NCBI GenBank assembly: GCA_026129095.1
Contig: JAHCIT010000008.1
Span: 133,021-197,020 of the forward strand
Direction of reading: 5' to 3'
Source: Deltaproteobacteria bacterium
Lineage (GTDB): Bacteria; JAGRBM01; JAHCIT01
DNA length: 64,000 nt
Made by a program: the position numbers and the translations under genes. Every line of letters begins with the position of its first letter. The stretch's first letter is position 1. Shown here piece after piece: positions 1-64,000 of the stretch. The notes below the pieces were generated by a model. It ran no database searches, had not been told where the DNA came from, and saw nothing but the letters and a program-made list of their open reading frames with translations.

Positions 1-1
1 C

Positions 2-808
2 TACTCGCTCACGGTCAAGGAGATCGAAAAGCGGCTGACGCCAAAGACGGCAGGCGTCGTGATCGTCCACATCGGCGGCTTCGTGACTCCGCACATCAAC
101 GAGATTGCCGATTTCTGCAAGAGCAAGGGTATCTGGCTGTTCGAGGACGCGGCCCACGCCCACGGTTCATCCTACAAGGGAAAAAAGGCGGGTGCCTTCG
201 GCCGGGCGTCGAGTTTCTCGTTCTACCCGACCAAGGTGATGACCAGCGGCGAGGGCGGCATCATCGCCACCGATGACGAGCACGTCTACAATGAGGCGCT
301 CATCTACCGCGACCAGGGGAAGGCCAGCTTCACCGTCAATGCCCACACGCGCCTTGGCTATAACTGGCGCATGTCGGAGATCCACGCCGTCATCGGCCTC
401 AAGCAGATGGACCGGCTGGAGTTCATGATCTCCGAGCGCCAGCGCGCCGCCCGGGCCTATGATGCGGCCTTCCGGAATGACCCGCTGGCGCGGCCCATGC
501 TTACGCCGGATGGCGGAACCGCGAACTACTACAAGTACCTGCTCATCCCGGCGCGGCCGCTCAAGGACCGAAAGGCGATGAAGATGGCCGTGCGTGAGAA
601 GTTCAACGTCGGCCTCACTGGCGAGGTTTACGAGGAACCGCTCCACAAACAGCCTGTCTTCAAGAACCTGGACAGGGGGAACTACCCGGTAGCCGACGAG
701 GGCTGCGCCCGGCACATCTGCCTGCCGCTGTTCCCCGGCATCACCGACGAGATGATCCAGCGGACCATCGAAGGTGTGAAGTGGGGTCTGAAGGAGTTCT
801 CGTCCTAA
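2..808 (+). CDS. DegT/DnrJ/EryC1 family aminotransferase, 5'-truncated
   Basis: This is a PLP-dependent sugar aminotransferase of the type that makes amino sugars for surface polysaccharides. Its reading frame is already open at base 2, so the N-terminus lies outside the window and 268 codons are visible. The segment IWLFEDAAHAHGS carries the Asp that pairs with the PLP pyridine nitrogen. SFYPTKVMTSGEGG carries the Lys that forms the Schiff base. The C-terminal half (NWRMSEIHAVIGLKQM and the later CLPLFPGITDEM) is typical of the family. The exact sugar substrate cannot be told from this fragment. The stop lies 12 bases before the end of a convergent gene. Confidence 0.9.
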   Translation, partial: YSLTVKEIEKRLTPKTAGVVIVHIGGFVTPHINEIADFCKSKGIWLFEDAAHAHGSSYKGKKAGAFGRASSFSFYPTKVMTSGEGGIIATDDEHVYNEALIYRDQGKASFTVNAHTRLGYNWRMSEIHAVIGLKQMDRLEFMISERQRAARAYDAAFRNDPLARPMLTPDGGTANYYKYLLIPARPLKDRKAMKMAVREKFNVGLTGEVYEEPLHKQPVFKNLDRGNYPVADEGCARHICLPLFPGITDEMIQRTIEGVKWGLKEFSS

Positions 809-820
809 GAGGCGAAACCG

Positions 821-1900
821 TCAGAGCCCGAGTTCCTTTTCGAGGGCGTCCTGTTCGTCGCGGAACTTCTTCTGCTCCTCGCCGCTCTTGATGGGCGGCG
901 GAGTAGCCTTCTCCTTCAGGGATTGCTCCGCCAAACGGGCGGCTTTCTCCGCATCTGCTTCGCGGCCTGAAAGGCTGTAGAACCGGGCGGCGACAGATGC
1001 CTCTCCCGTTTTCATGGCCGCGTCGCCAAGTTCCCCGGCCCGCTTCCGCAGCTTTTCCGCCTTCTTCTCCGCGCCTGAAAACCGGTAGTACATGAGCGCG
1101 TGCTGGATGGGATCGGGATGATCCGCACCGGCGGCGATCGAATCCCCCCGCTGGTCGGCCCTCCCCGTCACCTGCGAAATCCGCCGGTCAGCGAACAGTT
1201 CCCACCAGCGGCGGGCATCCTCCAGCGCCTTCAGCGACCGGTCTTCCCGCGTCCCGCCCGCGCCGATCCCCGGCTTCTGGAACTCCGTTTCCTCCCGGGC
1301 GAGAGCCGCCTCGCCGCGGGTTGCCGCCAGCTTCCGGAGTTCTTCCAGATAGTCTGCCGGCGGACGGTACGAATCGACAGGCTGCGCCGTCCGGCTTTCC
1401 AGATGGTTCTTCAGGTTCCGCACGTCCTCGACCGTGCTCGCGTATTTCCGCATGTATTCCATCCGGACCCGGTCCTCATCCGCCCAGTTCCGCGAGGCGG
1501 TATACCAGGCCACCGCCCCGGACTGCGGATGAAGGGAAAGCCGCTCGCCGTCCTCGCAGTCAGGCACTGCGGGGTCATTACGTCCGGTTACCCGTTTGCA
1601 TTCGGCATCGGCCCGGCGGCTGAACAGGTCCGCTCCGGTCATCAGCCGCCCGGCCTTTTCCGCGTCCTGCCCGATCCGCTTGCCCACCCGGCGCAGGCCG
1701 GCGGCGGCCACCGGCGAGCACATCTCGCCGGAGCGGAACCAGAGGAAGGCAGTAGCGAGCTTGCCAGTCCGTTCCGCCTCGGTACCGCTTCGCACGAGCG
1801 CGTCCCAGTTGCCGCCTCCGCAGGGGTCATCGGCCCGTGCCGGCCCGTGCGCCGGGCCTGCAACCAGGGCTGCCAATAGCAAGGTGTGCCGTATCTTCAT
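821..1900 (-). CDS. exported protein of unknown function, helical repeats
   Basis: This 359-aa protein starts with a clear signal peptide (MKIRHTLLLAALVAGPAHG, likely cut near ARA-DD). The mature part is Lys/Glu/Ala-rich and probably helical. It holds TPR-like stretches such as AFLWFRSGEMCSP, HALMYYRFSGAEKKAEKL and AARFYSLSGREADAEKA. A few cysteines in the first half could form disulphides in the periplasm. AGGAGA sits about 7 bases before the ATG. It lies 18 bases downstream of the next minus-strand gene, so the two probably form an operon. I do not recognise a family, and no function is assigned. Confidence 0.7.
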   Translation of the reverse strand: MKIRHTLLLAALVAGPAHGPARADDPCGGGNWDALVRSGTEAERTGKLATAFLWFRSGEMCSPVAAAGLRRVGKRIGQDAEKAGRLMTGADLFSRRADAECKRVTGRNDPAVPDCEDGERLSLHPQSGAVAWYTASRNWADEDRVRMEYMRKYASTVEDVRNLKNHLESRTAQPVDSYRPPADYLEELRKLAATRGEAALAREETEFQKPGIGAGGTREDRSLKALEDARRWWELFADRRISQVTGRADQRGDSIAAGADHPDPIQHALMYYRFSGAEKKAEKLRKRAGELGDAAMKTGEASVAARFYSLSGREADAEKAARLAEQSLKEKATPPPIKSGEEQKKFRDEQDALEKELGL

Positions 1901-1918
1901 CGCTCTGTCTCCTGAGGC

Positions 1919-2734
1919 CTACTGGCCCGCCTGCTCCATCTGCTTGCGGATCATCTCCTGCATTTCCGGGGGCAGGTTTTCGAAACCGGGCGGCATCTGC
2001 CCGGACGCGGGCGGCTGGCTGTAGGGGGATTCCGGCGGCATCCGCTTTTCACGGCCGCCGCGCTTCTGGGCCGGATCGGCTCCGCCTTCAGCGGGTTTTG
2101 CTGATGGCCTCGCCCCCGGCTGCCCGCCCGTCATGCCGGGAAAAGAGGGCATCTTCTGGTAGCCGGGCGGTATCTCGAACAGGGAGTCTGGCTGCGGGCC
2201 CACTTTCAGGTTCTTCAGTTCACGCCTGAACCGGTGTTTCTTGTCCTTGTCCACGGCGATGGCGTCGATCTTGAGGAGAATCCCCTCCTTCTTCGTCATC
2301 CACATGAAGCCGCCCATCTTCGTGCCGTCCTTCCGGTGGGTCATGACAACCTTGGACTTCTTCGTGGGTATACCGTCGATCGTCTCCTCGCCAGCGTCGG
2401 TCCACTCGACCTGGTAGTCGTCCATCCCGTCCGGGGAGCTTTCCGCCGTACCGAAGGCATGCTCCATGTACATCCGCTGGTCGGGGATCAGCATCCAGGT
2501 GACCTGCCTGTCCCTCCGCATGATGGATATCTGGCTGGAGCCGCTGACCGACATCTCCATGCGGGATTTCTGGCCTGACTCGTAGACCCGGCCCTGGATC
2601 GACATCTGTTCGGTTTCCATGACCTGATCGGCCGAGTAGCTCGCTGCCGGCTTCGGAAACCCTTGGGCGTCCGCCGGTCCCGCCACCATGAGCACGCAAA
2701 CCGCCGCGCCCAGCAGCACCATCTGGATCTTCAT
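1919..2734 (-). CDS. exported protein, DUF4412 / outer-membrane lipoprotein-sorting-like
   Basis: This 271-aa protein has an N-terminal signal peptide (MKIQMVLLGAAVCVLMVAGPADAQG). The start at 2734 is chosen because GGGGGAG stands 8 bases upstream and the signal peptide begins there; a longer frame to 2824 has no signal. The body (MEMSVSGSSQISIMRRDRQ, TWMLIPDQRMYMEHAFG, IDGIPTKKSKVVM) resembles the beta-rich fold of DUF4412 and LolA-like proteins, which often bind lipid or monitor the envelope. The C-terminal 70 residues are Pro/Gly/Met-rich and low-complexity. It is the first gene of a two-gene operon. Family assignment is by pattern only. Confidence 0.7.
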   Translation of the reverse strand: MKIQMVLLGAAVCVLMVAGPADAQGFPKPAASYSADQVMETEQMSIQGRVYESGQKSRMEMSVSGSSQISIMRRDRQVTWMLIPDQRMYMEHAFGTAESSPDGMDDYQVEWTDAGEETIDGIPTKKSKVVMTHRKDGTKMGGFMWMTKKEGILLKIDAIAVDKDKKHRFRRELKNLKVGPQPDSLFEIPPGYQKMPSFPGMTGGQPGARPSAKPAEGGADPAQKRGGREKRMPPESPYSQPPASGQMPPGFENLPPEMQEMIRKQMEQAGQ

Positions 2735-2828
2735 ACCGTTATCTCCCCCATGCGGCTCGCTTGCCACGTTCATGCAGGGGAAGCCTAGGCGACCGCCGGG
2801 CGGCGGGAAAGGAGAGAGGGGCAAAGGT

Positions 2829-2918
2829 TGGTGCCCCGGCCCGGACTCGAACCGGGACGGCCGGGTTAGGGCCTGCGGATTTTAAGTCCGCTGCGTATAC
2901 CAGTTTCGCCACCGGGGC
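2829..2918 (-). tRNA. tRNA-Leu (anticodon UAA)
   Basis: Read on the minus strand, a 7-bp acceptor stem GCCCCGG pairs with CCGGGGC, followed by A and an encoded CCA end. The anticodon stem GCGGA/TCCGC closes the loop CTTAAAA, giving anticodon UAA. GTTCGAGTC is the T-loop. A long variable arm (about CAGGCCCTAACCCGGCCG) marks a class II tRNA, as expected for leucine. It sits upstream of, and on the same strand as, the exported-protein operon. It shows no sign of being a phage attachment site. Confidence 0.96.
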
Positions 2919-3060
2919 ATCGGGTGAGTAGTAGCCGGAATGGCGCAATTGGGGAAGGTTGCCGTCTGCGTCATCATCCGGTTAGGGTGGCCGGAACCGG
3001 AACAACACTGGCTGGCGGCCTTCTCCAAAAGGGCGCGCCGGCAATTCGCAGGAGGATTGG

Positions 3061-3396
3061 GTGCTGCGCAACACGCCAGATGGACTATTATTTGCCAGGA
3101 TCATGCTCGTCGTGATGGTTTTCGAGTTCCTGGTGCTTTTCGACATGCGGCCCGCCACCAACGAGTTCAAGAGCATCGGGACGACCGTCTTTTTCGGCTA
3201 CCTGCTCATGGCCGCGCTCGTGCAACTCATCGGGCTCCTGCTGGTGAAGGCGGGGCACTACAAGGCGGGCGGCGCCCTGCAGATCATCGCCAGCGCGGGG
3301 CATATTATCGACCTGATCGGTATCATCGGGATCTATGGCGGGCTGAAGGCCTACCGGTTCACGGAGGCCGGAGAGGCCGCTCCATCGGCGGCCTGA
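3061..3396 (+). CDS. small multi-pass membrane protein of unknown function
   Basis: This 111-aa protein starts with GTG at 3061 behind a good Shine-Dalgarno sequence (AGGAGG, about 5 bases upstream). It has three or four hydrophobic segments: IMLVVMVFEFLVLF near residue 14, TVFFGYLLMAALVQLIGLLL near 42, and IIASAGHIIDLIGIIGIYGG near 74. No known motif is visible. It stands alone and is convergent with the methyltransferase at 3446. Confidence 0.7.
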   Translation: MLRNTPDGLLFARIMLVVMVFEFLVLFDMRPATNEFKSIGTTVFFGYLLMAALVQLIGLLLVKAGHYKAGGALQIIASAGHIIDLIGIIGIYGGLKAYRFTEAGEAAPSAA

Positions 3397-3445
3397 ACAC
3401 CCCGCCCCATCAGACTGCACGGGCCTGACGGTCAATCAGGGGCTC

Positions 3446-4501
3446 TCAGGAAATCTCCCGTCCTTCCGGCAGGAGCGCCTCGACACGGATAATGTCCCCC
3501 TGGGCGAGAAAAAACGCCCCGATGGCACCGATGGCGGCCGGGACCGCAAGCACGGCCGCCAGCAGCACGGTCAGGGCCGACTCCACCGGGCCCGGGGCGT
3601 CCGCGCCCGGTGTCGAGCGGATGAGGACATGCAGGCGGTTCGGCCGCCGGGTGACGAGCGACATCAGCGACTGCAGGAAGCAGAAGAACGAATACTCGAC
3701 CGAGAAGTTGGCGAGGATTCGCACCCTGAAACCCATCTTCTCCAGCATCGCCGCGAGCGACTTTTGCGTGAAATGCACCAGATGGCGGGGCGGGTCCAGG
3801 TGCCACCACCAGCGGCCGAACAGGCCGCGCTGGAGGCGGCAGTAGTTGGGCACCTCGATCACCATCCGTCCGCCGGGCCTGAGATGCCGGGCGAGCTTGC
3901 GCACCGTGGCCCTGGGATCTGACAGGTGCTCCAGAACGTGAAACAGGGTGATGAGATCGAACCTCGCCCCCCCGAGCTGCTCGATGGCGTCCGGTCCGTG
4001 GAGCACGTCCACGCCGTACTCGGCCTTGACCAGCGCCGCCGACTGCTCGGAGAACTCTACGCCCCTCGCCTCCCAGCCGTTCTCGCGGAATGACCCGAGC
4101 ATGACGCCACGCCCGCAGCCGAAGTCGAGCACCGAGGGCAGTTCGCTACTCCCCCTGCTGTTCCGGCGGGCTTCCGTCCCGATGCGGTCAAACAGCACAT
4201 GGAACCGCCAGCGGCGGAAGGCATCCGACAGCCGCTGGAACACTCCCCGGTATTTCTGCTGTCTGCTACCGTAGTAGTCGCCGGGGTAGTAGTGGGCGAG
4301 CGGATGCGGCAGCGAGGCGGTATCAATGAACCGTGAACCGCACGCGCCGCAGGCGTAGAGGCGGAACCGGTCCGGGCTCGTGAGCCAGGCATCCTGCTCG
4401 CGGACTTCCGTCTCGAACCGGCCCTCGCCACCGCACACCGGGCAACGAAGGGCGGCGGTTTCAGGACCGGACGTCTGGCGTTTGGACAAGGCGGGAGTCA
4501 C
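3446..4501 (-). CDS. class I SAM-dependent methyltransferase with N-terminal zinc ribbon
   Basis: This 351-aa protein opens with a CPVCGG...CGACGS cysteine pair pattern (residues about 20-55), likely a zinc ribbon. The SAM-binding core follows: VLDFGCGRGVML (motif I, about residue 125), GVEFSEQSA, and DLITLFHVLEHLSDP (about 180). LRPGGRMVIEVPN is the typical Methyltransf_23/11 post-core strand. A hydrophobic segment (SALTVLLAAVLAVPAAIGAIGAFFL, about 305-330) suggests a C-terminal membrane anchor. The GTG start is only 17 bases from the divergent start of the YfhO-like gene, which suggests a shared promoter region and perhaps a joint role in surface glycoconjugates. The substrate is unknown. 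Confidence 0.85.
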   Translation of the reverse strand: MTPALSKRQTSGPETAALRCPVCGGEGRFETEVREQDAWLTSPDRFRLYACGACGSRFIDTASLPHPLAHYYPGDYYGSRQQKYRGVFQRLSDAFRRWRFHVLFDRIGTEARRNSRGSSELPSVLDFGCGRGVMLGSFRENGWEARGVEFSEQSAALVKAEYGVDVLHGPDAIEQLGGARFDLITLFHVLEHLSDPRATVRKLARHLRPGGRMVIEVPNYCRLQRGLFGRWWWHLDPPRHLVHFTQKSLAAMLEKMGFRVRILANFSVEYSFFCFLQSLMSLVTRRPNRLHVLIRSTPGADAPGPVESALTVLLAAVLAVPAAIGAIGAFFLAQGDIIRVEALLPEGREIS

Positions 4502-4518
4502 CGTTCAGCAGGATATTG

Positions 4519-6948
4519 ATGCGGACTGACGTTAAATCATCCCCCGGCACCCCGCAACGGCTCGCCCGCCTCGCCGCCGTTCCGGCCGCCATCCTGGGCT
4601 GGAACATCCTCTTCTTCAGCCAGATCTGGAACGGCGCGGGTGCGTTCTGGTTCCGCGACACGGTCATCAGCTTCCTGCCGCTTCGCCTCTACCTGCGCGA
4701 GCGGCTCCTTTCCGGCGAGTGGCCCCTCTGGACACAAGCCGTGAAGGCCGGGATGCCGTTCTGGGCCGACCCGGTGAATGGTGTGCTCTACCCGCTGCAT
4801 ATGGTCCTCGTTGCCCTAGACGATCCCGTTCATGCCTATGGACTTCTCGTCGCCGGACATTACGCGCTCGCCCACGGCGGCTTTTACGTCTGGCTCCGGG
4901 GGCTGGGACGGAGCCGCACAGCCGCATTCATGTCCGCGCTCGCCGTCGCCCACGGCGGCGCATTCCTGCAGAAGCACGAAAACCTCCAGTTCCTCTACTG
5001 CTGGTCGTGGCTCGGCTGGTACCTGGCGACGGCAGGATTTTTCCTGAAAAACCCGTCATGGCCGAGGTTCGCCCTCTCCGCCGCCGTCATGTGGAACCTC
5101 GTCACGAGCGGCGATATCCAGACGTTCTACCTCGCCAGCATCACGGGCGTGGCTCTGGCGCTATTAAAGACCGGCGGCGACGCCGCTCTCAGGATCCGAC
5201 GCGCCATCCAGACCGGCTGGGCCCCCGTGACGGCGGCGCTGCTCGCCGCGCCATGGCTCCTCACCGTGCATGAGCTTTCCGGCCGGACCCTGCGGGCCGC
5301 GCAGAACTCCTTCGAGTTCGCCGCCCAGTGGTCGTTCCACCCGTTCCGGTGGATCGAATGGCTCGCGCCGGGCGTGTTCGGCTTCACCTTCCAGGAACCG
5401 GGCTGGTGGGCGGGCGGCATCGCCCGTTCCGGCTGGCAGGGTTTTTACACGCCGTCGTCGTACTTCGGCGTGCTGCTGATCCCGCTGGCTGCACTGGGCC
5501 TGTGGCGCGGGCGGGGAGAGTTCCACGTCCGGTTCTGGGCAGCAGCGGGAGTTGCCGGGTATCTTTGGTCCTGCGGCGACTACCTGCCCTTCTACCGGAT
5601 TCTCTACGACTGGCTCCCCTTCTGGAGCCAGTTCCGGTTCCCTGAACGGCTTCTCCTGTGGGTGATGCTCGGCCTTGCCGTGCTGGCGGCGCGTGGCCTT
5701 GACGAGCTTTGGCAGTGTGGCATCCCCGGCCTGTGGCTGCTCCCGGCAGTGTGTGTGGCGGTTTCCGGGCTCCTTCGCCTTGCGGGCTATTCCACGCTGA
5801 ACCTCTCGCCCTGGATCAACGGCATTGCCGGAAAGGCAGCGGGCCCGGAGGCTTACAGCACCGTCACCCGTACGCTGGAATCGGCCTCCGCGGTCTGGCT
5901 CGCAGCCGCCGTCACGCTACTTCTGGCGATCCGGCTTCGACCGCCTTACGCGGCCGTCCTGCTTCTCCTTTTTACGACTGCTGAACTTTACGCTCTCAAC
6001 CGGCCCCTCGCACCGGTCCGGGATTCGGCCATCTACCGGGAGAAACCGGCCCTTCTCGCCCGGCTGGAGGCGGACTTCCCCGCGCTCGCCAGCGAGACAC
6101 CGGTCCCGGCCCGCATTTTCCCCAACAGCGAGAGCAGCCTCGTCCGGTGGGAGGGAAGCGAGACGGCCGATGTCTCGCGGCAGATGTGGAATCTTCTTTA
6201 CGGTAACGGCGTGATGGCGACACCCTACTCCACGCCGACGGGCTACAACTCCTCGGAACTGGCCACCATGTACAGGATGATCCGCTCGGCACACTGGCGA
6301 AACTACACGGCGCTGGTGGATGCGCCGGTCTGGGGAATCCTGTCCGGATCCGCCCGCCAAACCCCCGGCTGGAAGTGCGGCGAGGTGGATTCCGGAACCG
6401 GCATGGGCTGGTGTTCGGACGGAAATCGCCTCGGCCCGGTCCGATGTCCAACCGGGTGGGAAGTGCCGCCTTCACCGGAAGCGCTTCTGGACAGATACCG
6501 CCGGACCCGCTTCGCCAGCAGGCCGGAGTTTGCCCTGCTGGGTTCGTTCGATCCCCATGACCCCGCCCCGCCAGCAGCTGCCATTCCCGATCCGGCAGGC
6601 CAGTCTGCACCGGCAGCCACCGGTTCCGCCCTGCCTGCGAGCCGGTGCGAAGCGGTCCGGTGGAACGAGGACGCATGGACTCTGGCTATCGAGCGGGAAA
6701 CGGCGGGACCGGTCATCCTGCGCGACAACTACTATCCGGGCTGGAATGCCTATCTGGACGGGGAAAGGCTGCCGGTCTTCACCGCCAACGGGGGGCAACT
6801 GGCAGTCTGGACCCCGCCCGGCAGCCACGAAATCAAACTCCGCTTTGAACCGCCACTCATCGACCTCGGTACCACGATCGCCGCCATCACCCTGGTGTTC
6901 AATCTGGGACTGTGGTGGTGGGGAAGAAGGGAAAACATCCTCCTTTGA
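4519..6948 (+). CDS. YfhO-family polytopic membrane protein
   Basis: This 809-aa protein has many hydrophobic segments over residues 20-490, then a large soluble C-terminal domain, and ends with one more membrane helix (TTIAAITLVFNLGLWWWG). The layout and phrases such as FRDTVISFLPLRLYLRERL, PFWADPVNGVLYP and the C-terminal DNYYPGWNAYLDGE match YfhO proteins. Those are glycosyltransferase-related membrane proteins involved in modifying cell-wall polymers. ATG at 4519 is preferred over the TTG one codon earlier; AGGA lies 5 bases upstream. A candidate promoter for purE overlaps its stop codon. Confidence 0.85.
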   Translation: MRTDVKSSPGTPQRLARLAAVPAAILGWNILFFSQIWNGAGAFWFRDTVISFLPLRLYLRERLLSGEWPLWTQAVKAGMPFWADPVNGVLYPLHMVLVALDDPVHAYGLLVAGHYALAHGGFYVWLRGLGRSRTAAFMSALAVAHGGAFLQKHENLQFLYCWSWLGWYLATAGFFLKNPSWPRFALSAAVMWNLVTSGDIQTFYLASITGVALALLKTGGDAALRIRRAIQTGWAPVTAALLAAPWLLTVHELSGRTLRAAQNSFEFAAQWSFHPFRWIEWLAPGVFGFTFQEPGWWAGGIARSGWQGFYTPSSYFGVLLIPLAALGLWRGRGEFHVRFWAAAGVAGYLWSCGDYLPFYRILYDWLPFWSQFRFPERLLLWVMLGLAVLAARGLDELWQCGIPGLWLLPAVCVAVSGLLRLAGYSTLNLSPWINGIAGKAAGPEAYSTVTRTLESASAVWLAAAVTLLLAIRLRPPYAAVLLLLFTTAELYALNRPLAPVRDSAIYREKPALLARLEADFPALASETPVPARIFPNSESSLVRWEGSETADVSRQMWNLLYGNGVMATPYSTPTGYNSSELATMYRMIRSAHWRNYTALVDAPVWGILSGSARQTPGWKCGEVDSGTGMGWCSDGNRLGPVRCPTGWEVPPSPEALLDRYRRTRFASRPEFALLGSFDPHDPAPPAAAIPDPAGQSAPAATGSALPASRCEAVRWNEDAWTLAIERETAGPVILRDNYYPGWNAYLDGERLPVFTANGGQLAVWTPPGSHEIKLRFEPPLIDLGTTIAAITLVFNLGLWWWGRRENILL

Positions 6949-6972
6949 CGATTCCGCCCCGCCGGTCATACT
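6945..6972 (+). promoter_or_regulatory. candidate sigma70-type promoter for purEK
   Basis: TTGACG (6945-6950) and CATACT (6967-6972) are separated by 16 bases. The -35 matches 5 of 6 consensus bases and the -10 matches 4 of 6. Transcription would start near 6979, leaving a leader of about 60 bases before purE. It overlaps the end of the upstream gene. Confidence 0.4.
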
Positions 6973-7039
6973 TGCGCCTTTCCGGCGGAGCGGCTGCGGA
7001 GGCCAGCTCCGTGTGAAGGCGAAGGAGGCGGGAACCAGG

Positions 7040-7549
7040 ATGGCACGCAAGGCAGGCAAAAAGTCCGTGCAGCCGCTCGTCGCCGTTATCATGGGAAGCC
7101 GGAGCGATCTGGAGCATCTGGAGCCCGCCTGCGAACTGCTGGAAGCATTCGGCATCCCCTACGAAAAGAAGGTCGTCTCCGCCCACCGGACCCCGGACTG
7201 GCTCTTTGAATACGCCGAGTCAGCCGAAAAACGCGGGCTGATGGTGATTATCGCGGGCGCGGGCGGCGCGGCACACCTGCCCGGCATGGTGGCGTCCAAG
7301 ACGCTGGTCCCCGTGCTGGGCGTCCCGGTCCCGGCGACGCTCCTGAACGGGATGGACGCGCTCATGTCGATCGTGCAGATGCCGAAAGGGGTTCCCGTCG
7401 GCACACTCGCCATCGGAAAGCCGGGCGCCGGCAACGCCGCCATCCTCGCCACCGAGATCGTCGGCCTGAAATACCCCGAATACCGCGAAAGGCTGAGGAA
7501 GTGGCGGCGCTCCCGCACGGCCGAAGTGCTCAAGCAGCGCGACCTATGA
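7040..7549 (+). CDS. purE: N5-carboxyaminoimidazole ribonucleotide mutase
   Basis: PurE class I moves the carboxyl group of N5-CAIR to carbon 4 of the imidazole ring in purine synthesis. The 169-aa protein has the class I hallmarks: VAVIMGSRSDLEHL near the start, YEKKVVSAHRTPDWL (catalytic His region), and IIAGAGGAAHLPGMVA. The start is ATG 7040 behind a purine-rich leader (GGAGGCGGGAACCAGG). The stop overlaps the purK start as ATGA, a mark of translational coupling. Class I PurE acts together with PurK, which follows. Confidence 0.97.
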   Translation: MARKAGKKSVQPLVAVIMGSRSDLEHLEPACELLEAFGIPYEKKVVSAHRTPDWLFEYAESAEKRGLMVIIAGAGGAAHLPGMVASKTLVPVLGVPVPATLLNGMDALMSIVQMPKGVPVGTLAIGKPGAGNAAILATEIVGLKYPEYRERLRKWRRSRTAEVLKQRDL

Positions 7550-8685
7550 CCGCAACGATTCCTCCCGGCTCGATCATCGGAATCCTGGGCGGCGGACAGC
7601 TCGGCCGCATGACCTCGATGGCCGCCCGATCGCTGGGCTACCACCTGCACATCCTCGACCCCGACCCCAACTGCGCGGCGCGGTATGTCTCGGACCTGTG
7701 CGTGACGGCGCCTTTCGATGACGCTGTTTCGGCGGCCTATCTTGCCAGCAAGTGCCATGTGGTGACGCTGGAGATCGAAAAGATCGGCGCCGAGGCGTTG
7801 CAGGCGGTGAGCCGCCACACCCCGCTCCGCCCCGGCGCGGAAGTCCTCCATGTCATCCAGGACAGGGCCCGCCAGAAGAACTGGATCGCCGGAAAGGGGT
7901 TCCCGTCGGGACCGTTCCGGTGCGCCTCGTCGGCGATGGAGCTTGCCTCTGCCGTTCGGGATCTCGGCGGCGACTGCTTCGTGAAGTCCTGCACGGGCGG
8001 TTATGACGGCCGGAGCCAGGTGCGTGTGAAACAGGAGGCCGAGGTCGCCTCCGCGTGGGAAACGCTCGGCAGCGCACCCTGCGTCGTCGAAAAGGCACTC
8101 GACCTGGAAGCCGAGCTTTCCGTGCTGGTCGCCCGGCGGCCCGGCGGCGAAATCGCCGTCTACCCGCCCGCCCTCAATCATCACGAGAACCGCATTCTTG
8201 CCTGGTCGGTACTGCCCGGTCCTCTCCCCGAACGGACCAACACCGGGGCGGTAAAGATCGCCGCCGACCTTGCCGGCGCCCTGCAGGTCGAGGGACTGCT
8301 GGTCGTGGAGCTCTTTCTAACGAAAGACGGCAAAGTGCTGGTAAACGAACTTGCTCCCCGGCCCCACAACTCGTTTCACCAGACCGAGCGGGCGTGTGTC
8401 ACGAGCCAGTTTGAACAGCATGTGCGCGCCGTCTGTAATCTTCCTCTGGGGAGCGTCGAAGTGCTGCGCCCGGCGGCCATTGTGAATCTGCTCGGCGAGG
8501 TGTGGCTTGGTGAACGGCCTCCGGATTTCAACGCCGCTCTCTCCATCCCCGGTGTCCGCCTGCATCTTTACGGGAAGAGCAACCCCCGCAAGGGCCGCAA
8601 GATGGGCCACCTGTCGGCCATTGGCCCTACCCCCGGCGATGCCGTCAAGGCCGCGCAAGAAGCCTATAAGCGCCTGGCTGGATAG
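7546..8685 (+). CDS. purK: N5-carboxyaminoimidazole ribonucleotide synthase
   Basis: PurK uses ATP and bicarbonate to carboxylate aminoimidazole ribonucleotide to N5-CAIR, the substrate of PurE. The 379-aa protein begins IIGILGGGQLGRM, the conserved PurK N-terminus. It has the ATP-grasp elements VEKALDLEAELSVLVAR, EGLLVVELFLTKDGK and NELAPRPHNS (metal and phosphate binding). It ends with the small C-terminal domain (LHLYGKSNPRKGRKMGHL). The start overlaps the purE stop by four bases. A longer frame to 7501 lies inside purE and is not used. Confidence 0.97.
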   Translation: MTATIPPGSIIGILGGGQLGRMTSMAARSLGYHLHILDPDPNCAARYVSDLCVTAPFDDAVSAAYLASKCHVVTLEIEKIGAEALQAVSRHTPLRPGAEVLHVIQDRARQKNWIAGKGFPSGPFRCASSAMELASAVRDLGGDCFVKSCTGGYDGRSQVRVKQEAEVASAWETLGSAPCVVEKALDLEAELSVLVARRPGGEIAVYPPALNHHENRILAWSVLPGPLPERTNTGAVKIAADLAGALQVEGLLVVELFLTKDGKVLVNELAPRPHNSFHQTERACVTSQFEQHVRAVCNLPLGSVEVLRPAAIVNLLGEVWLGERPPDFNAALSIPGVRLHLYGKSNPRKGRKMGHLSAIGPTPGDAVKAAQEAYKRLAG

Positions 8686-8724
8686 CTGTTTTCCCTGTCC
8701 CGTTGTTCCTTCCTTCCGTATAGA

Positions 8725-11700
8725 ATGGGTTTCATGGGCAGTTTCCTGCTGAAGCATATGGGGGCCCCCGTCGCCCTTCTTTTTTTGCTTCTTCCCGCCT
8801 GCGCGGAGAAGCCTGTCCAGACCACTTCCGAGTTTGCGGTCCCGGCTATTTCCGCCGGGGCTGAACCTCCCAGGATTACCCTTCTTGCCCCAACGGGCGA
8901 GGGCTTGCTCGACGTCGGCACCCTGACTGTGGCCGGTGTGGTATCCAGACCGGCATCAAAGATAACCGTCACCGCCGGAGACGTGTCGACTCCGGCACGA
9001 ACCTGGCCGGACGGCCGGTTCGTCGCATCCTTTCCGGTTCCCGCCGGTGACCTGAAGATATTCGTCAGGGCATTACTGAAAGACGGACAAACGGCTGAGC
9101 GTGAACTGTCTGTCCGGAATATCCCCGCTGACCGGGCCATCCTCGCGGACATTTCCGATGAGCCAATCCTTACCGGCAATGCCATGCAGGAACTGAGGGG
9201 GACGGTGGCCGAGGGCGTCCGGGCACTCGTGCTGAATGGCGATCCGGTCCCGATGGATGGAAGCCGGTTCAGCCGTACTGTGGTCCTGCCGGGTGACGGC
9301 CCTCAGACAATCCGGCTTGAGGCCCTGACAACGTCCGGCCTCACGTACGAAAAAAATGCCGTATTCATCCTGGACCGTACCCCGCCGTTTTTGACGGTTT
9401 CAGGGCTGCCGGGACGCACGAACCAGGCCGAAGTAATGGTCAGCATCGAGGCGTCCGAACCGCTGGAGAGGGTGGAACTGATTGGCCAGACCATCTCGCC
9501 CGTCGAGAACGGCCGCTATCAGTCGGCCATCTCCCTTATTCCGGGCCGGAACGAAATAACCATCCTTGCCGCCGATCCAGCGGGGAACATCACCCGGCTC
9601 GACTGGACCACGGTCCGCGACAGCGAGCCGCCGGCATTTTCCTGCCAGCCGTCCGGTCCGGTGAAAAACGATCCCGTGGAAGTGGTCTGCACGGCCAATG
9701 AACCGCTGCTCGGGGCCGTGATCGGCAAGAGTCCCGCTGTCATCCGCGACGGCCACACCGCCGCAGTCCTGCTCGCAGGAATTACCGAAGGCGAACAGTC
9801 GATTCCTGTCCGGCTCGCTGACCTTGCAGGCAATGAGGCCACAGGTGTGGCAAGATTCACGATAGACCGAATAGCCCCGGCCCTCACGATCCTGGAACCT
9901 GCAAATGGCCGTACGCCCCTTCCCTCGTTCCGGATCACCGGGACGGTGGAACCCGGCAGCACGGTCCGCATTGGCGGCAATCCGGTGCAATCACTCCTGG
10001 GGCTGTTCAGCGCCGATTTCGTCCGGGCCGAGGGCCGCCATGATTTTGAAATCACGGCTGATGATGCCGCCGGGAACCGGGCGTCGCTCCGGCAGAAGAT
10101 CGATGTCCGGGACGATCCGAAGCGGTTCCTGCGCGCCACCGGAGAAACGCGGGGCAAGGCAACTTCCGACTCTCCCCTGTCGGCGACACTCGCCCAACCC
10201 CTCGAAGGCCGCGCCTACGGCGCTGAGGTGCCCATCAGCCTGAATGGTCTCCGGGGGAAGTCGCTTTCCGTTCTCCTGAATGGCGAACCGCTGCTAACCG
10301 AAGCCATGCTTCCCGCACCGTCTGGCAATCCGGCCAACGCGCAGGCTCTGGCAGATATCCTGCCGTCCGCGAAACTCCATGAGGGCGGAAACCATCTCGC
10401 CATCACTGTCACCAGCGCCACCGGCCACCAGATGCAGATCACCCGGAACTTCACTGTGGACCGGCAGCCGCCGCAGGTGGCGATCATCAATCCCCTCGAT
10501 GGAGAACTGGTGCAGTCGGTTACGCCAGTGGCGTCAGTAAACGATGTCTCCAGCTTCAGGACCGAATGGACACTCGACGGCAAGCCCCTTGCCGCCGAAA
10601 AACCGGTAGCAGTCCGGGCACACGGCCGCGGTTCCAGGGTTCTCTGTCTTCGTGCCGTTGATGCCGCCGGAAACATCGCCTCGACATGCCGGACTGTCAT
10701 TCTCCACGACGCGCCGCCGCTTGGGCGCCGGGGCTCCACCGATCCCCGCCCTGCCGCTACTGCCCCGATCCGCCGCGATCTCATCCAGCCGATGCTGGCC
10801 GACCTCGTGGCGACCGGCCTGCTGGCCGACATCCTGCTTGGCAACCTGACGCTGCTCGGGGACGCCGCCGGTACTTTCTATCCCGACCTGTCGGGTGATC
10901 TCGATGAACTGGCGCAGGTGCTGGCCGAGCAGGCCCGGTCGGGGGAGCTCGCCGCCGTACTCCGGTCCCTGACAGTTTTCCGCAAACGGGGCTGGTGGGA
11001 AGATGCCGAAGCCTTGCTTGCCGGCCTGACCCGGCCACCATCAGGCCCGGCGGACAAGACCCTCCGGGGCAGGCGGGTTCCCCTGGCGGACGCGACCTTT
11101 GCCCTCGACGGCTTCCTGCCGCAATCTGCCGTGCAGTTTGCAGCACTGGACCGGCTGGTGGCCGTCGACCTCGGCCGTGGGCGCACGGCCCTGGATCTGC
11201 CCTCGGCAGCGATCGAAATACTCACCCGGCTGGACAGTGCCGCCTGGTCAGGACTCTGGACCCAGACCAGGGCCGGAACTGAAGGGGAGCTGGCCTCCGC
11301 CTTCGACCGGCTGGGACAGGTAATGGCGAAACCGGAACCGGATGGCGTCACCCCGTTCGACCGGCTGGAACCAGTTTACCGGAATCTACTCGGGACTGGC
11401 CGGGATGCGCCGCTGGGGCTCCTCTTTGACACCTATCTGGAAGCAGTCGCGAAACTCCCCGATACGCGGGACCGGGAGACGTTCCGGTTGCTCGCCGGGG
11501 TTCTACTCGAGGTGCTGCTTGATCCGCGAACCGCCCGCGCCTTCGGACGCATTCTGGATACCCCCTACCTTGAGGCCAATGCCGAATGGCTCCGTGAAAC
11601 CATCGACCGTGGCGACCTTATCCACCTGCTCCGGGTTCTCTCCAAAGCCTCTCTCGAATCCGACCCACGGAATCCCACGGCACCGGTACTGGCCGCGACA

Positions 11701-13395
11701 GTCCGGCTGCTCCAGATGCTCTGGGAAACCGACCGGCGCAACCGTTCGCGCACCTATGCCGAAAGCATGGCCATCGCCATCGGCGAACTGTTGCAGGCAG
11801 GAAGCGACGGCACCTCCTCCATCGCCGACTTCGTGAACTACCTCGGCACGATCAGCGATAACGACCGCCAGCAGCTTGGCCGCATCTTCTGGCAAAGCTC
11901 GAAGAAGAACGAACGGCCTGCCGATCCGTTCCCTGCAAACGGACCCACCGATGCCGAACGGCTCATGCGGCTTTTCGCCGTGGCAAACTCCCCGCTCAAC
12001 TGCGGGGCTCCCATCCCGTTCACCAGCCAGGTGGTCCCGCTGAACGTGCCGGGGCTGCCGCAGCTCTTCCCGACCGACAACTTCATTACCGAACTGTTCG
12101 AGGCGAGCACCTATTTCAAGCCCGACACAGTAATCCAGCTGGCCAGGCTGATGCCGAAGTTCATCCATGTGCTGCGGACAGGCGACAACTTCTGCGAACC
12201 GGAGATCGTCAAGGAACTGCTGTCCGACACCGACGTGATCGAGGCAAGCATCGCCCATCCGCTGCTGCCCGACCTGCTGCGTCTTGGCCGCCAGATGGTG
12301 CTCAGGCGTCAGCACCATGCGGCAATCCGGCTGCTGACCATCTTCTCAGACTCTGGTGTGGTCCCGCATGGAATCCCGCTCCTCGCCACCTTGTACAAGA
12401 CGGACGGGGCTGAGCAGTTATACCAGTTCGTCGAACGGCAGAAATCGTGGGAACTCCGCAATAGGAACCAGCTGACGGCCTTCGAGCATTCGCTCAGGTC
12501 CGGCGCAGTCCTCCTGGCACCGGACCGGGATCATGTGGTGCCGGGTGCCGAGCTCGCCGGGCGCCTGCACCCGTTCTTCCGGAAGGACCGGCTGATCCAC
12601 CTCGAGCGGGCATTCTCGCACGTGGGCCGACGCCTCGTTTCCGGGGAACAGGCGCCGGGACTGGGGCGCATGGACCTGGTGGCCTCCCGCTGGATTGCGG
12701 CCGATCCCGATGGACACGGGATTCGCCAGCTCCGGGATTTTCTGGATGGAAGCCCGGAGAACGGCGACCTTGTGGCGGTGCTGGCGGCACTGCCTCCAGC
12801 ATCCGGTCAGCCTTCGGTGATTGCGGCGAGTCTGCCCGGCCTCGCCGTGAATATGGATGAAGCTGGACTGGTGGATGCCGGGCTCAACCTCGGACGCCGT
12901 TTTTTCACGATCAACCGCCAGACCGGTGCCTCCCTTTCGTGGACATTCCATAAACTGTTTTATCCGCGTCCCGATACCGGCCAGACGCCCTTTTCCCATA
13001 CGATGCCGGCTTTCTCCGCACTGTCCGGGCACATGACGCCGCGGCAGGCTGTCTGGAAGGCATGGGCCGGAAGTGGAACTGCCCGGCCGCTCGAACCACT
13101 CCTTAAATCCGTCCGACACTGGACTCGCGCCCGCGAATCCGGTCCACCGCATGCTCTCCGGGTACGAACGCTGCTAACCCGCCTCACCCGGCTTCCCGCC
13201 CCAGAAGGCCGGGGACTGCTGGTTGACCGTGCTGCCGAACTGGCAGGAAAATCCCGCGAGAACGGTTTTGCACGGACCCTGATTGAAACCCTCGAAATGC
13301 TGGAAGTCCGGGGGTACCTCGATACCCGCAATCCGTCCATTATGGACTGGGCTGCCAGCCGGTTACATAACCGTGATTTGGACGACGGCTTATAA
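8725..13395 (+). CDS. giant lipoprotein with Ig-like repeats, unknown family
   Basis: This 1556-aa protein has a lipoprotein signal ending in a lipobox (LLLPAC, Cys at about residue 27), so it is probably anchored in the outer membrane. Residues about 45-650 form a run of beta-sandwich, Ig/Big-like modules, marked by repeated phrases such as DRTPPFLTV, ADPAGNITR, DRIAPALTILEP, DDAAGNRAS, DRQPPQVAIINP and VDAAGNIAS. The following 900 residues look mainly helical, rich in Leu/Arg/Asp, and show no motif I can place. ATG 8725 is the longest start; ATG 8734 or 8758 would keep the signal peptide too. It stands between purK and the RseP cluster with no partner of known function. Confidence 0.75.
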   Translation: MGFMGSFLLKHMGAPVALLFLLLPACAEKPVQTTSEFAVPAISAGAEPPRITLLAPTGEGLLDVGTLTVAGVVSRPASKITVTAGDVSTPARTWPDGRFVASFPVPAGDLKIFVRALLKDGQTAERELSVRNIPADRAILADISDEPILTGNAMQELRGTVAEGVRALVLNGDPVPMDGSRFSRTVVLPGDGPQTIRLEALTTSGLTYEKNAVFILDRTPPFLTVSGLPGRTNQAEVMVSIEASEPLERVELIGQTISPVENGRYQSAISLIPGRNEITILAADPAGNITRLDWTTVRDSEPPAFSCQPSGPVKNDPVEVVCTANEPLLGAVIGKSPAVIRDGHTAAVLLAGITEGEQSIPVRLADLAGNEATGVARFTIDRIAPALTILEPANGRTPLPSFRITGTVEPGSTVRIGGNPVQSLLGLFSADFVRAEGRHDFEITADDAAGNRASLRQKIDVRDDPKRFLRATGETRGKATSDSPLSATLAQPLEGRAYGAEVPISLNGLRGKSLSVLLNGEPLLTEAMLPAPSGNPANAQALADILPSAKLHEGGNHLAITVTSATGHQMQITRNFTVDRQPPQVAIINPLDGELVQSVTPVASVNDVSSFRTEWTLDGKPLAAEKPVAVRAHGRGSRVLCLRAVDAAGNIASTCRTVILHDAPPLGRRGSTDPRPAATAPIRRDLIQPMLADLVATGLLADILLGNLTLLGDAAGTFYPDLSGDLDELAQVLAEQARSGELAAVLRSLTVFRKRGWWEDAEALLAGLTRPPSGPADKTLRGRRVPLADATFALDGFLPQSAVQFAALDRLVAVDLGRGRTALDLPSAAIEILTRLDSAAWSGLWTQTRAGTEGELASAFDRLGQVMAKPEPDGVTPFDRLEPVYRNLLGTGRDAPLGLLFDTYLEAVAKLPDTRDRETFRLLAGVLLEVLLDPRTARAFGRILDTPYLEANAEWLRETIDRGDLIHLLRVLSKASLESDPRNPTAPVLAATVRLLQMLWETDRRNRSRTYAESMAIAIGELLQAGSDGTSSIADFVNYLGTISDNDRQQLGRIFWQSSKKNERPADPFPANGPTDAERLMRLFAVANSPLNCGAPIPFTSQVVPLNVPGLPQLFPTDNFITELFEASTYFKPDTVIQLARLMPKFIHVLRTGDNFCEPEIVKELLSDTDVIEASIAHPLLPDLLRLGRQMVLRRQHHAAIRLLTIFSDSGVVPHGIPLLATLYKTDGAEQLYQFVERQKSWELRNRNQLTAFEHSLRSGAVLLAPDRDHVVPGAELAGRLHPFFRKDRLIHLERAFSHVGRRLVSGEQAPGLGRMDLVASRWIAADPDGHGIRQLRDFLDGSPENGDLVAVLAALPPASGQPSVIAASLPGLAVNMDEAGLVDAGLNLGRRFFTINRQTGASLSWTFHKLFYPRPDTGQTPFSHTMPAFSALSGHMTPRQAVWKAWAGSGTARPLEPLLKSVRHWTRARESGPPHALRVRTLLTRLTRLPAPEGRGLLVDRAAELAGKSRENGFARTLIETLEMLEVRGYLDTRNPSIMDWAASRLHNRDLDDGL

Positions 13396-13441
13396 AATTA
13401 CCCTCTCCCTTTAGGCCAAGGAAACATTAGACTTCATCCCC

Positions 13442-14353
13442 ATGTTCCGCTGGAGTGGACTCATAGCCGGATCGGCAGTGCTGTTCGCGGGTTTCGTGGT
13501 GCTGTGGTTTACCAGCTACACGTTCGCCCCGCCCGCGGCCATCGTGGGCGGCGTCGAGCCCGGGAGCCCCGCCGCACAGGCGGGGCTGATATCCGGCGAC
13601 GCCATCGCGGCAGTCAACGGCCGGGAGATTTCCAACTTCACGGAGTTCCTGGAGATAGCCGGTTCGGCCCAGGTGGGCGAACCGCTTTATCTGACCCTGT
13701 ACCGGGAGGGCACCGCACTCGACCGGCGTACCCTGATCCGCCCCGCCCCGCTCCCGCACGAAGACCCGGACAGCCTGTACTGGACCGGCATCGATCCACC
13801 CCACCGGGCCGTCATTGGCGCCATCGCGCCGCGGAATCCCGCCGATCTGGCGGGGCTGCTGCCGGGCGATGTCATTCTCTCCGCCGGTGGTGAACCGGTC
13901 GATTTTTTCTCCCAGCTCGCACAGATCACAGCCGCCGCCAGCGGGCCCATTGACCTGAAGGTCCGGCGGGTGGGCCGCGAATTCACCGTTACCGTCACGC
14001 CGATGGATGTCGAACTGAAAACCGCCGCGGGTGAGCCGTTCCTGGACCGGAACGGACAGCCCATCCGGAAGAAGATCATTGGCGTGGCGCTGGATCCGTC
14101 CCGTTACCTGTATTCGCCGGTCACACGGTTCTCGTCCGCGGCTGAAGCGATATCGAGCACCATCAGGGCGCCACGCCACACCATCACTGCCCTGACCCTG
14201 CTGGCGGGTGGAATCTCCGGCGACCCCCTCCAGGACCGTACCGCCGCGCTGTTCCGTTCCATCGGAACGCTGGTCGCCTGTCTCGGGTGGCTGACGCTTG
14301 CAGCCGGGGTTGGCATCGTGTTCTGGCTGAAACCGGAGAAACCGGCCAGCTAA
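13442..14353 (+). CDS. double-PDZ membrane protein, RseP-like without protease motifs
   Basis: This 303-aa protein has a membrane helix at each end (SGLIAGSAVLFAGFVVLWF and SIGTLVACLGWLTLAAGVGIVF) and two PDZ domains between. PDZ1 has VEPGSPAAQAGLISGDAI and PDZ2 has IAPRNPADLAGLLPGDVIL. Its domain order and spacing, and the stretch IGVALDPSRYLYSP, line up with the middle of the RseP protein encoded next. It lacks the HEXXH zinc motif and the LDG motif. It is probably a non-catalytic paralogue that binds peptides in the periplasm. It could also be a remnant, although the frame is intact and well kept. Confidence 0.75.
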   Translation: MFRWSGLIAGSAVLFAGFVVLWFTSYTFAPPAAIVGGVEPGSPAAQAGLISGDAIAAVNGREISNFTEFLEIAGSAQVGEPLYLTLYREGTALDRRTLIRPAPLPHEDPDSLYWTGIDPPHRAVIGAIAPRNPADLAGLLPGDVILSAGGEPVDFFSQLAQITAAASGPIDLKVRRVGREFTVTVTPMDVELKTAAGEPFLDRNGQPIRKKIIGVALDPSRYLYSPVTRFSSAAEAISSTIRAPRHTITALTLLAGGISGDPLQDRTAALFRSIGTLVACLGWLTLAAGVGIVFWLKPEKPAS

Positions 14354-14461
14354 CTGCCCAACAACCCGGCTGTTTTCGCCCTGAATTGAGCAATTTTCAT
14401 GGATCAGGGCCGCTTGTTGGCCTTGGACGCCGCTGGAGCCGTGGCTAGACTCGTTTCCAGC

Positions 14462-15859
14462 ATGAGTTTCTTCTTTATATTGATAGGCATACTGGCGATC
14501 GGTTTCCTGATCTTCGTTCATGAACTCGGCCATTTCCTCGCGGCCAAGTGGTGCGGCGTAAAGGTTGAGCGGTTCGCCATCGGCTTCGGCCCGAAACTGG
14601 CCGGGTTCAACTGGGGCGAAACCGAGTACGCCCTGTGCGCCATCCCGCTCGGCGGATACGTGAAGATGCACGGCGACGCCTACGAGGAGTTCGAGGGCAA
14701 GGAGGCCAAGGGCCTCGAAAACATGGGGTACGGGAAGGACGAAAAGCCGGAAAGTTCCGAACCGGAAGCCCCGCCGCCGCCGCCCGTGGACCCCAGCCGC
14801 AGTTTTCTCAAGAAGTCGATTCCCCAGCGGATCCTCATTGCGCTGGCGGGCCCCGCTTTCAATATCGGCTTCGCACTGCTCCTTTTCGTCGGCTACCACA
14901 TGGCAACGCCCCTGCCCGAGCCGGTAGCGGGCGGTGTTGCTACCGGCTCGCCGGCCGAACTGGCCGGCATCCAGGCTGGCGACCGGATTGTCAGGATCGA
15001 CGGCAGCACGCCACGCAATTACGAGGAAGTGCTCCTTTACGCCGAACGGGCGGTGACCGGCCCCGTGCCACTAACGATTCAACGTGGCGAAAATACCTTT
15101 GATGCCGTTGTCCAGAAACCCCAGATCGCTCCGGCTGACGACATGGGCCAGTTCAGCTGGCTGGGGATTTACCAGCCGTTCGAGGCGCGTATCGGCCGGT
15201 TCTCGGCTGAGTCCGCCGCACAGGCCGCCGGGTTCAAGGTGGACGACGAGGTGATCGCCATTGACGGCCAGCCAGTTCACTACTTTTTCCAGATGGCCAC
15301 CATCGTACGCGGATCGGGCGGGCGCGAACTCAATTTCACCATCCGGCGGGGCAATGAGACACTTCAGATCGCCGTGAGCCCCAGGGCGGTCAGCGAGAAC
15401 GGCCCCTTCCTCATCGGCGTCGAGCCCAACGTGAGCCGCTATACCCGCGGCGCACCGATGTCCTTCGACTCTGCCGTAAGGTCGTCCGTCCAGCAGACCC
15501 TGTACCTGTCGGCCATGATCCCCCGCGTGTTCTACCAGATGATCACGCAGCAGCGCTCGGCCAAGGAACTGGGCGGGCCGATCGAGATCGTCAAACAGAT
15601 CGGGCATCAGGCCGAGCAGAGTCTCGCGCAGGTTGTGCGTCTTGTGGCTCTCATCAGCGTCAACCTCGGAATCGTCAACCTGTTCCCCATCCCCGTGCTC
15701 GACGGCGGACATATCGTCATGTTCCTCATGGAGGCAGTGAACCGCAAACCGGTCAGCCTCCGTGTGCGCGAAGTCATGCAGGGGTTCGGGCTCGTGTTCA
15801 TCCTGGGCCTGATGGTGATCGCCCTCTACAACGACATCGTACGGAACTTCGTCAACTGA
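14462..15859 (+). CDS. rseP: RIP metalloprotease RseP (site-2 protease)
   Basis: RseP cuts membrane-spanning anti-sigma factors inside the bilayer during envelope stress, and also clears signal peptides. The 465-aa protein shows HELGH in the first helix (about residue 20), with the third zinc ligand in LDGG (VLDGGHIVMF, near 415). Two PDZ domains lie between (VATGSPAELAGIQAGDRIV and FSAESAAQAAGFKVDDEVI). A Pro/Glu-rich stretch (SSEPEAPPPPPVDP, about residue 98) follows the first cytoplasmic loop. Met at 14462 is chosen because the first helix starts there. The stop codon overlaps the CTG start of tsaB. Confidence 0.95.
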   Translation: MSFFFILIGILAIGFLIFVHELGHFLAAKWCGVKVERFAIGFGPKLAGFNWGETEYALCAIPLGGYVKMHGDAYEEFEGKEAKGLENMGYGKDEKPESSEPEAPPPPPVDPSRSFLKKSIPQRILIALAGPAFNIGFALLLFVGYHMATPLPEPVAGGVATGSPAELAGIQAGDRIVRIDGSTPRNYEEVLLYAERAVTGPVPLTIQRGENTFDAVVQKPQIAPADDMGQFSWLGIYQPFEARIGRFSAESAAQAAGFKVDDEVIAIDGQPVHYFFQMATIVRGSGGRELNFTIRRGNETLQIAVSPRAVSENGPFLIGVEPNVSRYTRGAPMSFDSAVRSSVQQTLYLSAMIPRVFYQMITQQRSAKELGGPIEIVKQIGHQAEQSLAQVVRLVALISVNLGIVNLFPIPVLDGGHIVMFLMEAVNRKPVSLRVREVMQGFGLVFILGLMVIALYNDIVRNFVN

Positions 15860-16506
15860 AAACGCTTGTCTTCGACACCTCTGGACGGACCTTCAGCGCG
15901 GCGCTGGCCGACGGCCCTCAAATCGTAGCCCGGTATGCGGAGCGCGAACCGGGCCAGGTGTCCGAGCGGCTGCTCCCCATCGTCGACCGGCTTCTTGATG
16001 GGGCTGGATGGAAAAAAACGGACCTGGAAGCCGTGGGGTTCGTGGACGGGCCAGGCAGCTTCACTGGGCTCCGGATCGGACTGTCCACGGCCTTGGGACT
16101 TCAGGCCGGGCTCGGCCTGAAACTCGCGGCTGCCGGAACATTCGAGTCGCTGGCCGAAACCGCTTCCGGCCAGGGGAAACCGGTAATCTGTCTTGAAGAT
16201 GCCCGTATCGGCCAGTTCTATGCGGCCCTCTATGATGCCGCCGGAACGCCAGACTCCCGGTTGCCCGAGGGCGCCTATCCGGAAGCAACAGTCCGGCGGT
16301 TCATCGCGCCGGATGTGCTGCGTGCCGGGCGGGGCTGGAACTCCCGCAACGGTGCCGTGTTTGGCCCGCTGCCCGCAGATATTGACGCCCCCGGCATCGC
16401 CGCCATTGCGCGGATCATTCACCGGAAGGCCGGGGCCGGAGCGTGGTCCGGGCCGGACAGTGTGAGGCCCCGTTATCTCGGCATCTCGCCGGTAGAGGCA
16501 AAATAG
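15856..16506 (+). CDS. tsaB: tRNA threonylcarbamoyladenosine biosynthesis protein TsaB, CTG start
   Basis: TsaB partners TsaD in adding threonylcarbamoyl to A37 of tRNAs that read ANN codons. From CTG 15856 the 216-aa product begins (M)KTLVFDTSGRTFSAALADG, which matches the first strands of TsaB. GFVDGPGSFTGLRIGL is the family signature. No ATG, GTG or TTG exists in this frame near the proper N-terminus; the first is GTG 15958, which would delete about 34 conserved residues. The CTG overlaps the rseP stop as CTGA, so translation is probably coupled. The function is secure; the unusual start is inferred from protein similarity. Confidence 0.9.
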   Translation: MKTLVFDTSGRTFSAALADGPQIVARYAEREPGQVSERLLPIVDRLLDGAGWKKTDLEAVGFVDGPGSFTGLRIGLSTALGLQAGLGLKLAAAGTFESLAETASGQGKPVICLEDARIGQFYAALYDAAGTPDSRLPEGAYPEATVRRFIAPDVLRAGRGWNSRNGAVFGPLPADIDAPGIAAIARIIHRKAGAGAWSGPDSVRPRYLGISPVEAK

Positions 16507-16508
16507 TC

Positions 16509-17132
16509 ATGCCCTCCAGCTCCAGAACATCCCCATCGCAAAAGCCGGGAAGGCGGATTGCACTGTTTGGCGGCAGCTTTGATCCGCCGCACTTTGCGCA
16601 TGTCCTGGCCGTGGCCCATCTGGCCGCAGGACCGTTCGACGAGGTGTGGGTGATCCCCTGTGCAGGCCATCCGTTTGGAAAACAGCTTGCTCCCTTCGCG
16701 GACCGGATGGCCATGTGCCGTGCGGCATTCGGATTCATGCGTAATGTCAGGGTGATTCCCATCGAAGACCGCCTCCCCAAGCCAACGTTGACCCTGAATA
16801 CCCTTCGGGAGCTGAAACGCCTCCATCCCCATGTGAACTTCACGCTCGCCTTCGGAGCGGACGTGATCGCCCAACGCCGCCGCTGGCACCGGTTCGACCG
16901 TATTGAGAAAGAAGCCGAGGTCGTGTTTTTCCGGCGCCCAGGCTTCGGTGGCGGCAAGGGCATCAGTTGGATCAGCAGCGTGGAGTTCGGGGATATCTCC
17001 TCCACGAAGATACGCCGGGCGCTCGCCACTGGCAGGAATGCCAGCCACCTGGTACCTGCCCGGGTGCTGGAAGAAATCGGTCGCCGCGGGCTTTATCGGG
17101 TTCGACGAAACCGGACGAAAAGGCCACACTAA
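16509..17132 (+). CDS. nadD: nicotinate-nucleotide adenylyltransferase
   Basis: NadD joins nicotinate mononucleotide with ATP to make deamido-NAD in NAD synthesis. The 207-aa protein has IALFGGSFDPPHFAHV, with the nucleotidyltransferase HxxH as PPHFAH, at residues about 17-32. It also has VWVIPCAGHPFGK and, near the end, GDISSTKIRRAL, the ISSTxIR phosphate-binding motif. ATG 16509 lies 2 bases after the tsaB stop. It belongs to the rseP-tsaB run of genes. Confidence 0.95.
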   Translation: MPSSSRTSPSQKPGRRIALFGGSFDPPHFAHVLAVAHLAAGPFDEVWVIPCAGHPFGKQLAPFADRMAMCRAAFGFMRNVRVIPIEDRLPKPTLTLNTLRELKRLHPHVNFTLAFGADVIAQRRRWHRFDRIEKEAEVVFFRRPGFGGGKGISWISSVEFGDISSTKIRRALATGRNASHLVPARVLEEIGRRGLYRVRRNRTKRPH

Positions 17133-17146
17133 CACTAGAAGACGAT

Positions 17147-20100
17147 ATGGATCAGGAACCGGCAGCCGGAACTACCGCCCCCCCTCGGGGACCCACCCGC
17201 CATGCAGAAGCCCATGTGCCGTGGCCGGTATGGGCGGTTCTGTACGAAGCCCGCTGGCGCCTGAGGGGTGCCGCGCTGGTCCGTACATTCCTCGCCCTCA
17301 TGATGGGAACCGGCATGACCGCAACCGGCCTGTTGCTGGCCTACCCATATGCCCGTGACACCCGGCTGGGGCTCCCGCTTCTGGTGGTAATGGCATGGAT
17401 AACGGTCTGCGCCGGTGCGGGTCTGGCAATCTGGTGGTTCCTGCTCGACCGGTTTTCCAGCCGGGATATCGCCCGACGTATCGAGGACCGCCACCCGGAA
17501 CTGAGTGGCGCCTTTTCGAATACGATCGAGTTTCAGCATTGGCTGTCGGGCAAGCAGAAACCGCCGGAAGGCATCTCCCTTGAACTGGCCGCGGAGGAGT
17601 TCGCAAGAGCCTCGCATGAGGCTGGACGCCTCCGCATGGGGAGGCTCAACAACTGGAGACAGGTTGGATGGCTGGCACTGGCCTCGCTGGCACCCGTTCT
17701 GATTGCCGGCAGTCTCATTCTGGCTGACTCTTTCCGGGCGCGCCGGGCATGGATCGCCTTCCGTGAGCCCCGGCAGGCCGTTCAGGAAATCAGGGCCGCG
17801 CTGGAAACCACCGGTGCGCAGTTCGATCCGGCCAAGATCGCCGCTGTCCGGGTCGAGCTGCACTACCCTGACTATCTTGCCCTGCCACCGACCATCATCG
17901 AAGCAAGCGACGGTTCCATCGAGGCCATACGGGGAACCCGCGTCATACTGGATATCCGTACGCTGGAGAATGTCCGCGCGGCCCGCATGGGGTTCGCTGA
18001 TGGCGGGTCTGCGTTCACCAGCGGCCCCGCTTCACCCAGGCCGGCCGTGGAGGTAACCAGCAGCCGTTCGCTCAAGGCCGAGTTCATCACCGGCACCAGC
18101 GGCGTCCTGTATTTCTACTATCGCCGTCCCTGGCGGATCGGAGAGAGCCGCTCCCAGGCGTTCCGGATCACCGTCACCGACGATCTCACGCCACGGGTCG
18201 AGATGCCCGAACCCGCCGGAGAGAGGAAAGTGAAACCCGGCGATGAGTTCACGGTTCGCTACCATGCCTTCGATGACCACGCCCTCACGAAGCTCCAGCT
18301 GAGGCTGAAGGGGCGGCTGGTCGATGAAACCCGGGAACTCCCCGCGCCTGAACCGGGTTCCTCCAGTGCGGGCGGGGAATACAAACTGGAACTCGGTTCG
18401 GTGGATCTCACGGGAGAGGAAGAGGTCGAGCTCTTCATCGAAGCGCTCGACAACGATACCGTATCCGGCCCCAAGACCGGTGTTTCGCCCAAGGCACGAC
18501 TCCTGCTCCGGGCCGACGAACGGGAACTGCTCGCCATCCTCGACAACCAGGAGCGGATTCTCGCCGGAATGATCGACTGGCTGGGCGGGAATCTCCAGTC
18601 CTACCCGCGTTCGGACTCCCCGCAGGCAGAAGCCGTTCTGGCCGATTTCATGATGCTGGTTCGGCGCGGGCAGGATGTGGTGACAGCACTCGACGAAACC
18701 GTCACTGCCATGCGGAATAATCCGCTGGCCGACGAGAACGCCACCGAAGCGCTCGATAATATCTACAAGGATCTGTCCGAAGGGGCCCGCCGGTTTGAAC
18801 AGGCCGGAACCCGGATAGGGTTTCCAAAGCAGCTTCCGGGCACGCCCGCAGCAGCGGCCGGCAGCCTGACGTCAGTGGCCGGCGAACAGGTGCCCCCGCT
18901 GGAAAAGCACATCCTCTTTCTGGATACACTGATCTCAAAACAGCGGCTTGACGAGGCCCTGAGGCCCCGCGAGGAGATCGATGCGATCAAGAACCGGATC
19001 CGGGAACTGATCGATGAATACCGCAAGACCGGCGACAAGGCACTGCTGGAGCAGATCCGCAAACTCAGCAACCGGCTCAAGGAACTCGTGAGCCGGACCA
19101 TGATGGATGCCGCCCGGCGGTTTGATGATCTTCCTGATGAATACGTGAACAAGACTGAGCGCAAGAAGGAGATGGAAGAACTCGAAAAGCTCTCGGACCA
19201 GCTTGCTGGCGAGCAGTTCGACGATCTCTCGGCGCTGGAGAACTATCTCAACCAGCTGGACGACACCTTCGACAACATGGATCTCGCCCGGTCGGCGTTC
19301 GCCAGTGAGGCATTCTTCAAGGAACTGGGCAGGCTCACGGAACTGGAACGGAAGGTGGCCGCCCTGGAGAAGGAACAGAAGGAAATCGTCCAGGAAATCG
19401 AGAAGCTGCGCGGGAACGAAAGCGACAACCCGTTCACCAAGGCAGAACAGGAACAGATACGGCAAAGTATCGAGGCCGCCAGCCGTCACCTGGAAAGCGC
19501 AGGCCGCCTGCAGGGGAACCGCGAACGGCAGCTTTTCCGCGAGCTGATGGAAGCCCGGCAGCAAGGCGACCAGGCGCGGCTGCAGCAGATCCAGCAGGAA
19601 CTCCAGAATGAGCAGATGCAGCGGCTCAACCAGCGGCTGTCGAATGCCTCCCGGCAGGCCGAGAGCGCGAAAAACGACTTCGAGGCGCTGAATCTCGGTG
19701 GTGCGATGGCCAGTCTGAAAGGCCTTGAGCGGGAAGCGGCCAACCTCGCCCAGCGGACGAGCGAAAAGGGGAGCGAGCCGGGAGAACCCGGGCCCAGGGG
19801 CGACGCGCAGAAGGCCTCCGAACATATCCGGAACGCCGCCCAGCTTCTCGAAAGAAAGCTGGCAGAAGCAGCCCAGCAGAAACCCGGCCGCCAGGCACGG
19901 CAAGGCCAGTCAGACCGGCTCGGCGAACGGCAGGGGCGGGCCCAGAAGCAGGCACAGGAACTGGCCGAACAACTGAAGGAACTGGCCGGAGGTTCACCCA
20001 TGATTCCCGGCGAAAGCGGCCCCGAGATGGATTCCGCAGCGGGCGAAATGGGAACGTCATCCGGTCAGCTCGGCCAGGGCCGTCCACAGGCGGCATTAAG

Positions 20101-20416
20101 CCCGTCCGCTTCGGCCAGCAGCCGGCTGCAGTCGATCCGCCAGGGTCTCAGCCAGGCCCGGCAGCGGATGGAAAACGGCATGCAGAGCGGCGGCCGCAGT
20201 GGGATGGCATCCGGCGGGATGCCTGGTGGCGGCCGCTCGCGTGGCCGCGAGGGCGGGGATGGAATCTGGCAGAGCGACCCGAACGTGGAAATCCCTGGCG
20301 CCGGAGAAGCCCGCGCCCCGAGCAAGGACGAGATCATCAACTCGATGAAAGAGCCCGCCCCGAAGGCGTACACGCCCCAGAACCGCGACTACTACAAGAA
20401 CCTGATGCAGAACTAG
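17147..20416 (+). CDS. DUF4175-like membrane protein with long coiled coil
   Basis: This 1089-aa protein has two membrane helices near the N-terminus (LVRTFLALMMGTGMTATGLLL and LPLLVVMAWITVCAGAGLAIWWFL). A periplasmic-like beta region follows (about 190-480), with RRIEDRHPELSGAFSN just before it. Residues about 640-930 form extended coiled coils rich in Glu, Gln and Arg, and the tail is Gln/Gly/Ser-rich. This layout fits DUF4175 proteins, whose function is unknown. ATG 17147 lies 14 bases after nadD, so it may belong to the same transcript. It converges with the acyl-CoA dehydrogenase, leaving only 6 bases between stops. Confidence 0.75.
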   Translation: MDQEPAAGTTAPPRGPTRHAEAHVPWPVWAVLYEARWRLRGAALVRTFLALMMGTGMTATGLLLAYPYARDTRLGLPLLVVMAWITVCAGAGLAIWWFLLDRFSSRDIARRIEDRHPELSGAFSNTIEFQHWLSGKQKPPEGISLELAAEEFARASHEAGRLRMGRLNNWRQVGWLALASLAPVLIAGSLILADSFRARRAWIAFREPRQAVQEIRAALETTGAQFDPAKIAAVRVELHYPDYLALPPTIIEASDGSIEAIRGTRVILDIRTLENVRAARMGFADGGSAFTSGPASPRPAVEVTSSRSLKAEFITGTSGVLYFYYRRPWRIGESRSQAFRITVTDDLTPRVEMPEPAGERKVKPGDEFTVRYHAFDDHALTKLQLRLKGRLVDETRELPAPEPGSSSAGGEYKLELGSVDLTGEEEVELFIEALDNDTVSGPKTGVSPKARLLLRADERELLAILDNQERILAGMIDWLGGNLQSYPRSDSPQAEAVLADFMMLVRRGQDVVTALDETVTAMRNNPLADENATEALDNIYKDLSEGARRFEQAGTRIGFPKQLPGTPAAAAGSLTSVAGEQVPPLEKHILFLDTLISKQRLDEALRPREEIDAIKNRIRELIDEYRKTGDKALLEQIRKLSNRLKELVSRTMMDAARRFDDLPDEYVNKTERKKEMEELEKLSDQLAGEQFDDLSALENYLNQLDDTFDNMDLARSAFASEAFFKELGRLTELERKVAALEKEQKEIVQEIEKLRGNESDNPFTKAEQEQIRQSIEAASRHLESAGRLQGNRERQLFRELMEARQQGDQARLQQIQQELQNEQMQRLNQRLSNASRQAESAKNDFEALNLGGAMASLKGLEREAANLAQRTSEKGSEPGEPGPRGDAQKASEHIRNAAQLLERKLAEAAQQKPGRQARQGQSDRLGERQGRAQKQAQELAEQLKELAGGSPMIPGESGPEMDSAAGEMGTSSGQLGQGRPQAALSPSASASSRLQSIRQGLSQARQRMENGMQSGGRSGMASGGMPGGGRSRGREGGDGIWQSDPNVEIPGAGEARAPSKDEIINSMKEPAPKAYTPQNRDYYKNLMQN

Positions 20417-20422
20417 GCCGGG

Positions 20423-21571
20423 CTAGAGTCCCATCTGCTTGGCGATGATCACCTTCATGATCTCGTTCGAGCCGGCAAAGATCCGCTGCACGCGTGCGTC
20501 CTGGTACATCTTGGCGATCGGATATTCGAGCATGTAGCCGTATCCGCCGTGGAGCTGCACGCCGTCATCCACGACCTGGCAGAGCATGTCGGTAATCCAC
20601 CACTTCGCCATCGACACTTCCTTGACAATGTTCTTGCCCGCCATGTGGTCAACAATCAGCTTGTCCACAAACGTACGGCCGATCTCCACCTTGGTGGCCA
20701 TCTCGGCCAGCTTGAACTGGCTGTGCTGGAACTTCGAGAGGGGCTTTCCGAACACCTGCCGCTCCTGTGCGTACTTGAGCGACTCCTTCAGCGCCACTTC
20801 CGCCCCTGACTGCGCCCCCGCGCAGACCATGAGCCGCTCCTGCTGGAGCTCCTTCATCAGGATATAGAAGCCCGACCCCTCGGTTCCGAGTATGTTCGTC
20901 ACCGGTACGCGGCAGTCCTCGAACGACATCTCGGAGGTGTCCTGGGCATGGAGGCCCACCTTCTCCAGGTTACGGCCCCGCTTGAAACCGGGAGTGCTGG
21001 CCTCGACCAGGATGAGCGAAATGCCCGCATGCGGGGGATTCGCCCTGGGGTTGGTCTTGGCCGCGACGACGATGAGGTCGCAGTGCTGGCCACTGGAGAT
21101 AAACGTCTTCTGGCCATTGATGATGTAATGGTCACCGTCGCGGACGGCTGTGGTCTGGATCGAGGCGAGATCCGAACCCGTATTGGGTTCGGTCATGGCG
21201 ACAGCCAGCACGATCTCGCCCGACGCGCACTTGGGCAGGTACTTTTTCTTCTGCTCCGGTGTTCCCGACCGGAAGATGTACGGCCCCACGATGTCGTTAT
21301 GGAGTGAAAGGCTGAGTGCGGTTACACGGGCCGCGGCGCACTCCTCTGTCATCACGATCGAGTAGAGGAAGTCCGCGTCCACACCGCCATACTCCTCAGG
21401 CAGCCACGGGCAGAGAAAGCCATTCTTCCCCGCGCTGTTCCAGATCTCCCGCGGCGCAATACCCGCCTTTTCCCACTGGTCGTGGAACGGAACCACTTCC
21501 TTCTGAAGCCATTTGCGGAACGATTCGCGCAGAAGCTCGTGCTCTTCCTTGAACTGGACCAGACGGGGCAT
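20423..21571 (-). CDS. acyl-CoA dehydrogenase (long-chain/isovaleryl-type active site)
   Basis: This FAD enzyme makes the alpha-beta double bond in acyl-CoA and passes electrons to ETF. The 382-aa protein has the expected signatures: LAVAMTEPNTGSDLA (flavin and substrate loop), YIINGQKTFISSG, ERQVFGKPLSKFQHSQF and QLHGGYGYMLEYP. Where short- and medium-chain enzymes have the catalytic Glu (IYEGT), this one reads IFAGSNEIMK. Long-chain and isovaleryl enzymes instead use a Glu on an earlier helix, and LKESLKYAQER offers one. GGAG lies 8 bases before ATG 21571. The real substrate is not known. Confidence 0.92.
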   Translation of the reverse strand: MPRLVQFKEEHELLRESFRKWLQKEVVPFHDQWEKAGIAPREIWNSAGKNGFLCPWLPEEYGGVDADFLYSIVMTEECAAARVTALSLSLHNDIVGPYIFRSGTPEQKKKYLPKCASGEIVLAVAMTEPNTGSDLASIQTTAVRDGDHYIINGQKTFISSGQHCDLIVVAAKTNPRANPPHAGISLILVEASTPGFKRGRNLEKVGLHAQDTSEMSFEDCRVPVTNILGTEGSGFYILMKELQQERLMVCAGAQSGAEVALKESLKYAQERQVFGKPLSKFQHSQFKLAEMATKVEIGRTFVDKLIVDHMAGKNIVKEVSMAKWWITDMLCQVVDDGVQLHGGYGYMLEYPIAKMYQDARVQRIFAGSNEIMKVIIAKQMGL

Positions 21572-21679
21572 GACGGGGACTCCTTCACCTTGACTGGATG
21601 TCAGCAATTCAGGGCCGCCGCTGACGGCCCTGTCAGCGGGGAATAGGCGCGATTGACTGGTGAGTCAATGAGCGGCGGC

Positions 21680-21916
21680 CTAATCTTCCTTATCCGCCTC
21701 CACCTCGCGGCTGAACAGGACAAACGCCATTGTTGGACGCTTGCTCGCCTCGGTCCGGACAAACTGGATCGAGTCGTAATGCCACCCCTCGGCCGTAACC
21801 GTATTGAGGATTTCCTCCAGCCGGTCATCGGTGACGGTACTGGTCTCGACCACCTTGTAGCGGATGGTGCTCTTGCCCTTCGGGCGGACTGGGGGCAGTT
21901 CTGAACGTCTGCTCAT
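21680..21916 (-). CDS. DUF4177-like small protein
   Basis: This 78-aa protein carries the compact pattern RYKVVETSTVTDDRLEEILNTVTAEGWHYDSIQFV followed by PTMAFVLFSRE. That matches DUF4177, a small domain (YKVV...LN..G.EGW) of unknown role. ATG 21916 gives the usual short form; an upstream start at 21985 would add an unconserved leader. The ribosome site is weak. It lies 76 bases downstream of def, on the same strand. Confidence 0.7.
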   Translation of the reverse strand: MSRRSELPPVRPKGKSTIRYKVVETSTVTDDRLEEILNTVTAEGWHYDSIQFVRTEASKRPTMAFVLFSREVEADKED

Positions 21917-21992
21917 GGAACCGGAAGCATAACGCCCGGCGGCCCCACTTGAATAGAGCCACAGAGACCATCGCCAAAGGGGCAACAGAGAA

Positions 21993-22523
21993 CTAGAGAG
22001 CCGACCTGGACGCCTTTTTGGGCGGGGCCTTGTTCTTGCGGATCTTCTTCTTGATGAGGGTCCGTTTCAGCATCGACAGGTGATCGATAAAAAGCGTCCC
22101 GTCCAGATGGTCAATTTCGTGCTGGAAGATAACGGCCAGGAAATCCTCCGCATCGATCCGGAGGTCTTTCCCGTCCAGGCCTTGCCCGGTCACAGTGACT
22201 TTCTGATAACGGTCCACTTCCTCGTTGAAGCCGGGAACCGACAGGCATCCTTCCTCGAAGGTGATTTCGCCACTGGCCTCCGTGATGACGGGATTGGCGA
22301 CAGCGATGAAATTTCCGGCCTTTTCCCCGGCCGTCGGGTCCACAACAATAAGCCGGATACTCTCGCCCACCTGCGGGGCGGCGAGCCCAACCCCCGGCGC
22401 CGCGTACAGGGTTTCGCGCATGTCATCCACGAGTTTTTTCAGCCGCGGGCCAAACTCCGCCACCGGATCGGCAATCCGCTCAAGCACGGGGTCAGGGAAG
22501 GTCCGGATATCGATAAGCGCCAT
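21993..22523 (-). CDS. def: peptide deformylase
   Basis: Def removes the formyl group from the first methionine of new proteins. The 176-aa protein has all three metal-site motifs in order: GVGLAAPQVG (about residue 44), EEGCLSVPG (Cys ligand, about 89) and QHEIDHLDG (two His ligands and the catalytic Glu, about 131). The Lys-rich tail (KRTLIKKKIRKNKAPPKK) may touch the ribosome. ATG 22523 follows AAGGTG by 6 bases. No fmt gene stands beside it here. It is divergent from a small lipoprotein gene. Confidence 0.96.
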   Translation of the reverse strand: MALIDIRTFPDPVLERIADPVAEFGPRLKKLVDDMRETLYAAPGVGLAAPQVGESIRLIVVDPTAGEKAGNFIAVANPVITEASGEITFEEGCLSVPGFNEEVDRYQKVTVTGQGLDGKDLRIDAEDFLAVIFQHEIDHLDGTLFIDHLSMLKRTLIKKKIRKNKAPPKKASRSAL

Positions 22524-22613
22524 GTCCATCACCTTATTAACCACGTCCGGCGGGACCGGCAAGCATGATGGCCTGTGCTGGCTGCCGCCAATCCGTTACT
22601 CATGCTCCGCCGG

Positions 22614-22642
22614 TTGAAACCGCACGGAACCCATATTAAAAA
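22614..22642 (+). promoter_or_regulatory. candidate promoter for the small lipoprotein-xerD pair
   Basis: TTGAAA (22614-22619) and TAAAAA (22637-22642) are separated by 17 bases. The start of transcription would be near 22649, about 29 bases before the ATG of the lipoprotein gene. The region is visibly more AT-rich than its surroundings. Confidence 0.4.
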
Positions 22643-22677
22643 TCGTCCTTTCATGGAGCGGCTTGGAGTGCGAGACA

Positions 22678-22935
22678 ATGACAATTCTTAAACGGCTTGG
22701 TTTCACGGTGACAGCCCTTTCCATTGGGCTTCTGCCTGCCTGCGGCAAGGAAGAATTGATCAAGGAAAACGAGTCGCTCAAGGCCCAGCTCACTGAAAAG
22801 GAAAAGGAGCTGTTCCAGGCCCAGTTTTCGCTGGACAAGTGCAATAGCGACAAGAAATACCTCCAGGACGAGATCCGCAAAATCCAGAGGCTTCCCAAGA
22901 ACGAACGCCAGATGCGCGACGTGGACCTGAAGTAA
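22678..22935 (+). CDS. small coiled-coil lipoprotein
   Basis: This 85-aa protein has a lipoprotein signal with lipobox LLPAC (Cys about residue 22). The mature part is one short coiled coil (ELIKENESLKAQLTEKEKEL) ending in a charged tail. GGAG stands about 9 bases before ATG 22678. It ends 10 bases before xerD and may share its mRNA. Such Lpp-like proteins can tether or space the envelope layers, but no function can be claimed here. Confidence 0.7.
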   Translation: MTILKRLGFTVTALSIGLLPACGKEELIKENESLKAQLTEKEKELFQAQFSLDKCNSDKKYLQDEIRKIQRLPKNERQMRDVDLK

Positions 22936-22945
22936 CGGGGCCCCC

Positions 22946-23914
22946 TTGGATCTGGACCAGGCGGCTGACCTTTTTCTGACGCACCTGAAAAGTGAACGGG
23001 GCCTGTCGGCCCATACCGTGTCCGGTTATGCGCTCGATGTGCGGTCCTTCGTGGAGTTCGCCACAAGGAACGGCATCCCTGACCCGAAATCGGTCACCCA
23101 GGACATGGGTAGCCGGTGGCTCGAAAGCCTCCACGCACAAGGACTTTCGGTCCGGTCGGTGTTCCGGCGGCAGGTGGGAGTGCGCGGTTTCTTCCGTTTT
23201 TTGCGCCGCGAGCGGATCATCGACAGCGATCCCTTCACAGGCCTCCCTACACCGAAACTGCCCCGCGCCCTGCCGAAGGCCCTCGGATACCCGCAAGCGG
23301 CGTCGCTGCTTGGAACCGCCTCCCGCACCGGAAAGAAGGGCAGCGCGACAAAGGCTTCACGCCCGCTGACACCCGCCGAAGCCGCCCGGCAGCTTCGCAA
23401 TCTCGCCATGATCGAACTGCTCTACGCCACGGGCCTGCGCGTCTCGGAGCTGGTCAATCTGCCTGCCGGGGCTGTCGATACCGGTGAACGGATCCTTCGC
23501 GTCCGGGGCAAGGGGGACAAGGAACGGCTCGTTCCTGTGGGCGATGCCGCCTACGAACTTCTGGACGCCTACGTCAAACAGGCCCGGCCCGCACTTCTGA
23601 ACGGCCGCGAGAGCCCGGCCCTGTTTGTCACGGCCCGTGGCCGGGCCATGACACGCCAGATGTTCTGGAACCAGGTCAGGACCTGGGCAAAGGAAGCAGG
23701 CATAAGGGCGAGCCCGCATACGCTGAGACATACATTTGCCACACACCTGCTTACCGAGGGCATTGATCTCCGCACCCTCCAGATGCTTCTGGGCCATTCG
23801 AACCTGACGACCACCGAGATCTACACCCACGTGAGCCGTGACCGGCTCCGGCAGCAGTACCAGCAGGCCCACCCCCGCGCACGGGTAAAACCCGGCCGTC
23901 CAGCAAAATCGTAA
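22946..23914 (+). CDS. xerD: tyrosine recombinase XerC/XerD
   Basis: Xer recombinases resolve chromosome dimers at dif. The 322-aa protein has an N-terminal SAM-like core-binding domain (DLFLTHLKSERGLSAHTV). Its catalytic domain shows TGLRVSEL (Arg), RGKGDKERLVPVG (Lys), HTLRHTFATHLL (His-x-x-Arg), LGHSNLTTTEIYTHVS (His, then the nucleophile Tyr in IYTHV). The start is TTG 22946. A linker of about 25 residues rich in Lys and Ser (about 120-145) is longer than in E. coli XerD. It is a chromosomal gene, 13 kb from the prophage. XerD rather than XerC is a best guess. Confidence 0.88.
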   Translation: MDLDQAADLFLTHLKSERGLSAHTVSGYALDVRSFVEFATRNGIPDPKSVTQDMGSRWLESLHAQGLSVRSVFRRQVGVRGFFRFLRRERIIDSDPFTGLPTPKLPRALPKALGYPQAASLLGTASRTGKKGSATKASRPLTPAEAARQLRNLAMIELLYATGLRVSELVNLPAGAVDTGERILRVRGKGDKERLVPVGDAAYELLDAYVKQARPALLNGRESPALFVTARGRAMTRQMFWNQVRTWAKEAGIRASPHTLRHTFATHLLTEGIDLRTLQMLLGHSNLTTTEIYTHVSRDRLRQQYQQAHPRARVKPGRPAKS

Positions 23915-23928
23915 CAAACGCCTGCCAG

Positions 23929-23952
23929 CGCTTGTCACATGGCCCACAAGCG
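23929..23952 (+). terminator. 7-bp perfect hairpin after xerD
   Basis: CGCTTGT (23929-23935) and ACAAGCG (23946-23952) are perfect inverted repeats around a 10-base loop. They lie 15 bases after the xerD stop. No T-run follows, so this may be a weak or Rho-assisted terminator, or an operator for the next gene. Confidence 0.4.
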
Positions 23953-23992
23953 GTGATGTTTCCGGGTCAGGAAAGGAACAGCCCGGTCACCC

Positions 23993-25540
23993 ATGAGCGT
24001 CTTCGCGGCCATCGACTGCGGCACCAACTCCTTCCGGCTCGTGACGGGCCGCAAGGATCCCGATACCGGTTACCGGTTCCTCAGCGAACTGAAGGAGCCA
24101 GTGCGCATCGGCGCGGATCTTTTTACCGGAGAGGTCATCACCGAAAAGGCCATCGAGCGGGGCATCGCCGCCCTCAACCTCTTTCAGAAGGAAATCCAGC
24201 GCGAGCCGGTGTCACGGGTAAGGTGCGTGGGGACGAGCGCTTTCCGCGAAGCGAAGAACAGTGCGGAAGTGATCGAACGGTTCCGCAAGGAGACCGGCCT
24301 CCAGCTTGAAATCATACGCGGCACGGAGGAAGCCCGCATCATCTCGCTCGGCATCCTCAAGACGCTCCGCAAGGACGGCTCGCGCTTCCTGCTGGTGGAT
24401 ATCGGCGGCGGCTCGACCGAGCTGACCATCGTTGAAAACGGTGAAGGCCACTACATCGAATCGGCCCAGGTGGGAGCCGTCCGGCTGACCAACCTGTTCC
24501 TGAAGAATGACCCGCCCTCGGAAAAGGAGCAGAAACTCCTCGCCAACTTCATTGACGACAAGCTCCGGCGACCCCTGCGGCGAATACTCGAGTCCGGGTT
24601 CGACGAGGTGGTGGGGTCTGCCGGCACCATGACCACACTGGCCAAGATGAGCCGCGAGGGCGCCAAACTCGACCGCTCCAACCTGTATACGGTGAAGACC
24701 GTCTTCGTCCGGCAACAGCTCGAACGCATCCTGGAGATGAAAACCTCCGAGCGGGCGAAACTCCCCGGCATGTCGAAGCAGCGGGCTGAAATCGCCATCG
24801 CCGGTTTTTCCATTGCCAGCTACATTCTTTCCGGGCTGGGCGTGAAACAGTTCAAGGTGTCCGGCCGGGGGCTGGTGGACGGGCTCATGATCGACATGAT
24901 CGAGGACGCCGAAAACCACCCCCTGTATTCCCAGTACCTCACACGCCAGCACCGGGCGGATTTCAATGACCTGGCCGCCCGTTACCGGCTGGACAAGATC
25001 CATGCCGAGCGGGTCCAGGGGTTTGCCCTCGACCTGTTCGACCAGATGAAGGATCTGCACCACCTGGGAGAGCGCGAGCGCAACTGGCTGTCGGCGGCCG
25101 CCTTCTTCCATGACATCGGTATGCTGATTGCCATGAACAGCCACCACAAGCATTCCGAATACATCATCCGGAACATGGATATTTCCGGCTATTCCCAGAC
25201 GGACCTGGACATGGTGGCCCGTATTGCACGGTTCCACCGCAAGGCCGAACCCACGCCCAAGCGCCCGGAAGTGGCTGTACTGTCGTCGGCCGACCAGCAG
25301 AAACTGATGTGGCTCGCGGCGATACTGCGTACTGCCGACGGCCTCGACCGGTCCCATGCCTCGCATGTGAAATCTGTCCGGGCGATCATTACCAAGGATC
25401 TCATCACCATCGAACTCGCCACGCCGTTCGATGTGGACCTCGACATCTGGGCCGCCGAAAACAAGGGCGAAATGCTGGGCAAACTCGCCGACCGCAAGGT
25501 CAAATACCGCGTGATGGACTCCGGACCGGGCGGGGAATGA
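23993..25540 (+). CDS. Ppx/GppA family phosphatase with HD domain
   Basis: These enzymes hydrolyse inorganic polyphosphate or pppGpp in the stringent response. The 515-aa protein has the actin-like ATPase-fold motifs: AAIDCGTNSFRL (phosphate 1), VDIGGGSTEL (phosphate 2) and GSAGTMTTLAKM. VKQFKVSGRGLVDGLM closes the Ppx/GppA domain. The C-terminal part (about 330-510) is an HD domain, with AAAFFHDIGMLI and HHKHSEYII. Full length is usual for the two-domain type. Whether it acts on polyphosphate or pppGpp cannot be settled from sequence. Confidence 0.92.
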   Translation: MSVFAAIDCGTNSFRLVTGRKDPDTGYRFLSELKEPVRIGADLFTGEVITEKAIERGIAALNLFQKEIQREPVSRVRCVGTSAFREAKNSAEVIERFRKETGLQLEIIRGTEEARIISLGILKTLRKDGSRFLLVDIGGGSTELTIVENGEGHYIESAQVGAVRLTNLFLKNDPPSEKEQKLLANFIDDKLRRPLRRILESGFDEVVGSAGTMTTLAKMSREGAKLDRSNLYTVKTVFVRQQLERILEMKTSERAKLPGMSKQRAEIAIAGFSIASYILSGLGVKQFKVSGRGLVDGLMIDMIEDAENHPLYSQYLTRQHRADFNDLAARYRLDKIHAERVQGFALDLFDQMKDLHHLGERERNWLSAAAFFHDIGMLIAMNSHHKHSEYIIRNMDISGYSQTDLDMVARIARFHRKAEPTPKRPEVAVLSSADQQKLMWLAAILRTADGLDRSHASHVKSVRAIITKDLITIELATPFDVDLDIWAAENKGEMLGKLADRKVKYRVMDSGPGGE

Positions 25541-25646
25541 GGGCACCCGGCCCCTGCCCTTGCCCGCCACCCAATCCGGTTTAGACTGTGTATAAATGGG
25601 ATGGGCCTTCTGCTGATGAAGGGCCGTCCGGAAGCCGTATAACCGC

Positions 25647-26861
25647 ATGAAATATCTCATTCTTCTTGGCGATGGCATGGCCGACCTCCCCCACCCGAAA
25701 CTGGGCGGGAAAACGCCGCTCGACCTGGCCAACAAGCCCCTGATCGACCGGTTTGCCACCTATGGCGAACTGGGCCTGTGCGACACCACGCCGAAGGGGT
25801 GTGAGCCGGGTTCCGACGTCAACAACATGGCGATCCTGGGCTACGACGCCGGGAATCTTTATACCGGCCGTTCACCGCTGGAAGCGGCGGCGATGGGATA
25901 TGAACTGAAGGATGACGATGTGGCCTTCCGGTGCAACCTCGTCACACTGGACGGCGACGGTCTCGACTCGGTGATGAAAAGCTACAGCGCCGGGTCCATC
26001 ACCACCGAGGAAGCCCGTGAGGTCATCGAAACCGTCCACGAAAAGCTGGGCGGCGACCAGGGCAGATACGGACGGTTCACCTTCCGGCCGGGCATCGCCT
26101 ACCGGCACCTTATGGTCTGGCACGGCGGCAGGGAGCGGCACGACCTCAAGCCCCCGCACAACATTGCCGACAGGCCGGTGAAGGAATGGTTCCCGGTGGA
26201 CGAGTCGCTGCGGTATCTCATGCTGGAGAGCCGCAAGTTCCTCAAGGAGCACCCGGTAAACCGGAAGCGGGTCGCTGCCGGAAAGCTCCCTGCCAACTCC
26301 GTCTGGTTCTGGGGCCAGGGCAAGCGCCCCCGCCTGCCGGAAATCACCGGCCAGATCGGCATGTCCGGGGCGATGATCTCGGCCGTGGACCTGCTGCGCG
26401 GCATCGGCAAGCTGGCCGGAATGGAAGTGATCAGGGTACCAGGCTCGACCGGTGAGATTCACACCGACTGGGACGCCGAGACCCTCGCCGCCATTGAGGC
26501 CCTGAAGCGGCATGACTTCGTGTTCCTCCACCAGGAGGCACCCGATGAGGCCGGCCATCAGGGAAATCCTGAGGACAAGATCAGGACGATCGAGTACCTG
26601 GACTCAAAACATCTGAAACCGATCGTGGATTTTCTGGATCAGAACCATCCGGACTACCGGGTACTGATCCTGCCAGACCATCCAACGCCATGGGCCACCA
26701 AGGACCACATTCCGGACCCGGTTCCTTACGTGCTTTACCGCTCCGGTGATGCCCGAAAGGGCGGCGTCACACCCCGGAAATACACCGAGCGCGATGCAGC
26801 TGCTTCAGGGATATTCATCCCACACGGCAAGGAGCTCGTTCCGAGAATGATGGCAGGCTGA
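25647..26861 (+). CDS. apgM: 2,3-bisphosphoglycerate-independent phosphoglycerate mutase, archaeal type
   Basis: ApgM interconverts 3- and 2-phosphoglycerate in glycolysis. The 404-aa protein has YLILLGDGMADLPHP (metal-binding Asp) and GSDVNNMAILGYD, where the Ser is the phosphorylated nucleophile position. It also has HQEAPDEAGHQGN and ILPDHPTPWATKDH, metal-binding His and Asp. It belongs to the alkaline phosphatase superfamily and is of the short, archaeal-type class. A leader of about 100 bases precedes ATG 25647. Confidence 0.94.
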   Translation: MKYLILLGDGMADLPHPKLGGKTPLDLANKPLIDRFATYGELGLCDTTPKGCEPGSDVNNMAILGYDAGNLYTGRSPLEAAAMGYELKDDDVAFRCNLVTLDGDGLDSVMKSYSAGSITTEEAREVIETVHEKLGGDQGRYGRFTFRPGIAYRHLMVWHGGRERHDLKPPHNIADRPVKEWFPVDESLRYLMLESRKFLKEHPVNRKRVAAGKLPANSVWFWGQGKRPRLPEITGQIGMSGAMISAVDLLRGIGKLAGMEVIRVPGSTGEIHTDWDAETLAAIEALKRHDFVFLHQEAPDEAGHQGNPEDKIRTIEYLDSKHLKPIVDFLDQNHPDYRVLILPDHPTPWATKDHIPDPVPYVLYRSGDARKGGVTPRKYTERDAAASGIFIPHGKELVPRMMAG

Positions 26862-26863
26862 CC

Positions 26864-26882
26864 CTGCCGGTCTGCGCGGCAG
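26864..26882. terminator. small hairpin between convergent genes
   Basis: CTGCCG (26864-26869) and CGGCAG (26877-26882) form a 6-bp stem with a 7-base loop, directly after the apgM stop and before the end of the convergent glycosyltransferase gene. There is no T-run. It may slow transcription from both sides. Confidence 0.35.
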
Positions 26883-26887
26883 TATGA

Positions 26888-27796
26888 TCAGCGACTGGTG
26901 GCGATGAGGCTGGAAAGCCGTGCGATTTCCTTTTTCGTCCACAGTGACGGATCATACTCTTTCAGTCCGTTCGGAGCGGCGGCGTTCAACGCTGGCGGCT
27001 TGCCAAGTATCGTTCGGGCTGCCTCGCACGCTCCCGCAGGGGTTCTGCCGTCCAAACAACCCGGTATGTTCACAGTCCCGGCCACATGCAGCCCATAACG
27101 AAGCGCTTCCAGTGCCATCTTGGGCAGACCGTCATGAACCGTGGGCCGGAACAGCACGGTGGACGCGGCGTAGAGTTCGCCCAGATGGCCCCGGCTGACT
27201 TTGCCCGCATCAGTCACGTTAGATGTCGCGTTTCCGGGTAGCCTCCCTCCACCCACAGCCATGAACGGCACCGAAGGAAACTCATGGGCGAGGCTGAGGA
27301 AATGGCCAGTGCCATAGAACTCCTCCCTCCCGGGGGCCGAGTAAAACAGGACCTGATGCCGCACAGGCGCTGGACGGGAGACAAGCGAAAGATCGGGAGG
27401 CGTGAGCGGCATCAGTTCGGCCGCAATTCCCAGGACCTTGAGTTCTTCCACCAGATGCGGCGCGACAGCGGCATGCATCGTGACCGGCGAGCGCAGGACC
27501 AGTAGCTGCCGGCGCAACTCATCCCGGTTCAGGCAGTCATGGACATCGGTCCCGGCCCACAGCAGGACTATGGGACGGCGGAAGGCCTTCAGGCGTGCGA
27601 GCAGTCTTGGTGATCCCGCCATCAGGATAGCGACGAGAACGTCCCGCCGGGCGAGCTTCCATACAAGCGGGAGCAGCGATGGCCGGGCAAAGGACACGTC
27701 CACGGTGACATGGGCCCGCCACATCTCCCCGAGGGCTTGGCATATACCACTATCGCCGGTGAGCAGGATTCGGGGATCTGATTCGGCGGCCACCAT
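26888..27796 (-). CDS. glycosyltransferase, GT4-like
   Basis: This 302-aa protein has a Rossmann-like C-terminal half typical of GT-B glycosyltransferases: YSAPGREEFYGTGHFLSL, PSVPFMAVGGGRLPG, and GELYAASTVLFRPTVHDGLPKMALEALRYGLHVAG. The last stretch matches the sugar-nucleotide site of GT4 enzymes, with LPKMALEAL in place of the usual E-x7-E. ATG 27796 gives a short N-terminal domain; the frame extends upstream into glpX but holds no better start. The ribosome site is weak. Donor and acceptor are unknown. Confidence 0.78.
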   Translation of the reverse strand: MVAAESDPRILLTGDSGICQALGEMWRAHVTVDVSFARPSLLPLVWKLARRDVLVAILMAGSPRLLARLKAFRRPIVLLWAGTDVHDCLNRDELRRQLLVLRSPVTMHAAVAPHLVEELKVLGIAAELMPLTPPDLSLVSRPAPVRHQVLFYSAPGREEFYGTGHFLSLAHEFPSVPFMAVGGGRLPGNATSNVTDAGKVSRGHLGELYAASTVLFRPTVHDGLPKMALEALRYGLHVAGTVNIPGCLDGRTPAGACEAARTILGKPPALNAAAPNGLKEYDPSLWTKKEIARLSSLIATSR

Positions 27797-27828
27797 CTGG
27801 GCGGAAGTGTAACCGCTTCCCGGACCTT

Positions 27829-28767
27829 TTACCGCAGGTGATGATGTCCCTCGACAAACCGGATCGTGCGGGTAGCCGAGCGCATGACGATCGAATGGGT
27901 AACGAGGCCATGCCGGGTGTATCTGACACCCTTCAGCAGGTCGCCATCCGTGACGCCGGAGGCGGCGAACATGGTCTGGCCCTTCGCCAGTTCGTTCAGG
28001 GTATAGACCTTGTCCGGGTCGGCAATGCCCATCGACTTCGCCCGCTCTTTCTCGGCGTCGTTCCGCCACCAGAACCGGCCCTGCATGTCGCCGTCCATAC
28101 AGTTGAGCGCGGCAGCGGCGATCACCCCTTCCGGCGCACCGCCAATCCCGAACAGGATATCCACGCCCGTATCATCGAAGGCCGTGGCAATGGCGGCTGC
28201 CACGTCACCGTCACCGATCAGCTTGATCCGGCAGCCGGTGGCCCGGACCTGCTCTATCAGCTTTTCGTGGCGGGGACGGTCAAGAATGATGGCCGTGATA
28301 TCAGTCACGGGTTTTCCCAAGGCCTTCGACACCGCCTCGAGGTTTTCCTTCGGCGGCCTCAGGATGTTCACCTTTCCCTTGGCGCGGGGACCGACGGCGA
28401 TCTTCTCCATGTAGACGTCGGGCGCATTCAGCAGATTCCCCTTTTCAGCCATGGCGATCACGGCTAGCGCGTTTGGCAGCCCGCGGGCCGTGATGGTGGT
28501 GCCTTCCAGCGGATCCAGGGCAATATCAAGCTCGGGGCCATTACCGGTGCCAACCTTCTCTCCGATGTAGAGCATCGGGGCCTCGTCGCGCTCGCCCTCG
28601 CCGATCACCACAGTCCCCCGCATCTCGATGGCGTTCAGCCTGGAGCGCATGGCGTCCACGGCAGCCTGGTCGGCGGCCTTCTCATCCCCCCGGCCCATCA
28701 GGCGGGAGGCGCTGATGGCGGCGGCTTCGGTAACGCGGACTAGTTCAAGGGCGAGATTTCGGTCCAT
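27829..28767 (-). CDS. glpX: fructose-1,6-bisphosphatase class II
   Basis: GlpX removes the 1-phosphate of fructose-1,6-bisphosphate in gluconeogenesis. The 312-aa protein carries IEMRGTVVIGEGERDEAPMLY and LDIALDPLEGTTITARG, the acidic metal-binding motifs of the class II enzyme. It also has FGIGGAPEGVIAAAAL and MQGRFWW. ATG 28767 is the likely start; AGGGAG is somewhat far (14 bases), and GTG 28773 is an alternative. It lies 110 bases downstream of the Crp/Fnr-type regulator on the same strand. Confidence 0.95.
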   Translation of the reverse strand: MDRNLALELVRVTEAAAISASRLMGRGDEKAADQAAVDAMRSRLNAIEMRGTVVIGEGERDEAPMLYIGEKVGTGNGPELDIALDPLEGTTITARGLPNALAVIAMAEKGNLLNAPDVYMEKIAVGPRAKGKVNILRPPKENLEAVSKALGKPVTDITAIILDRPRHEKLIEQVRATGCRIKLIGDGDVAAAIATAFDDTGVDILFGIGGAPEGVIAAAALNCMDGDMQGRFWWRNDAEKERAKSMGIADPDKVYTLNELAKGQTMFAASGVTDGDLLKGVRYTRHGLVTHSIVMRSATRTIRFVEGHHHLR

Positions 28768-28877
28768 TGGCACAGCGCAAACTCCCTGGCCGGGCATACC
28801 GGTCAGCTGGTGGGGTAGCGCAACTGGCGGGGCAGGGGCAATGGAGCGGGAACGCTGGCGGCAGGATGCCCTCCGGC

Positions 28878-29540
28878 CTATCCCTTCAGGACGATCTTCT
28901 TGCCGTGGACGCGGATGTAGCCGTCCTTGGAGAGATCGGAGAGGACGCGTGAGACCGTTTCCCGCGAGGTGCCGATCATGGAGGCAATTTCCTGATGCGT
29001 GGGACGGTTCTCGATGACGATACCCTCGTCGGTAACAACGCCTTCGTTCTGGGAGATTTCGAGAAGCACACGCGCCACACGTCCATAAACGTCCAGCAGT
29101 ACGAGGTTGCCGATCTTTTCGTCCGCCCGGCGCAGACGGCGGCTCATTTCGGCAAGGATATTGAGCGCCACGGACGGGAACTTCTGGACGTGGCTTACGA
29201 AGTCATCGCGCTTGAGCTGAAGCAGCACCGCGTCTTCCTTGGTGGTGACATCCGCGCTCCGGGGTTCCTGGTCGAGCAGCGACATTTCTCCGAAGAAATC
29301 CCCCGGCCCGAGCGTCGAGAGGATGATTTCGCGTCCATCCTCGCCGTACAGCGACACTTTCACCTTTCCCGAAGCGATAATGAACATCGAATCGCCCGGG
29401 TCCATCCGGTGTATGATCGGCGTGTCCTTGGGGAACTCCCGCACGGCTTCAAGCCGTGCCAAGGTTTCTATCTCCGAATCCGAAAGATCGGCGAAGATTG
29501 ATACCCTCTTGAGCAGTTCCGCTTTGGTCCGGTCATCCAT
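28878..29540 (-). CDS. Crp/Fnr family transcriptional regulator
   Basis: This 220-aa regulator has an N-terminal cyclic-nucleotide-binding-type beta barrel (GDSMFIIASGKVKVSL, LGPGDFFGEMSLLDQEPRSADV). A long dimer helix (ALNILAEMSRRLRRADEKI) leads to a winged helix-turn-helix (THQEIASMIGTSRETVSRVLSDL). The phosphate-cassette segment FGEMSLLDQEPRSADV resembles cAMP- or c-di-GMP-binding forms. It has no N-terminal cysteine cluster, so it is not a true Fnr oxygen sensor. Its ligand is not known. Confidence 0.92.
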   Translation of the reverse strand: MDDRTKAELLKRVSIFADLSDSEIETLARLEAVREFPKDTPIIHRMDPGDSMFIIASGKVKVSLYGEDGREIILSTLGPGDFFGEMSLLDQEPRSADVTTKEDAVLLQLKRDDFVSHVQKFPSVALNILAEMSRRLRRADEKIGNLVLLDVYGRVARVLLEISQNEGVVTDEGIVIENRPTHQEIASMIGTSRETVSRVLSDLSKDGYIRVHGKKIVLKG

Positions 29541-29605
29541 ACGCTAGCAACCCACCCCCAAAACCACGGGTCCTCAGAGTGAACTTCATCCAGTTCCAAG
29601 CCGGG

Positions 29606-29635
29606 TGGTTATCACAACCAACTGCCCCTTATCAA
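29606..29635 (-). promoter_or_regulatory. candidate promoter and operator of the Crp/Fnr-type gene
   Basis: On the minus strand TTGATA (29635-29630) and GATAAC (29613-29608) stand 16 bases apart, about 70 bases ahead of the start codon. A 15-base inverted repeat TGGTTATCACAACCA (29606-29620) overlaps the -10 box. It could be an operator, for instance for self-regulation. It is not a textbook Crp or Fnr site. Confidence 0.4.
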
Positions 29636-29660
29636 TCCGTTTCTTGCAATATCGACCGGC

Positions 29661-30713
29661 TTACTGCGGGGCGGCTTCGCCGGTGGTTCCCGGTTGCACA
29701 GGCGCACTTCCCTGCAACCGGATGCGGCTTGGATTGTTGTACCGCCGGAACGCCGGCGCGGGTCTCCCGTCAACGGTAACTGTCACGGCCGCCGGATTAC
29801 CCGCCGTCAGTTCAGCCTCGCCGTCAAACCTGAACTCAAGCTGCTCTCCACTCCTCATCAGACGCTCGTAAACGGTCTTCCCGTCCTGGTAGATGAGAAC
29901 CCAGCTCTCCCCGCTGGTAACCACTTTCACGCTGCGGGAACCGAATCCCGCAACGACCGGCGCACGTGGGAGCACCGGCTTTTGAGGTGCGGCCGCCGGT
30001 GCCGGTGCGGGCGGACTCGCTACCACAGGAGCAGCCGGGGCAGTTGCTTCCGTTTGTCCAATCCCCTCGGCTGGCGTTTCTTGCGCAGTTGCAGGCTGAC
30101 CGGCCTCCGCGTCATCCGCTGACTCGCCCGTTATCGCGTCAACAGGCGGACCAGCCGGTTCTTCCGTAACCGCCATTTCCGGAGGCCGGATCACCGGGGC
30201 CGGCGCAGACGGAGCGGGCGGCGTCACCGGACGGCCAGCCAGACCTTCAAGATCGACATAACGGGTGACGACGACCAGCCCGACGATCATCAGGAGAAAA
30301 AACAGGAACGCGATTCGTCCCCGTGCCTGCCGCTGGGCTCCGAACGGTTGGGTCCTGCGAAGCTTGAGCGCCGTGTTGGCCTGCAGTTTCGGCGGAACGG
30401 GCGTCTCCGCCGTCACAGCCGCTGCCAACGGCGCCCCCAGGGCCTGTTCCACTTCGTGCCGGAGCGCGTCCATTTCGAGGCCCACGCTGCGGGCATACGA
30501 CCGGACAAATCCACGCACGAACACATCTGCCGGAAGGTCAGCGCGACGGCCCTCTTCCAGAGCCAGCAGCAGTTCCACCCGGACCCGTGTCTGGTCCGAT
30601 ACATCCCGGACCGACATCCCCAGCGCCTCGCGGGCCGCCCGCAGCCGCGTACCCAGCCGCGCAAACGGAGACTGTCCCGCTGGGGCGGCCGGTTCTGGCG
30701 TTTCCGGTTCCAT
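29661..30713 (-). CDS. RodZ-like helix-turn-helix membrane protein
   Basis: RodZ links the MreB cytoskeleton with the wall-building machinery in rod-shaped cells. The 350-aa protein has a HTH domain (LGTRLRAAREALGMSVRDVSDQTRV, about 20-100) and a basic juxtamembrane stretch. One membrane helix follows (IAFLFFLLMIVGLVVVTRY, about 133-152), then a long Pro/Ala-rich periplasmic linker. The C-terminus is a DUF4115 beta domain (VTSGESWVLIYQDGKTVYERLM). It is the last gene of a three-gene operon, starting 21 bases after the TPR lipoprotein. No mre genes are in the window. Confidence 0.85.
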   Translation of the reverse strand: MEPETPEPAAPAGQSPFARLGTRLRAAREALGMSVRDVSDQTRVRVELLLALEEGRRADLPADVFVRGFVRSYARSVGLEMDALRHEVEQALGAPLAAAVTAETPVPPKLQANTALKLRRTQPFGAQRQARGRIAFLFFLLMIVGLVVVTRYVDLEGLAGRPVTPPAPSAPAPVIRPPEMAVTEEPAGPPVDAITGESADDAEAGQPATAQETPAEGIGQTEATAPAAPVVASPPAPAPAAAPQKPVLPRAPVVAGFGSRSVKVVTSGESWVLIYQDGKTVYERLMRSGEQLEFRFDGEAELTAGNPAAVTVTVDGRPAPAFRRYNNPSRIRLQGSAPVQPGTTGEAAPQ

Positions 30714-30734
30714 CAGGCTTCCTCCGGCAGGCAG

Positions 30735-31607
30735 CTACTTCCCGCGGCGGGCGGGACGTTCGTCTAGATAGTCCAGGTTCATCGCGGGCGGCAGTTTCTG
30801 TTCAGCCTTGGGAGGCTCCTTGCATTCGATCTGCTTGAGCAGGCGGAGCGTCCGGTCGCCGATTTCCGAATCGGGAGCGATCTCCTTCACCTTGAACAGG
30901 TTGTCGCAGGCCTTGGGGAAATCCTTGCGGCCAATATACAGGTTCGCAAGCTGGAAATACGGCTGCGGGAACCGGGGACCATGCCGTATGGCCGATTCGT
31001 ATGCTTCGATTGCCTCCGGAATCCGGTCCATCGCCACCAGCACATCTCCGGTCTTCATGTGCCCTTCCCATGAGGCACGGTTCGACTGGGTTGCTGCCCG
31101 GCAGGCATCGAGCGCGGCGCGGTGGTTTTTCGTCCGGAGGTGAACCTCGCACTTGTTGATGTGGACCACATCCGGCTTGGTATAGAAAGCGAAGGAAAGC
31201 GCCTTGTCGAAGGCCTCGATCGCCTCCTGGTTGCGGCCAACTTCGGAATACACAATCCCCAGGTTGGTATAGGCTTCCGGCAGATCTCCCTTGATCTTGA
31301 TCGCCTTGTTCAGACGGGAGATCGATTCGGGATAGTTGCGCATCCCCCGGTAAATCAGTCCCAGCAGGATCTGGGTGTCGGGATCGTCCGGGCCGACCCG
31401 CTCGGCTTCCAGGCACCGGGTCAACGCCGATGGATAGTCGGCCTTCAGGAAAAACTCCGAACATACCTCCTTGACCGACTGCGCCTGCTGTCTCTGCTTG
31501 GCCTTGTCGCCACAACCGGCAAGCGCTGCCACGAAAACCATGATGGTGGCGGCAACGGTAATGGCTGGTGTTTGCTGCTTCACGAGATTCTTATCCACCC
31601 TGGGCAT
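30735..31607 (-). CDS. TPR-repeat lipoprotein
   Basis: This 290-aa protein has a signal ending LAGCGDK (lipobox, Cys about residue 32). About six TPR units follow, for example LLGLIYRGMRNYPESISRLNKA, TNLGIVYSEVGRNQEAIEAFDKA and MKTGDVLVAMDRIPEAIEAYESA. It is similar in design to PilF/PilW pilotins but lacks specific marks of them. It lies between the acidic protein (7 bases) and the RodZ-like gene (21 bases), so it is probably made together with them. Confidence 0.82.
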   Translation of the reverse strand: MPRVDKNLVKQQTPAITVAATIMVFVAALAGCGDKAKQRQQAQSVKEVCSEFFLKADYPSALTRCLEAERVGPDDPDTQILLGLIYRGMRNYPESISRLNKAIKIKGDLPEAYTNLGIVYSEVGRNQEAIEAFDKALSFAFYTKPDVVHINKCEVHLRTKNHRAALDACRAATQSNRASWEGHMKTGDVLVAMDRIPEAIEAYESAIRHGPRFPQPYFQLANLYIGRKDFPKACDNLFKVKEIAPDSEIGDRTLRLLKQIECKEPPKAEQKLPPAMNLDYLDERPARRGK

Positions 31608-31614
31608 CAGTCCC

Positions 31615-33117
31615 TTATAGCGTAGCCAGAAGCTTCCCGTAAGCCTTGAGGCGTCCGGCCCTTTCCTCGGCGGTCAGTGAAGGCGTGGAGGCGGCCACCG
31701 GGGCCGCCACGGCCGGAGCCTGCCCGGCAACGGGCATCTCAATATCTATATCGACCCCGGCCTCAGCCGCAGGTCCGGCCGCTGTCGCCTCATTGCCTGC
31801 GCTGTCGCCCAGGGATGGCTCGTCGATCAGCTCTTCCGTGCCGTCTGGCTCACCCGCGCTGGCGGCGGCAGGTGGCGACGAGAGAATATCATCAAGCGAT
31901 TTGTCGAGATCGGCGGCCAGATCCTCTCCGTCCCCGAACAGGCTGTCCGAACCGCCAGCCACATCGGGGCCGTCCAGTCCCGCATCCAGCTCGCCGAACT
32001 CGTCACCGCCGGACAGTTTCATGAAGTCGTCATCGCCGGTTGCCTCGGGAGACGTTTTACCGGTGTCTGGCTCGTCCGGCATGAACTCACCAAAGTCCGC
32101 CCCGCCACCGGCAGCGGTATCCTCGTCCGCCAGTGCGCCGAAGTCGGTCGTCTCCTCTCCGGCCGGAGGAGGTGAGGGTGGCACTTCAACCTCCAGGTCA
32201 ACCATATCCTCGCCGGCGGTGCCGGTGTCTTCCATCTCGGCCGTTTCGCCCAAGTCTTCGACCTCGACCGCCTCCACCTCGACACCAGCGTCACCGAGCG
32301 CCGAATCGAGCTCTCCCGACAGGGCTTCCAGGGCTCCCGCTTCTTCATCCGGCGGCTCAACCAGCTCGGAAACCATGCCGCCCGCCGTCGGCGCCGGCTT
32401 CGCCGGCGTACCCAGGTCCATTACCGGCTCGTCGTCACCAAACGGTGCATCTGCCAGCTCGGAACCGGCCGAAGAATCGAAATCATCAAACGGATTGGCG
32501 GGTTTATCTTCCCCTTCGGCGCTGGCATCCACTTCAAAATCGTCGAACGGGGAGTGCCGCTTTTCCTCCACGCCAGCCTCAAAGGCATCCACGTTCACCG
32601 TGGTTACCACTTTCTTTTCCTCTTCCGTGAATGCTTCGGGGTTATCCTCGAGGTCGACGATGTCATCGGAGAGATCCAGCAGTGAAGGATCCTCCTTGCT
32701 CTCCAGTTCCTGCCGGTAACTTCCCCCGCCAGACGCAAACACTGGAACCGATTCAAACACCGATTGCCGTTCTTCAGGCTGGAGCTTGCGGAACTGCGTG
32801 TTGTCCATCATGAAGCCCATCGACTCGATGAAATTGAGCGCCTGCATCTCGACGTCGGCAAAACTGGCGCGAGTCACCTTTGGACCATCCCAAACATAAA
32901 CCCGCGGGGTGAATGTCCGCTCGTGGTACAGGTAGGCGAAGAGCTCGTACTGGTCCGGTGTGCGCTGGACGCCGACAATAAACGCTTCGGCCGGTTCCGG
33001 CTCACCGTCGCCGCCGTCCTGCGGAATGAGGTCGATCTTGTTCAGTGACCGGATCAGCGAGACGACCCGATCGGGTTTGGCCTCCACATGGTCACGATTG
33101 AGGTCGCAGGAGAACAT
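31615..33117 (-). CDS. long acidic low-complexity protein of unknown function
   Basis: This 500-aa protein has a folded-looking N-terminal part (about 1-130: VVSLIRSLNKIDLIPQDGG, AEAFIVGVQRTPDQYELFAYL, MGFMMDNTQFRKL). A long Asp/Glu/Ala/Gly/Pro-rich disordered region fills the rest. That region repeats short blocks such as NPFDDFD, SPFDDFEVD and DDFMKLSGGDEFGELD. The C-terminus regains a helical patch (TAEERAGRLKAYGKLLATL). ATG 33117 follows GGAG. A good promoter lies about 80 bases upstream. The pattern suggests a scaffold or adaptor. No family is recognised. Confidence 0.72.
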   Translation of the reverse strand: MFSCDLNRDHVEAKPDRVVSLIRSLNKIDLIPQDGGDGEPEPAEAFIVGVQRTPDQYELFAYLYHERTFTPRVYVWDGPKVTRASFADVEMQALNFIESMGFMMDNTQFRKLQPEERQSVFESVPVFASGGGSYRQELESKEDPSLLDLSDDIVDLEDNPEAFTEEEKKVVTTVNVDAFEAGVEEKRHSPFDDFEVDASAEGEDKPANPFDDFDSSAGSELADAPFGDDEPVMDLGTPAKPAPTAGGMVSELVEPPDEEAGALEALSGELDSALGDAGVEVEAVEVEDLGETAEMEDTGTAGEDMVDLEVEVPPSPPPAGEETTDFGALADEDTAAGGGADFGEFMPDEPDTGKTSPEATGDDDFMKLSGGDEFGELDAGLDGPDVAGGSDSLFGDGEDLAADLDKSLDDILSSPPAAASAGEPDGTEELIDEPSLGDSAGNEATAAGPAAEAGVDIDIEMPVAGQAPAVAAPVAASTPSLTAEERAGRLKAYGKLLATL

Positions 33118-33193
33118 CTTACTCCGCGCTGGACGCGCTCCGGATTCTGGGCCTAGCCAAATCAACACCCCACTGGCTGGCCTGGAAACGCAA

Positions 33194-33222
33194 AATTAAA
33201 CGTCCTGCAATCCCGGAGTCAA
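33194..33222 (-). promoter_or_regulatory. sigma70-type promoter of the acidic protein-TPR-RodZ operon
   Basis: On the minus strand TTGACT (33222-33217) and TTAATT (33199-33194) are separated by exactly 17 bases. The expected start of transcription is near 33187, about 70 bases ahead of ATG 33117. It is one of the better promoter matches in the host part. Confidence 0.55.
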
Positions 33223-33248
33223 TGCGGAATGCTTATGGAGGAAACCGG

Positions 33249-34169
33249 CTAAAGCCTCGTAAACCTTACGAAATCGTTGAACCGGCGGCGGAGTTCGGCC
33301 GGACCCAGCGAAGCCGTACCGGCAGTGGAAAACCGCTCCACGACAAACGAGCCCATCACGCTTCCCCAGACGAGCGCCCGACGGAGCGCCGCATCCGAGA
33401 AGTTCCGCTCCTTCGCCAGTGCGCCCATCAAGCCGCCCGCAAAGCTGTCCCCCGCGCCGGTGGGATCGCGGACGATCTCCAGCGGATAAGCCGGTTGCGC
33501 AAAAAATGTCTGGTCCCGGGTAAACAGGTTCGCCCCGTACTCGCCCCGCTTGATGACCACCGCCTTGGGACCCATCCTGAGAACCCTCCGGGCAGCTTGG
33601 GGAAGCTGGTCACAGCCGGACAGCAGCCGCGCCTCGCCCTCATTGATGCAGACGAGGTCAACCTTCTTCAGCACCTTGTCCAGCACCGGCCGGGTTTCGG
33701 GCAGATTGATCCACAGGTTCATCGTATCAAGGGCCCTGAACTTCGCCTTTCTGGCCTGGGAAAGCACATGGAGCTGGAGCGCCGGATGGATATTGGCGAG
33801 AAACAGCACCTCGGCCTCCCGGTAGTGGGCCGGCAGGTTTGGCCGGAAGGTGGCAAACACATTCAGTTGTGTGTCGAGGGTTTCCGCCTGGTTGAGATCC
33901 TTCAGGTACGATCCTTTCCAGCGGAACGTGTCTCCGCTGGAAACTTCCAGCCCTGCGAGATCGACACCGCGCTTTTCGAGATGCCTGATCGTCTTCGCCG
34001 GAAAATCCTTCCCGGCAACCCCGACGAGTCTCACCTTCGTGAAGTAGCTGGCGGCTATCGAGAAATAGACCGCTGCACCGCCCACGGCGTCGCGCACACG
34101 GCCCGAGGGCGTCTCCACATCGTCCAGGGCGACCGAACCCACCACGCAGATATCGTACGGAGATGCCAT
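33249..34169 (-). CDS. PfkB-family sugar/nucleoside kinase
   Basis: This 306-aa kinase begins DICVVGSVALDDVETPSGRVRDAVGGAAVYFS, the PfkB N-terminal glycine pattern. It ends with DPTGAGDSFAGGLMGAL, the anion hole and catalytic Asp. The family phosphorylates sugars or nucleosides with ATP. It follows mtnP by 37 bases, so its substrate may be a sugar or nucleoside linked to methylthioadenosine recycling, such as adenosine or methylthioribose. This is inferred from neighbourhood only. Confidence 0.9.
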   Translation of the reverse strand: MASPYDICVVGSVALDDVETPSGRVRDAVGGAAVYFSIAASYFTKVRLVGVAGKDFPAKTIRHLEKRGVDLAGLEVSSGDTFRWKGSYLKDLNQAETLDTQLNVFATFRPNLPAHYREAEVLFLANIHPALQLHVLSQARKAKFRALDTMNLWINLPETRPVLDKVLKKVDLVCINEGEARLLSGCDQLPQAARRVLRMGPKAVVIKRGEYGANLFTRDQTFFAQPAYPLEIVRDPTGAGDSFAGGLMGALAKERNFSDAALRRALVWGSVMGSFVVERFSTAGTASLGPAELRRRFNDFVRFTRL

Positions 34170-34206
34170 GAGAGTTCCTTTCAGGATGAGACAGGTGTGA
34201 AAACGG

Positions 34207-35058
34207 TCAGCCCAGGTATTTCCCGATCAGCGGCTCCAGCCGGCGGCGGGTTTCCGGCGGGATCGCGTCGCGGCCGGTGACGATGGCCGTCTTGAGCGCG
34301 CCGTGGGCCGCACAGGGCTCGTCCGGTTTCATCCGCTCCAGGACCTTGCGAATCACCGACTGCGCGTTCCTGGCATTCTGGAGCAGGACCGCCACCACCG
34401 CATCCGCAGTCACTTCCTCGTCCTTCCAGCAGTCGTAGTCGGTCGAGAGTGCCAGCGTCGCGTAGCCCAGCTCGGCCTCGCGGGCGAGCTTTGCCTCGGT
34501 CGCGTTCGTCATGCCGATCACATCCACGCCCCAAGAGCGGTAGAGCATCGATTCGGCCCGGCTGGAGAACTGCGGCCCCTCCATGCAGACATACGTGCCG
34601 CCATCATGAACGGTGAGCCCGAGTTCACGGGCCGCCACGACCAGATGCCGGGCCATCCCCTCGTCAACCGGATGGCCGTAGCTCACGTGCGCCACGCAGC
34701 CGTCACCGAAGAAGGTGCTTTTGCGGTGTCTGGTGAGATCAATGAACTGCCGGGGCACGACCATGTGGCCGGGGTGGATCTCCTCCTTCATGGAACCCAC
34801 GGCCGAGATGGCGAAAATCCGGTCTACGCCGGCCGCCTTCATCGCCCAGATGTTCGCCCGGTAGGGAACTTCCGTGGGGAGATAGCGATGCCCGCGTCCA
34901 TGCCGGGCGAGAAACACCAGTTCGCGGCCGTTCAGCACCCCGGCCATGAGCGCGTCGCTCGGGCGGCCAAAGGGCGTCTCCACCTCGATCTCGTTCAGGT
35001 TCTGGATTCCATCCATCTGGTAGAGGCCGGAGCCGCCGATGATGCCGATGCGTGCCAT
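34207..35058 (-). CDS. mtnP: S-methyl-5'-thioadenosine phosphorylase
   Basis: MtnP splits methylthioadenosine with phosphate into adenine and methylthioribose-1-phosphate, the first step of methionine salvage. The 283-aa protein has IGIIGGSGLYQM, FLARHGRGHRYLPTEVPYRANIWA, YVCMEGPQFSSRAES and VIGMTNATEAKLARE, all typical of MTAP rather than purine nucleoside phosphorylase of the other type. TDYDCWKDEEVT carries the purine-site Asp pair. It sits in an operon between the diacylglycerol-kinase-like gene (31 bases) and the PfkB kinase. Confidence 0.93.
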   Translation of the reverse strand: MARIGIIGGSGLYQMDGIQNLNEIEVETPFGRPSDALMAGVLNGRELVFLARHGRGHRYLPTEVPYRANIWAMKAAGVDRIFAISAVGSMKEEIHPGHMVVPRQFIDLTRHRKSTFFGDGCVAHVSYGHPVDEGMARHLVVAARELGLTVHDGGTYVCMEGPQFSSRAESMLYRSWGVDVIGMTNATEAKLAREAELGYATLALSTDYDCWKDEEVTADAVVAVLLQNARNAQSVIRKVLERMKPDEPCAAHGALKTAIVTGRDAIPPETRRRLEPLIGKYLG

Positions 35059-35089
35059 AGGGTTCTCCCTTTTGTCCCCGCGGCGGGGA

Positions 35090-36031
35090 TCAGTACTTGA
35101 TGAACTGGATGAGCGGCCCCACCCGAACGGTGATATGGCGCGGAGCGGGCTTTACCTCGCCGTCCAGCATGAAGTCGTAACCGTCATCCTTCAGGTCAAT
35201 GGTGAAGGTCCGCACCAGCTCGTCATAGACCGCGCCCTTGATCTTCGTGCCGAAGTAGATCGCCGGGAGCTGCGCGACAATGTTGAGCGGATTGATCGCC
35301 GCCGCGATGATCTGTGCCTTGCCCGGCACCGCCAGCGTGCGCCCCAGCGGGCTGAAGCCGAGGCCGATTTCCGACACCGTGGAGGCCATGATGACGGTGT
35401 AGTTCTCGTAGGGCGAAGGGTTCTCGTCGCCCACCACCCGCGCCCGGACGCGGGCGAAGATTCGCCGGGCGTAGGGCCCCCACCGCAGCGTGGAGAGCAC
35501 CGCCCGCCCCAGCACATAGACCGCCTTCATCGGGCCCGTGGTTTCGCCCTCGTAGTAGAGCTTCAGGAACGAGGCCGCGAGCCCCAGCCCAAAGATGAAG
35601 CAATGTTCCTGGCCGTTGATCTCCAGCGTGTGCCGCTCGACGATGGCGAACCGGTCCTGCTTGCGGAACTTCGACACCACGCGGTCGAGGATCGACGCCG
35701 GTGAACCGGTCATTCCCCGGAACGAACGGCTGATCGTGTTCATGGTGCCGCCGCAGAGAAGCACCACCAGCGGCAGTGGTTTCCCCGCCGCCTGGTAGAT
35801 GGGAATGGCGCGTGTCAGGGTATGGTGCAGCGTGCCGTCCCCGCCATTCAGGGCGAGGATTTCGATATCGCGGTCCACCAGTTCACGGACAACGCCCTCG
35901 ATCTCGCCGAGCGTGTTCGTCTCGCGAACGACCCCGTGGGGCCCCAGGACGAGCTTCAGCTCCTCGCAGATCACCGGACGCCGCCGGTTCATGCGCGAGT
36001 TGGGATTGGAGATAACGCCGATTCCAGCCAC
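35090..36031 (-). CDS. diacylglycerol kinase-like lipid kinase
   Basis: This 313-aa protein of the DagK/YegS family would phosphorylate a lipid with ATP. It starts (M)AGIGVISNPNSRMNRRRP, then shows EILALNGGDGTLHHTLT, the GGDGT nucleotide-loop motif. PLVVLLCGGTMNTISRS is the second conserved loop. GTG 36031 is used because GGGAG stands 7 bases upstream; a longer frame to 36280 overlaps the divergent gene. The C-terminal half is the beta-sandwich domain. Its exact lipid is unknown. Confidence 0.88.
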   Translation of the reverse strand: MAGIGVISNPNSRMNRRRPVICEELKLVLGPHGVVRETNTLGEIEGVVRELVDRDIEILALNGGDGTLHHTLTRAIPIYQAAGKPLPLVVLLCGGTMNTISRSFRGMTGSPASILDRVVSKFRKQDRFAIVERHTLEINGQEHCFIFGLGLAASFLKLYYEGETTGPMKAVYVLGRAVLSTLRWGPYARRIFARVRARVVGDENPSPYENYTVIMASTVSEIGLGFSPLGRTLAVPGKAQIIAAAINPLNIVAQLPAIYFGTKIKGAVYDELVRTFTIDLKDDGYDFMLDGEVKPAPRHITVRVGPLIQFIKY

Positions 36032-36101
36032 CCGAAACTCCCGTTCCCCTGCCGGAAGGCCCTGTTGGACCCGCCGGAAACCATCGTATACATAACGGGA
36101 C

Positions 36102-36785
36102 GTGGGCCGCCAACCTGATACCTGCCGTTTGGTCCGTCGTGGACACGTTCTGGCCGCGTTCTTCCTGCTGCCACTCGCCCTCTCCGCCTGCGGCGCCAAG
36201 GGCCGCCCGGCGGTGGAGCTCGACGAGTACGAGAAATACCGCGGCCAGACTGTAACGTCGCTGAGGCCCTCGCTCCTCAACTACTATTCCGAGATGCCGC
36301 GCGGCCTGCGCCTCCAGTGCCTGGAACCGCCACCCCGCTACTCCCTGTTCCAGACGTTCACGGCCCGCGGCGGGCCGGGCCCGGCCACCGTGGAGCGCAA
36401 GATCGACGCCGGCGAGACGGCCACCATCAGCAACGTGGTCCGGTACAAGGAAGCGCCGGGCGTCGTTTACCTGGAGGCCCGGCTCGACCGGGACCGGACC
36501 GAATGCATCATCCCGCTGGCCGAGGGGCTCCAGTACCGGCTCGTTTTTACCCGCACGGAACTGGACGACTTCAACCGGCTCCCGCCCGAACTCCGCGGGC
36601 AGATTGTCTCCCGCCAGCTCCGGCCAGGCATGAAGACCGAACACGTGCTGCTCACGCTCGGCGTCCCGCACGAGCGCATACCGGGCGCCCTGCCCGGCAC
36701 CGAGACCTGGACCTACATCCCGCAACTCAACAAGCTCATCTATCTGGATTTCGATGGCGGCGAACTGAAGGGAATGCGGGAGTAG
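36102..36785 (+). CDS. lipoprotein with a SmpA/BamE-like C-terminal region
   Basis: This 227-aa protein has a signal with lipobox LALSAC (Cys about residue 30). The C-terminal 70 residues (LRPGMKTEHVLLTLGVPHERI...TETWTYIPQLNKLIYLDFDGGEL) have the BamE/OmlA-like pattern of a helix followed by a beta strand pair. BamE helps the outer-membrane protein assembly machine, but the similarity covers only the C-terminal part. The start is GTG 36102; the ribosome site is weak. It is complete and ends 67 bases before the prophage. Confidence 0.75.
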   Translation: MGRQPDTCRLVRRGHVLAAFFLLPLALSACGAKGRPAVELDEYEKYRGQTVTSLRPSLLNYYSEMPRGLRLQCLEPPPRYSLFQTFTARGGPGPATVERKIDAGETATISNVVRYKEAPGVVYLEARLDRDRTECIIPLAEGLQYRLVFTRTELDDFNRLPPELRGQIVSRQLRPGMKTEHVLLTLGVPHERIPGALPGTETWTYIPQLNKLIYLDFDGGELKGMRE

Positions 36786-36795
36786 GTAGGAGGCC

Positions 36796-36851
36796 TTACT
36801 CCACCTTGAACAGCCAGACCGGTCCCCATTTCTGCTCAAGCTGTAAGCGCG
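36796..36851 (-). pseudogene. 3' end of a host gene cut by the prophage
   Basis: Reading leftward from the prophage edge, an open frame encodes RLQLEQKWGPVWLFKVE and stops with TAA at 36798-36796. The stop lies 10 bases from the stop of the convergent lipoprotein gene, the same tight spacing seen at 20416/20423. The codons and the aromatic-rich ending look like a genuine protein C-terminus. The rest of the gene should lie beyond the far end of the prophage, outside this window. Its identity cannot be told from 17 residues. Confidence 0.6.
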
Positions 36852-36966
36852 TGTCATAAACCGGCGCGAAAAGTTGTCATAAACGCCTTTCCGGCGGGTT
36901 TCACTTTTTGAGTCGATTCGTTTCACTTTTTGAGGGTCAGGGACGGCGCGGGTTTCAGTTTTTGCT
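36852..36966. repeat. prophage terminus: tandem transposase-site-like repeats
   Basis: TGTCATAAAC occurs at 36852 and 36875. GTTTCACTTTTTGAG occurs at 36898 and 36920, and the near copy GTTTCAGTTTTTGCT at 36952. The starts are spaced 23, 23, 22 and 32 bases. Tandem sites of about 22 bp are typical of transposon ends bound by MuA or TnsB-type transposases, and the outer end begins TG as expected. The five host bases next to it are GCGCG, the predicted target duplication. Confidence 0.65.
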
Positions 36967-37036
36967 GGGGCCGGCTCCGCCAGGATCGCTGGCTCGGCCG
37001 GGGCACTTCACAACACAACGGTGTTCTTTTGATGGA

Positions 37037-37480
37037 TCAGGCCGGCGCGGCGGCGGTCTTGCGGGCCTTCGCCCGCGCGAGCCGGGCGGCCTGCCTCGAT
37101 CGCACCGCCTCGCGCTTCTGCTCCAGTTCGGCCTTCACCGCCTTCCGGTAGGCCGGGTCGCGGAGCATCCGGATGATTCGGTCGTAGGGTCCGGGCCGGA
37201 CTGAAACCGGCGATGAGGGGGTAAGGTCTCCCGGGAATGGGGGCCGCGACAGTGGCGCCTGCTGTGACGAACTCTCCTGCGGCCGACAGCCGCCCAGGAT
37301 GCCCGCCCGGCGGACTCGTTCCCCGGCCGTCAGCGGCTCGCCAGGCTTGGCCTGCCGGCGCGCCCGTGGCCTGGCCGTGGGCGGACCCGGGGAGGCCTTC
37401 CGCCTGGCGGCCAGCCGTTCGCGGAGGCCGGGCCGCGAAGCGCGGCCTTTTGGTCCGTTCTTTCGAGTTAAGATTCCCAT
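37037..37480 (-). CDS. small strongly basic phage protein at the prophage tip
   Basis: This 147-aa protein is full of Arg, Lys and Ala (RASRPGLRERLAARRKASP and ARLARAKARKTAAAPA), with a short folded patch (YDRIIRMLRDPAYRKAVKAELEQKREAV). ATG 37480 follows GGAGGAAA by 5 bases. It is the last gene of the late strand, beyond the tail fibres. In Mu this tip position holds com/mom, but no Mom or Com motif (such as a zinc finger) is visible here. Its role is unknown; nucleic acid binding is likely from charge alone. Confidence 0.6.
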   Translation of the reverse strand: MGILTRKNGPKGRASRPGLRERLAARRKASPGPPTARPRARRQAKPGEPLTAGERVRRAGILGGCRPQESSSQQAPLSRPPFPGDLTPSSPVSVRPGPYDRIIRMLRDPAYRKAVKAELEQKREAVRSRQAARLARAKARKTAAAPA

Positions 37481-37502
37481 GCGCTTTTCCTCCGTCACTC
37501 GC

Positions 37503-39617
37503 TCAGGTGTCGAGCGTCACGGTTTCCCAGCCGCCCGCGCCGTCGCTGACCCTCAGCTTCCCGCTCGACAGGTCGAGCCGGATGTAGGCCGCCGGAGCCC
37601 CTTCTGGATCATCCATACTGTCTCCGAGCCGGTCCGGCGTCAGCGCCGAGACCGTCCCGCTGTAACCCGCGTGCACCGTGCTCGCGCGTGTCTCCTGGGT
37701 GAGGTGAACCACTGTGAGACCCTGGGAATCGTCATCGATCCCCACGACAGCATCATCGGCCAGAACCGACTGGCCGTCCAGCAGGACGAGCGGCGCCAAC
37801 CCGTCGTCGTGATGGAAGCTGCCCGGACCCAAAACGGTCCGCCCACGGCCGATCACCACGGTACCGGCGGTGGTGATCAGACCGCCGATGACACCCGCTC
37901 CGGCACCGTTGGATATGGCGACATCATCCAGGACGAGCCGTGAGCCGGTCTCAGGATTACCTCCAGCAGTACCGGTAATGAGGAGCTGCGCGTCCTCGCC
38001 GGAGAGACCTTCGACCTCAAATGGACCCCCGCTGAACCGGGGGGTACCGGCCAGTATCGCCCTGGCGGTCTCCACCGACTCCTCCTCGGTAATTTCCAGC
38101 GTGATGACGATGGGGCTGGCGTTGCCCCCCGTCGAGTAGCTGTTGCGCGCATTCACGAACTCAATGCCCTCGACCGGCCATATCTGGAGTTCGCCGAACG
38201 GCACGCCGCCGACAGGGACGGAGATATTACTCCGGCACCGGATACGGGCGCCCGGCGCGCCCTCTGCAATGGCGTCCATGAGGAACTCCATCATGGACTC
38301 CCAGTCGCTGAAGACCGTGGAGCCATCCGGAGTCGCGCCGGAATCGAACACCAGCTCTACGATCCCGGCCGACGCGCCGGACGTGGGCCCCAGCACCGGC
38401 CAGCCGTCAGAGTCCACTGACAGCACACGCTTCCACATGCCTTCGTGAAAGGCTGCACCTGAAACTGGTGCCATCGGAAGAAATGGGCCGGGTGTTCCGA
38501 GCAGAGGACCAACGAATGCAGCCAACTCCGCGCCCGACTGCGTTCGGTCAAGCATGACCAGCGCCGGGCCGTCAGGGAGCTGAACCGCGTAGGTCGAGAT
38601 GCGCGTGGAGCCGTCCTTGCCGTCGCGGCGGATAGCCGCCCGCCAGCGCCGGAGTCCGAGGGCGGTCTCGGCCGTCGGTGACCCAGCCGTGAACACCACC
38701 GCGACCTGCGGGTCCGAGTGGTCATACCAGCCGACGCTGAAGCCGTCGGTACCGGCGTCGCCATCGAGCGCCTGGATGTCTTCCAGGCGTGCCGCCTCGC
38801 GGGCCGTCGCGCCGGAATAGAGCGCGAACCTCAGGCTCGCCATCGCCACGCCGAGCTGTGTGCCGATGTCGTAGACCTCGCTCCAGCTCCCGCTGTCCTT
38901 GATATATGCCTTCCCGGCGGCGGCATCGACGGCGAGGTCCATGTCCTCGCCCGTGCCGTTGTCAGGAGGCCCATCCGTGTCGAGGATCGCTCCGCCGGCG
39001 GTGACGCCGAGAAGCTCCCAGCCGGTGCGGCCGTGCCGGTACCAGATCGCGTTCTGCCCGTCTCCGGCGGCGGTATCGCGGGCGAGGGAGCCCGGATTCC
39101 CGAGCTCAGGCGGCGGCGCACCCTCGTAGCTGCCCTCGAAAAACTCGATCTCGTAAGGGAGGATTTCGGCCGTCACCGTGTCCGGGAGCGGCTCGCCCTC
39201 TGAGGTGGCGTCGCCGAGGACGCCCTCGTCGAAGCCCATGAGCTGGCCGGTGTCCGCGCCGCCCTCGCCGACCGGCTCGCCGGCCGGGCCGCGAAGCTGG
39301 CCGCTGAAGGCCCACTCGCCGCCCGACTTGACGTAGAAATCGAGGCCGGGCGAGGCGGTGTCGACGTAGAACTGTCCATCGGAGCCGGTCTCGTTTCCGG
39401 GAGCGCCGCTCCCGGTGAGCCACTGGAGCGCGCTCTCGCCGGCCGGGACGGTCCAGACTCCGCCCTTCCAGATGCGGATGACCGGCGCGCCGTCGCCGGG
39501 GCCAGTGAGCACGACGCGGATGTCGCCCTCGCGGTTGCCGGCATCCGGCAGGTCCGGGACCGTCGCGACGGGATCCCGCCAGTTTCGTAGGGCCCCGGGT
39601 AGTCTCGTAATCTGCAT
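37503..39617 (-). CDS. large phage tail fibre/side-tail protein
   Basis: This 704-aa protein has a Gly/Asp-rich modular build, with short repeated units (GSGAPGNETGSDGQFYVDTASPGLDFYVKS, then GQLRGPAGEPVGEGG) common in phage fibres. The last third (about 470-640: VVIGRGRTVLGPGSFHHDDGL, VLDDVAISNGAG) looks like a beta-helical, receptor-facing region. The C-terminus ends in a small beta tip (YIRLDLSSGKLRVSDGAGGWETVTL). It is placed after the collar-type fibre gene. Host receptor specificity cannot be inferred. No separate fibre-assembly chaperone was identified. Confidence 0.75.
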   Translation of the reverse strand: MQITRLPGALRNWRDPVATVPDLPDAGNREGDIRVVLTGPGDGAPVIRIWKGGVWTVPAGESALQWLTGSGAPGNETGSDGQFYVDTASPGLDFYVKSGGEWAFSGQLRGPAGEPVGEGGADTGQLMGFDEGVLGDATSEGEPLPDTVTAEILPYEIEFFEGSYEGAPPPELGNPGSLARDTAAGDGQNAIWYRHGRTGWELLGVTAGGAILDTDGPPDNGTGEDMDLAVDAAAGKAYIKDSGSWSEVYDIGTQLGVAMASLRFALYSGATAREAARLEDIQALDGDAGTDGFSVGWYDHSDPQVAVVFTAGSPTAETALGLRRWRAAIRRDGKDGSTRISTYAVQLPDGPALVMLDRTQSGAELAAFVGPLLGTPGPFLPMAPVSGAAFHEGMWKRVLSVDSDGWPVLGPTSGASAGIVELVFDSGATPDGSTVFSDWESMMEFLMDAIAEGAPGARIRCRSNISVPVGGVPFGELQIWPVEGIEFVNARNSYSTGGNASPIVITLEITEEESVETARAILAGTPRFSGGPFEVEGLSGEDAQLLITGTAGGNPETGSRLVLDDVAISNGAGAGVIGGLITTAGTVVIGRGRTVLGPGSFHHDDGLAPLVLLDGQSVLADDAVVGIDDDSQGLTVVHLTQETRASTVHAGYSGTVSALTPDRLGDSMDDPEGAPAAYIRLDLSSGKLRVSDGAGGWETVTLDT

Positions 39618-39630
39618 CTCGTCTCTCCGT

Positions 39631-40041
39631 TCAGGCGACCCGGATCCCGTACAGGAACCGGCCGTAGACCGTGTGTCCCGAGCCGAGCGAGCCCGTCTCG
39701 CGCAGCCTGAGGCGCTGGGGCACCGAGTCGATCTGGAGTGTGCGGCGGCCGGCGCCCATCGTGATCTCGCCCTCCTGGTCCTCCATCGGCTCCCAGACCG
39801 ATGTGGAGGTGTCCTGGTTCAGGGCCCCCTCGCTGGCGAAGAGCTGCTCGGCCGGGTCCGACGGCAGCGGCTGGCCAGGGTCGGTGTCGCACCCTTCGAC
39901 CGCGATGACCGCGCCGCTGAAATCATCGAGGCCAGCACCCTCGCCGTAGATCTGGATCCGGACATCCTCGGCCTGCGGCTGCCGGAGCACCGCCAGCTGG
40001 CCGGCCTGGAGGGCGAACCGCTGCTCCTTCCACTGGATCAC
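39631..40041 (-). CDS. phage tail-region protein of unknown function
   Basis: This 136-aa protein starts with GTG 40041, overlapping the previous stop as GTGA. It is mostly beta by appearance (EDVRIQIYGEGAGLDDFSGAVIAV, GRRTLQIDSVPQRLRLRETGS, GHTVYGRFLYGIRVA). Its place between two fibre-region genes suggests a role in the fibre or baseplate. No family is recognised. Confidence 0.6.
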   Translation of the reverse strand: MIQWKEQRFALQAGQLAVLRQPQAEDVRIQIYGEGAGLDDFSGAVIAVEGCDTDPGQPLPSDPAEQLFASEGALNQDTSTSVWEPMEDQEGEITMGAGRRTLQIDSVPQRLRLRETGSLGSGHTVYGRFLYGIRVA

Positions 40042-40349
40042 CTGCCACCTCCGTTTCGCCCGCCGCGTTCGGTGAGCACGGCGAGCTGGGTGGCGAGCGC
40101 CACCAGCGCATGGCGCGTTTCCTTCAGCTCCGCCACGGCATCTCCCATCGCCTGCTCGACGGGCCGCACGCGCAGCTCGATGTAGGCCATCGTCGCCGCC
40201 CAGTTCACCGCGAACGACCCCACGAGCACCGCCACGAGATGCTTCCACCGGACGAAGATTTCCGGAGCGTCGATCGGCGCACGGCGGCCTCCGTCGCGGG
40301 TAGGCGACTGCAGCGAGCCCCCGGCGTCGAGTTCCTGCGGATAGAACAT
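40038..40349 (-). CDS. small phage membrane protein
   Basis: This 103-aa protein has one membrane segment (HLVAVLVGSFAVNWAATMAYIEL, about 37-59), followed by a coiled coil (RPVEQAMGDAVAELKETRHALVALATQLAVLTE). Its start overlaps the stop of the fibre gene as ATGA. Single-helix proteins with a coiled coil occur as phage holins or accessory lysis proteins, but this one lies far from the endolysin. Function is left open. Confidence 0.6.
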   Translation of the reverse strand: MFYPQELDAGGSLQSPTRDGGRRAPIDAPEIFVRWKHLVAVLVGSFAVNWAATMAYIELRVRPVEQAMGDAVAELKETRHALVALATQLAVLTERGGRNGGGR

Positions 40350-41362
40350 CAGTAGATCCTCATGGCGTACTGGAAGCCCCGGTAGGCTGGAACATGGTTC
40401 GCCGTGGACACAGAGTGCGTGTGCGCCGTCAGGTGGTTGTTGATGGCGCCGCCGCCGACCACCGAGGTGTTGTTTTCGATGACTTCGTTTCCTGGCGAGG
40501 CGGTGGTCGGGTTCGTGCCGGTCGTGTGGCTGTGCGTATCGGAGCCGCCGGACGGCGTCGAGGCGACTTCGGCCGACGCCGCCGCGCCCCGGACGAACCG
40601 GTTCGTCAGGTCCGGGACCGCAAGCCCGTGGAAGGGCGAGCGAGGCTGGCTTACGGTGCCGCCCGTGAGGGCGATCCAGTTCGAGGGCAGCGCGTCGGCG
40701 GACCCCTTCCGGATCCAGGGCACGGGCATGCCGACCGGCAGGGCCAGGTCGGAATCCGCGAGCGGTTTCGCCGGGAACGTCACGGTGACGGTTCCGATGC
40801 CGTTCGTCGCCCAGTTGCACAGGAAAAACCTCGTCGGGTCTGCCACCGACCGGACGCCGTTCGTCCATGCGAATTCGGCGACTCCGTCGGCACCGGCCGT
40901 GACGAGCTCGAACACTGGCCGGTTCGTTTCAGGGTCGAAGCCGCTGAAGTGCAGATACAGCCCGCCGGAGTTCGACTCCGGAAGGTCGCTCTTGTCGCGG
41001 TCGGCGGACGGTTCGTACCAGTAGCCGTTCACGAGGATCCGGCAGGAGGAGGGCAGCCGGACGGTGTTCGGCGCCGGTGAAGTGACATCCGACCCGGCGA
41101 ACATCCGGTTTCCGAAGAGGCGGTAGAGTTCGGCGGCCTTGCGGGCATGGGCCCTCACCGAGGAATCGCGCACGTCGGCACCGATCAGGTCCGACAGCTG
41201 CTGGGCGACCGCCGTGACGCGGCGGTTCAGGCCCCGCCCGGTCTTGTTGGACGGCGCGGTCTCGTCACCGCCCTGTACGAGATCAGAGGTCTCGATCTTC
41301 GGGACGTCCGCCTCGAAGGCTGCATAGCGGTCTGCCGGTGCTGGATCTGCGAATACGCCCAT
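40349..41362 (-). CDS. phage tail fibre with collar domain
   Basis: This 337-aa protein carries a C-terminal tail-collar region: LPVGMPVPWIRKGSADALPSNWIALTGGTVS, followed by a His/Thr-rich stretch (GGSDTHSHTTGTNPTT and HLTAHTHSVSTANHVPAYRG). The first pattern is a phage tail collar domain of the T4 gp12 type. The HxH segments often bind metal ions in a trimeric receptor-binding tip. The N-terminal 130 residues are helical and probably attach to the baseplate. A 30-bp motif stands 31 bases ahead of its ATG. Confidence 0.82.
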   Translation of the reverse strand: MGVFADPAPADRYAAFEADVPKIETSDLVQGGDETAPSNKTGRGLNRRVTAVAQQLSDLIGADVRDSSVRAHARKAAELYRLFGNRMFAGSDVTSPAPNTVRLPSSCRILVNGYWYEPSADRDKSDLPESNSGGLYLHFSGFDPETNRPVFELVTAGADGVAEFAWTNGVRSVADPTRFFLCNWATNGIGTVTVTFPAKPLADSDLALPVGMPVPWIRKGSADALPSNWIALTGGTVSQPRSPFHGLAVPDLTNRFVRGAAASAEVASTPSGGSDTHSHTTGTNPTTASPGNEVIENNTSVVGGGAINNHLTAHTHSVSTANHVPAYRGFQYAMRIY

Positions 41363-41392
41363 GACGGTCCGGAGTGGCCTCCGCTCCTGACC

Positions 41393-41422
41393 TTACGCGG
41401 GGGCGGTTCCGGTTTGCGGGAC
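41393..41422 (-). promoter_or_regulatory. 30-bp element, copy 1, ahead of the fibre genes
   Basis: On the minus strand the 19-mer GTCCCGCAAACCGGAACCG is followed by CCCCCG and CGTAA. It matches the element at 60407-60436 at 27 of 30 positions in the same orientation. It sits 31 bases ahead of the fibre gene at 41362. It is a candidate phage late promoter or activator site. Confidence 0.45.
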
Positions 41423-41430
41423 CGTCGCGG

Positions 41431-42144
41431 TCATTCCCACAGGTCCGATGGCAGCCCCCAGACGCCGCCGTATTCCGCCGCCCCGCCGTGGAGCAGCTGG
41501 CCGCCGTTGTAGTCCGCGCCGTCGTAGCGGTAGGGGTGCCCGGTCTCGGAAGCGAACACGGTCGCGTAGTAGGTGTGATCGCCGTCCGGATCGTAAAGAT
41601 AGAACAGGAACCGGTAGGGCCTTGACCTTGCCGGTTTCACGAGGCGGACCTGGTTCAGGAGGCGCCGCCAGGCGTGAACGTCCGGGATCTGGTCTTCCGA
41701 ATTCAGATAGATCACCACGTCGAACAGTGCCCAGGCGAGCCAGCCGAAATCGATCATTCCGTCGTGGACCCACGTTCCGTCGTAATAGGTCTCCGACCGG
41801 TCCTCGAGGATCTCCACGCGGGGGAACCCGAGCAGCACGAGCGCGGCCACCATGCCGGGGTCGGTGCCCGCCGACCGCCAGGTGGCGTGCGCCGCGATGA
41901 CCCGGGCCCGGTAATGGTCCTCCGTTTCGCCGGTCGCGGGATCGATCGCCCGGGCGCGGCCGTGGCGCCGGAGTGCCTCGCCTTCCGAGAACCGGGGGAA
42001 CCGGAGCGTCCGGGCCAGCTCCAGCTCGTCCTGCCGCTTCTGGAGCGTTTCGGTGAGCGTCTCCCACAGGCCGTGGATTTTCTTCCCGGCGTCCCACAGC
42101 CACGGCACGTTCAGCCAGTCGCGGAAATACTCGATGACGGTCAC
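41431..42144 (-). CDS. baseplate/tail protein, Mu gp48 or tail protein I-like
   Basis: This 237-aa protein starts with GTG 42144, overlapping the stop of the J-like gene as GTGA. It has the position and size of the last wedge protein of contractile tails (Mu gp48, P2 gpI). FDVVIYLNSEDQIPDVHAWRRLLNQVRLVKPARSRPYRFLFY and AATWRSAG-like helices fit the tail-tip part. The C-terminus (YNGGQLLHGGAAEYGG) is Gly-rich. Assignment rests mainly on gene order. Confidence 0.7.
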   Translation of the reverse strand: MTVIEYFRDWLNVPWLWDAGKKIHGLWETLTETLQKRQDELELARTLRFPRFSEGEALRRHGRARAIDPATGETEDHYRARVIAAHATWRSAGTDPGMVAALVLLGFPRVEILEDRSETYYDGTWVHDGMIDFGWLAWALFDVVIYLNSEDQIPDVHAWRRLLNQVRLVKPARSRPYRFLFYLYDPDGDHTYYATVFASETGHPYRYDGADYNGGQLLHGGAAEYGGVWGLPSDLWE

Positions 42145-43283
42145 GGCTGCGAAGCCTCCGTGACCGTGAGGGTCCACTCTCCGCGTACGGCCAGTTCGCC
42201 GGGCGCAAGCGTGACGTTCGCGGACGGCGCGGCGAACACCACATCTTTCAGCGGGAACCGCCGGAGCAGCTCCATCGCCAGACGGGCGCGGACGAAATCC
42301 TCCCCGACCTCCTGCGGCCGGAGCAGGGGTTCCAGCGAGCCGTTCAGCTCGAAGAAGGCGTCCAGGACCGTTTCCGCCTCGGCGGCGAGACCGGCATAGG
42401 CGCGGCCCGGCAACGCCACCAGCTGGGCCTCGCCGTCCACCGGCACGGCGGCCGGGCCCAGAACCAGCAGATCGTCGTTCACCGGCCGGATCGCCTGGAG
42501 CGCCTCCGTGACGGCTTCGATCAGCCCCTCGGTCGGAATGCCGGCCGAACTCACCACGTACACGTCGACCGTTCCGTGCCCCCTCGGGTGCTGCGCGTCA
42601 ACGAAGGCGGAGACGACTCCGGGCACGGCCAGCGCCGCCTGCCGGTAGGCTTCGGCGGTGGTGCCCGACGCCAGCGACTGCCAGACGCCGAGAATCCGGG
42701 TGCGGTAGGGCTCGTGGTCCTCTTCGTCGGCGCCCTCGGCGGTGAGCCAGTTCTCGCCGTTCGTGACGCTATCGACGCCCGGAACCGGGGTGACAATCTC
42801 CGTGATCCGTCCGGTTCCGGCGTTGTATCCGGAGCCTGTCCCGAGGGCGCGGACCGGCGCGTCCGCCGACGTCTCGCCGTCAGGGATCACGGCCTCGGCT
42901 GCCGTCTCATAAAGGTATCTTCGTCCCTGCGAATCGGTCTTTGTGCCGACCTGGGTGCCTGACGGAATCGCCGTGTTGCCGTCGGTCCCCTCGCGGACGA
43001 ACGTGACGACGCCTTCGGCTACCAGCGCGCCTTTGCGCGGGCGGTTCACGTCCTGCCCGTGCAGGTCCAGCCAGCCGCCCTGCGCCGTGGCGGCGAACAC
43101 CATCTGGATCACCGCCCAGCAGAACCGGTGCAGCCAGAACGCCCCCTCGATCAGCGTTTCCAGCCACCAGCGCGTCAGGCCCGGCGAGTTCAGGTTCGTG
43201 TCTTCGGGCAGCTTCTGCCGGGCGATCGTCATCACCTCGTCGCGGATTTCGTCGCGGGTCATCAGCTTCGGAATGTCAGCCAT
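42141..43283 (-). CDS. baseplate J-like wedge protein (Mu gp47-like)
   Basis: This 380-aa protein is a member of the baseplate J family, which forms the wedge arms in contractile tails. Typical pieces are GGWLDLHGQDVNRPR, GTQVGTKTDSQGRRYLYE, RALGTGSGYNAGTGRI and ADEEDHEPYRTRILGVWQSLASGTTAEAYRQAALAVPGV. The last stretch is a family hallmark. ATG 43283 is preferred over 43301 because GAGGGG precedes it. Its end overlaps the next gene. Confidence 0.88.
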   Translation of the reverse strand: MADIPKLMTRDEIRDEVMTIARQKLPEDTNLNSPGLTRWWLETLIEGAFWLHRFCWAVIQMVFAATAQGGWLDLHGQDVNRPRKGALVAEGVVTFVREGTDGNTAIPSGTQVGTKTDSQGRRYLYETAAEAVIPDGETSADAPVRALGTGSGYNAGTGRITEIVTPVPGVDSVTNGENWLTAEGADEEDHEPYRTRILGVWQSLASGTTAEAYRQAALAVPGVVSAFVDAQHPRGHGTVDVYVVSSAGIPTEGLIEAVTEALQAIRPVNDDLLVLGPAAVPVDGEAQLVALPGRAYAGLAAEAETVLDAFFELNGSLEPLLRPQEVGEDFVRARLAMELLRRFPLKDVVFAAPSANVTLAPGELAVRGEWTLTVTEASQP

Positions 43284-43746
43284 CGGCAATCCCCTCGTCA
43301 CGTCCGAAGCCCGCCTCGCGGCGGGTCCGATCTATGGTGACCTGGAACCGGTCCGGGTCGGCCACGATGAGGAGGCTCGACCGACGGAGTTCGTCCTCGT
43401 CGTACCAGCCGAACGAGACGCGGCACCGGAACGAGGGGCCGTCCTTCACGACCTCGGCCCCTGTGTAGGCCGGATCGATGCGCGGGTCCGCGTTCACCTG
43501 GTCCTCGAGGTCCAGCCGGAGTTCCTCCTCCATGCCGGGCTGGTATTCGGCGCCGTAGTACCGGCTCCACTGGATCCCGGCGGAGCGGTCGAAGAAGATG
43601 GAGCCCAGCTCTGCCCGGAGGCGGATCGCGAGGTCCTGCACGAGCACCTCGGACCCGGAGCCCTCGACGAACGTTCCGCCCGCGTCGGTTTCCAGGTCGG
43701 TCATCGGATCGTCCAGAAGCAGGTCTTTCCCGCCGGCGGTGCCCAT
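43276..43746 (-). CDS. gp25/W-like baseplate wedge protein (Mu gp46-like)
   Basis: This 156-aa protein shows SEVLVQDLAIRLRAELGSIFFDRSAGIQWSRYYG, then EEELRLDLEDQVNADPRIDPA, similar to Mu gp46 and to gp25-type wedge proteins. It lies between the spike protein and the J-like protein, the standard place. It overlaps the next gene by 8 bases. Confidence 0.8.
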   Translation of the reverse strand: MGTAGGKDLLLDDPMTDLETDAGGTFVEGSGSEVLVQDLAIRLRAELGSIFFDRSAGIQWSRYYGAEYQPGMEEELRLDLEDQVNADPRIDPAYTGAEVVKDGPSFRCRVSFGWYDEDELRRSSLLIVADPDRFQVTIDRTRREAGFGRDEGIADG

Positions 43747-43748
43747 GA

Positions 43749-44516
43749 CTATTCCGCCCTCGTCTTCACGGCCGTGGCGATCACCGACGGCGGCTGGCCC
43801 AACACCGTGACCGCACCGCCCATGGAATCCCGGAGCCCGCTGACGTCCACGAGGTCGCCGTGCCGGGCGACGGGCCTTCCGGCCGGGCCGCCCAGATCCA
43901 CCAGCCCGTTGATGGCCGTCTGCGGGCTGGTGACCGTCAGCAGCGTGGCGAGAATCTCGGTGATTCCGCCCGGCTTGAGGTCGATCGCATGTCCCGGGGC
44001 GAGTTCCATCCCCGCGGGGCCCCCCACGGGAGCCACCAGCTGCACGCGCCCCATGAGCTGGATCAGCGGAGCCATGATCTCCGCAATCCCCTGCCGCAGG
44101 ACGACGCGGGCCGCACCGTTCACGAAGACGATCTCCCCGGCGGCAGCGCCGGGCTGCGCGAGCCGCTTCATGCGGGAATGGGTCGTCCGGCCGTCCAGAT
44201 ACGGACGGTTCGGATCGCCATAGAGGAAGGCCACGCGCACGGCGGTGCCCACCGCCGGCAGCGCGAAGATTCCCGCGCCGTCGCGGCCCACGAGCGGGTC
44301 CAGCTCGAGTCCCGTGATCACCTGATCCGTGAGCCGTCCCCTGCGGTCCATGAGCTGCACATCCACCCCGTAGGCGGACGGACCCTGGTGGAGCTTCGTG
44401 ACGACGCCCTCGACCGGGAACCGCATGTAGTGGGAGAGGTCCGGCATGGCCTTCTCGACGAGACGGCGGACCGTCTCCAGCAGCTTTCCGGCCGCGATGA
44501 GCGGACCGGTGCTCAC
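43749..44516 (-). CDS. baseplate spike / gpV-like puncturing protein
   Basis: This 255-aa protein starts with GTG 44516, overlapping the previous stop as GTGA. The N-terminal part has the OB-fold gpV pattern (GVVTKLHQGPSAYGVDVQLMDRRG, GAGIFALPAVGTAVRVAFLYGDPNRPYLDGR). The rest looks like a repetitive beta-helix tip (NGAARVVLRQGIAEIMAPLIQLMGRVQLVAPVGGPAGMEL). This fits a membrane-piercing spike (Mu gp45). A frame extending to 44798 lies inside the hub gene and is not used. Confidence 0.82.
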   Translation of the reverse strand: MSTGPLIAAGKLLETVRRLVEKAMPDLSHYMRFPVEGVVTKLHQGPSAYGVDVQLMDRRGRLTDQVITGLELDPLVGRDGAGIFALPAVGTAVRVAFLYGDPNRPYLDGRTTHSRMKRLAQPGAAAGEIVFVNGAARVVLRQGIAEIMAPLIQLMGRVQLVAPVGGPAGMELAPGHAIDLKPGGITEILATLLTVTSPQTAINGLVDLGGPAGRPVARHGDLVDVSGLRDSMGGAVTVLGQPPSVIATAVKTRAE

Positions 44517-45307
44517 TGCATGAACCTCATGGCGAGGTCGGTTCTCGCCCGGCGGGCGTCCCAGGTGTCGATCGCCATCAGGACACGGCCGTCCGCGGAG
44601 ACGCCGGATACCGGATCCTCCACCCGCACCCGCTGGCCGATCTCGATGCCGAAGGCAGCCGGGCACTCGGCCTCGAAGATTCCTTCGCCCGTGTGACGGC
44701 GGGCGATGATGTTGGTCCCGTAGGCGATCCGGACCTGCGGCGCGGACGGCGCCAGCATCGGGTCGCCGATGTGCAGTATGCCGCCGGTATCGAACCATCG
44801 GGTGACCTGCCAGTCGGCGCGCGGCGCCGAGAAGGCCGCCGCATGGAGGAGGGAGTCGAGGGCGGCATCGCGGGTGTGGTCGCCGAACGCGATCGACCAG
44901 CCTGCGGCGGGACCGGGCAGGTGGTGGACCTTGGCATCCTGCCAGATCCCGGAGAGCGTCTGCCGGATGTCCCCCGAACTCCTGGCATGGGCGAACCCGT
45001 CGCGCCAGAAGACCGGCGAGCCCGGCTTCAGGATGACATGGGCGGTCTCGTCCAGATCATGGGAGTCCACGAACCCGCCGAAAAGCGCCCGTGCCGGTTC
45101 GCCCGGACGGAACCAGTCGAGCCTGGCGGGGGCGCGGTCCCGCAGCAGCGGGGCGACACGACCGTCCGAGTTCTCGACCTCGAGCGCGGCATACTCTCCG
45201 CCCAGCGACGACCGGATGACGGTGAGCCGCACGAGCCGGCGCGTGAGGTCGGACCCGCCGATCCTGAAACTGACCGCTGGCCGGCCCGCTTCGACCGACG
45301 GTTCCAT
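44513..45307 (-). CDS. baseplate hub protein (Mu gpP / gpD-like)
   Basis: This 264-aa protein has RLVRLTVIRSSLGGEYAALEVENSDGRVAP at the N-terminus and RRHTGEGIFEAECPAAFGIEIGQRVRVED near the end, as in hub proteins of the Mu gpP / P2 gpD family. The gene sits between the circularisation-like protein and the spike gene, as expected. Its start is one base from the previous stop. Confidence 0.72.
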   Translation of the reverse strand: MEPSVEAGRPAVSFRIGGSDLTRRLVRLTVIRSSLGGEYAALEVENSDGRVAPLLRDRAPARLDWFRPGEPARALFGGFVDSHDLDETAHVILKPGSPVFWRDGFAHARSSGDIRQTLSGIWQDAKVHHLPGPAAGWSIAFGDHTRDAALDSLLHAAAFSAPRADWQVTRWFDTGGILHIGDPMLAPSAPQVRIAYGTNIIARRHTGEGIFEAECPAAFGIEIGQRVRVEDPVSGVSADGRVLMAIDTWDARRARTDLAMRFMQ

Positions 45308-45912
45308 CAGTTGGTCCCCCCCGAGAGCGGCGGAATCTGCGCCGGGTCGCGCGTGTCCGGCCTGGGCGGCATGCCGGCGGCATCGGGCGGCTGGCCGGAC
45401 GTGGAAATCTTCGAGCCCATGAACTCCAGCGCCGGCGGCAGGGCGGCGCGGCGGCCCTCCATGATCGCGGCGGCGCGGGCGAGCTGGGCCTTCATCGGGC
45501 GGAACTGCTCGAACTCCAGCACGGCGCGGATCGAGTCCTCGGCAGCGCCGTCCTCGGACCGGAGCTTCGAGAACAGCACCTCGCCGAGGCGGCGGGCCTT
45601 GGCGTGCGGGGCATAAAGGCGGAACACCTTCGGGGTGCCGTCGCCGGTCTTTCCGGAAAAGAGCCGGTCGAGACCGGCCAGCTGCTCCTCCGGCGTCTCG
45701 CCGCCAGAGTCCGATTCGTCGAGCAGGAGGAGTTCGAGCGTCGCCCGCGCATCGCCGATGGAGACCGGTTTCCGGATCGAGCCCTCGATGCCGGGGACCT
45801 GGAACTCGTCGATGACGATGTCCCGGTCCACCGAGAAGTACTGGTACCGGCCCGGCACCGGGACCCCGTCCAGGGTCACGCCGCCGTTCGCCACCGCCAC
45901 GCGCCCGCTCAT
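45307..45912 (-). CDS. phage tail/baseplate protein at the Mu gpN position
   Basis: This 201-aa protein starts with ATG 45912, overlapping the tape measure stop as ATGA. It has a beta-rich first half (GGVTLDGVPVPGRYQYFSVDRDIVIDEFQVPGIEGSIRKPV) and a helical second half. By position it replaces the Mu gpN-type protein that links the tape measure with the hub. I recognise no clear domain, so the assignment is mostly by gene order. Confidence 0.6.
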   Translation of the reverse strand: MSGRVAVANGGVTLDGVPVPGRYQYFSVDRDIVIDEFQVPGIEGSIRKPVSIGDARATLELLLLDESDSGGETPEEQLAGLDRLFSGKTGDGTPKVFRLYAPHAKARRLGEVLFSKLRSEDGAAEDSIRAVLEFEQFRPMKAQLARAAAIMEGRRAALPPALEFMGSKISTSGQPPDAAGMPPRPDTRDPAQIPPLSGGTN

Positions 45913-47825
45913 GCCAGCCCCCTGGACACGCGGTCCAGCACCGAGAGGAACTCCATCGCCTGGGACTTCGTGGAACCTCCCGACAGGTTGAAGACGGGGC
46001 TGTTCAGGACGATGCCGCCGCGCGAGGGCTGCCCGGATCCTTCCCCGCGCCCGGCGGCTCCCCTGCGGGCACCGGCGGCGTCAGGCATGGCGACCTTGAG
46101 TGTCTTCTCGACCTTCATCGAGAGCGCCCCCTCGCCGTCCTCGATGCCGCCGCCGAACGTTTCGGCGAAGCGCATCCCCGACAGGGTGAGGTCCGAGAGG
46201 GGCCCCACCTTCGCGTCCGAGAACGGCAGGTATTCGCGCAGCGCCCCGAACACTTTGCCGGCTGCGTCCTTGAGCCGTCCGGCCGCTCCGAGAAACCCAT
46301 CGATGAACGTGTCGAGTATCTTCGGACCCGCCTCGGCCATCCAGTCGAACAGGAGGCGGAACTCGCCCCGGATCTGCGCCCAGTTTTTCCAGATCACATG
46401 GCCCGCCCAGGCGAGCGCCCCGGCGGCGGCGATGAAGGGAATCAGCGGAGCCATCGCCGCCCAGGCCGCCGCCGCCAGGCCCCAGAGCGGGGCGAGAACG
46501 GACACCAGGCCCGTCTTCGCCACCAGGAGGGCGGCATTCAGGGCGGCCCAGCCGGAAGCCACGGCCGGAATCATGACGCCGAGCGTGCCAAGCGTGAACA
46601 GGATTGATCCCGCGACGAGGAGCAGCCCGCCGAAGGCCAGGGTCGAGAAGACGATGATCTTCGTCAGCGTGGCGTGATCCCGGGCGAAGCCCAGAATCCG
46701 GTTGACGCCGGACGTGAAGATGTCGAGTGCCCTCGTTACCGCCGGGACGAGCTGCTCGCCGATCTCGATGCCGAGCGTCGACACGCTTCCTTTCAGGAAG
46801 GTGAGCGAGCCGGAGAGCGTGTTCCGGTTGTTCTTCGCGAACTGCTCGCCGACGCCATTCGCCTCGATCATGGTCTCGCGCATGCGCCGGACCTCGCCGA
46901 TGCCGGTGTTCATCACCGAGTTGAAGACGCGGAGCCCCTCGCTCCCGCCCATGATCTTCGCCTTGAACACGTCGGCCTGGGCAGCGGGGAACCGCGAGAG
47001 CGCGCCGCTGATGTTCTCGAACACCTGGGTCATGGGGAGCATCTTCCCGGAGGCGTCGCGGGTCTGGATGCCGAGCATGGCGATGAGCTTGCGGGCCTCG
47101 TCGGAGGGGCTCATGAGGGCGTTCAGGGCCGACCTCACGGCCGTTCCGGATTCCATCGCGGAAACCCCCGCGTTCCGGAGCGAGGCCATGACGGCGATGG
47201 TCTCTTCCAGGGACTGGTTCGCCGAATAGGCCGCCGCACCGGCCGCGCCGATGGCGGGGCCCAGTTCGCCGATCTTGAAGGCGCTGATGTTTCCGGACGC
47301 CGCCATCACGTCCACGACATGCGCGGTCTTCGACACGTCGAGCCGGAAGCTGTTGAGAACACCGGAGACGGCAGCGGCGGCCTCGCCGAGCCGGAGGTTG
47401 CCCGCCTCGGCGAGCAGCAGCGTGGGCCGGATCGACCCGAGGATCTGCTGGGTGTTCTGCCCGGCGGACGCCAGCTCCTGCATCGCCTGGACGGCCTCGG
47501 TCGGATCAAACCGGGTGTCCACGCCGAGCTGCTTGGCCTCGCGCTGGAGCTTGACGAATTCCTCGGCCGTCGCGCCGCTGATCGACTTGAGGGTCGCCAG
47601 CTCGCCCTCGAACTTCATGGCGGCGTTCGTCGGCAGCGCGAACGCGCCGACGATGGCGGCGCCCGCGAGCGCCATCCCCTTGCCTACGTTCTGCACGCGG
47701 CGGGAAACCTCGACGAGCCCTTTCGTCTGGTCTTCCATCGCCCTGATCTGCCGGTGCGCCTCGAGCATCGGGCCCGAAAACCTGTTGATGACCTCGAGGA
47801 CGACGCCGAGATGGTATTGTCTCAC
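45909..47825 (-). CDS. tail tape measure protein
   Basis: This 638-aa protein sets the tail length. The N-terminal half carries the TP901-type core: MKFEGELATLKSISGATAEEFVKLQREA, FDPTEAVQAMQELASAGQN and ALMSPSDEARKLIAMLGIQ. The middle is hydrophobic (IIVFSTLAFGGLLLVAGSILFTLGTLGV and AAWAAMAPLIPFIAAAGALAWAG), a segment that may enter the host membrane. It starts 3 bases after the chaperone extension. From its short length a tail of about 95 nm would be expected, if the usual 0.15 nm per residue holds. Confidence 0.88.
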   Translation of the reverse strand: MRQYHLGVVLEVINRFSGPMLEAHRQIRAMEDQTKGLVEVSRRVQNVGKGMALAGAAIVGAFALPTNAAMKFEGELATLKSISGATAEEFVKLQREAKQLGVDTRFDPTEAVQAMQELASAGQNTQQILGSIRPTLLLAEAGNLRLGEAAAAVSGVLNSFRLDVSKTAHVVDVMAASGNISAFKIGELGPAIGAAGAAAYSANQSLEETIAVMASLRNAGVSAMESGTAVRSALNALMSPSDEARKLIAMLGIQTRDASGKMLPMTQVFENISGALSRFPAAQADVFKAKIMGGSEGLRVFNSVMNTGIGEVRRMRETMIEANGVGEQFAKNNRNTLSGSLTFLKGSVSTLGIEIGEQLVPAVTRALDIFTSGVNRILGFARDHATLTKIIVFSTLAFGGLLLVAGSILFTLGTLGVMIPAVASGWAALNAALLVAKTGLVSVLAPLWGLAAAAWAAMAPLIPFIAAAGALAWAGHVIWKNWAQIRGEFRLLFDWMAEAGPKILDTFIDGFLGAAGRLKDAAGKVFGALREYLPFSDAKVGPLSDLTLSGMRFAETFGGGIEDGEGALSMKVEKTLKVAMPDAAGARRGAAGRGEGSGQPSRGGIVLNSPVFNLSGGSTKSQAMEFLSVLDRVSRGLA

Positions 47826-47828
47826 GGC

Positions 47829-48364
47829 TCACTCCTCCCCGAACAGCCGGGCGATGGCGTTCGCCCGGATGATGGCGACCTGCTCCTGCACATACAGGGC
47901 CTCGGCCACCCGGTCCCAGAACCGGTCCGGGTTTGATGCTGCGTCGGCTCCGAACGTCCGTCCGAACGTGGCCTCGATCAGGGCGCGGCCCTGGGCGAAT
48001 GGCCGCCGCTCGAGCCGGGCCCGCGCGGCGGTCAGACTTTTTTTCCGGCGAGGTCCCCGTTGAGGCCGGTGAGGTCGAGCAGGGTTCCCGCCACTTTCAG
48101 GAACATGACCGGACTCTTCTTCCGGCACTCGCCGTATTCGGTATGGGAGAGGCACAGGGCCGCCGCGAGATTTTTGGTGGCGAGGCTGGGCTTCTTCGCC
48201 GCCTCGTCCATGAACCTCTCGACGTCCGCCTCCTGCGGGACGCGGAACCACAGGTTCACGCCATCGACGGGGATCAGGATCACCTGCCCGTCGCGCTTGT
48301 GGTGCTCCAGGACATGGGGCGGCGCGGATTTAAGGGCCTCGCCGGTGCTGGTTTCTTCACTCAT
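47829..48364 (-). CDS. tail assembly chaperone, long form by -1 frameshift
   Basis: The long product of about 178 aa arises if ribosomes slip back one base on A AAA AAA G (48044-48037 on the minus strand). The extension of 69 residues follows in the -1 frame (AGT CTG ACC..., SLTAARARLERRPFAQGRA and NPDRFWDRVAEALYVQEQVAIIRANAIARLF) and ends at 47829. The G/GT pair of lambda and the matching pair in Mu-like phages work the same way and load the tape measure. The extension has no convincing start codon of its own and ends 3 bases before the tape measure gene. Confidence 0.75.
48032..48364 (-). CDS. tail assembly chaperone, short form
   Basis: This 110-aa protein is the zero-frame product and stops with TGA at 48034-48032, right after the A7 slip site. 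It has PHVLEHHKRDGQVILIPVDGVNLWFRVPQEADVERF and TKNLAAALCLSHTEYGECRKKSPVMFLKVAGTLLDLTGL, a small alpha/beta protein at the place of Mu gp41. It lies between the tube gene and the tape measure gene. Confidence 0.78.
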   Translation of the reverse strand: MSEETSTGEALKSAPPHVLEHHKRDGQVILIPVDGVNLWFRVPQEADVERFMDEAAKKPSLATKNLAAALCLSHTEYGECRKKSPVMFLKVAGTLLDLTGLNGDLAGKKV

Positions 48365-48398
48365 GATCGCCTCCGTGGGACTGGATCAGGGCCGCCGG

Positions 48399-48845
48399 TC
48401 AGATGACCGGGAGCGGGTTGGGACTGGGCACCGCCCAGTCGATCTTCGTGCAGAGGAAGTCGAGCTTCACCGTGGTGTTGGTGCTCTCTCGTGATGCGCC
48501 CTCCAGCGCGTGCTTCTTGATCCGCACGTTGTAGAGAAGATCCGTGAATCCGACCTCGCCGCTGTTGCCGAAGTGGACGATCACCGGGAACGGAGGCAGT
48601 TCGTCCGCGTAGGCCTTCAGCATGCCGCGCACGTAGAGCATCAGCTGGTTGAACCCTTCGCGGTTCATCGCGAGGTCTCCCGAGTGGGTCCGGGGTCCCA
48701 GTCCGATGCCGGGTTCCGCGTCCTTTCCATGGTGGTGGTTCATCACGCGTTCGGTCGCGTAGTTGATCCCCGTGCAGTGAACCTCGATGTTTTTCGGGAG
48801 CAGGATCTTGATCGTCTCCCAGTCATAGGTGCGTCCGTTGATCAT
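48399..48845 (-). CDS. tail tube protein
   Basis: This 148-aa protein lies directly after the sheath gene, the standard tube place (Mu gpM). YDWETIKILLPKNIEVHCTGINYATER and HFGNSGEVGFTDLLYNVRIKKHALEGA look like a beta-barrel tube protein. It is short, as tube proteins are. The assignment is by order, size and pattern. Confidence 0.75.
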   Translation of the reverse strand: MINGRTYDWETIKILLPKNIEVHCTGINYATERVMNHHHGKDAEPGIGLGPRTHSGDLAMNREGFNQLMLYVRGMLKAYADELPPFPVIVHFGNSGEVGFTDLLYNVRIKKHALEGASRESTNTTVKLDFLCTKIDWAVPSPNPLPVI

Positions 48846-48873
48846 GCCGGTTCTCCTCGGGTTTGCGCCGTCT

Positions 48874-50313
48874 TCATCGCGTGACCAGTTGGCTCGTTAC
48901 GCCGATCTGGATCTCGATGTCCTCGATGTGGTCCACCGGCTGCGCCTTCACGACGACGATGGCCTTGCCGTCGGCGGCGAGATTCGTCGTGGGGGCGATC
49001 TCGACACTGACCGCGACGAGCTCGGACGGCGTCCGGTTCACCATCCCGTTCACGATGGCGTTCTTCACGTTGGCCACGAGCAGCCCGAGTCCGGCGCCGT
49101 CACCCTCGAGCGGAGACGAATCGTCCCCGAAACTGAACGTCGCGGCGAACAGCGCCAGCCGGACCAGCTTGTCGAGCGCCCGCACCGTGGGCAGCGACTG
49201 GTAGGGGCTGCCGTCCTCGGCGAGCGTCCGCGCATGGCTCCAGTACCACGACCGGTGGCCATTGTGGCGGCGGACGGTGTTGATCCGGGCGTCGTGCAGG
49301 AACAGCGCATGCGTGTTCGTGAACGCCTTGTCGACGCGCACGATGGCGGCGGCCTTGCCGTCGAGCACCCGGCTCATCTGCCGGTTGACGGTGACGGCCT
49401 GGATGCGCGATCCGAAGACGCCGAGCGGGCTGGCGTGCTCGGTGCGGCCCTGTCGGCTCACTTCGACCGGTCCGGCGACGACGGCCACGCGGTCGGTGGC
49501 GAAGCTGTTCGCCTCGTTCCGGGACGCGCTCACCCAGGAGTCCATGTCCTCTTCTTCGTCCTCGTAGTCCCGGCCCGCCAGTTCGCAGACGAAAAAGCAG
49601 GGCTTTCCGGAGACAGCCCGGTCGAAGGACCACTGTTCGTAGGCCGCCCAGTCGGCCGCCGACGACGGACCGGCCACGGCGACGAATTCGAAGTCGAGAT
49701 CGGGGTTGGCCTCGATGGCGGCGTCGAGCGCCTCCACGATGTCGGCGGCGCTGGCCGCCGGGCCCTTGACCGTGGCGGTCCAGGTGTCCCCCGCGAGGAA
49801 GCTCGGGTCTACTGACTCGTGGTTCGTGAAGGTGATCGTCACGCCGGTGTCCGCGATCTCAATGGCGCCGTCCGACGGGATGAGCGCCGACGGCAGGAAC
49901 GTGTCGCCGCCGTCGAAGGAGATTTTCACCATCGCGGTGCCGCGCTGGCCCGCCTTCGTGATGACGGCCACGAGCTCGAAATCTTCCGCGGGGTCTCCGG
50001 AGAGCGCGGCCGTTCCGCCGCTGGTTCCGGTTATCGACAGCGCGCCCAGCACTCCGGGAATGCTCGGATCGGCCTTGACGCCGATGGCCGGTTTGCGGGC
50101 GTTCAGTTCCACGTAGTGGTCGATGGCGAGGTCGGCGAGCGATCCGCGTCCCAGCACCGACCGGAGATTCACGTCACGGCCGAGGAAAAAAACCCGGCCC
50201 GCGTCGCCGTCCTTCGAGGTGACTCCGGCGAGCAGCGCGCGGCCGGAGACATCCTCCGGAAGCCGGTTCAGTTCACCTGCGGTCCTCGTCGCGTTGATTC
50301 CGCCGAAGGGCAT
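48874..50313 (-). CDS. contractile tail sheath protein (DUF2586-like)
   Basis: This 479-aa protein builds the contracting sheath. The N-terminus has GRALLAGVTSKDGDAGRVFFLGR. The middle has ASAADIVEALDAAIEANPDLDFEFVAVAG and RVAVVAGPVEVSRQGRTEHASPLGVFGSRI. The C-terminal part (NRTPSELVAVSVEIAPTTN, HIEDIEIQIGVTSQ) forms the interlocking arm. Sheath function follows from order and size. A domain insertion around residues 85-190 looks Ig-like (TGTSGGTAALSG, KISFDGGDTFLPSALIP). Confidence 0.82.
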   Translation of the reverse strand: MPFGGINATRTAGELNRLPEDVSGRALLAGVTSKDGDAGRVFFLGRDVNLRSVLGRGSLADLAIDHYVELNARKPAIGVKADPSIPGVLGALSITGTSGGTAALSGDPAEDFELVAVITKAGQRGTAMVKISFDGGDTFLPSALIPSDGAIEIADTGVTITFTNHESVDPSFLAGDTWTATVKGPAASAADIVEALDAAIEANPDLDFEFVAVAGPSSAADWAAYEQWSFDRAVSGKPCFFVCELAGRDYEDEEEDMDSWVSASRNEANSFATDRVAVVAGPVEVSRQGRTEHASPLGVFGSRIQAVTVNRQMSRVLDGKAAAIVRVDKAFTNTHALFLHDARINTVRRHNGHRSWYWSHARTLAEDGSPYQSLPTVRALDKLVRLALFAATFSFGDDSSPLEGDGAGLGLLVANVKNAIVNGMVNRTPSELVAVSVEIAPTTNLAADGKAIVVVKAQPVDHIEDIEIQIGVTSQLVTR

Positions 50314-50315
50314 GA

Positions 50316-50690
50316 TCAGTTACCGCCTTTCAGGTCTTCCGGATTCCTGCTGTCCGGCTCGTCGCGGCGCTGCCGTTTCCCGGAAGGTGCCGGGCGATGT
50401 GCCGGGGTTTCCGGAAACAGTGCCCGGAACGGGCGCGAGTCGCCGGTGGCCCGCTTCGAGCAGAACGCATCGAGTACGCTGCGGAACTCGTCCGCACTGA
50501 CCTCGATGCTGTTGGAGCGGTCGCCCGCGCCGGACTTCCACCCGGCAAATATCTTCATGCCGGCGAACACCGCCGGGCTGACATTGAGGTCGCGGGCATA
50601 AGCAGCCGGTGTGCCGGGGCGGATCTCGCCCTCCCCGGAAGCGAAAGATCGGCCGCCGGCCTTCAGCAGGGTGATTTCAGTCTTCGACAT
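50316..50690 (-). CDS. Mu gp38-like small protein
   Basis: This 124-aa protein begins SKTEITLLKAGGRSF and ends in a basic Pro/Arg/Asp-rich tail. It sits between gp37 and the sheath, as Mu gp38 does, and is longer than usual for that place. It overlaps the end of the gp37-like gene by 14 bases. Function is unknown. Confidence 0.6.
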   Translation of the reverse strand: MSKTEITLLKAGGRSFASGEGEIRPGTPAAYARDLNVSPAVFAGMKIFAGWKSGAGDRSNSIEVSADEFRSVLDAFCSKRATGDSRPFRALFPETPAHRPAPSGKRQRRDEPDSRNPEDLKGGN

Positions 50691-51276
50691 CGGGATCTCC
50701 TTCGGGCTCTTCGGCCGGGGGAACCGGCGGGAACGTCTTCGTCACGTCGCCGGCCCGGACCTCCATCTGGACGGACGCCACCACAGGGACTTCCGATTCC
50801 GTGCAGCGGGGCCCCTCGAACTCGACGTCGAACAGCGCGATGCCGGGATGTCCCAGGCGGTCAAGCCGCTCGTCCAGCCGGATGTCACCGGCGGTCACCC
50901 GGCACTCGCAGTCCTGCGCGTCGGCGAACCGGCGCGGCAGCGCAAGGGCCAGGGCCTCGGCGAATTCGACCGAATGCTTCGGCTGCCCGACATGCACCCG
51001 CACCGTGTAGCCCAGTGCCGCCCGGTACCGTTCCCGCAGTTCGCGGACCACCGGCACCGGTGGTTCGCCGCCCTCCGGCGTTTCCGGCTCGTGGAGGACC
51101 TTCGCCATCGGCTGGCCGCTGAACGAGTTTCCGAATGTGTCCGCATCGGCATGGCAGAGGCCGGAGTATTGCAGCAGATCTTCGATGAGCTGTGTGCGGG
51201 CGCACTTCCAGTTTTTCGCCGTGGCGACGGCGAGGATGGCGGCGTCGAGCTGGGCCAGGCATTCGGCGCTGTTCAT
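50677..51276 (-). CDS. Mu gp37-like (DUF1834) tail terminator protein
   Basis: This 199-aa protein has the tail-terminator-like start ECLAQLDAAILAVATAKNWKCARTQLIEDLL and a beta second half (YTVRVHVGQPKH, ALFDVEFEGPRCTESEVPVVAS). The ATG overlaps the stop of the previous gene by four bases. It lies in the head-tail joining block. Confidence 0.65.
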   Translation of the reverse strand: MNSAECLAQLDAAILAVATAKNWKCARTQLIEDLLQYSGLCHADADTFGNSFSGQPMAKVLHEPETPEGGEPPVPVVRELRERYRAALGYTVRVHVGQPKHSVEFAEALALALPRRFADAQDCECRVTAGDIRLDERLDRLGHPGIALFDVEFEGPRCTESEVPVVASVQMEVRAGDVTKTFPPVPPAEEPEGDPDVED

Positions 51277-51740
51277 AGCGACACGATCCTTTCCAGCTCT
51301 TCCTCGATCTCGCCGAGACAGAGGGCGGCGAGATCATCGTCGAACCCGATCATCGGGCGCTCGGGAATTTTCGAGCGGGACGGCCCGTTCCCGCCGGCGT
51401 CCTGGTGGAACTTCGCCTTCGGGTCGTTCGTGCCGACTTCCAGAACGCCGGACGAACCCATGACCGTCACCTGCCCGGTGAAGGACCGGGCCAGCGTGCT
51501 CGTGTCGCGGAGAATCTTCGGCGATCCCGATCCCTTCCCCTTCGTCCGGTTCAGGAGCGTGGCGACCGCGAGCGGGTCCCACTTCTCCCCACCGGGGGCT
51601 TCCTCGTCTTCGAAGTTCCGGGACACGTCGTTCAGGATGTGCTCGCGGCAGCGCTTCAGCATCCGCGTGGGGTTCGCCGCGGCAGCGGCCATCCGCTGGA
51701 GCGCGGTGGACAGTTCTGTGAAGCCGGTGACGGCGGTCAT
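51273..51740 (-). CDS. phage virion morphogenesis protein (Mu gpG-like)
   Basis: This 155-aa protein matches the Phage_tail_S / gpG family: LSTALQRMAAAAANPTRMLKRCREHILNDVSRNFEDEEAPGGEKWDPLAVAT and RSKIPERPMIGFDDDL. The phrase PERPMIGF before a C-terminal helix is typical. It takes part in late head-tail joining. Its ATG overlaps the gp36 stop as ATGA. Confidence 0.82.
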   Translation of the reverse strand: MTAVTGFTELSTALQRMAAAAANPTRMLKRCREHILNDVSRNFEDEEAPGGEKWDPLAVATLLNRTKGKGSGSPKILRDTSTLARSFTGQVTVMGSSGVLEVGTNDPKAKFHQDAGGNGPSRSKIPERPMIGFDDDLAALCLGEIEEELERIVSL

Positions 51741-52189
51741 GACGTGAACGCCTCCCGGCGGCGGCCATCGTAGGTTTCCGTCGCGGCGGTCTGCTTCACG
51801 ATCCTCGCCGACGTGACGCGTGGAGCGTCCGTGTCGCCGAGCGGCAGCCGCTTCGCGCTGATCTGCTGGAGTTCCTTCAGCGCCCGCTCGAAGTCATGCC
51901 TGACATCCTCGTGGCGGGAGACTTCGTTCTTTCGCGAGAACAGCTTGAACCGGGCGACGGCGAGCGCGAGTTCGCGGGCGCGGACCAGGGCCGGTCCCGT
52001 GAGCGGAAGAACCATGGCCGGTTCCAGATAGGAATCGACGAGCGCTTCGGCCTCGGAGATGACAGCCGAGATCACCAGCCCGTCGGCGGCGGCGTCCAGC
52101 GGCAGCGGCACCGCGTCCACCGTCAGGTGGATGAGCATGTCCGCCGAGATCGACCGGGCGACATCCTGGCTCGTAACGTAGGCACCCAC
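51737..52189 (-). CDS. DUF1320 head-tail connector protein (Mu gp36-like)
   Basis: This 150-aa protein has the DUF1320 pattern: YVTSQDVARSI at the start, AISEAEALVDSYLEPAMVLPL-like helix in the middle, and ARFKLFSRKNEVSRHEDVRHDFERALKELQQISAKRLPLG. It is the Mu gp36 type of head completion protein. It lies directly after the major capsid gene. Confidence 0.85.
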   Translation of the reverse strand: MGAYVTSQDVARSISADMLIHLTVDAVPLPLDAAADGLVISAVISEAEALVDSYLEPAMVLPLTGPALVRARELALAVARFKLFSRKNEVSRHEDVRHDFERALKELQQISAKRLPLGDTDAPRVTSARIVKQTAATETYDGRRREAFTS

Positions 52190-52222
52190 GTTCTGCCTCT
52201 TTCCTTCCGGGAGGCTGGCTCG

Positions 52223-52294
52223 TCAGGCCGGGGGCGCCTCTCTCTCCCCGGCGACGGAAGGCGGAGGCTCCTTCCGTTTCGCCCGTTTTCCCAT
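52223..52294 (-). CDS. possible 23-codon mini-gene between capsid and gp36
   Basis: The 140-base gap between the capsid gene and gp36 holds an open frame for MGKRAKRKEPPPSVAGEREA plus three residues. It is very basic and Pro-rich. It has no good ribosome site. Mu has a small gene, gp35, at this place. The call is tentative. Confidence 0.25.
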   Translation of the reverse strand: MGKRAKRKEPPPSVAGEREAPPA

Positions 52295-52329
52295 CGGCGG
52301 ACTTCGGGTCCGCTTCAGGATGCGAATCT

Positions 52330-53286
52330 CTACAGCGCGTCGGTCCAGAGGAAGCCGGCTTTCGCCAGCGCCACGTAGTGCGCGTAGAAATCATTGACCT
52401 GGACGACCCGGCCCTTGCCGTTGGCCGTGTCGTAAGTGCGGACCCGCTGGAACTGCGGATCGTTCAGCCGGAGGGTCCAGCCGAACGTCGGCGCTTCCTT
52501 TTCGTTGACCGGGTTCCGGTAGTAGAGCAGCACGAAGTCGCTCCAGACATCCGTGATCGTGCCGCCGTCCCTGGTCATCGTCGCGGCGGAGCCGAGAACG
52601 ATCTGGAGGCCGGGGATGCCGAAATAGGTCACGAGGTCGTCCGCCGTCGGGAGGCTGCCCTTCTGGTAGGCGAACGCGGCGCGGACCTTCGGGTGCGTCC
52701 GGAGCCGGTTGAATACCGGCACCGGGAGCATCAGCCGGTTCGGCTGCTGGCCGCCCGTGCCGCGCCGGATCGCCTCGGCGGCGGCGAGGATCGCCACCTG
52801 CGGATCGGAACTGTCGTGCGACCATTTGGCGGTGCTGGTCAGCGTGTCCTTATTGTCGGCGGGGTAGATGCCCGCGTTCGTGACCATGCCAGCGCACAGC
52901 ACTTCCTTGCGAAGCTCGATGCGGTGCTGCAGGACTTTCGTCTTGCGCGACTCGATGTCCACCTCGCCGCCGGGGCGGGTCTTCGCCGCCCGGATTTCCC
53001 GTACGTCGATCAGCTCCTCGAGCGAATGTTCCCGGAGCGTCACGTCGCCGAAACTCGAGTCGCTGGTGACGATCCGCTTCGGGTCGTTCCGGGGCGAACG
53101 CTCGTCGTTCACGACCACGAAGGCGTCATGGCCGAACGACTCGATCTGCACGGTCTCGACCGGAACGATCAGTTCCGGAAGGATTTCGCCGTAGATCAGG
53201 CTCTGCGCCCGGTAGCCGAGGGAGACCTCGTTCAGGACCGGGTGAAGCCCGGCGGCGAGGTTGTCCAGGTTCTTTTCAGCAGGCAT
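52330..53286 (-). CDS. major capsid protein
   Basis: This 318-aa protein has the order, length and pattern of an HK97-fold major capsid protein of the Mu gpT / P22 type. Examples are LDNLAAGLHPVLNEVSLGYRAQSLIYGEILPELIVPVET, RLMLPVPVFNRLRTHPKVRAAFAYQ and WSDFVLLYYRNPVNEKEAPTFGWTLRL. AAGGAAAGG lies upstream of ATG 53286. It follows the decoration protein gene. Confidence 0.85.
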   Translation of the reverse strand: MPAEKNLDNLAAGLHPVLNEVSLGYRAQSLIYGEILPELIVPVETVQIESFGHDAFVVVNDERSPRNDPKRIVTSDSSFGDVTLREHSLEELIDVREIRAAKTRPGGEVDIESRKTKVLQHRIELRKEVLCAGMVTNAGIYPADNKDTLTSTAKWSHDSSDPQVAILAAAEAIRRGTGGQQPNRLMLPVPVFNRLRTHPKVRAAFAYQKGSLPTADDLVTYFGIPGLQIVLGSAATMTRDGGTITDVWSDFVLLYYRNPVNEKEAPTFGWTLRLNDPQFQRVRTYDTANGKGRVVQVNDFYAHYVALAKAGFLWTDAL

Positions 53287-53325
53287 CGTTCGTCACCTTT
53301 CCTTCGTCGTTTCTTCCCGTCCGGA

Positions 53326-54021
53326 TCAGAGCGCGATCAGCGCCGTGATTTTGAAGTCGGAGTTTGAGACCGTTCCGCCCTTGGTGACGACGGCGTCCAG
53401 CCGTCCGCCGCCGGCAGCCCGGCTCGCCATGATCATGGCGGCGGCAACGTCGGCGGTGAGGGCTCCGTCGCCGTCAGTGGTACGGGTATCGAAGTCCGCG
53501 AGAACGGTGGAGCCGTTCTTCAGCTCGATAACCAGATAGTCGGTATCCGACTGCGTACGGCCGTCGGCGGACTCCACATAGGCACCGACCAGCTCGGCAT
53601 TCGCCGGCAGATACGGTCCTTTCTTGGTCGTGTTGGCCGTGACCGTTCCGAGGTTCAGGTGTACGATCGTGACAGTCTTCCGATGCTGGACGAGCAGCAC
53701 CGGGATCGTGTCACCCGCCGAACCGGCGGCGAGTGCGATGGCTGCCGTGCCGGACGGCCCGCACTTCACGGCCTTGCCGCTGGCGCCAGGCCCGAGGTTC
53801 TGCCCGCCGAGGACCGCCTCGGCGAGTTCCACGACCGCCGTGCCGATGACGATGGAGGCGAACGTGTCGCCGGAGTTGTAGCGCCGCTCGGTGACGCCCT
53901 TCGCGGGATTCGTGGCTGTCGCGTAGTTCCCGTCGGCTCCGACGAAGCGGTGGGCCTCGAGGGCGGCGGCGGCAGTGATGTCCTCGCGGAGAAGGGGCTG
54001 GTGGGTTGCGTCCATTACCAT
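53326..54021 (-). CDS. capsid decoration protein, DUF2190-like
   Basis: This 231-aa protein has an N-terminal part like the DUF2190 capsid-stabilising proteins (PLLREDITAAAALEAHRFVGADGNYATA, VIVGTAVVELAEAVLGGQNLGPGASGKAVK-like pattern). A second beta domain (LGTVTANTTKKGPYLPANAELVGAYVESADG, then GSTVLADFDTRTTDGDGALTADV) may add a surface knob. GAGGA stands 8 bases before ATG 54021. It lies between the protease and capsid genes. Confidence 0.72.
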   Translation of the reverse strand: MVMDATHQPLLREDITAAAALEAHRFVGADGNYATATNPAKGVTERRYNSGDTFASIVIGTAVVELAEAVLGGQNLGPGASGKAVKCGPSGTAAIALAAGSAGDTIPVLLVQHRKTVTIVHLNLGTVTANTTKKGPYLPANAELVGAYVESADGRTQSDTDYLVIELKNGSTVLADFDTRTTDGDGALTADVAAAMIMASRAAGGGRLDAVVTKGGTVSNSDFKITALIAL

Positions 54022-54025
54022 CGGA

Positions 54026-55144
54026 TCAGTCCTCGCTGTTGTCTTCTTCGGTTTCGGCCGCCTGCAGCTGGCTCATGGCCAGGGACAGGGCGTCGCCGTA
54101 TGAAATCTTCGGGTCTTCCTTGCGGATCTTCGAGACCGCCTTGTGGAGCTTCTGCTCCGTCGACAGGTCGGCACCGTCCTTGCCCTTGCCGGCCTTGTCG
54201 CCCGGATCGGAATCCTTCGTGGCGACCTCTTTCGACAGGTCGGCATTGGGCTTTTTCCCCTGCCCGAGCACATCGCGGAGGAACGACTTGAAGGCGCTGC
54301 GGCGCGGGAGGGTTTCCTTCGCGCCGTCGCCCTTTGCCAGCTCGACGGTGTCGGTGTCGGCGAGACCGGCGAGCAGCTCAGTCAGAAGCGGGGAGAACTT
54401 CGGAAGGATCTTCCCCTCCCTGACGAGAGATTCGGAGAAATCCTTTGCGTCGGCGCGGGCGCGGACCTCGGCTTCCTTCGCCAGACGGTCGGCGGTTTCC
54501 TTCTCCTTCCTGCGGAGATCGGCCAGCTCGTCATCCTTGGCCTTCAGCGTCTTCGCGAACTCGGCAGAGGCAGCTGCCGTCGCGTCCTGGATCAGTTTCT
54601 GCTTTTCGGCTTCCGTCATCTCGGGCTCCTGCATCTGGTCTTCGGCGCTATCGCCCCCGAACTCGAAGTCGAAGGCCGTGCCGCTTGGACCATCGTAGGA
54701 AGCGCCGGTTCCGGTTTGCGGGACCGCGAACTCCGGGTCGCCGTCCGCCATGCCGGGAACGGCGGGGAGCACCGCACCGAGGTAGCCGACGTGCGCGAGG
54801 AACCAGCCCTTCGCGTCCTTCAGTACCCGCACCGACTTCTTCCGGAACTTCCCTTCGCGGAACCACCGGGCGAACCGCGAATCGACATCGCGGAACTTCG
54901 CCAGCAGCCGTCCGCCCGATACCTTGAGCCGGTCCACCCAGCCATAAGCAGGGTGATTGTCCTTGGGGTGCCCCAGCACGATGGGCGCTTCGTACCATTC
55001 CGGGCCGTGACGCTCGGCGATGGTCTTCAGGTCCGCTTCCGTGAACGTGACCTTCGTTCCGTGGGCGTCCACGAACGTCCCGGTCTTCAGGATCTCGATC
55101 CACTGGTCTCCGAGCGAGCTTTCGTTGGCGGATTTTTCGGGCAT
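54026..55144 (-). CDS. phage protease/scaffold protein (Mu I-like)
   Basis: This 372-aa protein is the head maturation protease with scaffold part. The N-terminus has WIEILKTGTFVDAHGTKVTFTEADLKTIAERHGPEWYEAPIVLGHPKDNHPAYGWVDRL, typical of Mu I. A Glu/Lys-rich coiled coil (about 180-235: AEKQKLIQDATAAASAEFAKTLKAKDDELADLRRKE) fits the scaffold domain. A copy of the 19-bp late motif lies inside its coding region (54706-54724). Confidence 0.85.
   Translation of the reverse strand: MPEKSANESSLGDQWIEILKTGTFVDAHGTKVTFTEADLKTIAERHGPEWYEAPIVLGHPKDNHPAYGWVDRLKVSGGRLLAKFRDVDSRFARWFREGKFRKKSVRVLKDAKGWFLAHVGYLGAVLPAVPGMADGDPEFAVPQTGTGASYDGPSGTAFDFEFGGDSAEDQMQEPEMTEAEKQKLIQDATAAASAEFAKTLKAKDDELADLRRKEKETADRLAKEAEVRARADAKDFSESLVREGKILPKFSPLLTELLAGLADTDTVELAKGDGAKETLPRRSAFKSFLRDVLGQGKKPNADLSKEVATKDSDPGDKAGKGKDGADLSTEQKLHKAVSKIRKEDPKISYGDALSLAMSQLQAAETEEDNSED
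54706..54724 (-). repeat. 19-bp motif, copy inside the protease gene
   Basis: GTCCCGCAAACCGGAACCG on the minus strand is identical to the core of the elements at 41404-41422 and 60418-60436, in the same direction. It encodes VPQTGT here. It may serve as an internal promoter for the capsid genes or be a chance of coding. Confidence 0.4.
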
Positions 55145-55157
55145 GGGCGTCTCCTCG

Positions 55158-57446
55158 TTATTCGGTGGCTCCGGGGTTGTGGTCCCAGCCGGGATCGGGG
55201 GTGAATCCGGCGGGGAACGGCGAGGGTCCGGTGAGGCCGCGACGGCGGGCGTCGGCTTTCGTCACACCGCGCGTGGCGCACCGGCAGCGGTGGCCGTTGG
55301 GCGGCCAGATCGTACGCCACACGGGATCGGCCTTCGGCGCGACGAACCCGGCCAGCGCCGCGTGCGCCGGCCGCGTGCGGTCGTCGCCGACCGTCAGGTA
55401 TTCGTACCCCCAGTAGAAGTCGCCGAGGTCCGGGTCGTTCATCTGCTGCCAGCGGGCGCCGTTGTAGGCCTCGGCGGCGGTGTTCCTGAAAACGGTCTCG
55501 AGGTAGTGGTTCGACGCCGGCGTGTAACCGTGGTCCTGGTAGATCTGCCTCACTGAGTCCGTGAACTCCTTCAGGGTCTTCCCCTGCTCGAACGCCTCGG
55601 CGCGCGCCTTCTGGACGTCCGAGACGAACTGCTCCGTCACGTCGCCCGCGATGGAGAACGCCTTCCGGCGGGCGGCGTCCGCCACCGCCTTCAGCGCCTC
55701 CTGCGTCATCGGCAGCTTCGATGCGAACAGCTTCAGCGCCTCGGTGGGCACGAGGTTCAGGATGTTGATGGCGATGAAGTCGAGCGCCTCCACCGGTGCG
55801 AGGCGGAACCGGCCGTCCGGCGTCCAGCCGGACCGGCGGGCTTCGTCCACCACGGAGACGCGGCCCTCAAGGCGTCCGGCAAGAACAAGCCGCTCCATGA
55901 TGTCCACGAGCGGAAGCGGCGGAGCCATCCGCCAGGAGGCGAGCGACGGTAGCGCCCCGGCCGACTGCACCGCCGCGTCGAAGGCATCCCTCAGTTCGCG
56001 CATCGGGTCGCCGAACGTGCGGAGCGCCCGTTCCGAGAGTTCGTCGATCCGGTCGTGCCGCTCGCGGGAAAACTCGATCAGGTCGAGCCGCTCCGTCAGC
56101 GTCAGCTTTCGTGCGAACTCACGGGCGGGTCCATCTGATGGGGTCGCGGGCGGATTGTCCGGCGGGCCGCCGCCTTCTTCCGGCAGGGGCGATCCCGGCG
56201 CGGCTGGCGGGGCCGCCGCTTGAAGCACCGGTTCGCCGTCCTTCGGCGCCGGGATGCCGTAGGTCTCCCGGACGTAGCTTTCCGGAATCTCCACGCCCAT
56301 TTGCTGAAGCAGGCGGTCCCGCTCGGCGAGGCTCTTCTGGTCCGCCTTCGCGTCGTAGTTGATGACGAAGCGCGGGAAACGGTCCACGTTGAAATTGAAC
56401 CCGCAGATCCACGGGATGAGCTGGCCGTTGAAGACCTCCATCAGTTCCTCGCAGTCGCAGGCGGTCAGCTCCTCCTTGGTCCGAAGGTGAACCGCACCGA
56501 GCGCCTGGGTGCCGTTCCGGCCTTCGCCTGACGACAGCGTCTGTCCGATGATCGCCTGCGTGATCCCGTCGTCCAGCAGCTGGATCAGCGGGATGAATGA
56601 CAGGTTTCCAGCCTTCGCCAGCTCGCTCTCCAGAAGCGTCACCTTCACGTCGCCGGGGATCGTGACGCCGGACATCTCCTCGATCTCCGCGATCACCGCT
56701 TCGAGGTCGTCGATCTGCTCGTCCGTATAGGTATCCGGGTAGGTGGCGATGCTGGTCGGGGAGCCGAACTTCTTCGACATCCGCACCCACGAATCGATCA
56801 CCTGCCTCTTGAACCATGAGTACCAGTACACAAACTTCGCCTCGCCCTGGCCGTAGGGGTTGTCGTCTTCGGGCTCGTGTGTGAAGACGAGGAACTTCCG
56901 TTCCGGCAGCTCGACGCCGTTCTGAGGCTGCTCGCGGGTGAGCATCCGGAGATGGTTCTCGTGATCGAACACGAACCGGCGCGCGGGGCGGCCGAGAATC
57001 TTTGCGGGCACGATCAGCGTCCGGCCGAGGATGTCCCGTGTCTCCCAGACGATCTCGGCCACGGCGACGCCGGTGCCGATCCCGGCCAGCAGGTGGTTGT
57101 TGATCCGTTCCATGGGGAGCAGCAGGAGCATGGCCTCGACGGCCTCGCGGGCCTCCAGGTCGGCGGGTGTGTCTCCCGCGGGGACGATCTCCCAGGGCCG
57201 CCGGCGGGCAGAGACCCGGCGCTCACGGATGGCGGCGCGGACCTTCGGATCCTTGACCATCAGCTCCCGGTAGTGCTGGAGCGTCCGGCCTTCGTCCCGG
57301 AGCACCTCGTCGGGATTCCGCTTCACCGCGAGCCAGGCGTCGGTGCTGGCGGGATCGGAGCGGTCCGACCCGAGTGCGCCCGGCTCGGGCTTCAGCTTCT
57401 CGCCGCCGGCGGCGAATATCCTCAGAAAAGATTCTCTCAGTCCCAT
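55158..57446 (-). CDS. portal protein (DUF935, Mu gp29-like) fused to Mu F-like head protein
   Basis: This 762-aa protein joins two phage head proteins. Residues about 1-400 are the portal: SLRES-like start, DEVLRDEGRTLQHYRELMVKDPKVRAAIRERRVSARRRPWEIVPAGD, and KRQVIDSWVRMSKKFGSPTSIATYP. Residues about 470-762 are the F domain (SPP1 gp7): EFTDSVRQIYQDHGYTPASNHYLETVFRNTAAEAYNGARWQQM and WPPNGHRCRCATRGVTKADARRRGL. GGAGGAACC precedes ATG 57446. In Mu the two proteins are separate (gp29 and gp30). Confidence 0.88.
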   Translation of the reverse strand: MGLRESFLRIFAAGGEKLKPEPGALGSDRSDPASTDAWLAVKRNPDEVLRDEGRTLQHYRELMVKDPKVRAAIRERRVSARRRPWEIVPAGDTPADLEAREAVEAMLLLLPMERINNHLLAGIGTGVAVAEIVWETRDILGRTLIVPAKILGRPARRFVFDHENHLRMLTREQPQNGVELPERKFLVFTHEPEDDNPYGQGEAKFVYWYSWFKRQVIDSWVRMSKKFGSPTSIATYPDTYTDEQIDDLEAVIAEIEEMSGVTIPGDVKVTLLESELAKAGNLSFIPLIQLLDDGITQAIIGQTLSSGEGRNGTQALGAVHLRTKEELTACDCEELMEVFNGQLIPWICGFNFNVDRFPRFVINYDAKADQKSLAERDRLLQQMGVEIPESYVRETYGIPAPKDGEPVLQAAAPPAAPGSPLPEEGGGPPDNPPATPSDGPAREFARKLTLTERLDLIEFSRERHDRIDELSERALRTFGDPMRELRDAFDAAVQSAGALPSLASWRMAPPLPLVDIMERLVLAGRLEGRVSVVDEARRSGWTPDGRFRLAPVEALDFIAINILNLVPTEALKLFASKLPMTQEALKAVADAARRKAFSIAGDVTEQFVSDVQKARAEAFEQGKTLKEFTDSVRQIYQDHGYTPASNHYLETVFRNTAAEAYNGARWQQMNDPDLGDFYWGYEYLTVGDDRTRPAHAALAGFVAPKADPVWRTIWPPNGHRCRCATRGVTKADARRRGLTGPSPFPAGFTPDPGWDHNPGATE

Positions 57447-57468
57447 GGTTCCTCCGTGCCGACGGTGT

Positions 57469-58953
57469 TCACCGCCGCCGCGCAAACGCCTTGATCCGGC
57501 CGGCCGCCGTCCGGTGGCCGTCCATCGCCCCCGCCATGGCGTCCGGACCGTCGTCCTTCACCGAGGTGCGCGGATAGGCGAACAGCTGGTCGAGCAGGAT
57601 GCGGGTATCGCCCACGTTCCGGTTCGTGAGCAGCTCGCCCCGTTCCATCACCGGGGCGGCGCGTCCGATCCGGGTCTCCTTCGCCTCGCGGGCGGTCCAC
57701 ATCGTGAAGGGGAGCGAGTAGCCACGGCGCTGCGCCTCGTACCGGAACGGCTCCTTATAGAGAGAGGCGAAACCGTTCGACTCGAACCGCCAGACGCCGA
57801 TCTTCCGGCCGAACCGCTCGTAGATGTCGTAGTGCGCCCGGACGTATTCCTCCGGGGAATCTTTCCGGATGCGGACCTCGGCGATGTGATGGCGGCCGTC
57901 CTTCAGCGCGTCCACGACGATCACCTTGAAGTCGTTTGATCGCCCCTGACCGGCAGCCGGGTCCGAGTGGGCGGCGAGGCGGAAACCGTCCCAGCGGCCG
58001 ATCAGCGCGTCGGGATAGGAGGTCTCCCACGACGGCCGGAACATCATGCCGTCCTCGTTCGGCTCCCCGTCGTACTCCTGCGCGTAGAGACGCGAACCGA
58101 GCCGGGCCAGTTCGGCGTCCAGGAACGCGGTGCTCTTGATGAGCGGTGCGATCGATTCGCCCCGTTCGTCCCGCGAACGCCAGATCCGGCATTCCCAGGC
58201 GTGCGAGAATTCCGAGTCGCCTTTTACCAGCCGCGAGAGCGCGGCGGTCTTGGACACCAGCGTGCCCACCCAGGTGAGCGTCCAGCCCTTCGGCGACAGG
58301 GCCGGAATGACCTTCGCCATCATGTCGGTGAGCAGCGCGTTCACCCGGTCCGGGTTCCGCGCCAGTTCCTCGTCTTCAAGGTCGTCGAACACGCCGAAGT
58401 CGGGACGCTGGCCTCTGGTGACGAGGCCGCGAATCGGCTGGCTGAGTCCCAGCGCCATCAGCCGGGCGCCGCTGCGGATCGTGAAGTCGGTCTGCGTCCA
58501 GGCGCCTTCGGTCCACTGGGGGCCGTAGTCGCACAGGAGGCGCTCGTTCGCCTCGAACTCGTCGCGCACGGCCGTCACGAAGTTCGAGGCGAGGTCTTCG
58601 GTGATCGACTGGACGAAGCCGAACCGGTAGCCGGCGCACAGCATTTTCCAGATCGGCATGCCGAACGACGTGACCGTGGATTTTCCGAAGCCGCGGGGGC
58701 CGACGGTCGCGGACGGTTTATCCCGGAGCAGCGACACGCCGATCAGCGCTCGGTGAAACTCCGACAGCTCCGTCTCGAACCAGTGAGGCAGATAGGTGCG
58801 GAGGAACCAGCCCGGGTCTTTGGCCGCCCGTTCGCGGCGGAGGCGGCATGCCTCCGGCGACACATCCTCGAACGGCAGAACCGACTGGAGCCGCTTCGCG
58901 CGGATCTCCTCCATCGCCCGGAGGTAGTCACTGATCTTCAGCTGGTGGCTCAC
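57469..58953 (-). CDS. terminase large subunit (Mu gp28-like)
   Basis: This 494-aa protein packages DNA into the head. The ATPase has SATVGPRGFGKSTVTSF (Walker A) and DFGVFDDLEDEE (Walker B). The C-terminal part (VIVVDALKDGRHHIAEVRIRKDSPEEYVRAHYDIYERFGRKIGVWRFESNGFASLYKEPFR) has the RNase-H-like nuclease fold with conserved acidic residues. Its ATG overlaps the small subunit stop as ATGA. Confidence 0.93.
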   Translation of the reverse strand: MSHQLKISDYLRAMEEIRAKRLQSVLPFEDVSPEACRLRRERAAKDPGWFLRTYLPHWFETELSEFHRALIGVSLLRDKPSATVGPRGFGKSTVTSFGMPIWKMLCAGYRFGFVQSITEDLASNFVTAVRDEFEANERLLCDYGPQWTEGAWTQTDFTIRSGARLMALGLSQPIRGLVTRGQRPDFGVFDDLEDEELARNPDRVNALLTDMMAKVIPALSPKGWTLTWVGTLVSKTAALSRLVKGDSEFSHAWECRIWRSRDERGESIAPLIKSTAFLDAELARLGSRLYAQEYDGEPNEDGMMFRPSWETSYPDALIGRWDGFRLAAHSDPAAGQGRSNDFKVIVVDALKDGRHHIAEVRIRKDSPEEYVRAHYDIYERFGRKIGVWRFESNGFASLYKEPFRYEAQRRGYSLPFTMWTAREAKETRIGRAAPVMERGELLTNRNVGDTRILLDQLFAYPRTSVKDDGPDAMAGAMDGHRTAAGRIKAFARRR

Positions 58954-59438
58954 CGAGAACGGATCTCCTTGTACCGGTCGATCAGCTCGCGGTTGATGCG
59001 GTCGAGGTGCTGGTCGAACCGGCGGGCGAGGTCCGTGTCATGTTTCGCCAGCACACCGAGCACCGTGTCGAGGACTTCCCTGGAGATGCCGAGAAAATCG
59101 ACGCTCCGGTCCACGCGCTGGAGAACTCCGTTCAGCTTTGCGATCCGGTCGATCAGCGTCATGAGCCGCTCGCCGGTGTCACCGGCCGAGGCGTCCCGCT
59201 CCATTTCCGTGACCAGCACGGCGAGGGTCGCCTGGATTTTTTCGGACACGTTGACGCTGGAGGCGATGCGGGTCTTCCGGAGGTCGTCCCACTTTTCGGC
59301 GTCACGCCACTTCCGGAGCGTGACCTCCGAAACGCCGGTGAGGTCCGCGATTTCGGAGAGCGGTTTCCCATCGTCCACATAGAAGGTGCGGGCCTTCGCT
59401 CCGGACTCCAGGTATTTGGGCCCGTTCTGGTAACTCAT
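58950..59438 (-). CDS. terminase small subunit-like HTH protein
   Basis: This 162-aa protein has a HTH (YVDDGKPLSEIADLTGVSEVTLRKWRDAEKWDDL) at the N-terminus, followed by a coiled coil (TLIDRIAKLNGVLQRVDRS, LARRFDQHLDRINRELIDRYKE). It recognises phage DNA and activates the large subunit. GGAGGGCGG precedes ATG 59438. It is overlapped by the large subunit gene. Confidence 0.82.
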   Translation of the reverse strand: MSYQNGPKYLESGAKARTFYVDDGKPLSEIADLTGVSEVTLRKWRDAEKWDDLRKTRIASSVNVSEKIQATLAVLVTEMERDASAGDTGERLMTLIDRIAKLNGVLQRVDRSVDFLGISREVLDTVLGVLAKHDTDLARRFDQHLDRINRELIDRYKEIRSR

Positions 59439-59489
59439 CCGCCCTCCGGAGCCGCCGCGCAATCCGGCGAAGAAGCCCGTTCAGGGCGT

Positions 59490-59936
59490 TCAGGAACACC
59501 TGGAGCCGGTCCGGACGATGGCTGGCCCGTCCCCGACTGTTCCGGGCTCCAGGACTGGGGATTCCGGCCGGATGCGGCAGCGGTCCTCGCAGGTGCGAAG
59601 GCAGTCCTCGCCGCAGGATTTCAGGCAGGGCCCATCGTAACGGCTGGCGCAGGCAGCGGGCGTGAGCCCGAGTCCGAGCGCGAACACCAGCGCCACCGAG
59701 CGGATCCGGACGTTCCGCTTCATCTGGTCCAGGAGCGGCGCGAGGTTGCCGGGCAGCGCGGCCCGGAAGGTAGCGATGCCGATGCCTTCGAGGGCCTGGG
59801 TCATTTCGGCGGAGGTGAAGATGTCGAGGGCCCCGGCGTGGTCTCCCATGAGCAGCTTCGTCACTGCCTGGAGTAAAACCAGCAGGGCCACGAGGTAGGT
59901 CCGGTATCCGGATCCGAGAGTCAGCAGTTTCAGCAC
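59490..59936 (-). CDS. holin-like segment fused to Cys-rich lipoprotein (possible two-product gene)
   Basis: This 148-aa reading frame begins with a membrane helix (YRTYLVALLVLLQAVTKLLM), then an amphipathic stretch (ALDIFTSAEMTQALEGIGIATFRAALPGNLAPLL). In the same frame a second signal-like unit follows from Met72 at 59723: MKRNVRIRSVALVFALGLGL ends in a lipobox (TPAAC) and is followed by a Cys-rich tail (PCLKSCGEDCLRTCEDRC). No stop separates them. The second unit could be made from its own ATG, similar to spanin or Rz1 proteins. It lies next to the endolysin, so a lysis role is likely. Confidence 0.65.
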   Translation of the reverse strand: MLKLLTLGSGYRTYLVALLVLLQAVTKLLMGDHAGALDIFTSAEMTQALEGIGIATFRAALPGNLAPLLDQMKRNVRIRSVALVFALGLGLTPAACASRYDGPCLKSCGEDCLRTCEDRCRIRPESPVLEPGTVGDGPAIVRTGSRCS

Positions 59937-59953
59937 GGGGTTCTCCTTCGTGG

Positions 59954-60397
59954 TTAATGCCGTTCCGGCGGCCGGAACGGCGGTCGGACCTGGATGTGGA
60001 TGTGGGCGCCCTGGCCGACATCGTGATAAAGCGCGGTGGGGTAGCGGGCGGCGGGGGAGCCGAACGGCGCGTACGGGAACTCGCGGTTCAGCTTCGTGAC
60101 GAGGCTTTTGATGGTGGCGGCGTCCAGGTCACGTGTGCGGATGTCCACGGCCCGGCCGTCCTCGTGCGGCGACTTCACGGGTTCCTGCCGCCCGAGGCGG
60201 ATCGCCTCGGCGCGGTATCGCGCCTGAGTCTCCGCGTCACGGAAAACGCAGGTGATCGTGAGGGTCTTGCCGCGCTCGCTTAAGTATTCGGCGGCGGCGC
60301 GAATGACAGGCTGCAGCCGCACGTCGGCCCGGAAGAGCTGGTCCTCCAGCTCCGGGACCTTGAACGCAATCGTGAACTTGGGCGCGGCACCGGCCAT
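59954..60397 (-). CDS. M15-type peptidase endolysin
   Basis: This 147-aa protein cuts the peptide part of the cell wall. Zinc-binding motifs of the M15 (D-Ala-D-Ala carboxypeptidase-like) family are visible: SPHEDGRAVD (His and Asp ligands) and GAHIHIQV (His). TLTITCVFRDAETQARYRAEA lies before them. It lacks a signal peptide, so it would need a holin. A 30-bp element stands 10 bases ahead of its ATG, with no ordinary ribosome site. Confidence 0.85.
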   Translation of the reverse strand: MAGAAPKFTIAFKVPELEDQLFRADVRLQPVIRAAAEYLSERGKTLTITCVFRDAETQARYRAEAIRLGRQEPVKSPHEDGRAVDIRTRDLDAATIKSLVTKLNREFPYAPFGSPAARYPTALYHDVGQGAHIHIQVRPPFRPPERH

Positions 60398-60406
60398 GCC
60401 GCGAGG

Positions 60407-60436
60407 TTACGGACGGGCGGTTCCGGTTTGCGGGAC
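60407..60436 (-). promoter_or_regulatory. 30-bp element, copy 2, ahead of the endolysin gene
   Basis: On the minus strand the 19-mer GTCCCGCAAACCGGAACCG is followed by CCCGTC and CGTAA. It matches 27 of 30 positions of the element at 41393-41422. It lies 10 bases before the endolysin start, at the head of the lysis and packaging genes. Candidate late promoter. Confidence 0.45.
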
Positions 60437-60544
60437 TAGGGGTTGAGCCGGGGACGTTCTAGTGGTGGAGTTTGCGGGCGTTGCCTCCCCGCAACTGCCT
60501 GATCGAGTCCAATGAACTCTCCCGGTAGTGGGTCAGTTTGAGGA

Positions 60545-61099
60545 TTAACGGCGATTTTTGCGCCGAGCTTCCCGCTCAGCCTTTCGTCTATCTCTGCGAT
60601 CTGGTTTGTGGCCACCTGTGTTAACCGACCGCTTAGATGGGGGTTCTGGGATTACCGGGATAATGTCGCAATATGCGCCACTGCCATCATAGATCAAACG
60701 GACAAATCGGAAAAAATCTCTCCCTAAAAGGCCATTAAATGGGCGTGGATTTGGCGGTGTGGCCATCCCAATCATCTCGGATGTAAAAGTAATTCCTCTT
60801 TTTTTGGTACCGTCCCCGACCACCAATGTGATACTCAGCAAATAGACTGGGCAGTTTTCCGGGACATGGGAGACCCCCGTCATTTCTTCAAATCGGATAG
60901 GCACAATCCCCAAAGACTCTGCAATCCCTCTGTCGATAACCGTTTTTTGTGCCCCAGTATCGACCATAAGGCGCACTTTAACGCCTCCGGCCTGGGCCGA
61001 AGCCTCCCCTGCTTGAAGGGGTCGAGTAAGAGTAACTTCTACGAGAGGCCCCTGAAGGACCAGTGAATCAGCATTGGCGCTCTGGCAACGATGCTTCAC
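60545..61099 (-). CDS. retropepsin-like aspartyl protease
   Basis: This 184-aa protein has VKVRLMVDTGAQKTVIDRGIA, the DTGA active-site motif of clan AA aspartyl proteases, and NGLLGRDFFRFVRLIYDG, the second hallmark (GLLGRDFF). The C-terminus is basic (DRRDRRKAEREARRKNRR). The enzyme should work as a dimer. GC content is lower than around it: two 60-base lines counted (60721-60840) give 57 of 120. Its ATG overlaps the stop of the gene before it. It is probably a cargo gene in the prophage. Confidence 0.82.
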   Translation of the reverse strand: MKHRCQSANADSLVLQGPLVEVTLTRPLQAGEASAQAGGVKVRLMVDTGAQKTVIDRGIAESLGIVPIRFEEMTGVSHVPENCPVYLLSITLVVGDGTKKRGITFTSEMIGMATPPNPRPFNGLLGRDFFRFVRLIYDGSGAYCDIIPVIPEPPSKRSVNTGGHKPDRRDRRKAEREARRKNRR

Positions 61100-61356
61100 G
61101 CGTAAGAAAGGCCGAACATTACTGCTGTGGTGACAGGTGTCGCGGCTTGTTCCACAACGGGGCCGATAACATAGCCAGCCTCAGCCCCAAATTCTTTTAA
61201 GGCGGATTCGTAGGCGCTGCGCTCGTCATCGTGGAAGCTCTTTACCGAACCGCCGAGAAAAACCACCCATTTGCCGGGATGCGTTTTCAGGAGTTCTGGA
61301 AGCGCCTTCCTGAATTGCAGAGTTTCCTGTAAGACTTTTTCAGATGTAGTCGTCAT
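61096..61356 (-). CDS. small protein paired with the aspartyl protease (DUF5678-like)
   Basis: This 86-aa protein shows FRKALPELLKTHPGKWVVFLGGSVKSFHDDERSAYESALKEFG, which fits the DUF5678 pattern (GKWV followed by a short helix). The last bases overlap the protease start as ATGA. ATG 61356 is favoured; an upstream ATG at 61389 is possible. Such small proteins are often found next to DTGA proteases in bacteria, so the pair may be a unit. The function is unknown. Confidence 0.65.
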   Translation of the reverse strand: MTTTSEKVLQETLQFRKALPELLKTHPGKWVVFLGGSVKSFHDDERSAYESALKEFGAEAGYVIGPVVEQAATPVTTAVMFGLSYA

Positions 61357-61547
61357 ATGGCTCACCACCGTTTTTACAATAACCATCATACGTGTCCATG
61401 TCTAGTGGTATCCCAGAAGCCCAACCAGTTCCGCGATGAACTCTCCCGCTCGCTGGACCTATGAAGAGCTTTTCGCCGCACACAGGCGAGAACCCCTCTA
61501 AACTTACTCGTCCTAATTGGTCCGCCCGAACCCCCACTAGCCTCCGG

Positions 61548-61583
61548 GTTTCACACAGAACTCTGCGGGCGCAGTGCGTCAAA
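61548..61583 (-). repeat. 36-bp bipartite repeat, copy A
   Basis: GTTTCAC, ten variable bases, then GCGGGCGCAGTGCGTCAAA, read on the plus strand. The same pattern with the same spacing occurs at 62647-62682. It lies directly after the nuclease stop and upstream of the aspartyl-protease unit. Read leftward it begins TTTGACGC, so it could contain a promoter -35 box. Confidence 0.55.
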
Positions 61584-61586
61584 GGT

Positions 61587-62195
61587 CTATTCGCCGGATT
61601 TCTGTGCCCGCCGGAACTCCCACGGCGGTTCAGGGCCGTCCTCGTGCCATATCCCGAGGCGGTCCGCTTTCGCAGCGGCCTCCGCCTCCTCGAGCGCCCG
61701 GTCGTCTCCCGCGTACTGCCGGTACCACCAGGCCCACCCGGAGCGCACCATCTCAATCTCCACGTCACGGCCGTCGTCGGTGGTGACGCGCCCGACGGTT
61801 CGCTGGTAGCGGTCGCGCTGCCGGGGCTCGACGATCACGGTGCCCGACGACACCAGCGACTCCAGGAATCTCCACGCCTCCTCGCCGCCGGGCTGGCCGT
61901 CCCGGCCCCGCTTCGGCGTCTCCGGAGCATCCACTCCGCCGAGCCGAACCGTCACGAGGATGGCGCCGGGCGGCAGGCACGCCGGCTCCACATCGAGCGT
62001 GTCTCCGTCCTTGACCTTGACTACTCGCGCCGCAAAGGACTTCGAGCCCGCCGATACTGGCGCGTCGCAACGGCAATCCAGTGGCGCGGTCTCACTGACC
62101 GGCGCGATGCACCCCGCGAGGAGCAGGAGCGCCGCGAAGAGCGCGGTGAGCTCACTTCGCGTGCGCGAGTCTGACGATGGCGGACGACAGCTCAT
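61587..62195 (-). CDS. lipoprotein with staphylococcal-nuclease-like domain
   Basis: This 202-aa protein has a lipoprotein signal (LLLLAGC) and an SNase-like domain: ARVVKVKDGDTLDVEP, VRLGGVDAPETPKRG (Asp and Arg/Asp active-site features), RYQRTVGRVTTDDGRDVEIEMVRSGWAWWYRQYAGDDRALEEAEAAAKADRLGIW. It would cut DNA or RNA outside the cytoplasm. It overlaps the end of the membrane-protein gene by 44 bases and has AAGGGG ahead of ATG 62195. It probably belongs to the phage accessory genes. Confidence 0.85.
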   Translation of the reverse strand: MSCRPPSSDSRTRSELTALFAALLLLAGCIAPVSETAPLDCRCDAPVSAGSKSFAARVVKVKDGDTLDVEPACLPPGAILVTVRLGGVDAPETPKRGRDGQPGGEEAWRFLESLVSSGTVIVEPRQRDRYQRTVGRVTTDDGRDVEIEMVRSGWAWWYRQYAGDDRALEEAEAAAKADRLGIWHEDGPEPPWEFRRAQKSGE

Positions 62196-62631
62196 CGCGG
62201 CCCCTTACCGTCTTCTCGGCCGGATCGTAATCCCACCAGAACACCGACTCGGTTCCGTTGTGCTCGACTTTCACGAAGTGTATCCAGACTGGTTTCGAGC
62301 CGGTCACACTGACGCCGGGAACCGTGTTCCGGTCAATCTCCCTCCACCCGCTCGTGACGGCGTAAACGTCCAGGATTTCCCGGAAGGTCTCCGTCCCCTG
62401 TTTCGAGGCGAGGATATTTTCCGTCGCCTGTTCGCGGGTGAGCCCGCCGGGCGCCTCCGGCCCGCACATCGCGAGCACCACGCCGATCAGGACCCCAAGC
62501 ACGATGATGCCGAGGCACCCCTTGCCGAGCTTTCGACCCTGCGCTTCAAGCTCGGCCTGCTTCGCCGCCTTCTGCTCCTCGATCCGGACCCGCTCCTCGT
62601 CCCTGATCCGCTGCTCTTCTTCCGGTGTCAT
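62152..62631 (-). CDS. small membrane-anchored protein of unknown function
   Basis: This 159-aa protein has a charged coiled N-terminus (EEEQRIRDEERVRIEEQKAAKQAELEAQGRKL), one membrane helix (GCLGIIVLGVLIGVVLAMCG) and an outer domain (REILDVYAVTSGWREIDRN, HFVKVEHNGTESVFWWDYDPAEKTVRGRDEL). GGAGGGG stands 7 bases before ATG 62631. It is followed by and overlaps the nuclease gene. A copy of the 36-bp repeat lies just ahead of it. Confidence 0.7.
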   Translation of the reverse strand: MTPEEEQRIRDEERVRIEEQKAAKQAELEAQGRKLGKGCLGIIVLGVLIGVVLAMCGPEAPGGLTREQATENILASKQGTETFREILDVYAVTSGWREIDRNTVPGVSVTGSKPVWIHFVKVEHNGTESVFWWDYDPAEKTVRGRDELSSAIVRLAHAK

Positions 62632-62646
62632 TGTCACCCCTCCCAC

Positions 62647-62682
62647 GTTTCACGCGCCCCGGCGCGGGCGCAGTGCGTCAAA
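62647..62682 (-). repeat. 36-bp bipartite repeat, copy B
   Basis: GTTTCAC, ten bases, GCGGGCGCAGTGCGTCAAA. It is identical to copy A at 26 fixed positions with the same spacing. It includes the last bases of the repressor gene and lies just ahead of the membrane-protein gene. It may be a shared control site or a trace of cassette insertion. Confidence 0.55.
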
Positions 62683-63475
62683 TCTTCCGGCCGAGCCAGA
62701 CGACCCGGCCTTTCAGTTCAAACCCCCGCCCGTCGTTCTCGTCCACCTCGAACGATTCGTACCGGGGATTGTCGCTGATAATCCGGATCTTCCCGGACGG
62801 CGTCCGCTGCAGCCGCTTTACGGACAGCGCGTCGCCTTGGCGGATGACGTAGACGCCGCCGGAACCGACCGTCTTCTGCCGGAGATCCACGAGCAGGATG
62901 TCGCCGCCCAGGATCGCCGGCTCCATCGAATCCCCTTCGGCAGAGATCAGACGGAAATCCTCTTCCGGATTCGAAGTCCGGAGTTCGCGCCGGAGCCACT
63001 CGGTGCGGAACGCCATTTTCACGATCTCGCGCTCCTCGCCCACATCGTTTCCCGGGCCGGCGCTCGCCCGGACATTGAGCAGCGGGATGCGGGCGAAGTC
63101 GCGGGCGAACTGGACTTCATAGGCGGATGCCATTTCGGCCAGCCCGGCCTTCTTCATGGGCCGGACAGCGGAATCCTGCAGGGCGGCAGTATCGTCCGAC
63201 AGCTCTTCTCGGAATGCCGCCTTCACCAGTTCGGCGGGCTTGCGAAGCATCGGCCCCTCGCCGGTCTCCAGCCATTTCAGGTTCACCCCGCGAATCGCGA
63301 GCGCGGTTGAAACGAGTGTCTTTGGGGCTTCGCTGACGTCGTTTTCCCAAGCCGAGACGGTCTTTTGCGACACCCCTAGGACCTGGCTCAGGTCGGCCTG
63401 AGTCAAGTCGAGTGCATCCCTTAGTGATTTCAACTGTTTACCAAACATTGGTAAAATATCTTGACTTAATACCAT
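62678..63475 (-). CDS. phage CI-type repressor with S24 peptidase domain
   Basis: This 265-aa repressor keeps the prophage silent. The HTH is at residues about 11-65 (KSLRDALDLTQADLSQVLGVSQKTVSAWEND). The S24/LexA-like domain has ISAEGDSMEPAILGGDILLVDLRQ (nucleophile Ser in GDSM) and GDALSVKRLQRTP (catalytic Lys). This Ser-Lys pair suggests self-cleavage upon RecA activation. ATG 63475 gives the full protein; ATG 63448 is an alternative. It is divergent from the Ner-like gene, with an AT-rich operator region between. Confidence 0.9.
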   Translation of the reverse strand: MVLSQDILPMFGKQLKSLRDALDLTQADLSQVLGVSQKTVSAWENDVSEAPKTLVSTALAIRGVNLKWLETGEGPMLRKPAELVKAAFREELSDDTAALQDSAVRPMKKAGLAEMASAYEVQFARDFARIPLLNVRASAGPGNDVGEEREIVKMAFRTEWLRRELRTSNPEEDFRLISAEGDSMEPAILGGDILLVDLRQKTVGSGGVYVIRQGDALSVKRLQRTPSGKIRIISDNPRYESFEVDENDGRGFELKGRVVWLGRKI

Positions 63476-63505
63476 AATCAGGTATTACTCATACCATAAT
63501 ATGGA
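63461..63505. promoter_or_regulatory. early promoter and operators between repressor and ner-like gene
   Basis: TTGACT (63461-63466) and TATTAC (63483-63488), 16 bases apart, form a rightward promoter. Start would be near 63495, so the Ner-like ATG at 63501 would have almost no leader. Inverted repeat TAATACC/GGTATTA around a 7-base spacer (63467-63487) overlaps it, and the palindrome CCATAATATGG (63494-63504) lies across the start. These look like repressor or Ner sites. The region is far richer in AT than its surroundings. Confidence 0.6.
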
Positions 63506-63731
63506 ACCGTTCGAAGTCGCCCATCGCCTCCGCAAAGCCGGACACACCCAAGTGGACCTAGCCAAGGAGTTCGATTGCACGCAGGGTTTCATCAACCACG
63601 TCATCTACGGCCGAAAGTCAAACCTCCGTATCCAGACTCGCATCGCCGAAATCCTCGGCGAACCCGTTGAATCCATCTGGCCTTTCGCCACCGAAACCAC
63701 ATTACCGCAAATTTCTGGAGGCGCGCAATAG
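63501..63731 (+). CDS. Ner-like HTH regulator
   Basis: This 76-aa protein has the Ner/Nlp pattern: FEVAHRLRKAGHTQVDLAKEFDCTQGFINHVIYGRK, then AEILGEPVESIWPFATE, with the family's IWP near the end. Ner turns down the early and repressor promoters in Mu-type phages. No Shine-Dalgarno sequence precedes ATG 63501, and the promoter start would be only about 6 bases upstream. It is the first gene of the rightward early operon. Confidence 0.8.
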   Translation: MEPFEVAHRLRKAGHTQVDLAKEFDCTQGFINHVIYGRKSNLRIQTRIAEILGEPVESIWPFATETTLPQISGGAQ

Positions 63732-63733
63732 CG

Positions 63734-64000
63734 ATGCCGCAGCGAAGATTAGACACCCCCCTGTCTGCGGCTTCGGGAACCGGTGAAGCCGCCAGTGAAC
63801 TCGAAGGCCTGCCCCTTTTCACCGGCGTTCCACTCGCGCCCGTCACGCGGCCCGGCGAAGGCCAGCTCGACTGCGGGCCCGGTCTCAAGCGCATTCTCAC
63901 GGACGCCATGAAGCCGTTCAGCCGTTACGACGTGGCGGCGGGAATCGGAAAGTTCACCGGCCGGGACATCACCAAAACAATTCTCGACGCCTGGACCGCC
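63734..64000 (+). CDS. conserved phage early protein, 3'-truncated
   Basis: The frame starts ATG 63734, 2 bases after the ner stop, and runs off the window (89 codons visible). The last part, GPGLKRILTDAMKPFSRYDVAAGIGKFTGRDITKTILDAWTA, resembles a small protein seen in the early regions of Mu-like phages (SRYxVAxxM...GREITKxxLDAWTA). The N-terminal 45 residues are low-complexity. Its role is unknown; its place before the expected transposase genes supports the phage type. Confidence 0.65.
   Translation, partial: MPQRRLDTPLSAASGTGEAASELEGLPLFTGVPLAPVTRPGEGQLDCGPGLKRILTDAMKPFSRYDVAAGIGKFTGRDITKTILDAWTA

Follow-up and report, generated by a model that had tools for sequence, protein, structure and literature searches.

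The short repeats at 36852–36966 of the window (the whole stretch of 64,000 bp analysed here, C8:133021-197020 of the 208,373 bp contig C8) pose three questions: to which element they belong, where exactly this element ends, and which proteins they may serve. The copies named in an earlier, sequence-only reading are all present and exactly placed: TGTCATAAAC at 36852–36861 and 36875–36884, GTTTCACTTTTTGAG at 36898–36912 and 36920–36934, and GTTTCAGTTTTTGCT at 36952–36966, with start-to-start spacings of 23, 23, 22 and 32 bp as it had given. Matches to GTTTCASTTTTTG with at most two mismatches number five in the window, where 0.79 are expected, and none of 100 shuffles reached five. In the 3.67-Mb host genome, the pair TGTCATAA-15-TGTCATAA (at most two mismatches) is found solely at two places, 38 kb apart and mutually inverted, which are the two ends of a prophage. 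The inner word GTTTCASTTTTTGAG (at most one mismatch) has three copies in this genome, every one at the prophage ends. A multi-copy host element was rejected for TGTCATAAAC, as its nine other genomic copies are all single, with neither a partner nor inner repeats. The repeats are real, but they do not constitute one tandem repeat as had been proposed: the array is made up of two distinct classes of site.

Genes of the prophage

The repeats form the late-gene end of a Mu-like transposable prophage with the organisation of phage B3 and a transposase branch of its own; the element is not Mu itself. Positions 36842–37036 are non-coding. They are followed by the last open frame before the end (37037–37498, minus strand), which encodes 153 residues without a family match. 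The late genes lie on the minus strand and run towards 36842. Genes on this strand encode a Baseplate J-like protein (42141–43301), a tail tape-measure protein (PhageMin_Tail, 45909–47825), a DUF2586 protein from the tail region (48874–50313), a member of the Major capsid protein E family (52330–53286), a 775-residue protein with Mu portal and Mu F domains (55158–57485), the terminase large subunit (57469–58953) and a repressor-type protein with HTH_3 and peptidase S24 domains (62678–63475). In the 775-residue frame, the Mu portal domain covers residues 71–411 and the Mu F domain residues 623–738; three related viral contigs have one frame for each of these domains. The repressor gene is adjoined by genes for a retropepsin-like aspartyl protease (60545–61099) and a staphylococcal-nuclease-like protein (61587–62195). 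The interval that separates the repressor from the divergent early genes contains the repeated words ATACCATAAT and AGGTATTA (L003:14487-14525, that is C8:196487-196525), and these are probably repressor operators.

Genes for transposase, AAA ATPase, Gam, GemA, a DUF5131 protein and a D12-class methylase are found beyond the window on the plus strand. The DDE transposase has 557 residues (C8:200267-201940), with D154, D255 and E297 invariant in the alignment, and is encoded together with the AAA ATPase. The element thus carries Mu-type head and packaging genes in addition to Gam and GemA. Its gene order is that of phage B3 read backwards, with the transposition module at the far end, opposite to the late genes, as in Pseudomonas phage B3 and Stenotrophomonas phage phiSHP3.

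Exact tips and flanking DNA

The far end of the prophage was located beyond the window, 63 bp short of the contig end, where TGTCATAA-15 bp-TGTCATAAAC occurs in inverted orientation. Read inward, this end is TGTAAACTAT-TGTCATAATAACTACCCGAAAGT-TGTCATAAAC, and the end in the window is TGTAAGCGCG-TGTCATAAACCGGCGCGAAAAGT-TGTCATAAAC, with the tip sequence TGTAAGCGCG directly followed by TGTCATAA. Both ends have TGTAA in common, 10 bp outside the outer TGTCATAA, and for this reason we place the tips there, at 36842 and C8:208310. The prophage then measures 38,449 bp from tip to tip (C8:169862-208310) with TG...CA tips and inverted end sites, in agreement with Mu-like transposable phages, which are about 36–40 kb long. 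It occupies 36842–64000 in the window; on the same numbering, the far tip would fall at 75290. The tip sequence is TGTAAGCGCG at 36842–36851 (plus strand) and TGTAAACTAT at the far end.

The tips were also examined with a matrix that excludes the phage studied here and was built from nine ends, which belong to phages B3 and phiSHP3 and to three groups of cellular transposons. Among 90,526 positions the two proposed tips rank first and second, with 21.8 and 21.1 bits against 11.9 for the next position. The rule of a TG tip, a site at offset 10 and a second site at offset 32–33 recurs in many relatives, and the phage conforms to it at both sites. In three prophages of relatives, both ends were located by this rule and proved to be bordered by exact 6-bp duplications (CCATCA, CCTGGG and GGTGCT), which supports the rule itself. 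The shift in G+C at the prophage border is mild and not decisive.

At the level of sequence, these data bear out the proposal of a transposable-phage end with transposase-type sites, including the inverted copy that had been predicted for the other end. The position assigned to the end was 10 bp too far inside. According to that proposal the phage starts at 36852, where the outermost TGTCATAAAC begins with TG, and GCGCG at 36847–36851 is the duplicated host target. However, GCGCG does not follow the far end, the common TGTAA lies 10 bp further out, and in the relatives examined the first site is at offset 10 from the tip. With the tip at 36842, GCGCG is part of the phage DNA and cannot be the duplication; we regard a start at 36852 as practically discounted.

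Of the host sequence, no more than AAGC (36838–36841, plus strand) recurs as a direct repeat next to both tips. The flanks are TCAAGC and AAGCGC, so that at most 4 bp are duplicated, where 5 or 6 bp would be expected of a Mu-like transposable phage, with neither an NNTANN sequence nor a 6-bp duplication. A 4-bp target duplication, unlike that of the relatives, is possible, but we lean somewhat against it. AAGC abuts both tips exactly, which has a chance of about 1 in 200, and, as a weak additional point, a host frame of about 20 codons stays open across the joined flanks up to ALEQKWGPVWLFKVE and a stop. Against this, both neighbouring groups make 6-bp duplications, as described for B3 and for Leptospira prophages (PMC8705779). 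In the related transposons these are of the type NNTANN, for example GCTATT, AATAGG, TGTAAC, ATTATG and CCTAGC, although some copies have unmatched flanks. Further, the right flank comprises only 63 bp and has 13 consecutive G where the contig ends; it may be an artefact or part of another insertion. A search for its continuation in other contigs found none. The empty site was sought in one relative of the order, the contig of which ends within the neighbouring gene. At L004:8332-8351, a GT repeat followed by a G run lies within 63 bp of the contig end and is possibly a sequencing or assembly artefact.

Outer and inner sites

The outer class consists of two 23-bp units on the plus strand, TGTCATAAACCGGCGCGAAAAGT at 36852–36874 and a second unit starting with TGTCATAAAC at 36875–36897, which we propose as transposase sites 1 and 2. 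The inner class comprises three units on the minus strand. Inner sites 1 (36898–36912) and 2 (36920–36934) have the same sequence, GTTTCACTTTTTGAG on the plus and CTCAAAAAGTGAAAC on the minus strand; inner site 3 (36952–36966) reads GTTTCAGTTTTTGCT on the plus strand. Units of this GTTTCASTTTTTGAG type are found only at the two ends and differ in sequence from the outer pair. Their offsets from the tip are 56, 78 and 110 at the left end and 87, 109 and 133 at the right end.

A matrix for the inner sites was built from the inner repeats of Caulobacteraceae and Sphingomonas transposons. Nowhere in the prophage does it score higher than at the two GTTTCACTTTTTGAG units, each read as its reverse complement CTCAAAAAGTGAAAC. 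Ranks 14 and 16 go to two units of the right end, where one further unit scores poorly; the third unit of the left end is a weaker match at rank 71. This ranking is not fully blind, because the training words were framed after the phage sequence had been seen. The orientation of the inner units is reversed at the left end relative to the right end and to the inner repeats of the transposons. Between the two prophage ends the inner units are direct and not inverted. At least three near-copies inside the end were found at both ends of this phage, at nine of 16 transposon ends and at one of 31 ends of B3-type phages; this single B3-type array is GC-rich and of mixed orientation.

Taken as a whole, the late-gene end of a transposable prophage, with the outer pair as transposase sites and the inner units as a second class of site, is in our view very probably the correct explanation. 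It builds on the observed ends, their symmetry, the gene content and the layout common with relatives. Binding of the transposase to the outer or the inner class, and a function of the inner sites, are most likely by analogy with the Mu, B3 and Tn7 families. The 557-residue transposase would bind two TGTCATAA units per end, bring the two inverted ends together and cut after the CA of TG...CA, while the AAA ATPase would capture the target and the genome would be inserted by replicative transposition. The GTTTCASTTTTTGAG-type units, of which there are at least three inside each end, most likely accommodate additional subunits of the transposase, or else its second DNA-binding domain, and help to distinguish the ends or steer the assembly. 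Several points count against this explanation: the 6-bp duplication of the relatives is not seen, with 4 bp only, the left-end inner units are reversed relative to the right end and to the transposons, the matrix for these units was framed after the sites had been seen, and a search for close relatives of the phage to compare it with found none.

Alternatively, only the outer TGTCATAA pair might be a transposase site, and the GTTTCASTTTTTGAG units might be operators, host-factor sites or bending sites, acting in late transcription, packaging or maintenance. In favour of this, the units differ from the outer pair, are direct between the ends, and belong to a type of array which is almost absent from B3-type phage ends (one of 31). 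Also, some related prophages have a palindrome with the same letters upstream of gemA, and there it resembles an operator. But the units keep the phase of the outer pair (23, 23, 22), are confined to the ends and match inner repeats in transposons whose transposase is related, and none of the better matches is close to the repressor. We therefore consider this alternative rather unlikely. The more specific assignment of the GTTTCA units as repressor operators was rejected, since there is no good match near the repressor.

The palindrome, AAAAAGTGAAAC..GTTTCACTTTTT, is located just upstream of gemA in related prophages with Neisseria-like DNA (L033:15544-15574, L069:16047-16077, L071:16433-16463 and L074:15759-15789). 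It is probably an operator, and its likeness to the inner sites of the phage studied here may be due to chance.

Relation to phages and transposons with similar ends

In a tree of 79 transposases, with row labels assigned by us from collection and context, the 45 phage rows and the 33 transposon rows each group into a clade of their own, with support of 100 and 98, respectively. The transposase of the phage falls outside both, and thus not inside the B3-type phage clade, on a branch of length 2.12; the placement is approximate, as this is a quick tree and the branch is long. Searches for closer relatives by the transposase alone and by the terminase returned none. The portal gave three contigs, but the stretch examined of each lacks a related transposase. 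Paired exact copies of GTTTCASTTTTTGA were searched in viral contigs, and none were found. One viral-contig match to the outer pair (L030) has an unrelated context and was rejected as a chance match.

Phages of the B3/phiSHP3 type resemble the studied phage in their length near 38 kb, TG tips, DDE transposase with ATPase, and in the offsets of site 1 (10) and site 2 (32–33). Their transposases, however, are only 25–27% identical to that of the studied phage, their ends are without convincing inner arrays, and they have 6 bp beside the tips instead of 4 bp. The contractile-tail type genes (baseplate J) of the studied phage are a further difference.

The small cellular transposons (B3/Tn552-type), with copies in Nostocales, Caulobacteraceae, Sphingomonas and Rickettsiales, carry an IS481-labelled transposase and an ExeA-type ATPase. 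They share the TG tips and a pair of outer sites, in their case at offsets 10 and 32, and their inner repeats start at about offset 56 and proceed in steps near 21–33 bp; those of the Caulobacteraceae and Sphingomonas transposons are at 56, 89 and 110 compared with 56, 78 and 110 at the left end of the phage. Their transposases are about 28% identical to that of the phage, with somewhat better scores than those of the phages. Unlike the studied phage, they lack phage genes, have an outer spacing of 22 instead of 23 bp, insert at NNTANN with 6-bp duplications and have inner repeats that face the same way at both ends. At least six copies of a 3.7-kb transposon with long inverted repeats, almost identical to one another, are present in one Nostocales genome (L144, L145, L146, L151, L152 and L179); their transposase is of the same family, and two of the copies have unmatched flanks.

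Escherichia phage Mu is similar in its portal, F, Gam and GemA proteins and TG tips, but its ends are without a TGTCATAA pair at offsets 10 and 33, and its transposase is absent among the relatives found. Tn7-type transposons (TnsB) have arrays of about 22-bp sites at each end, as does the phage. The match of TnsB to the phage transposase is weak and not significant (E 0.04), and neither targeting genes nor an attachment site of Tn7 type were seen in the phage.

The mixed end layout together with the deep transposase branch indicates a variant rather than a routine member of the family. Tentatively, and with a little less confidence than an even chance would allow, we suggest that the phage stands for a deep lineage of its own in the transposase family, the third beside transposable phages and small cellular transposons and placed between these two. 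The ends of the phage would combine a 23-bp outer pair of phage type with inner arrays of transposon type, one of them reversed, so that site orientation would distinguish the ends.

Exact ends have thus been obtained for a transposable prophage from a poorly sampled bacterial lineage. The end rule holds for phages as well as for small transposons with transposases of this family, and with it the borders of an element can be located by sequence only. The mixed layout of the ends is relevant to the inheritance or exchange of the transposition machinery among transposable phages and small transposons.
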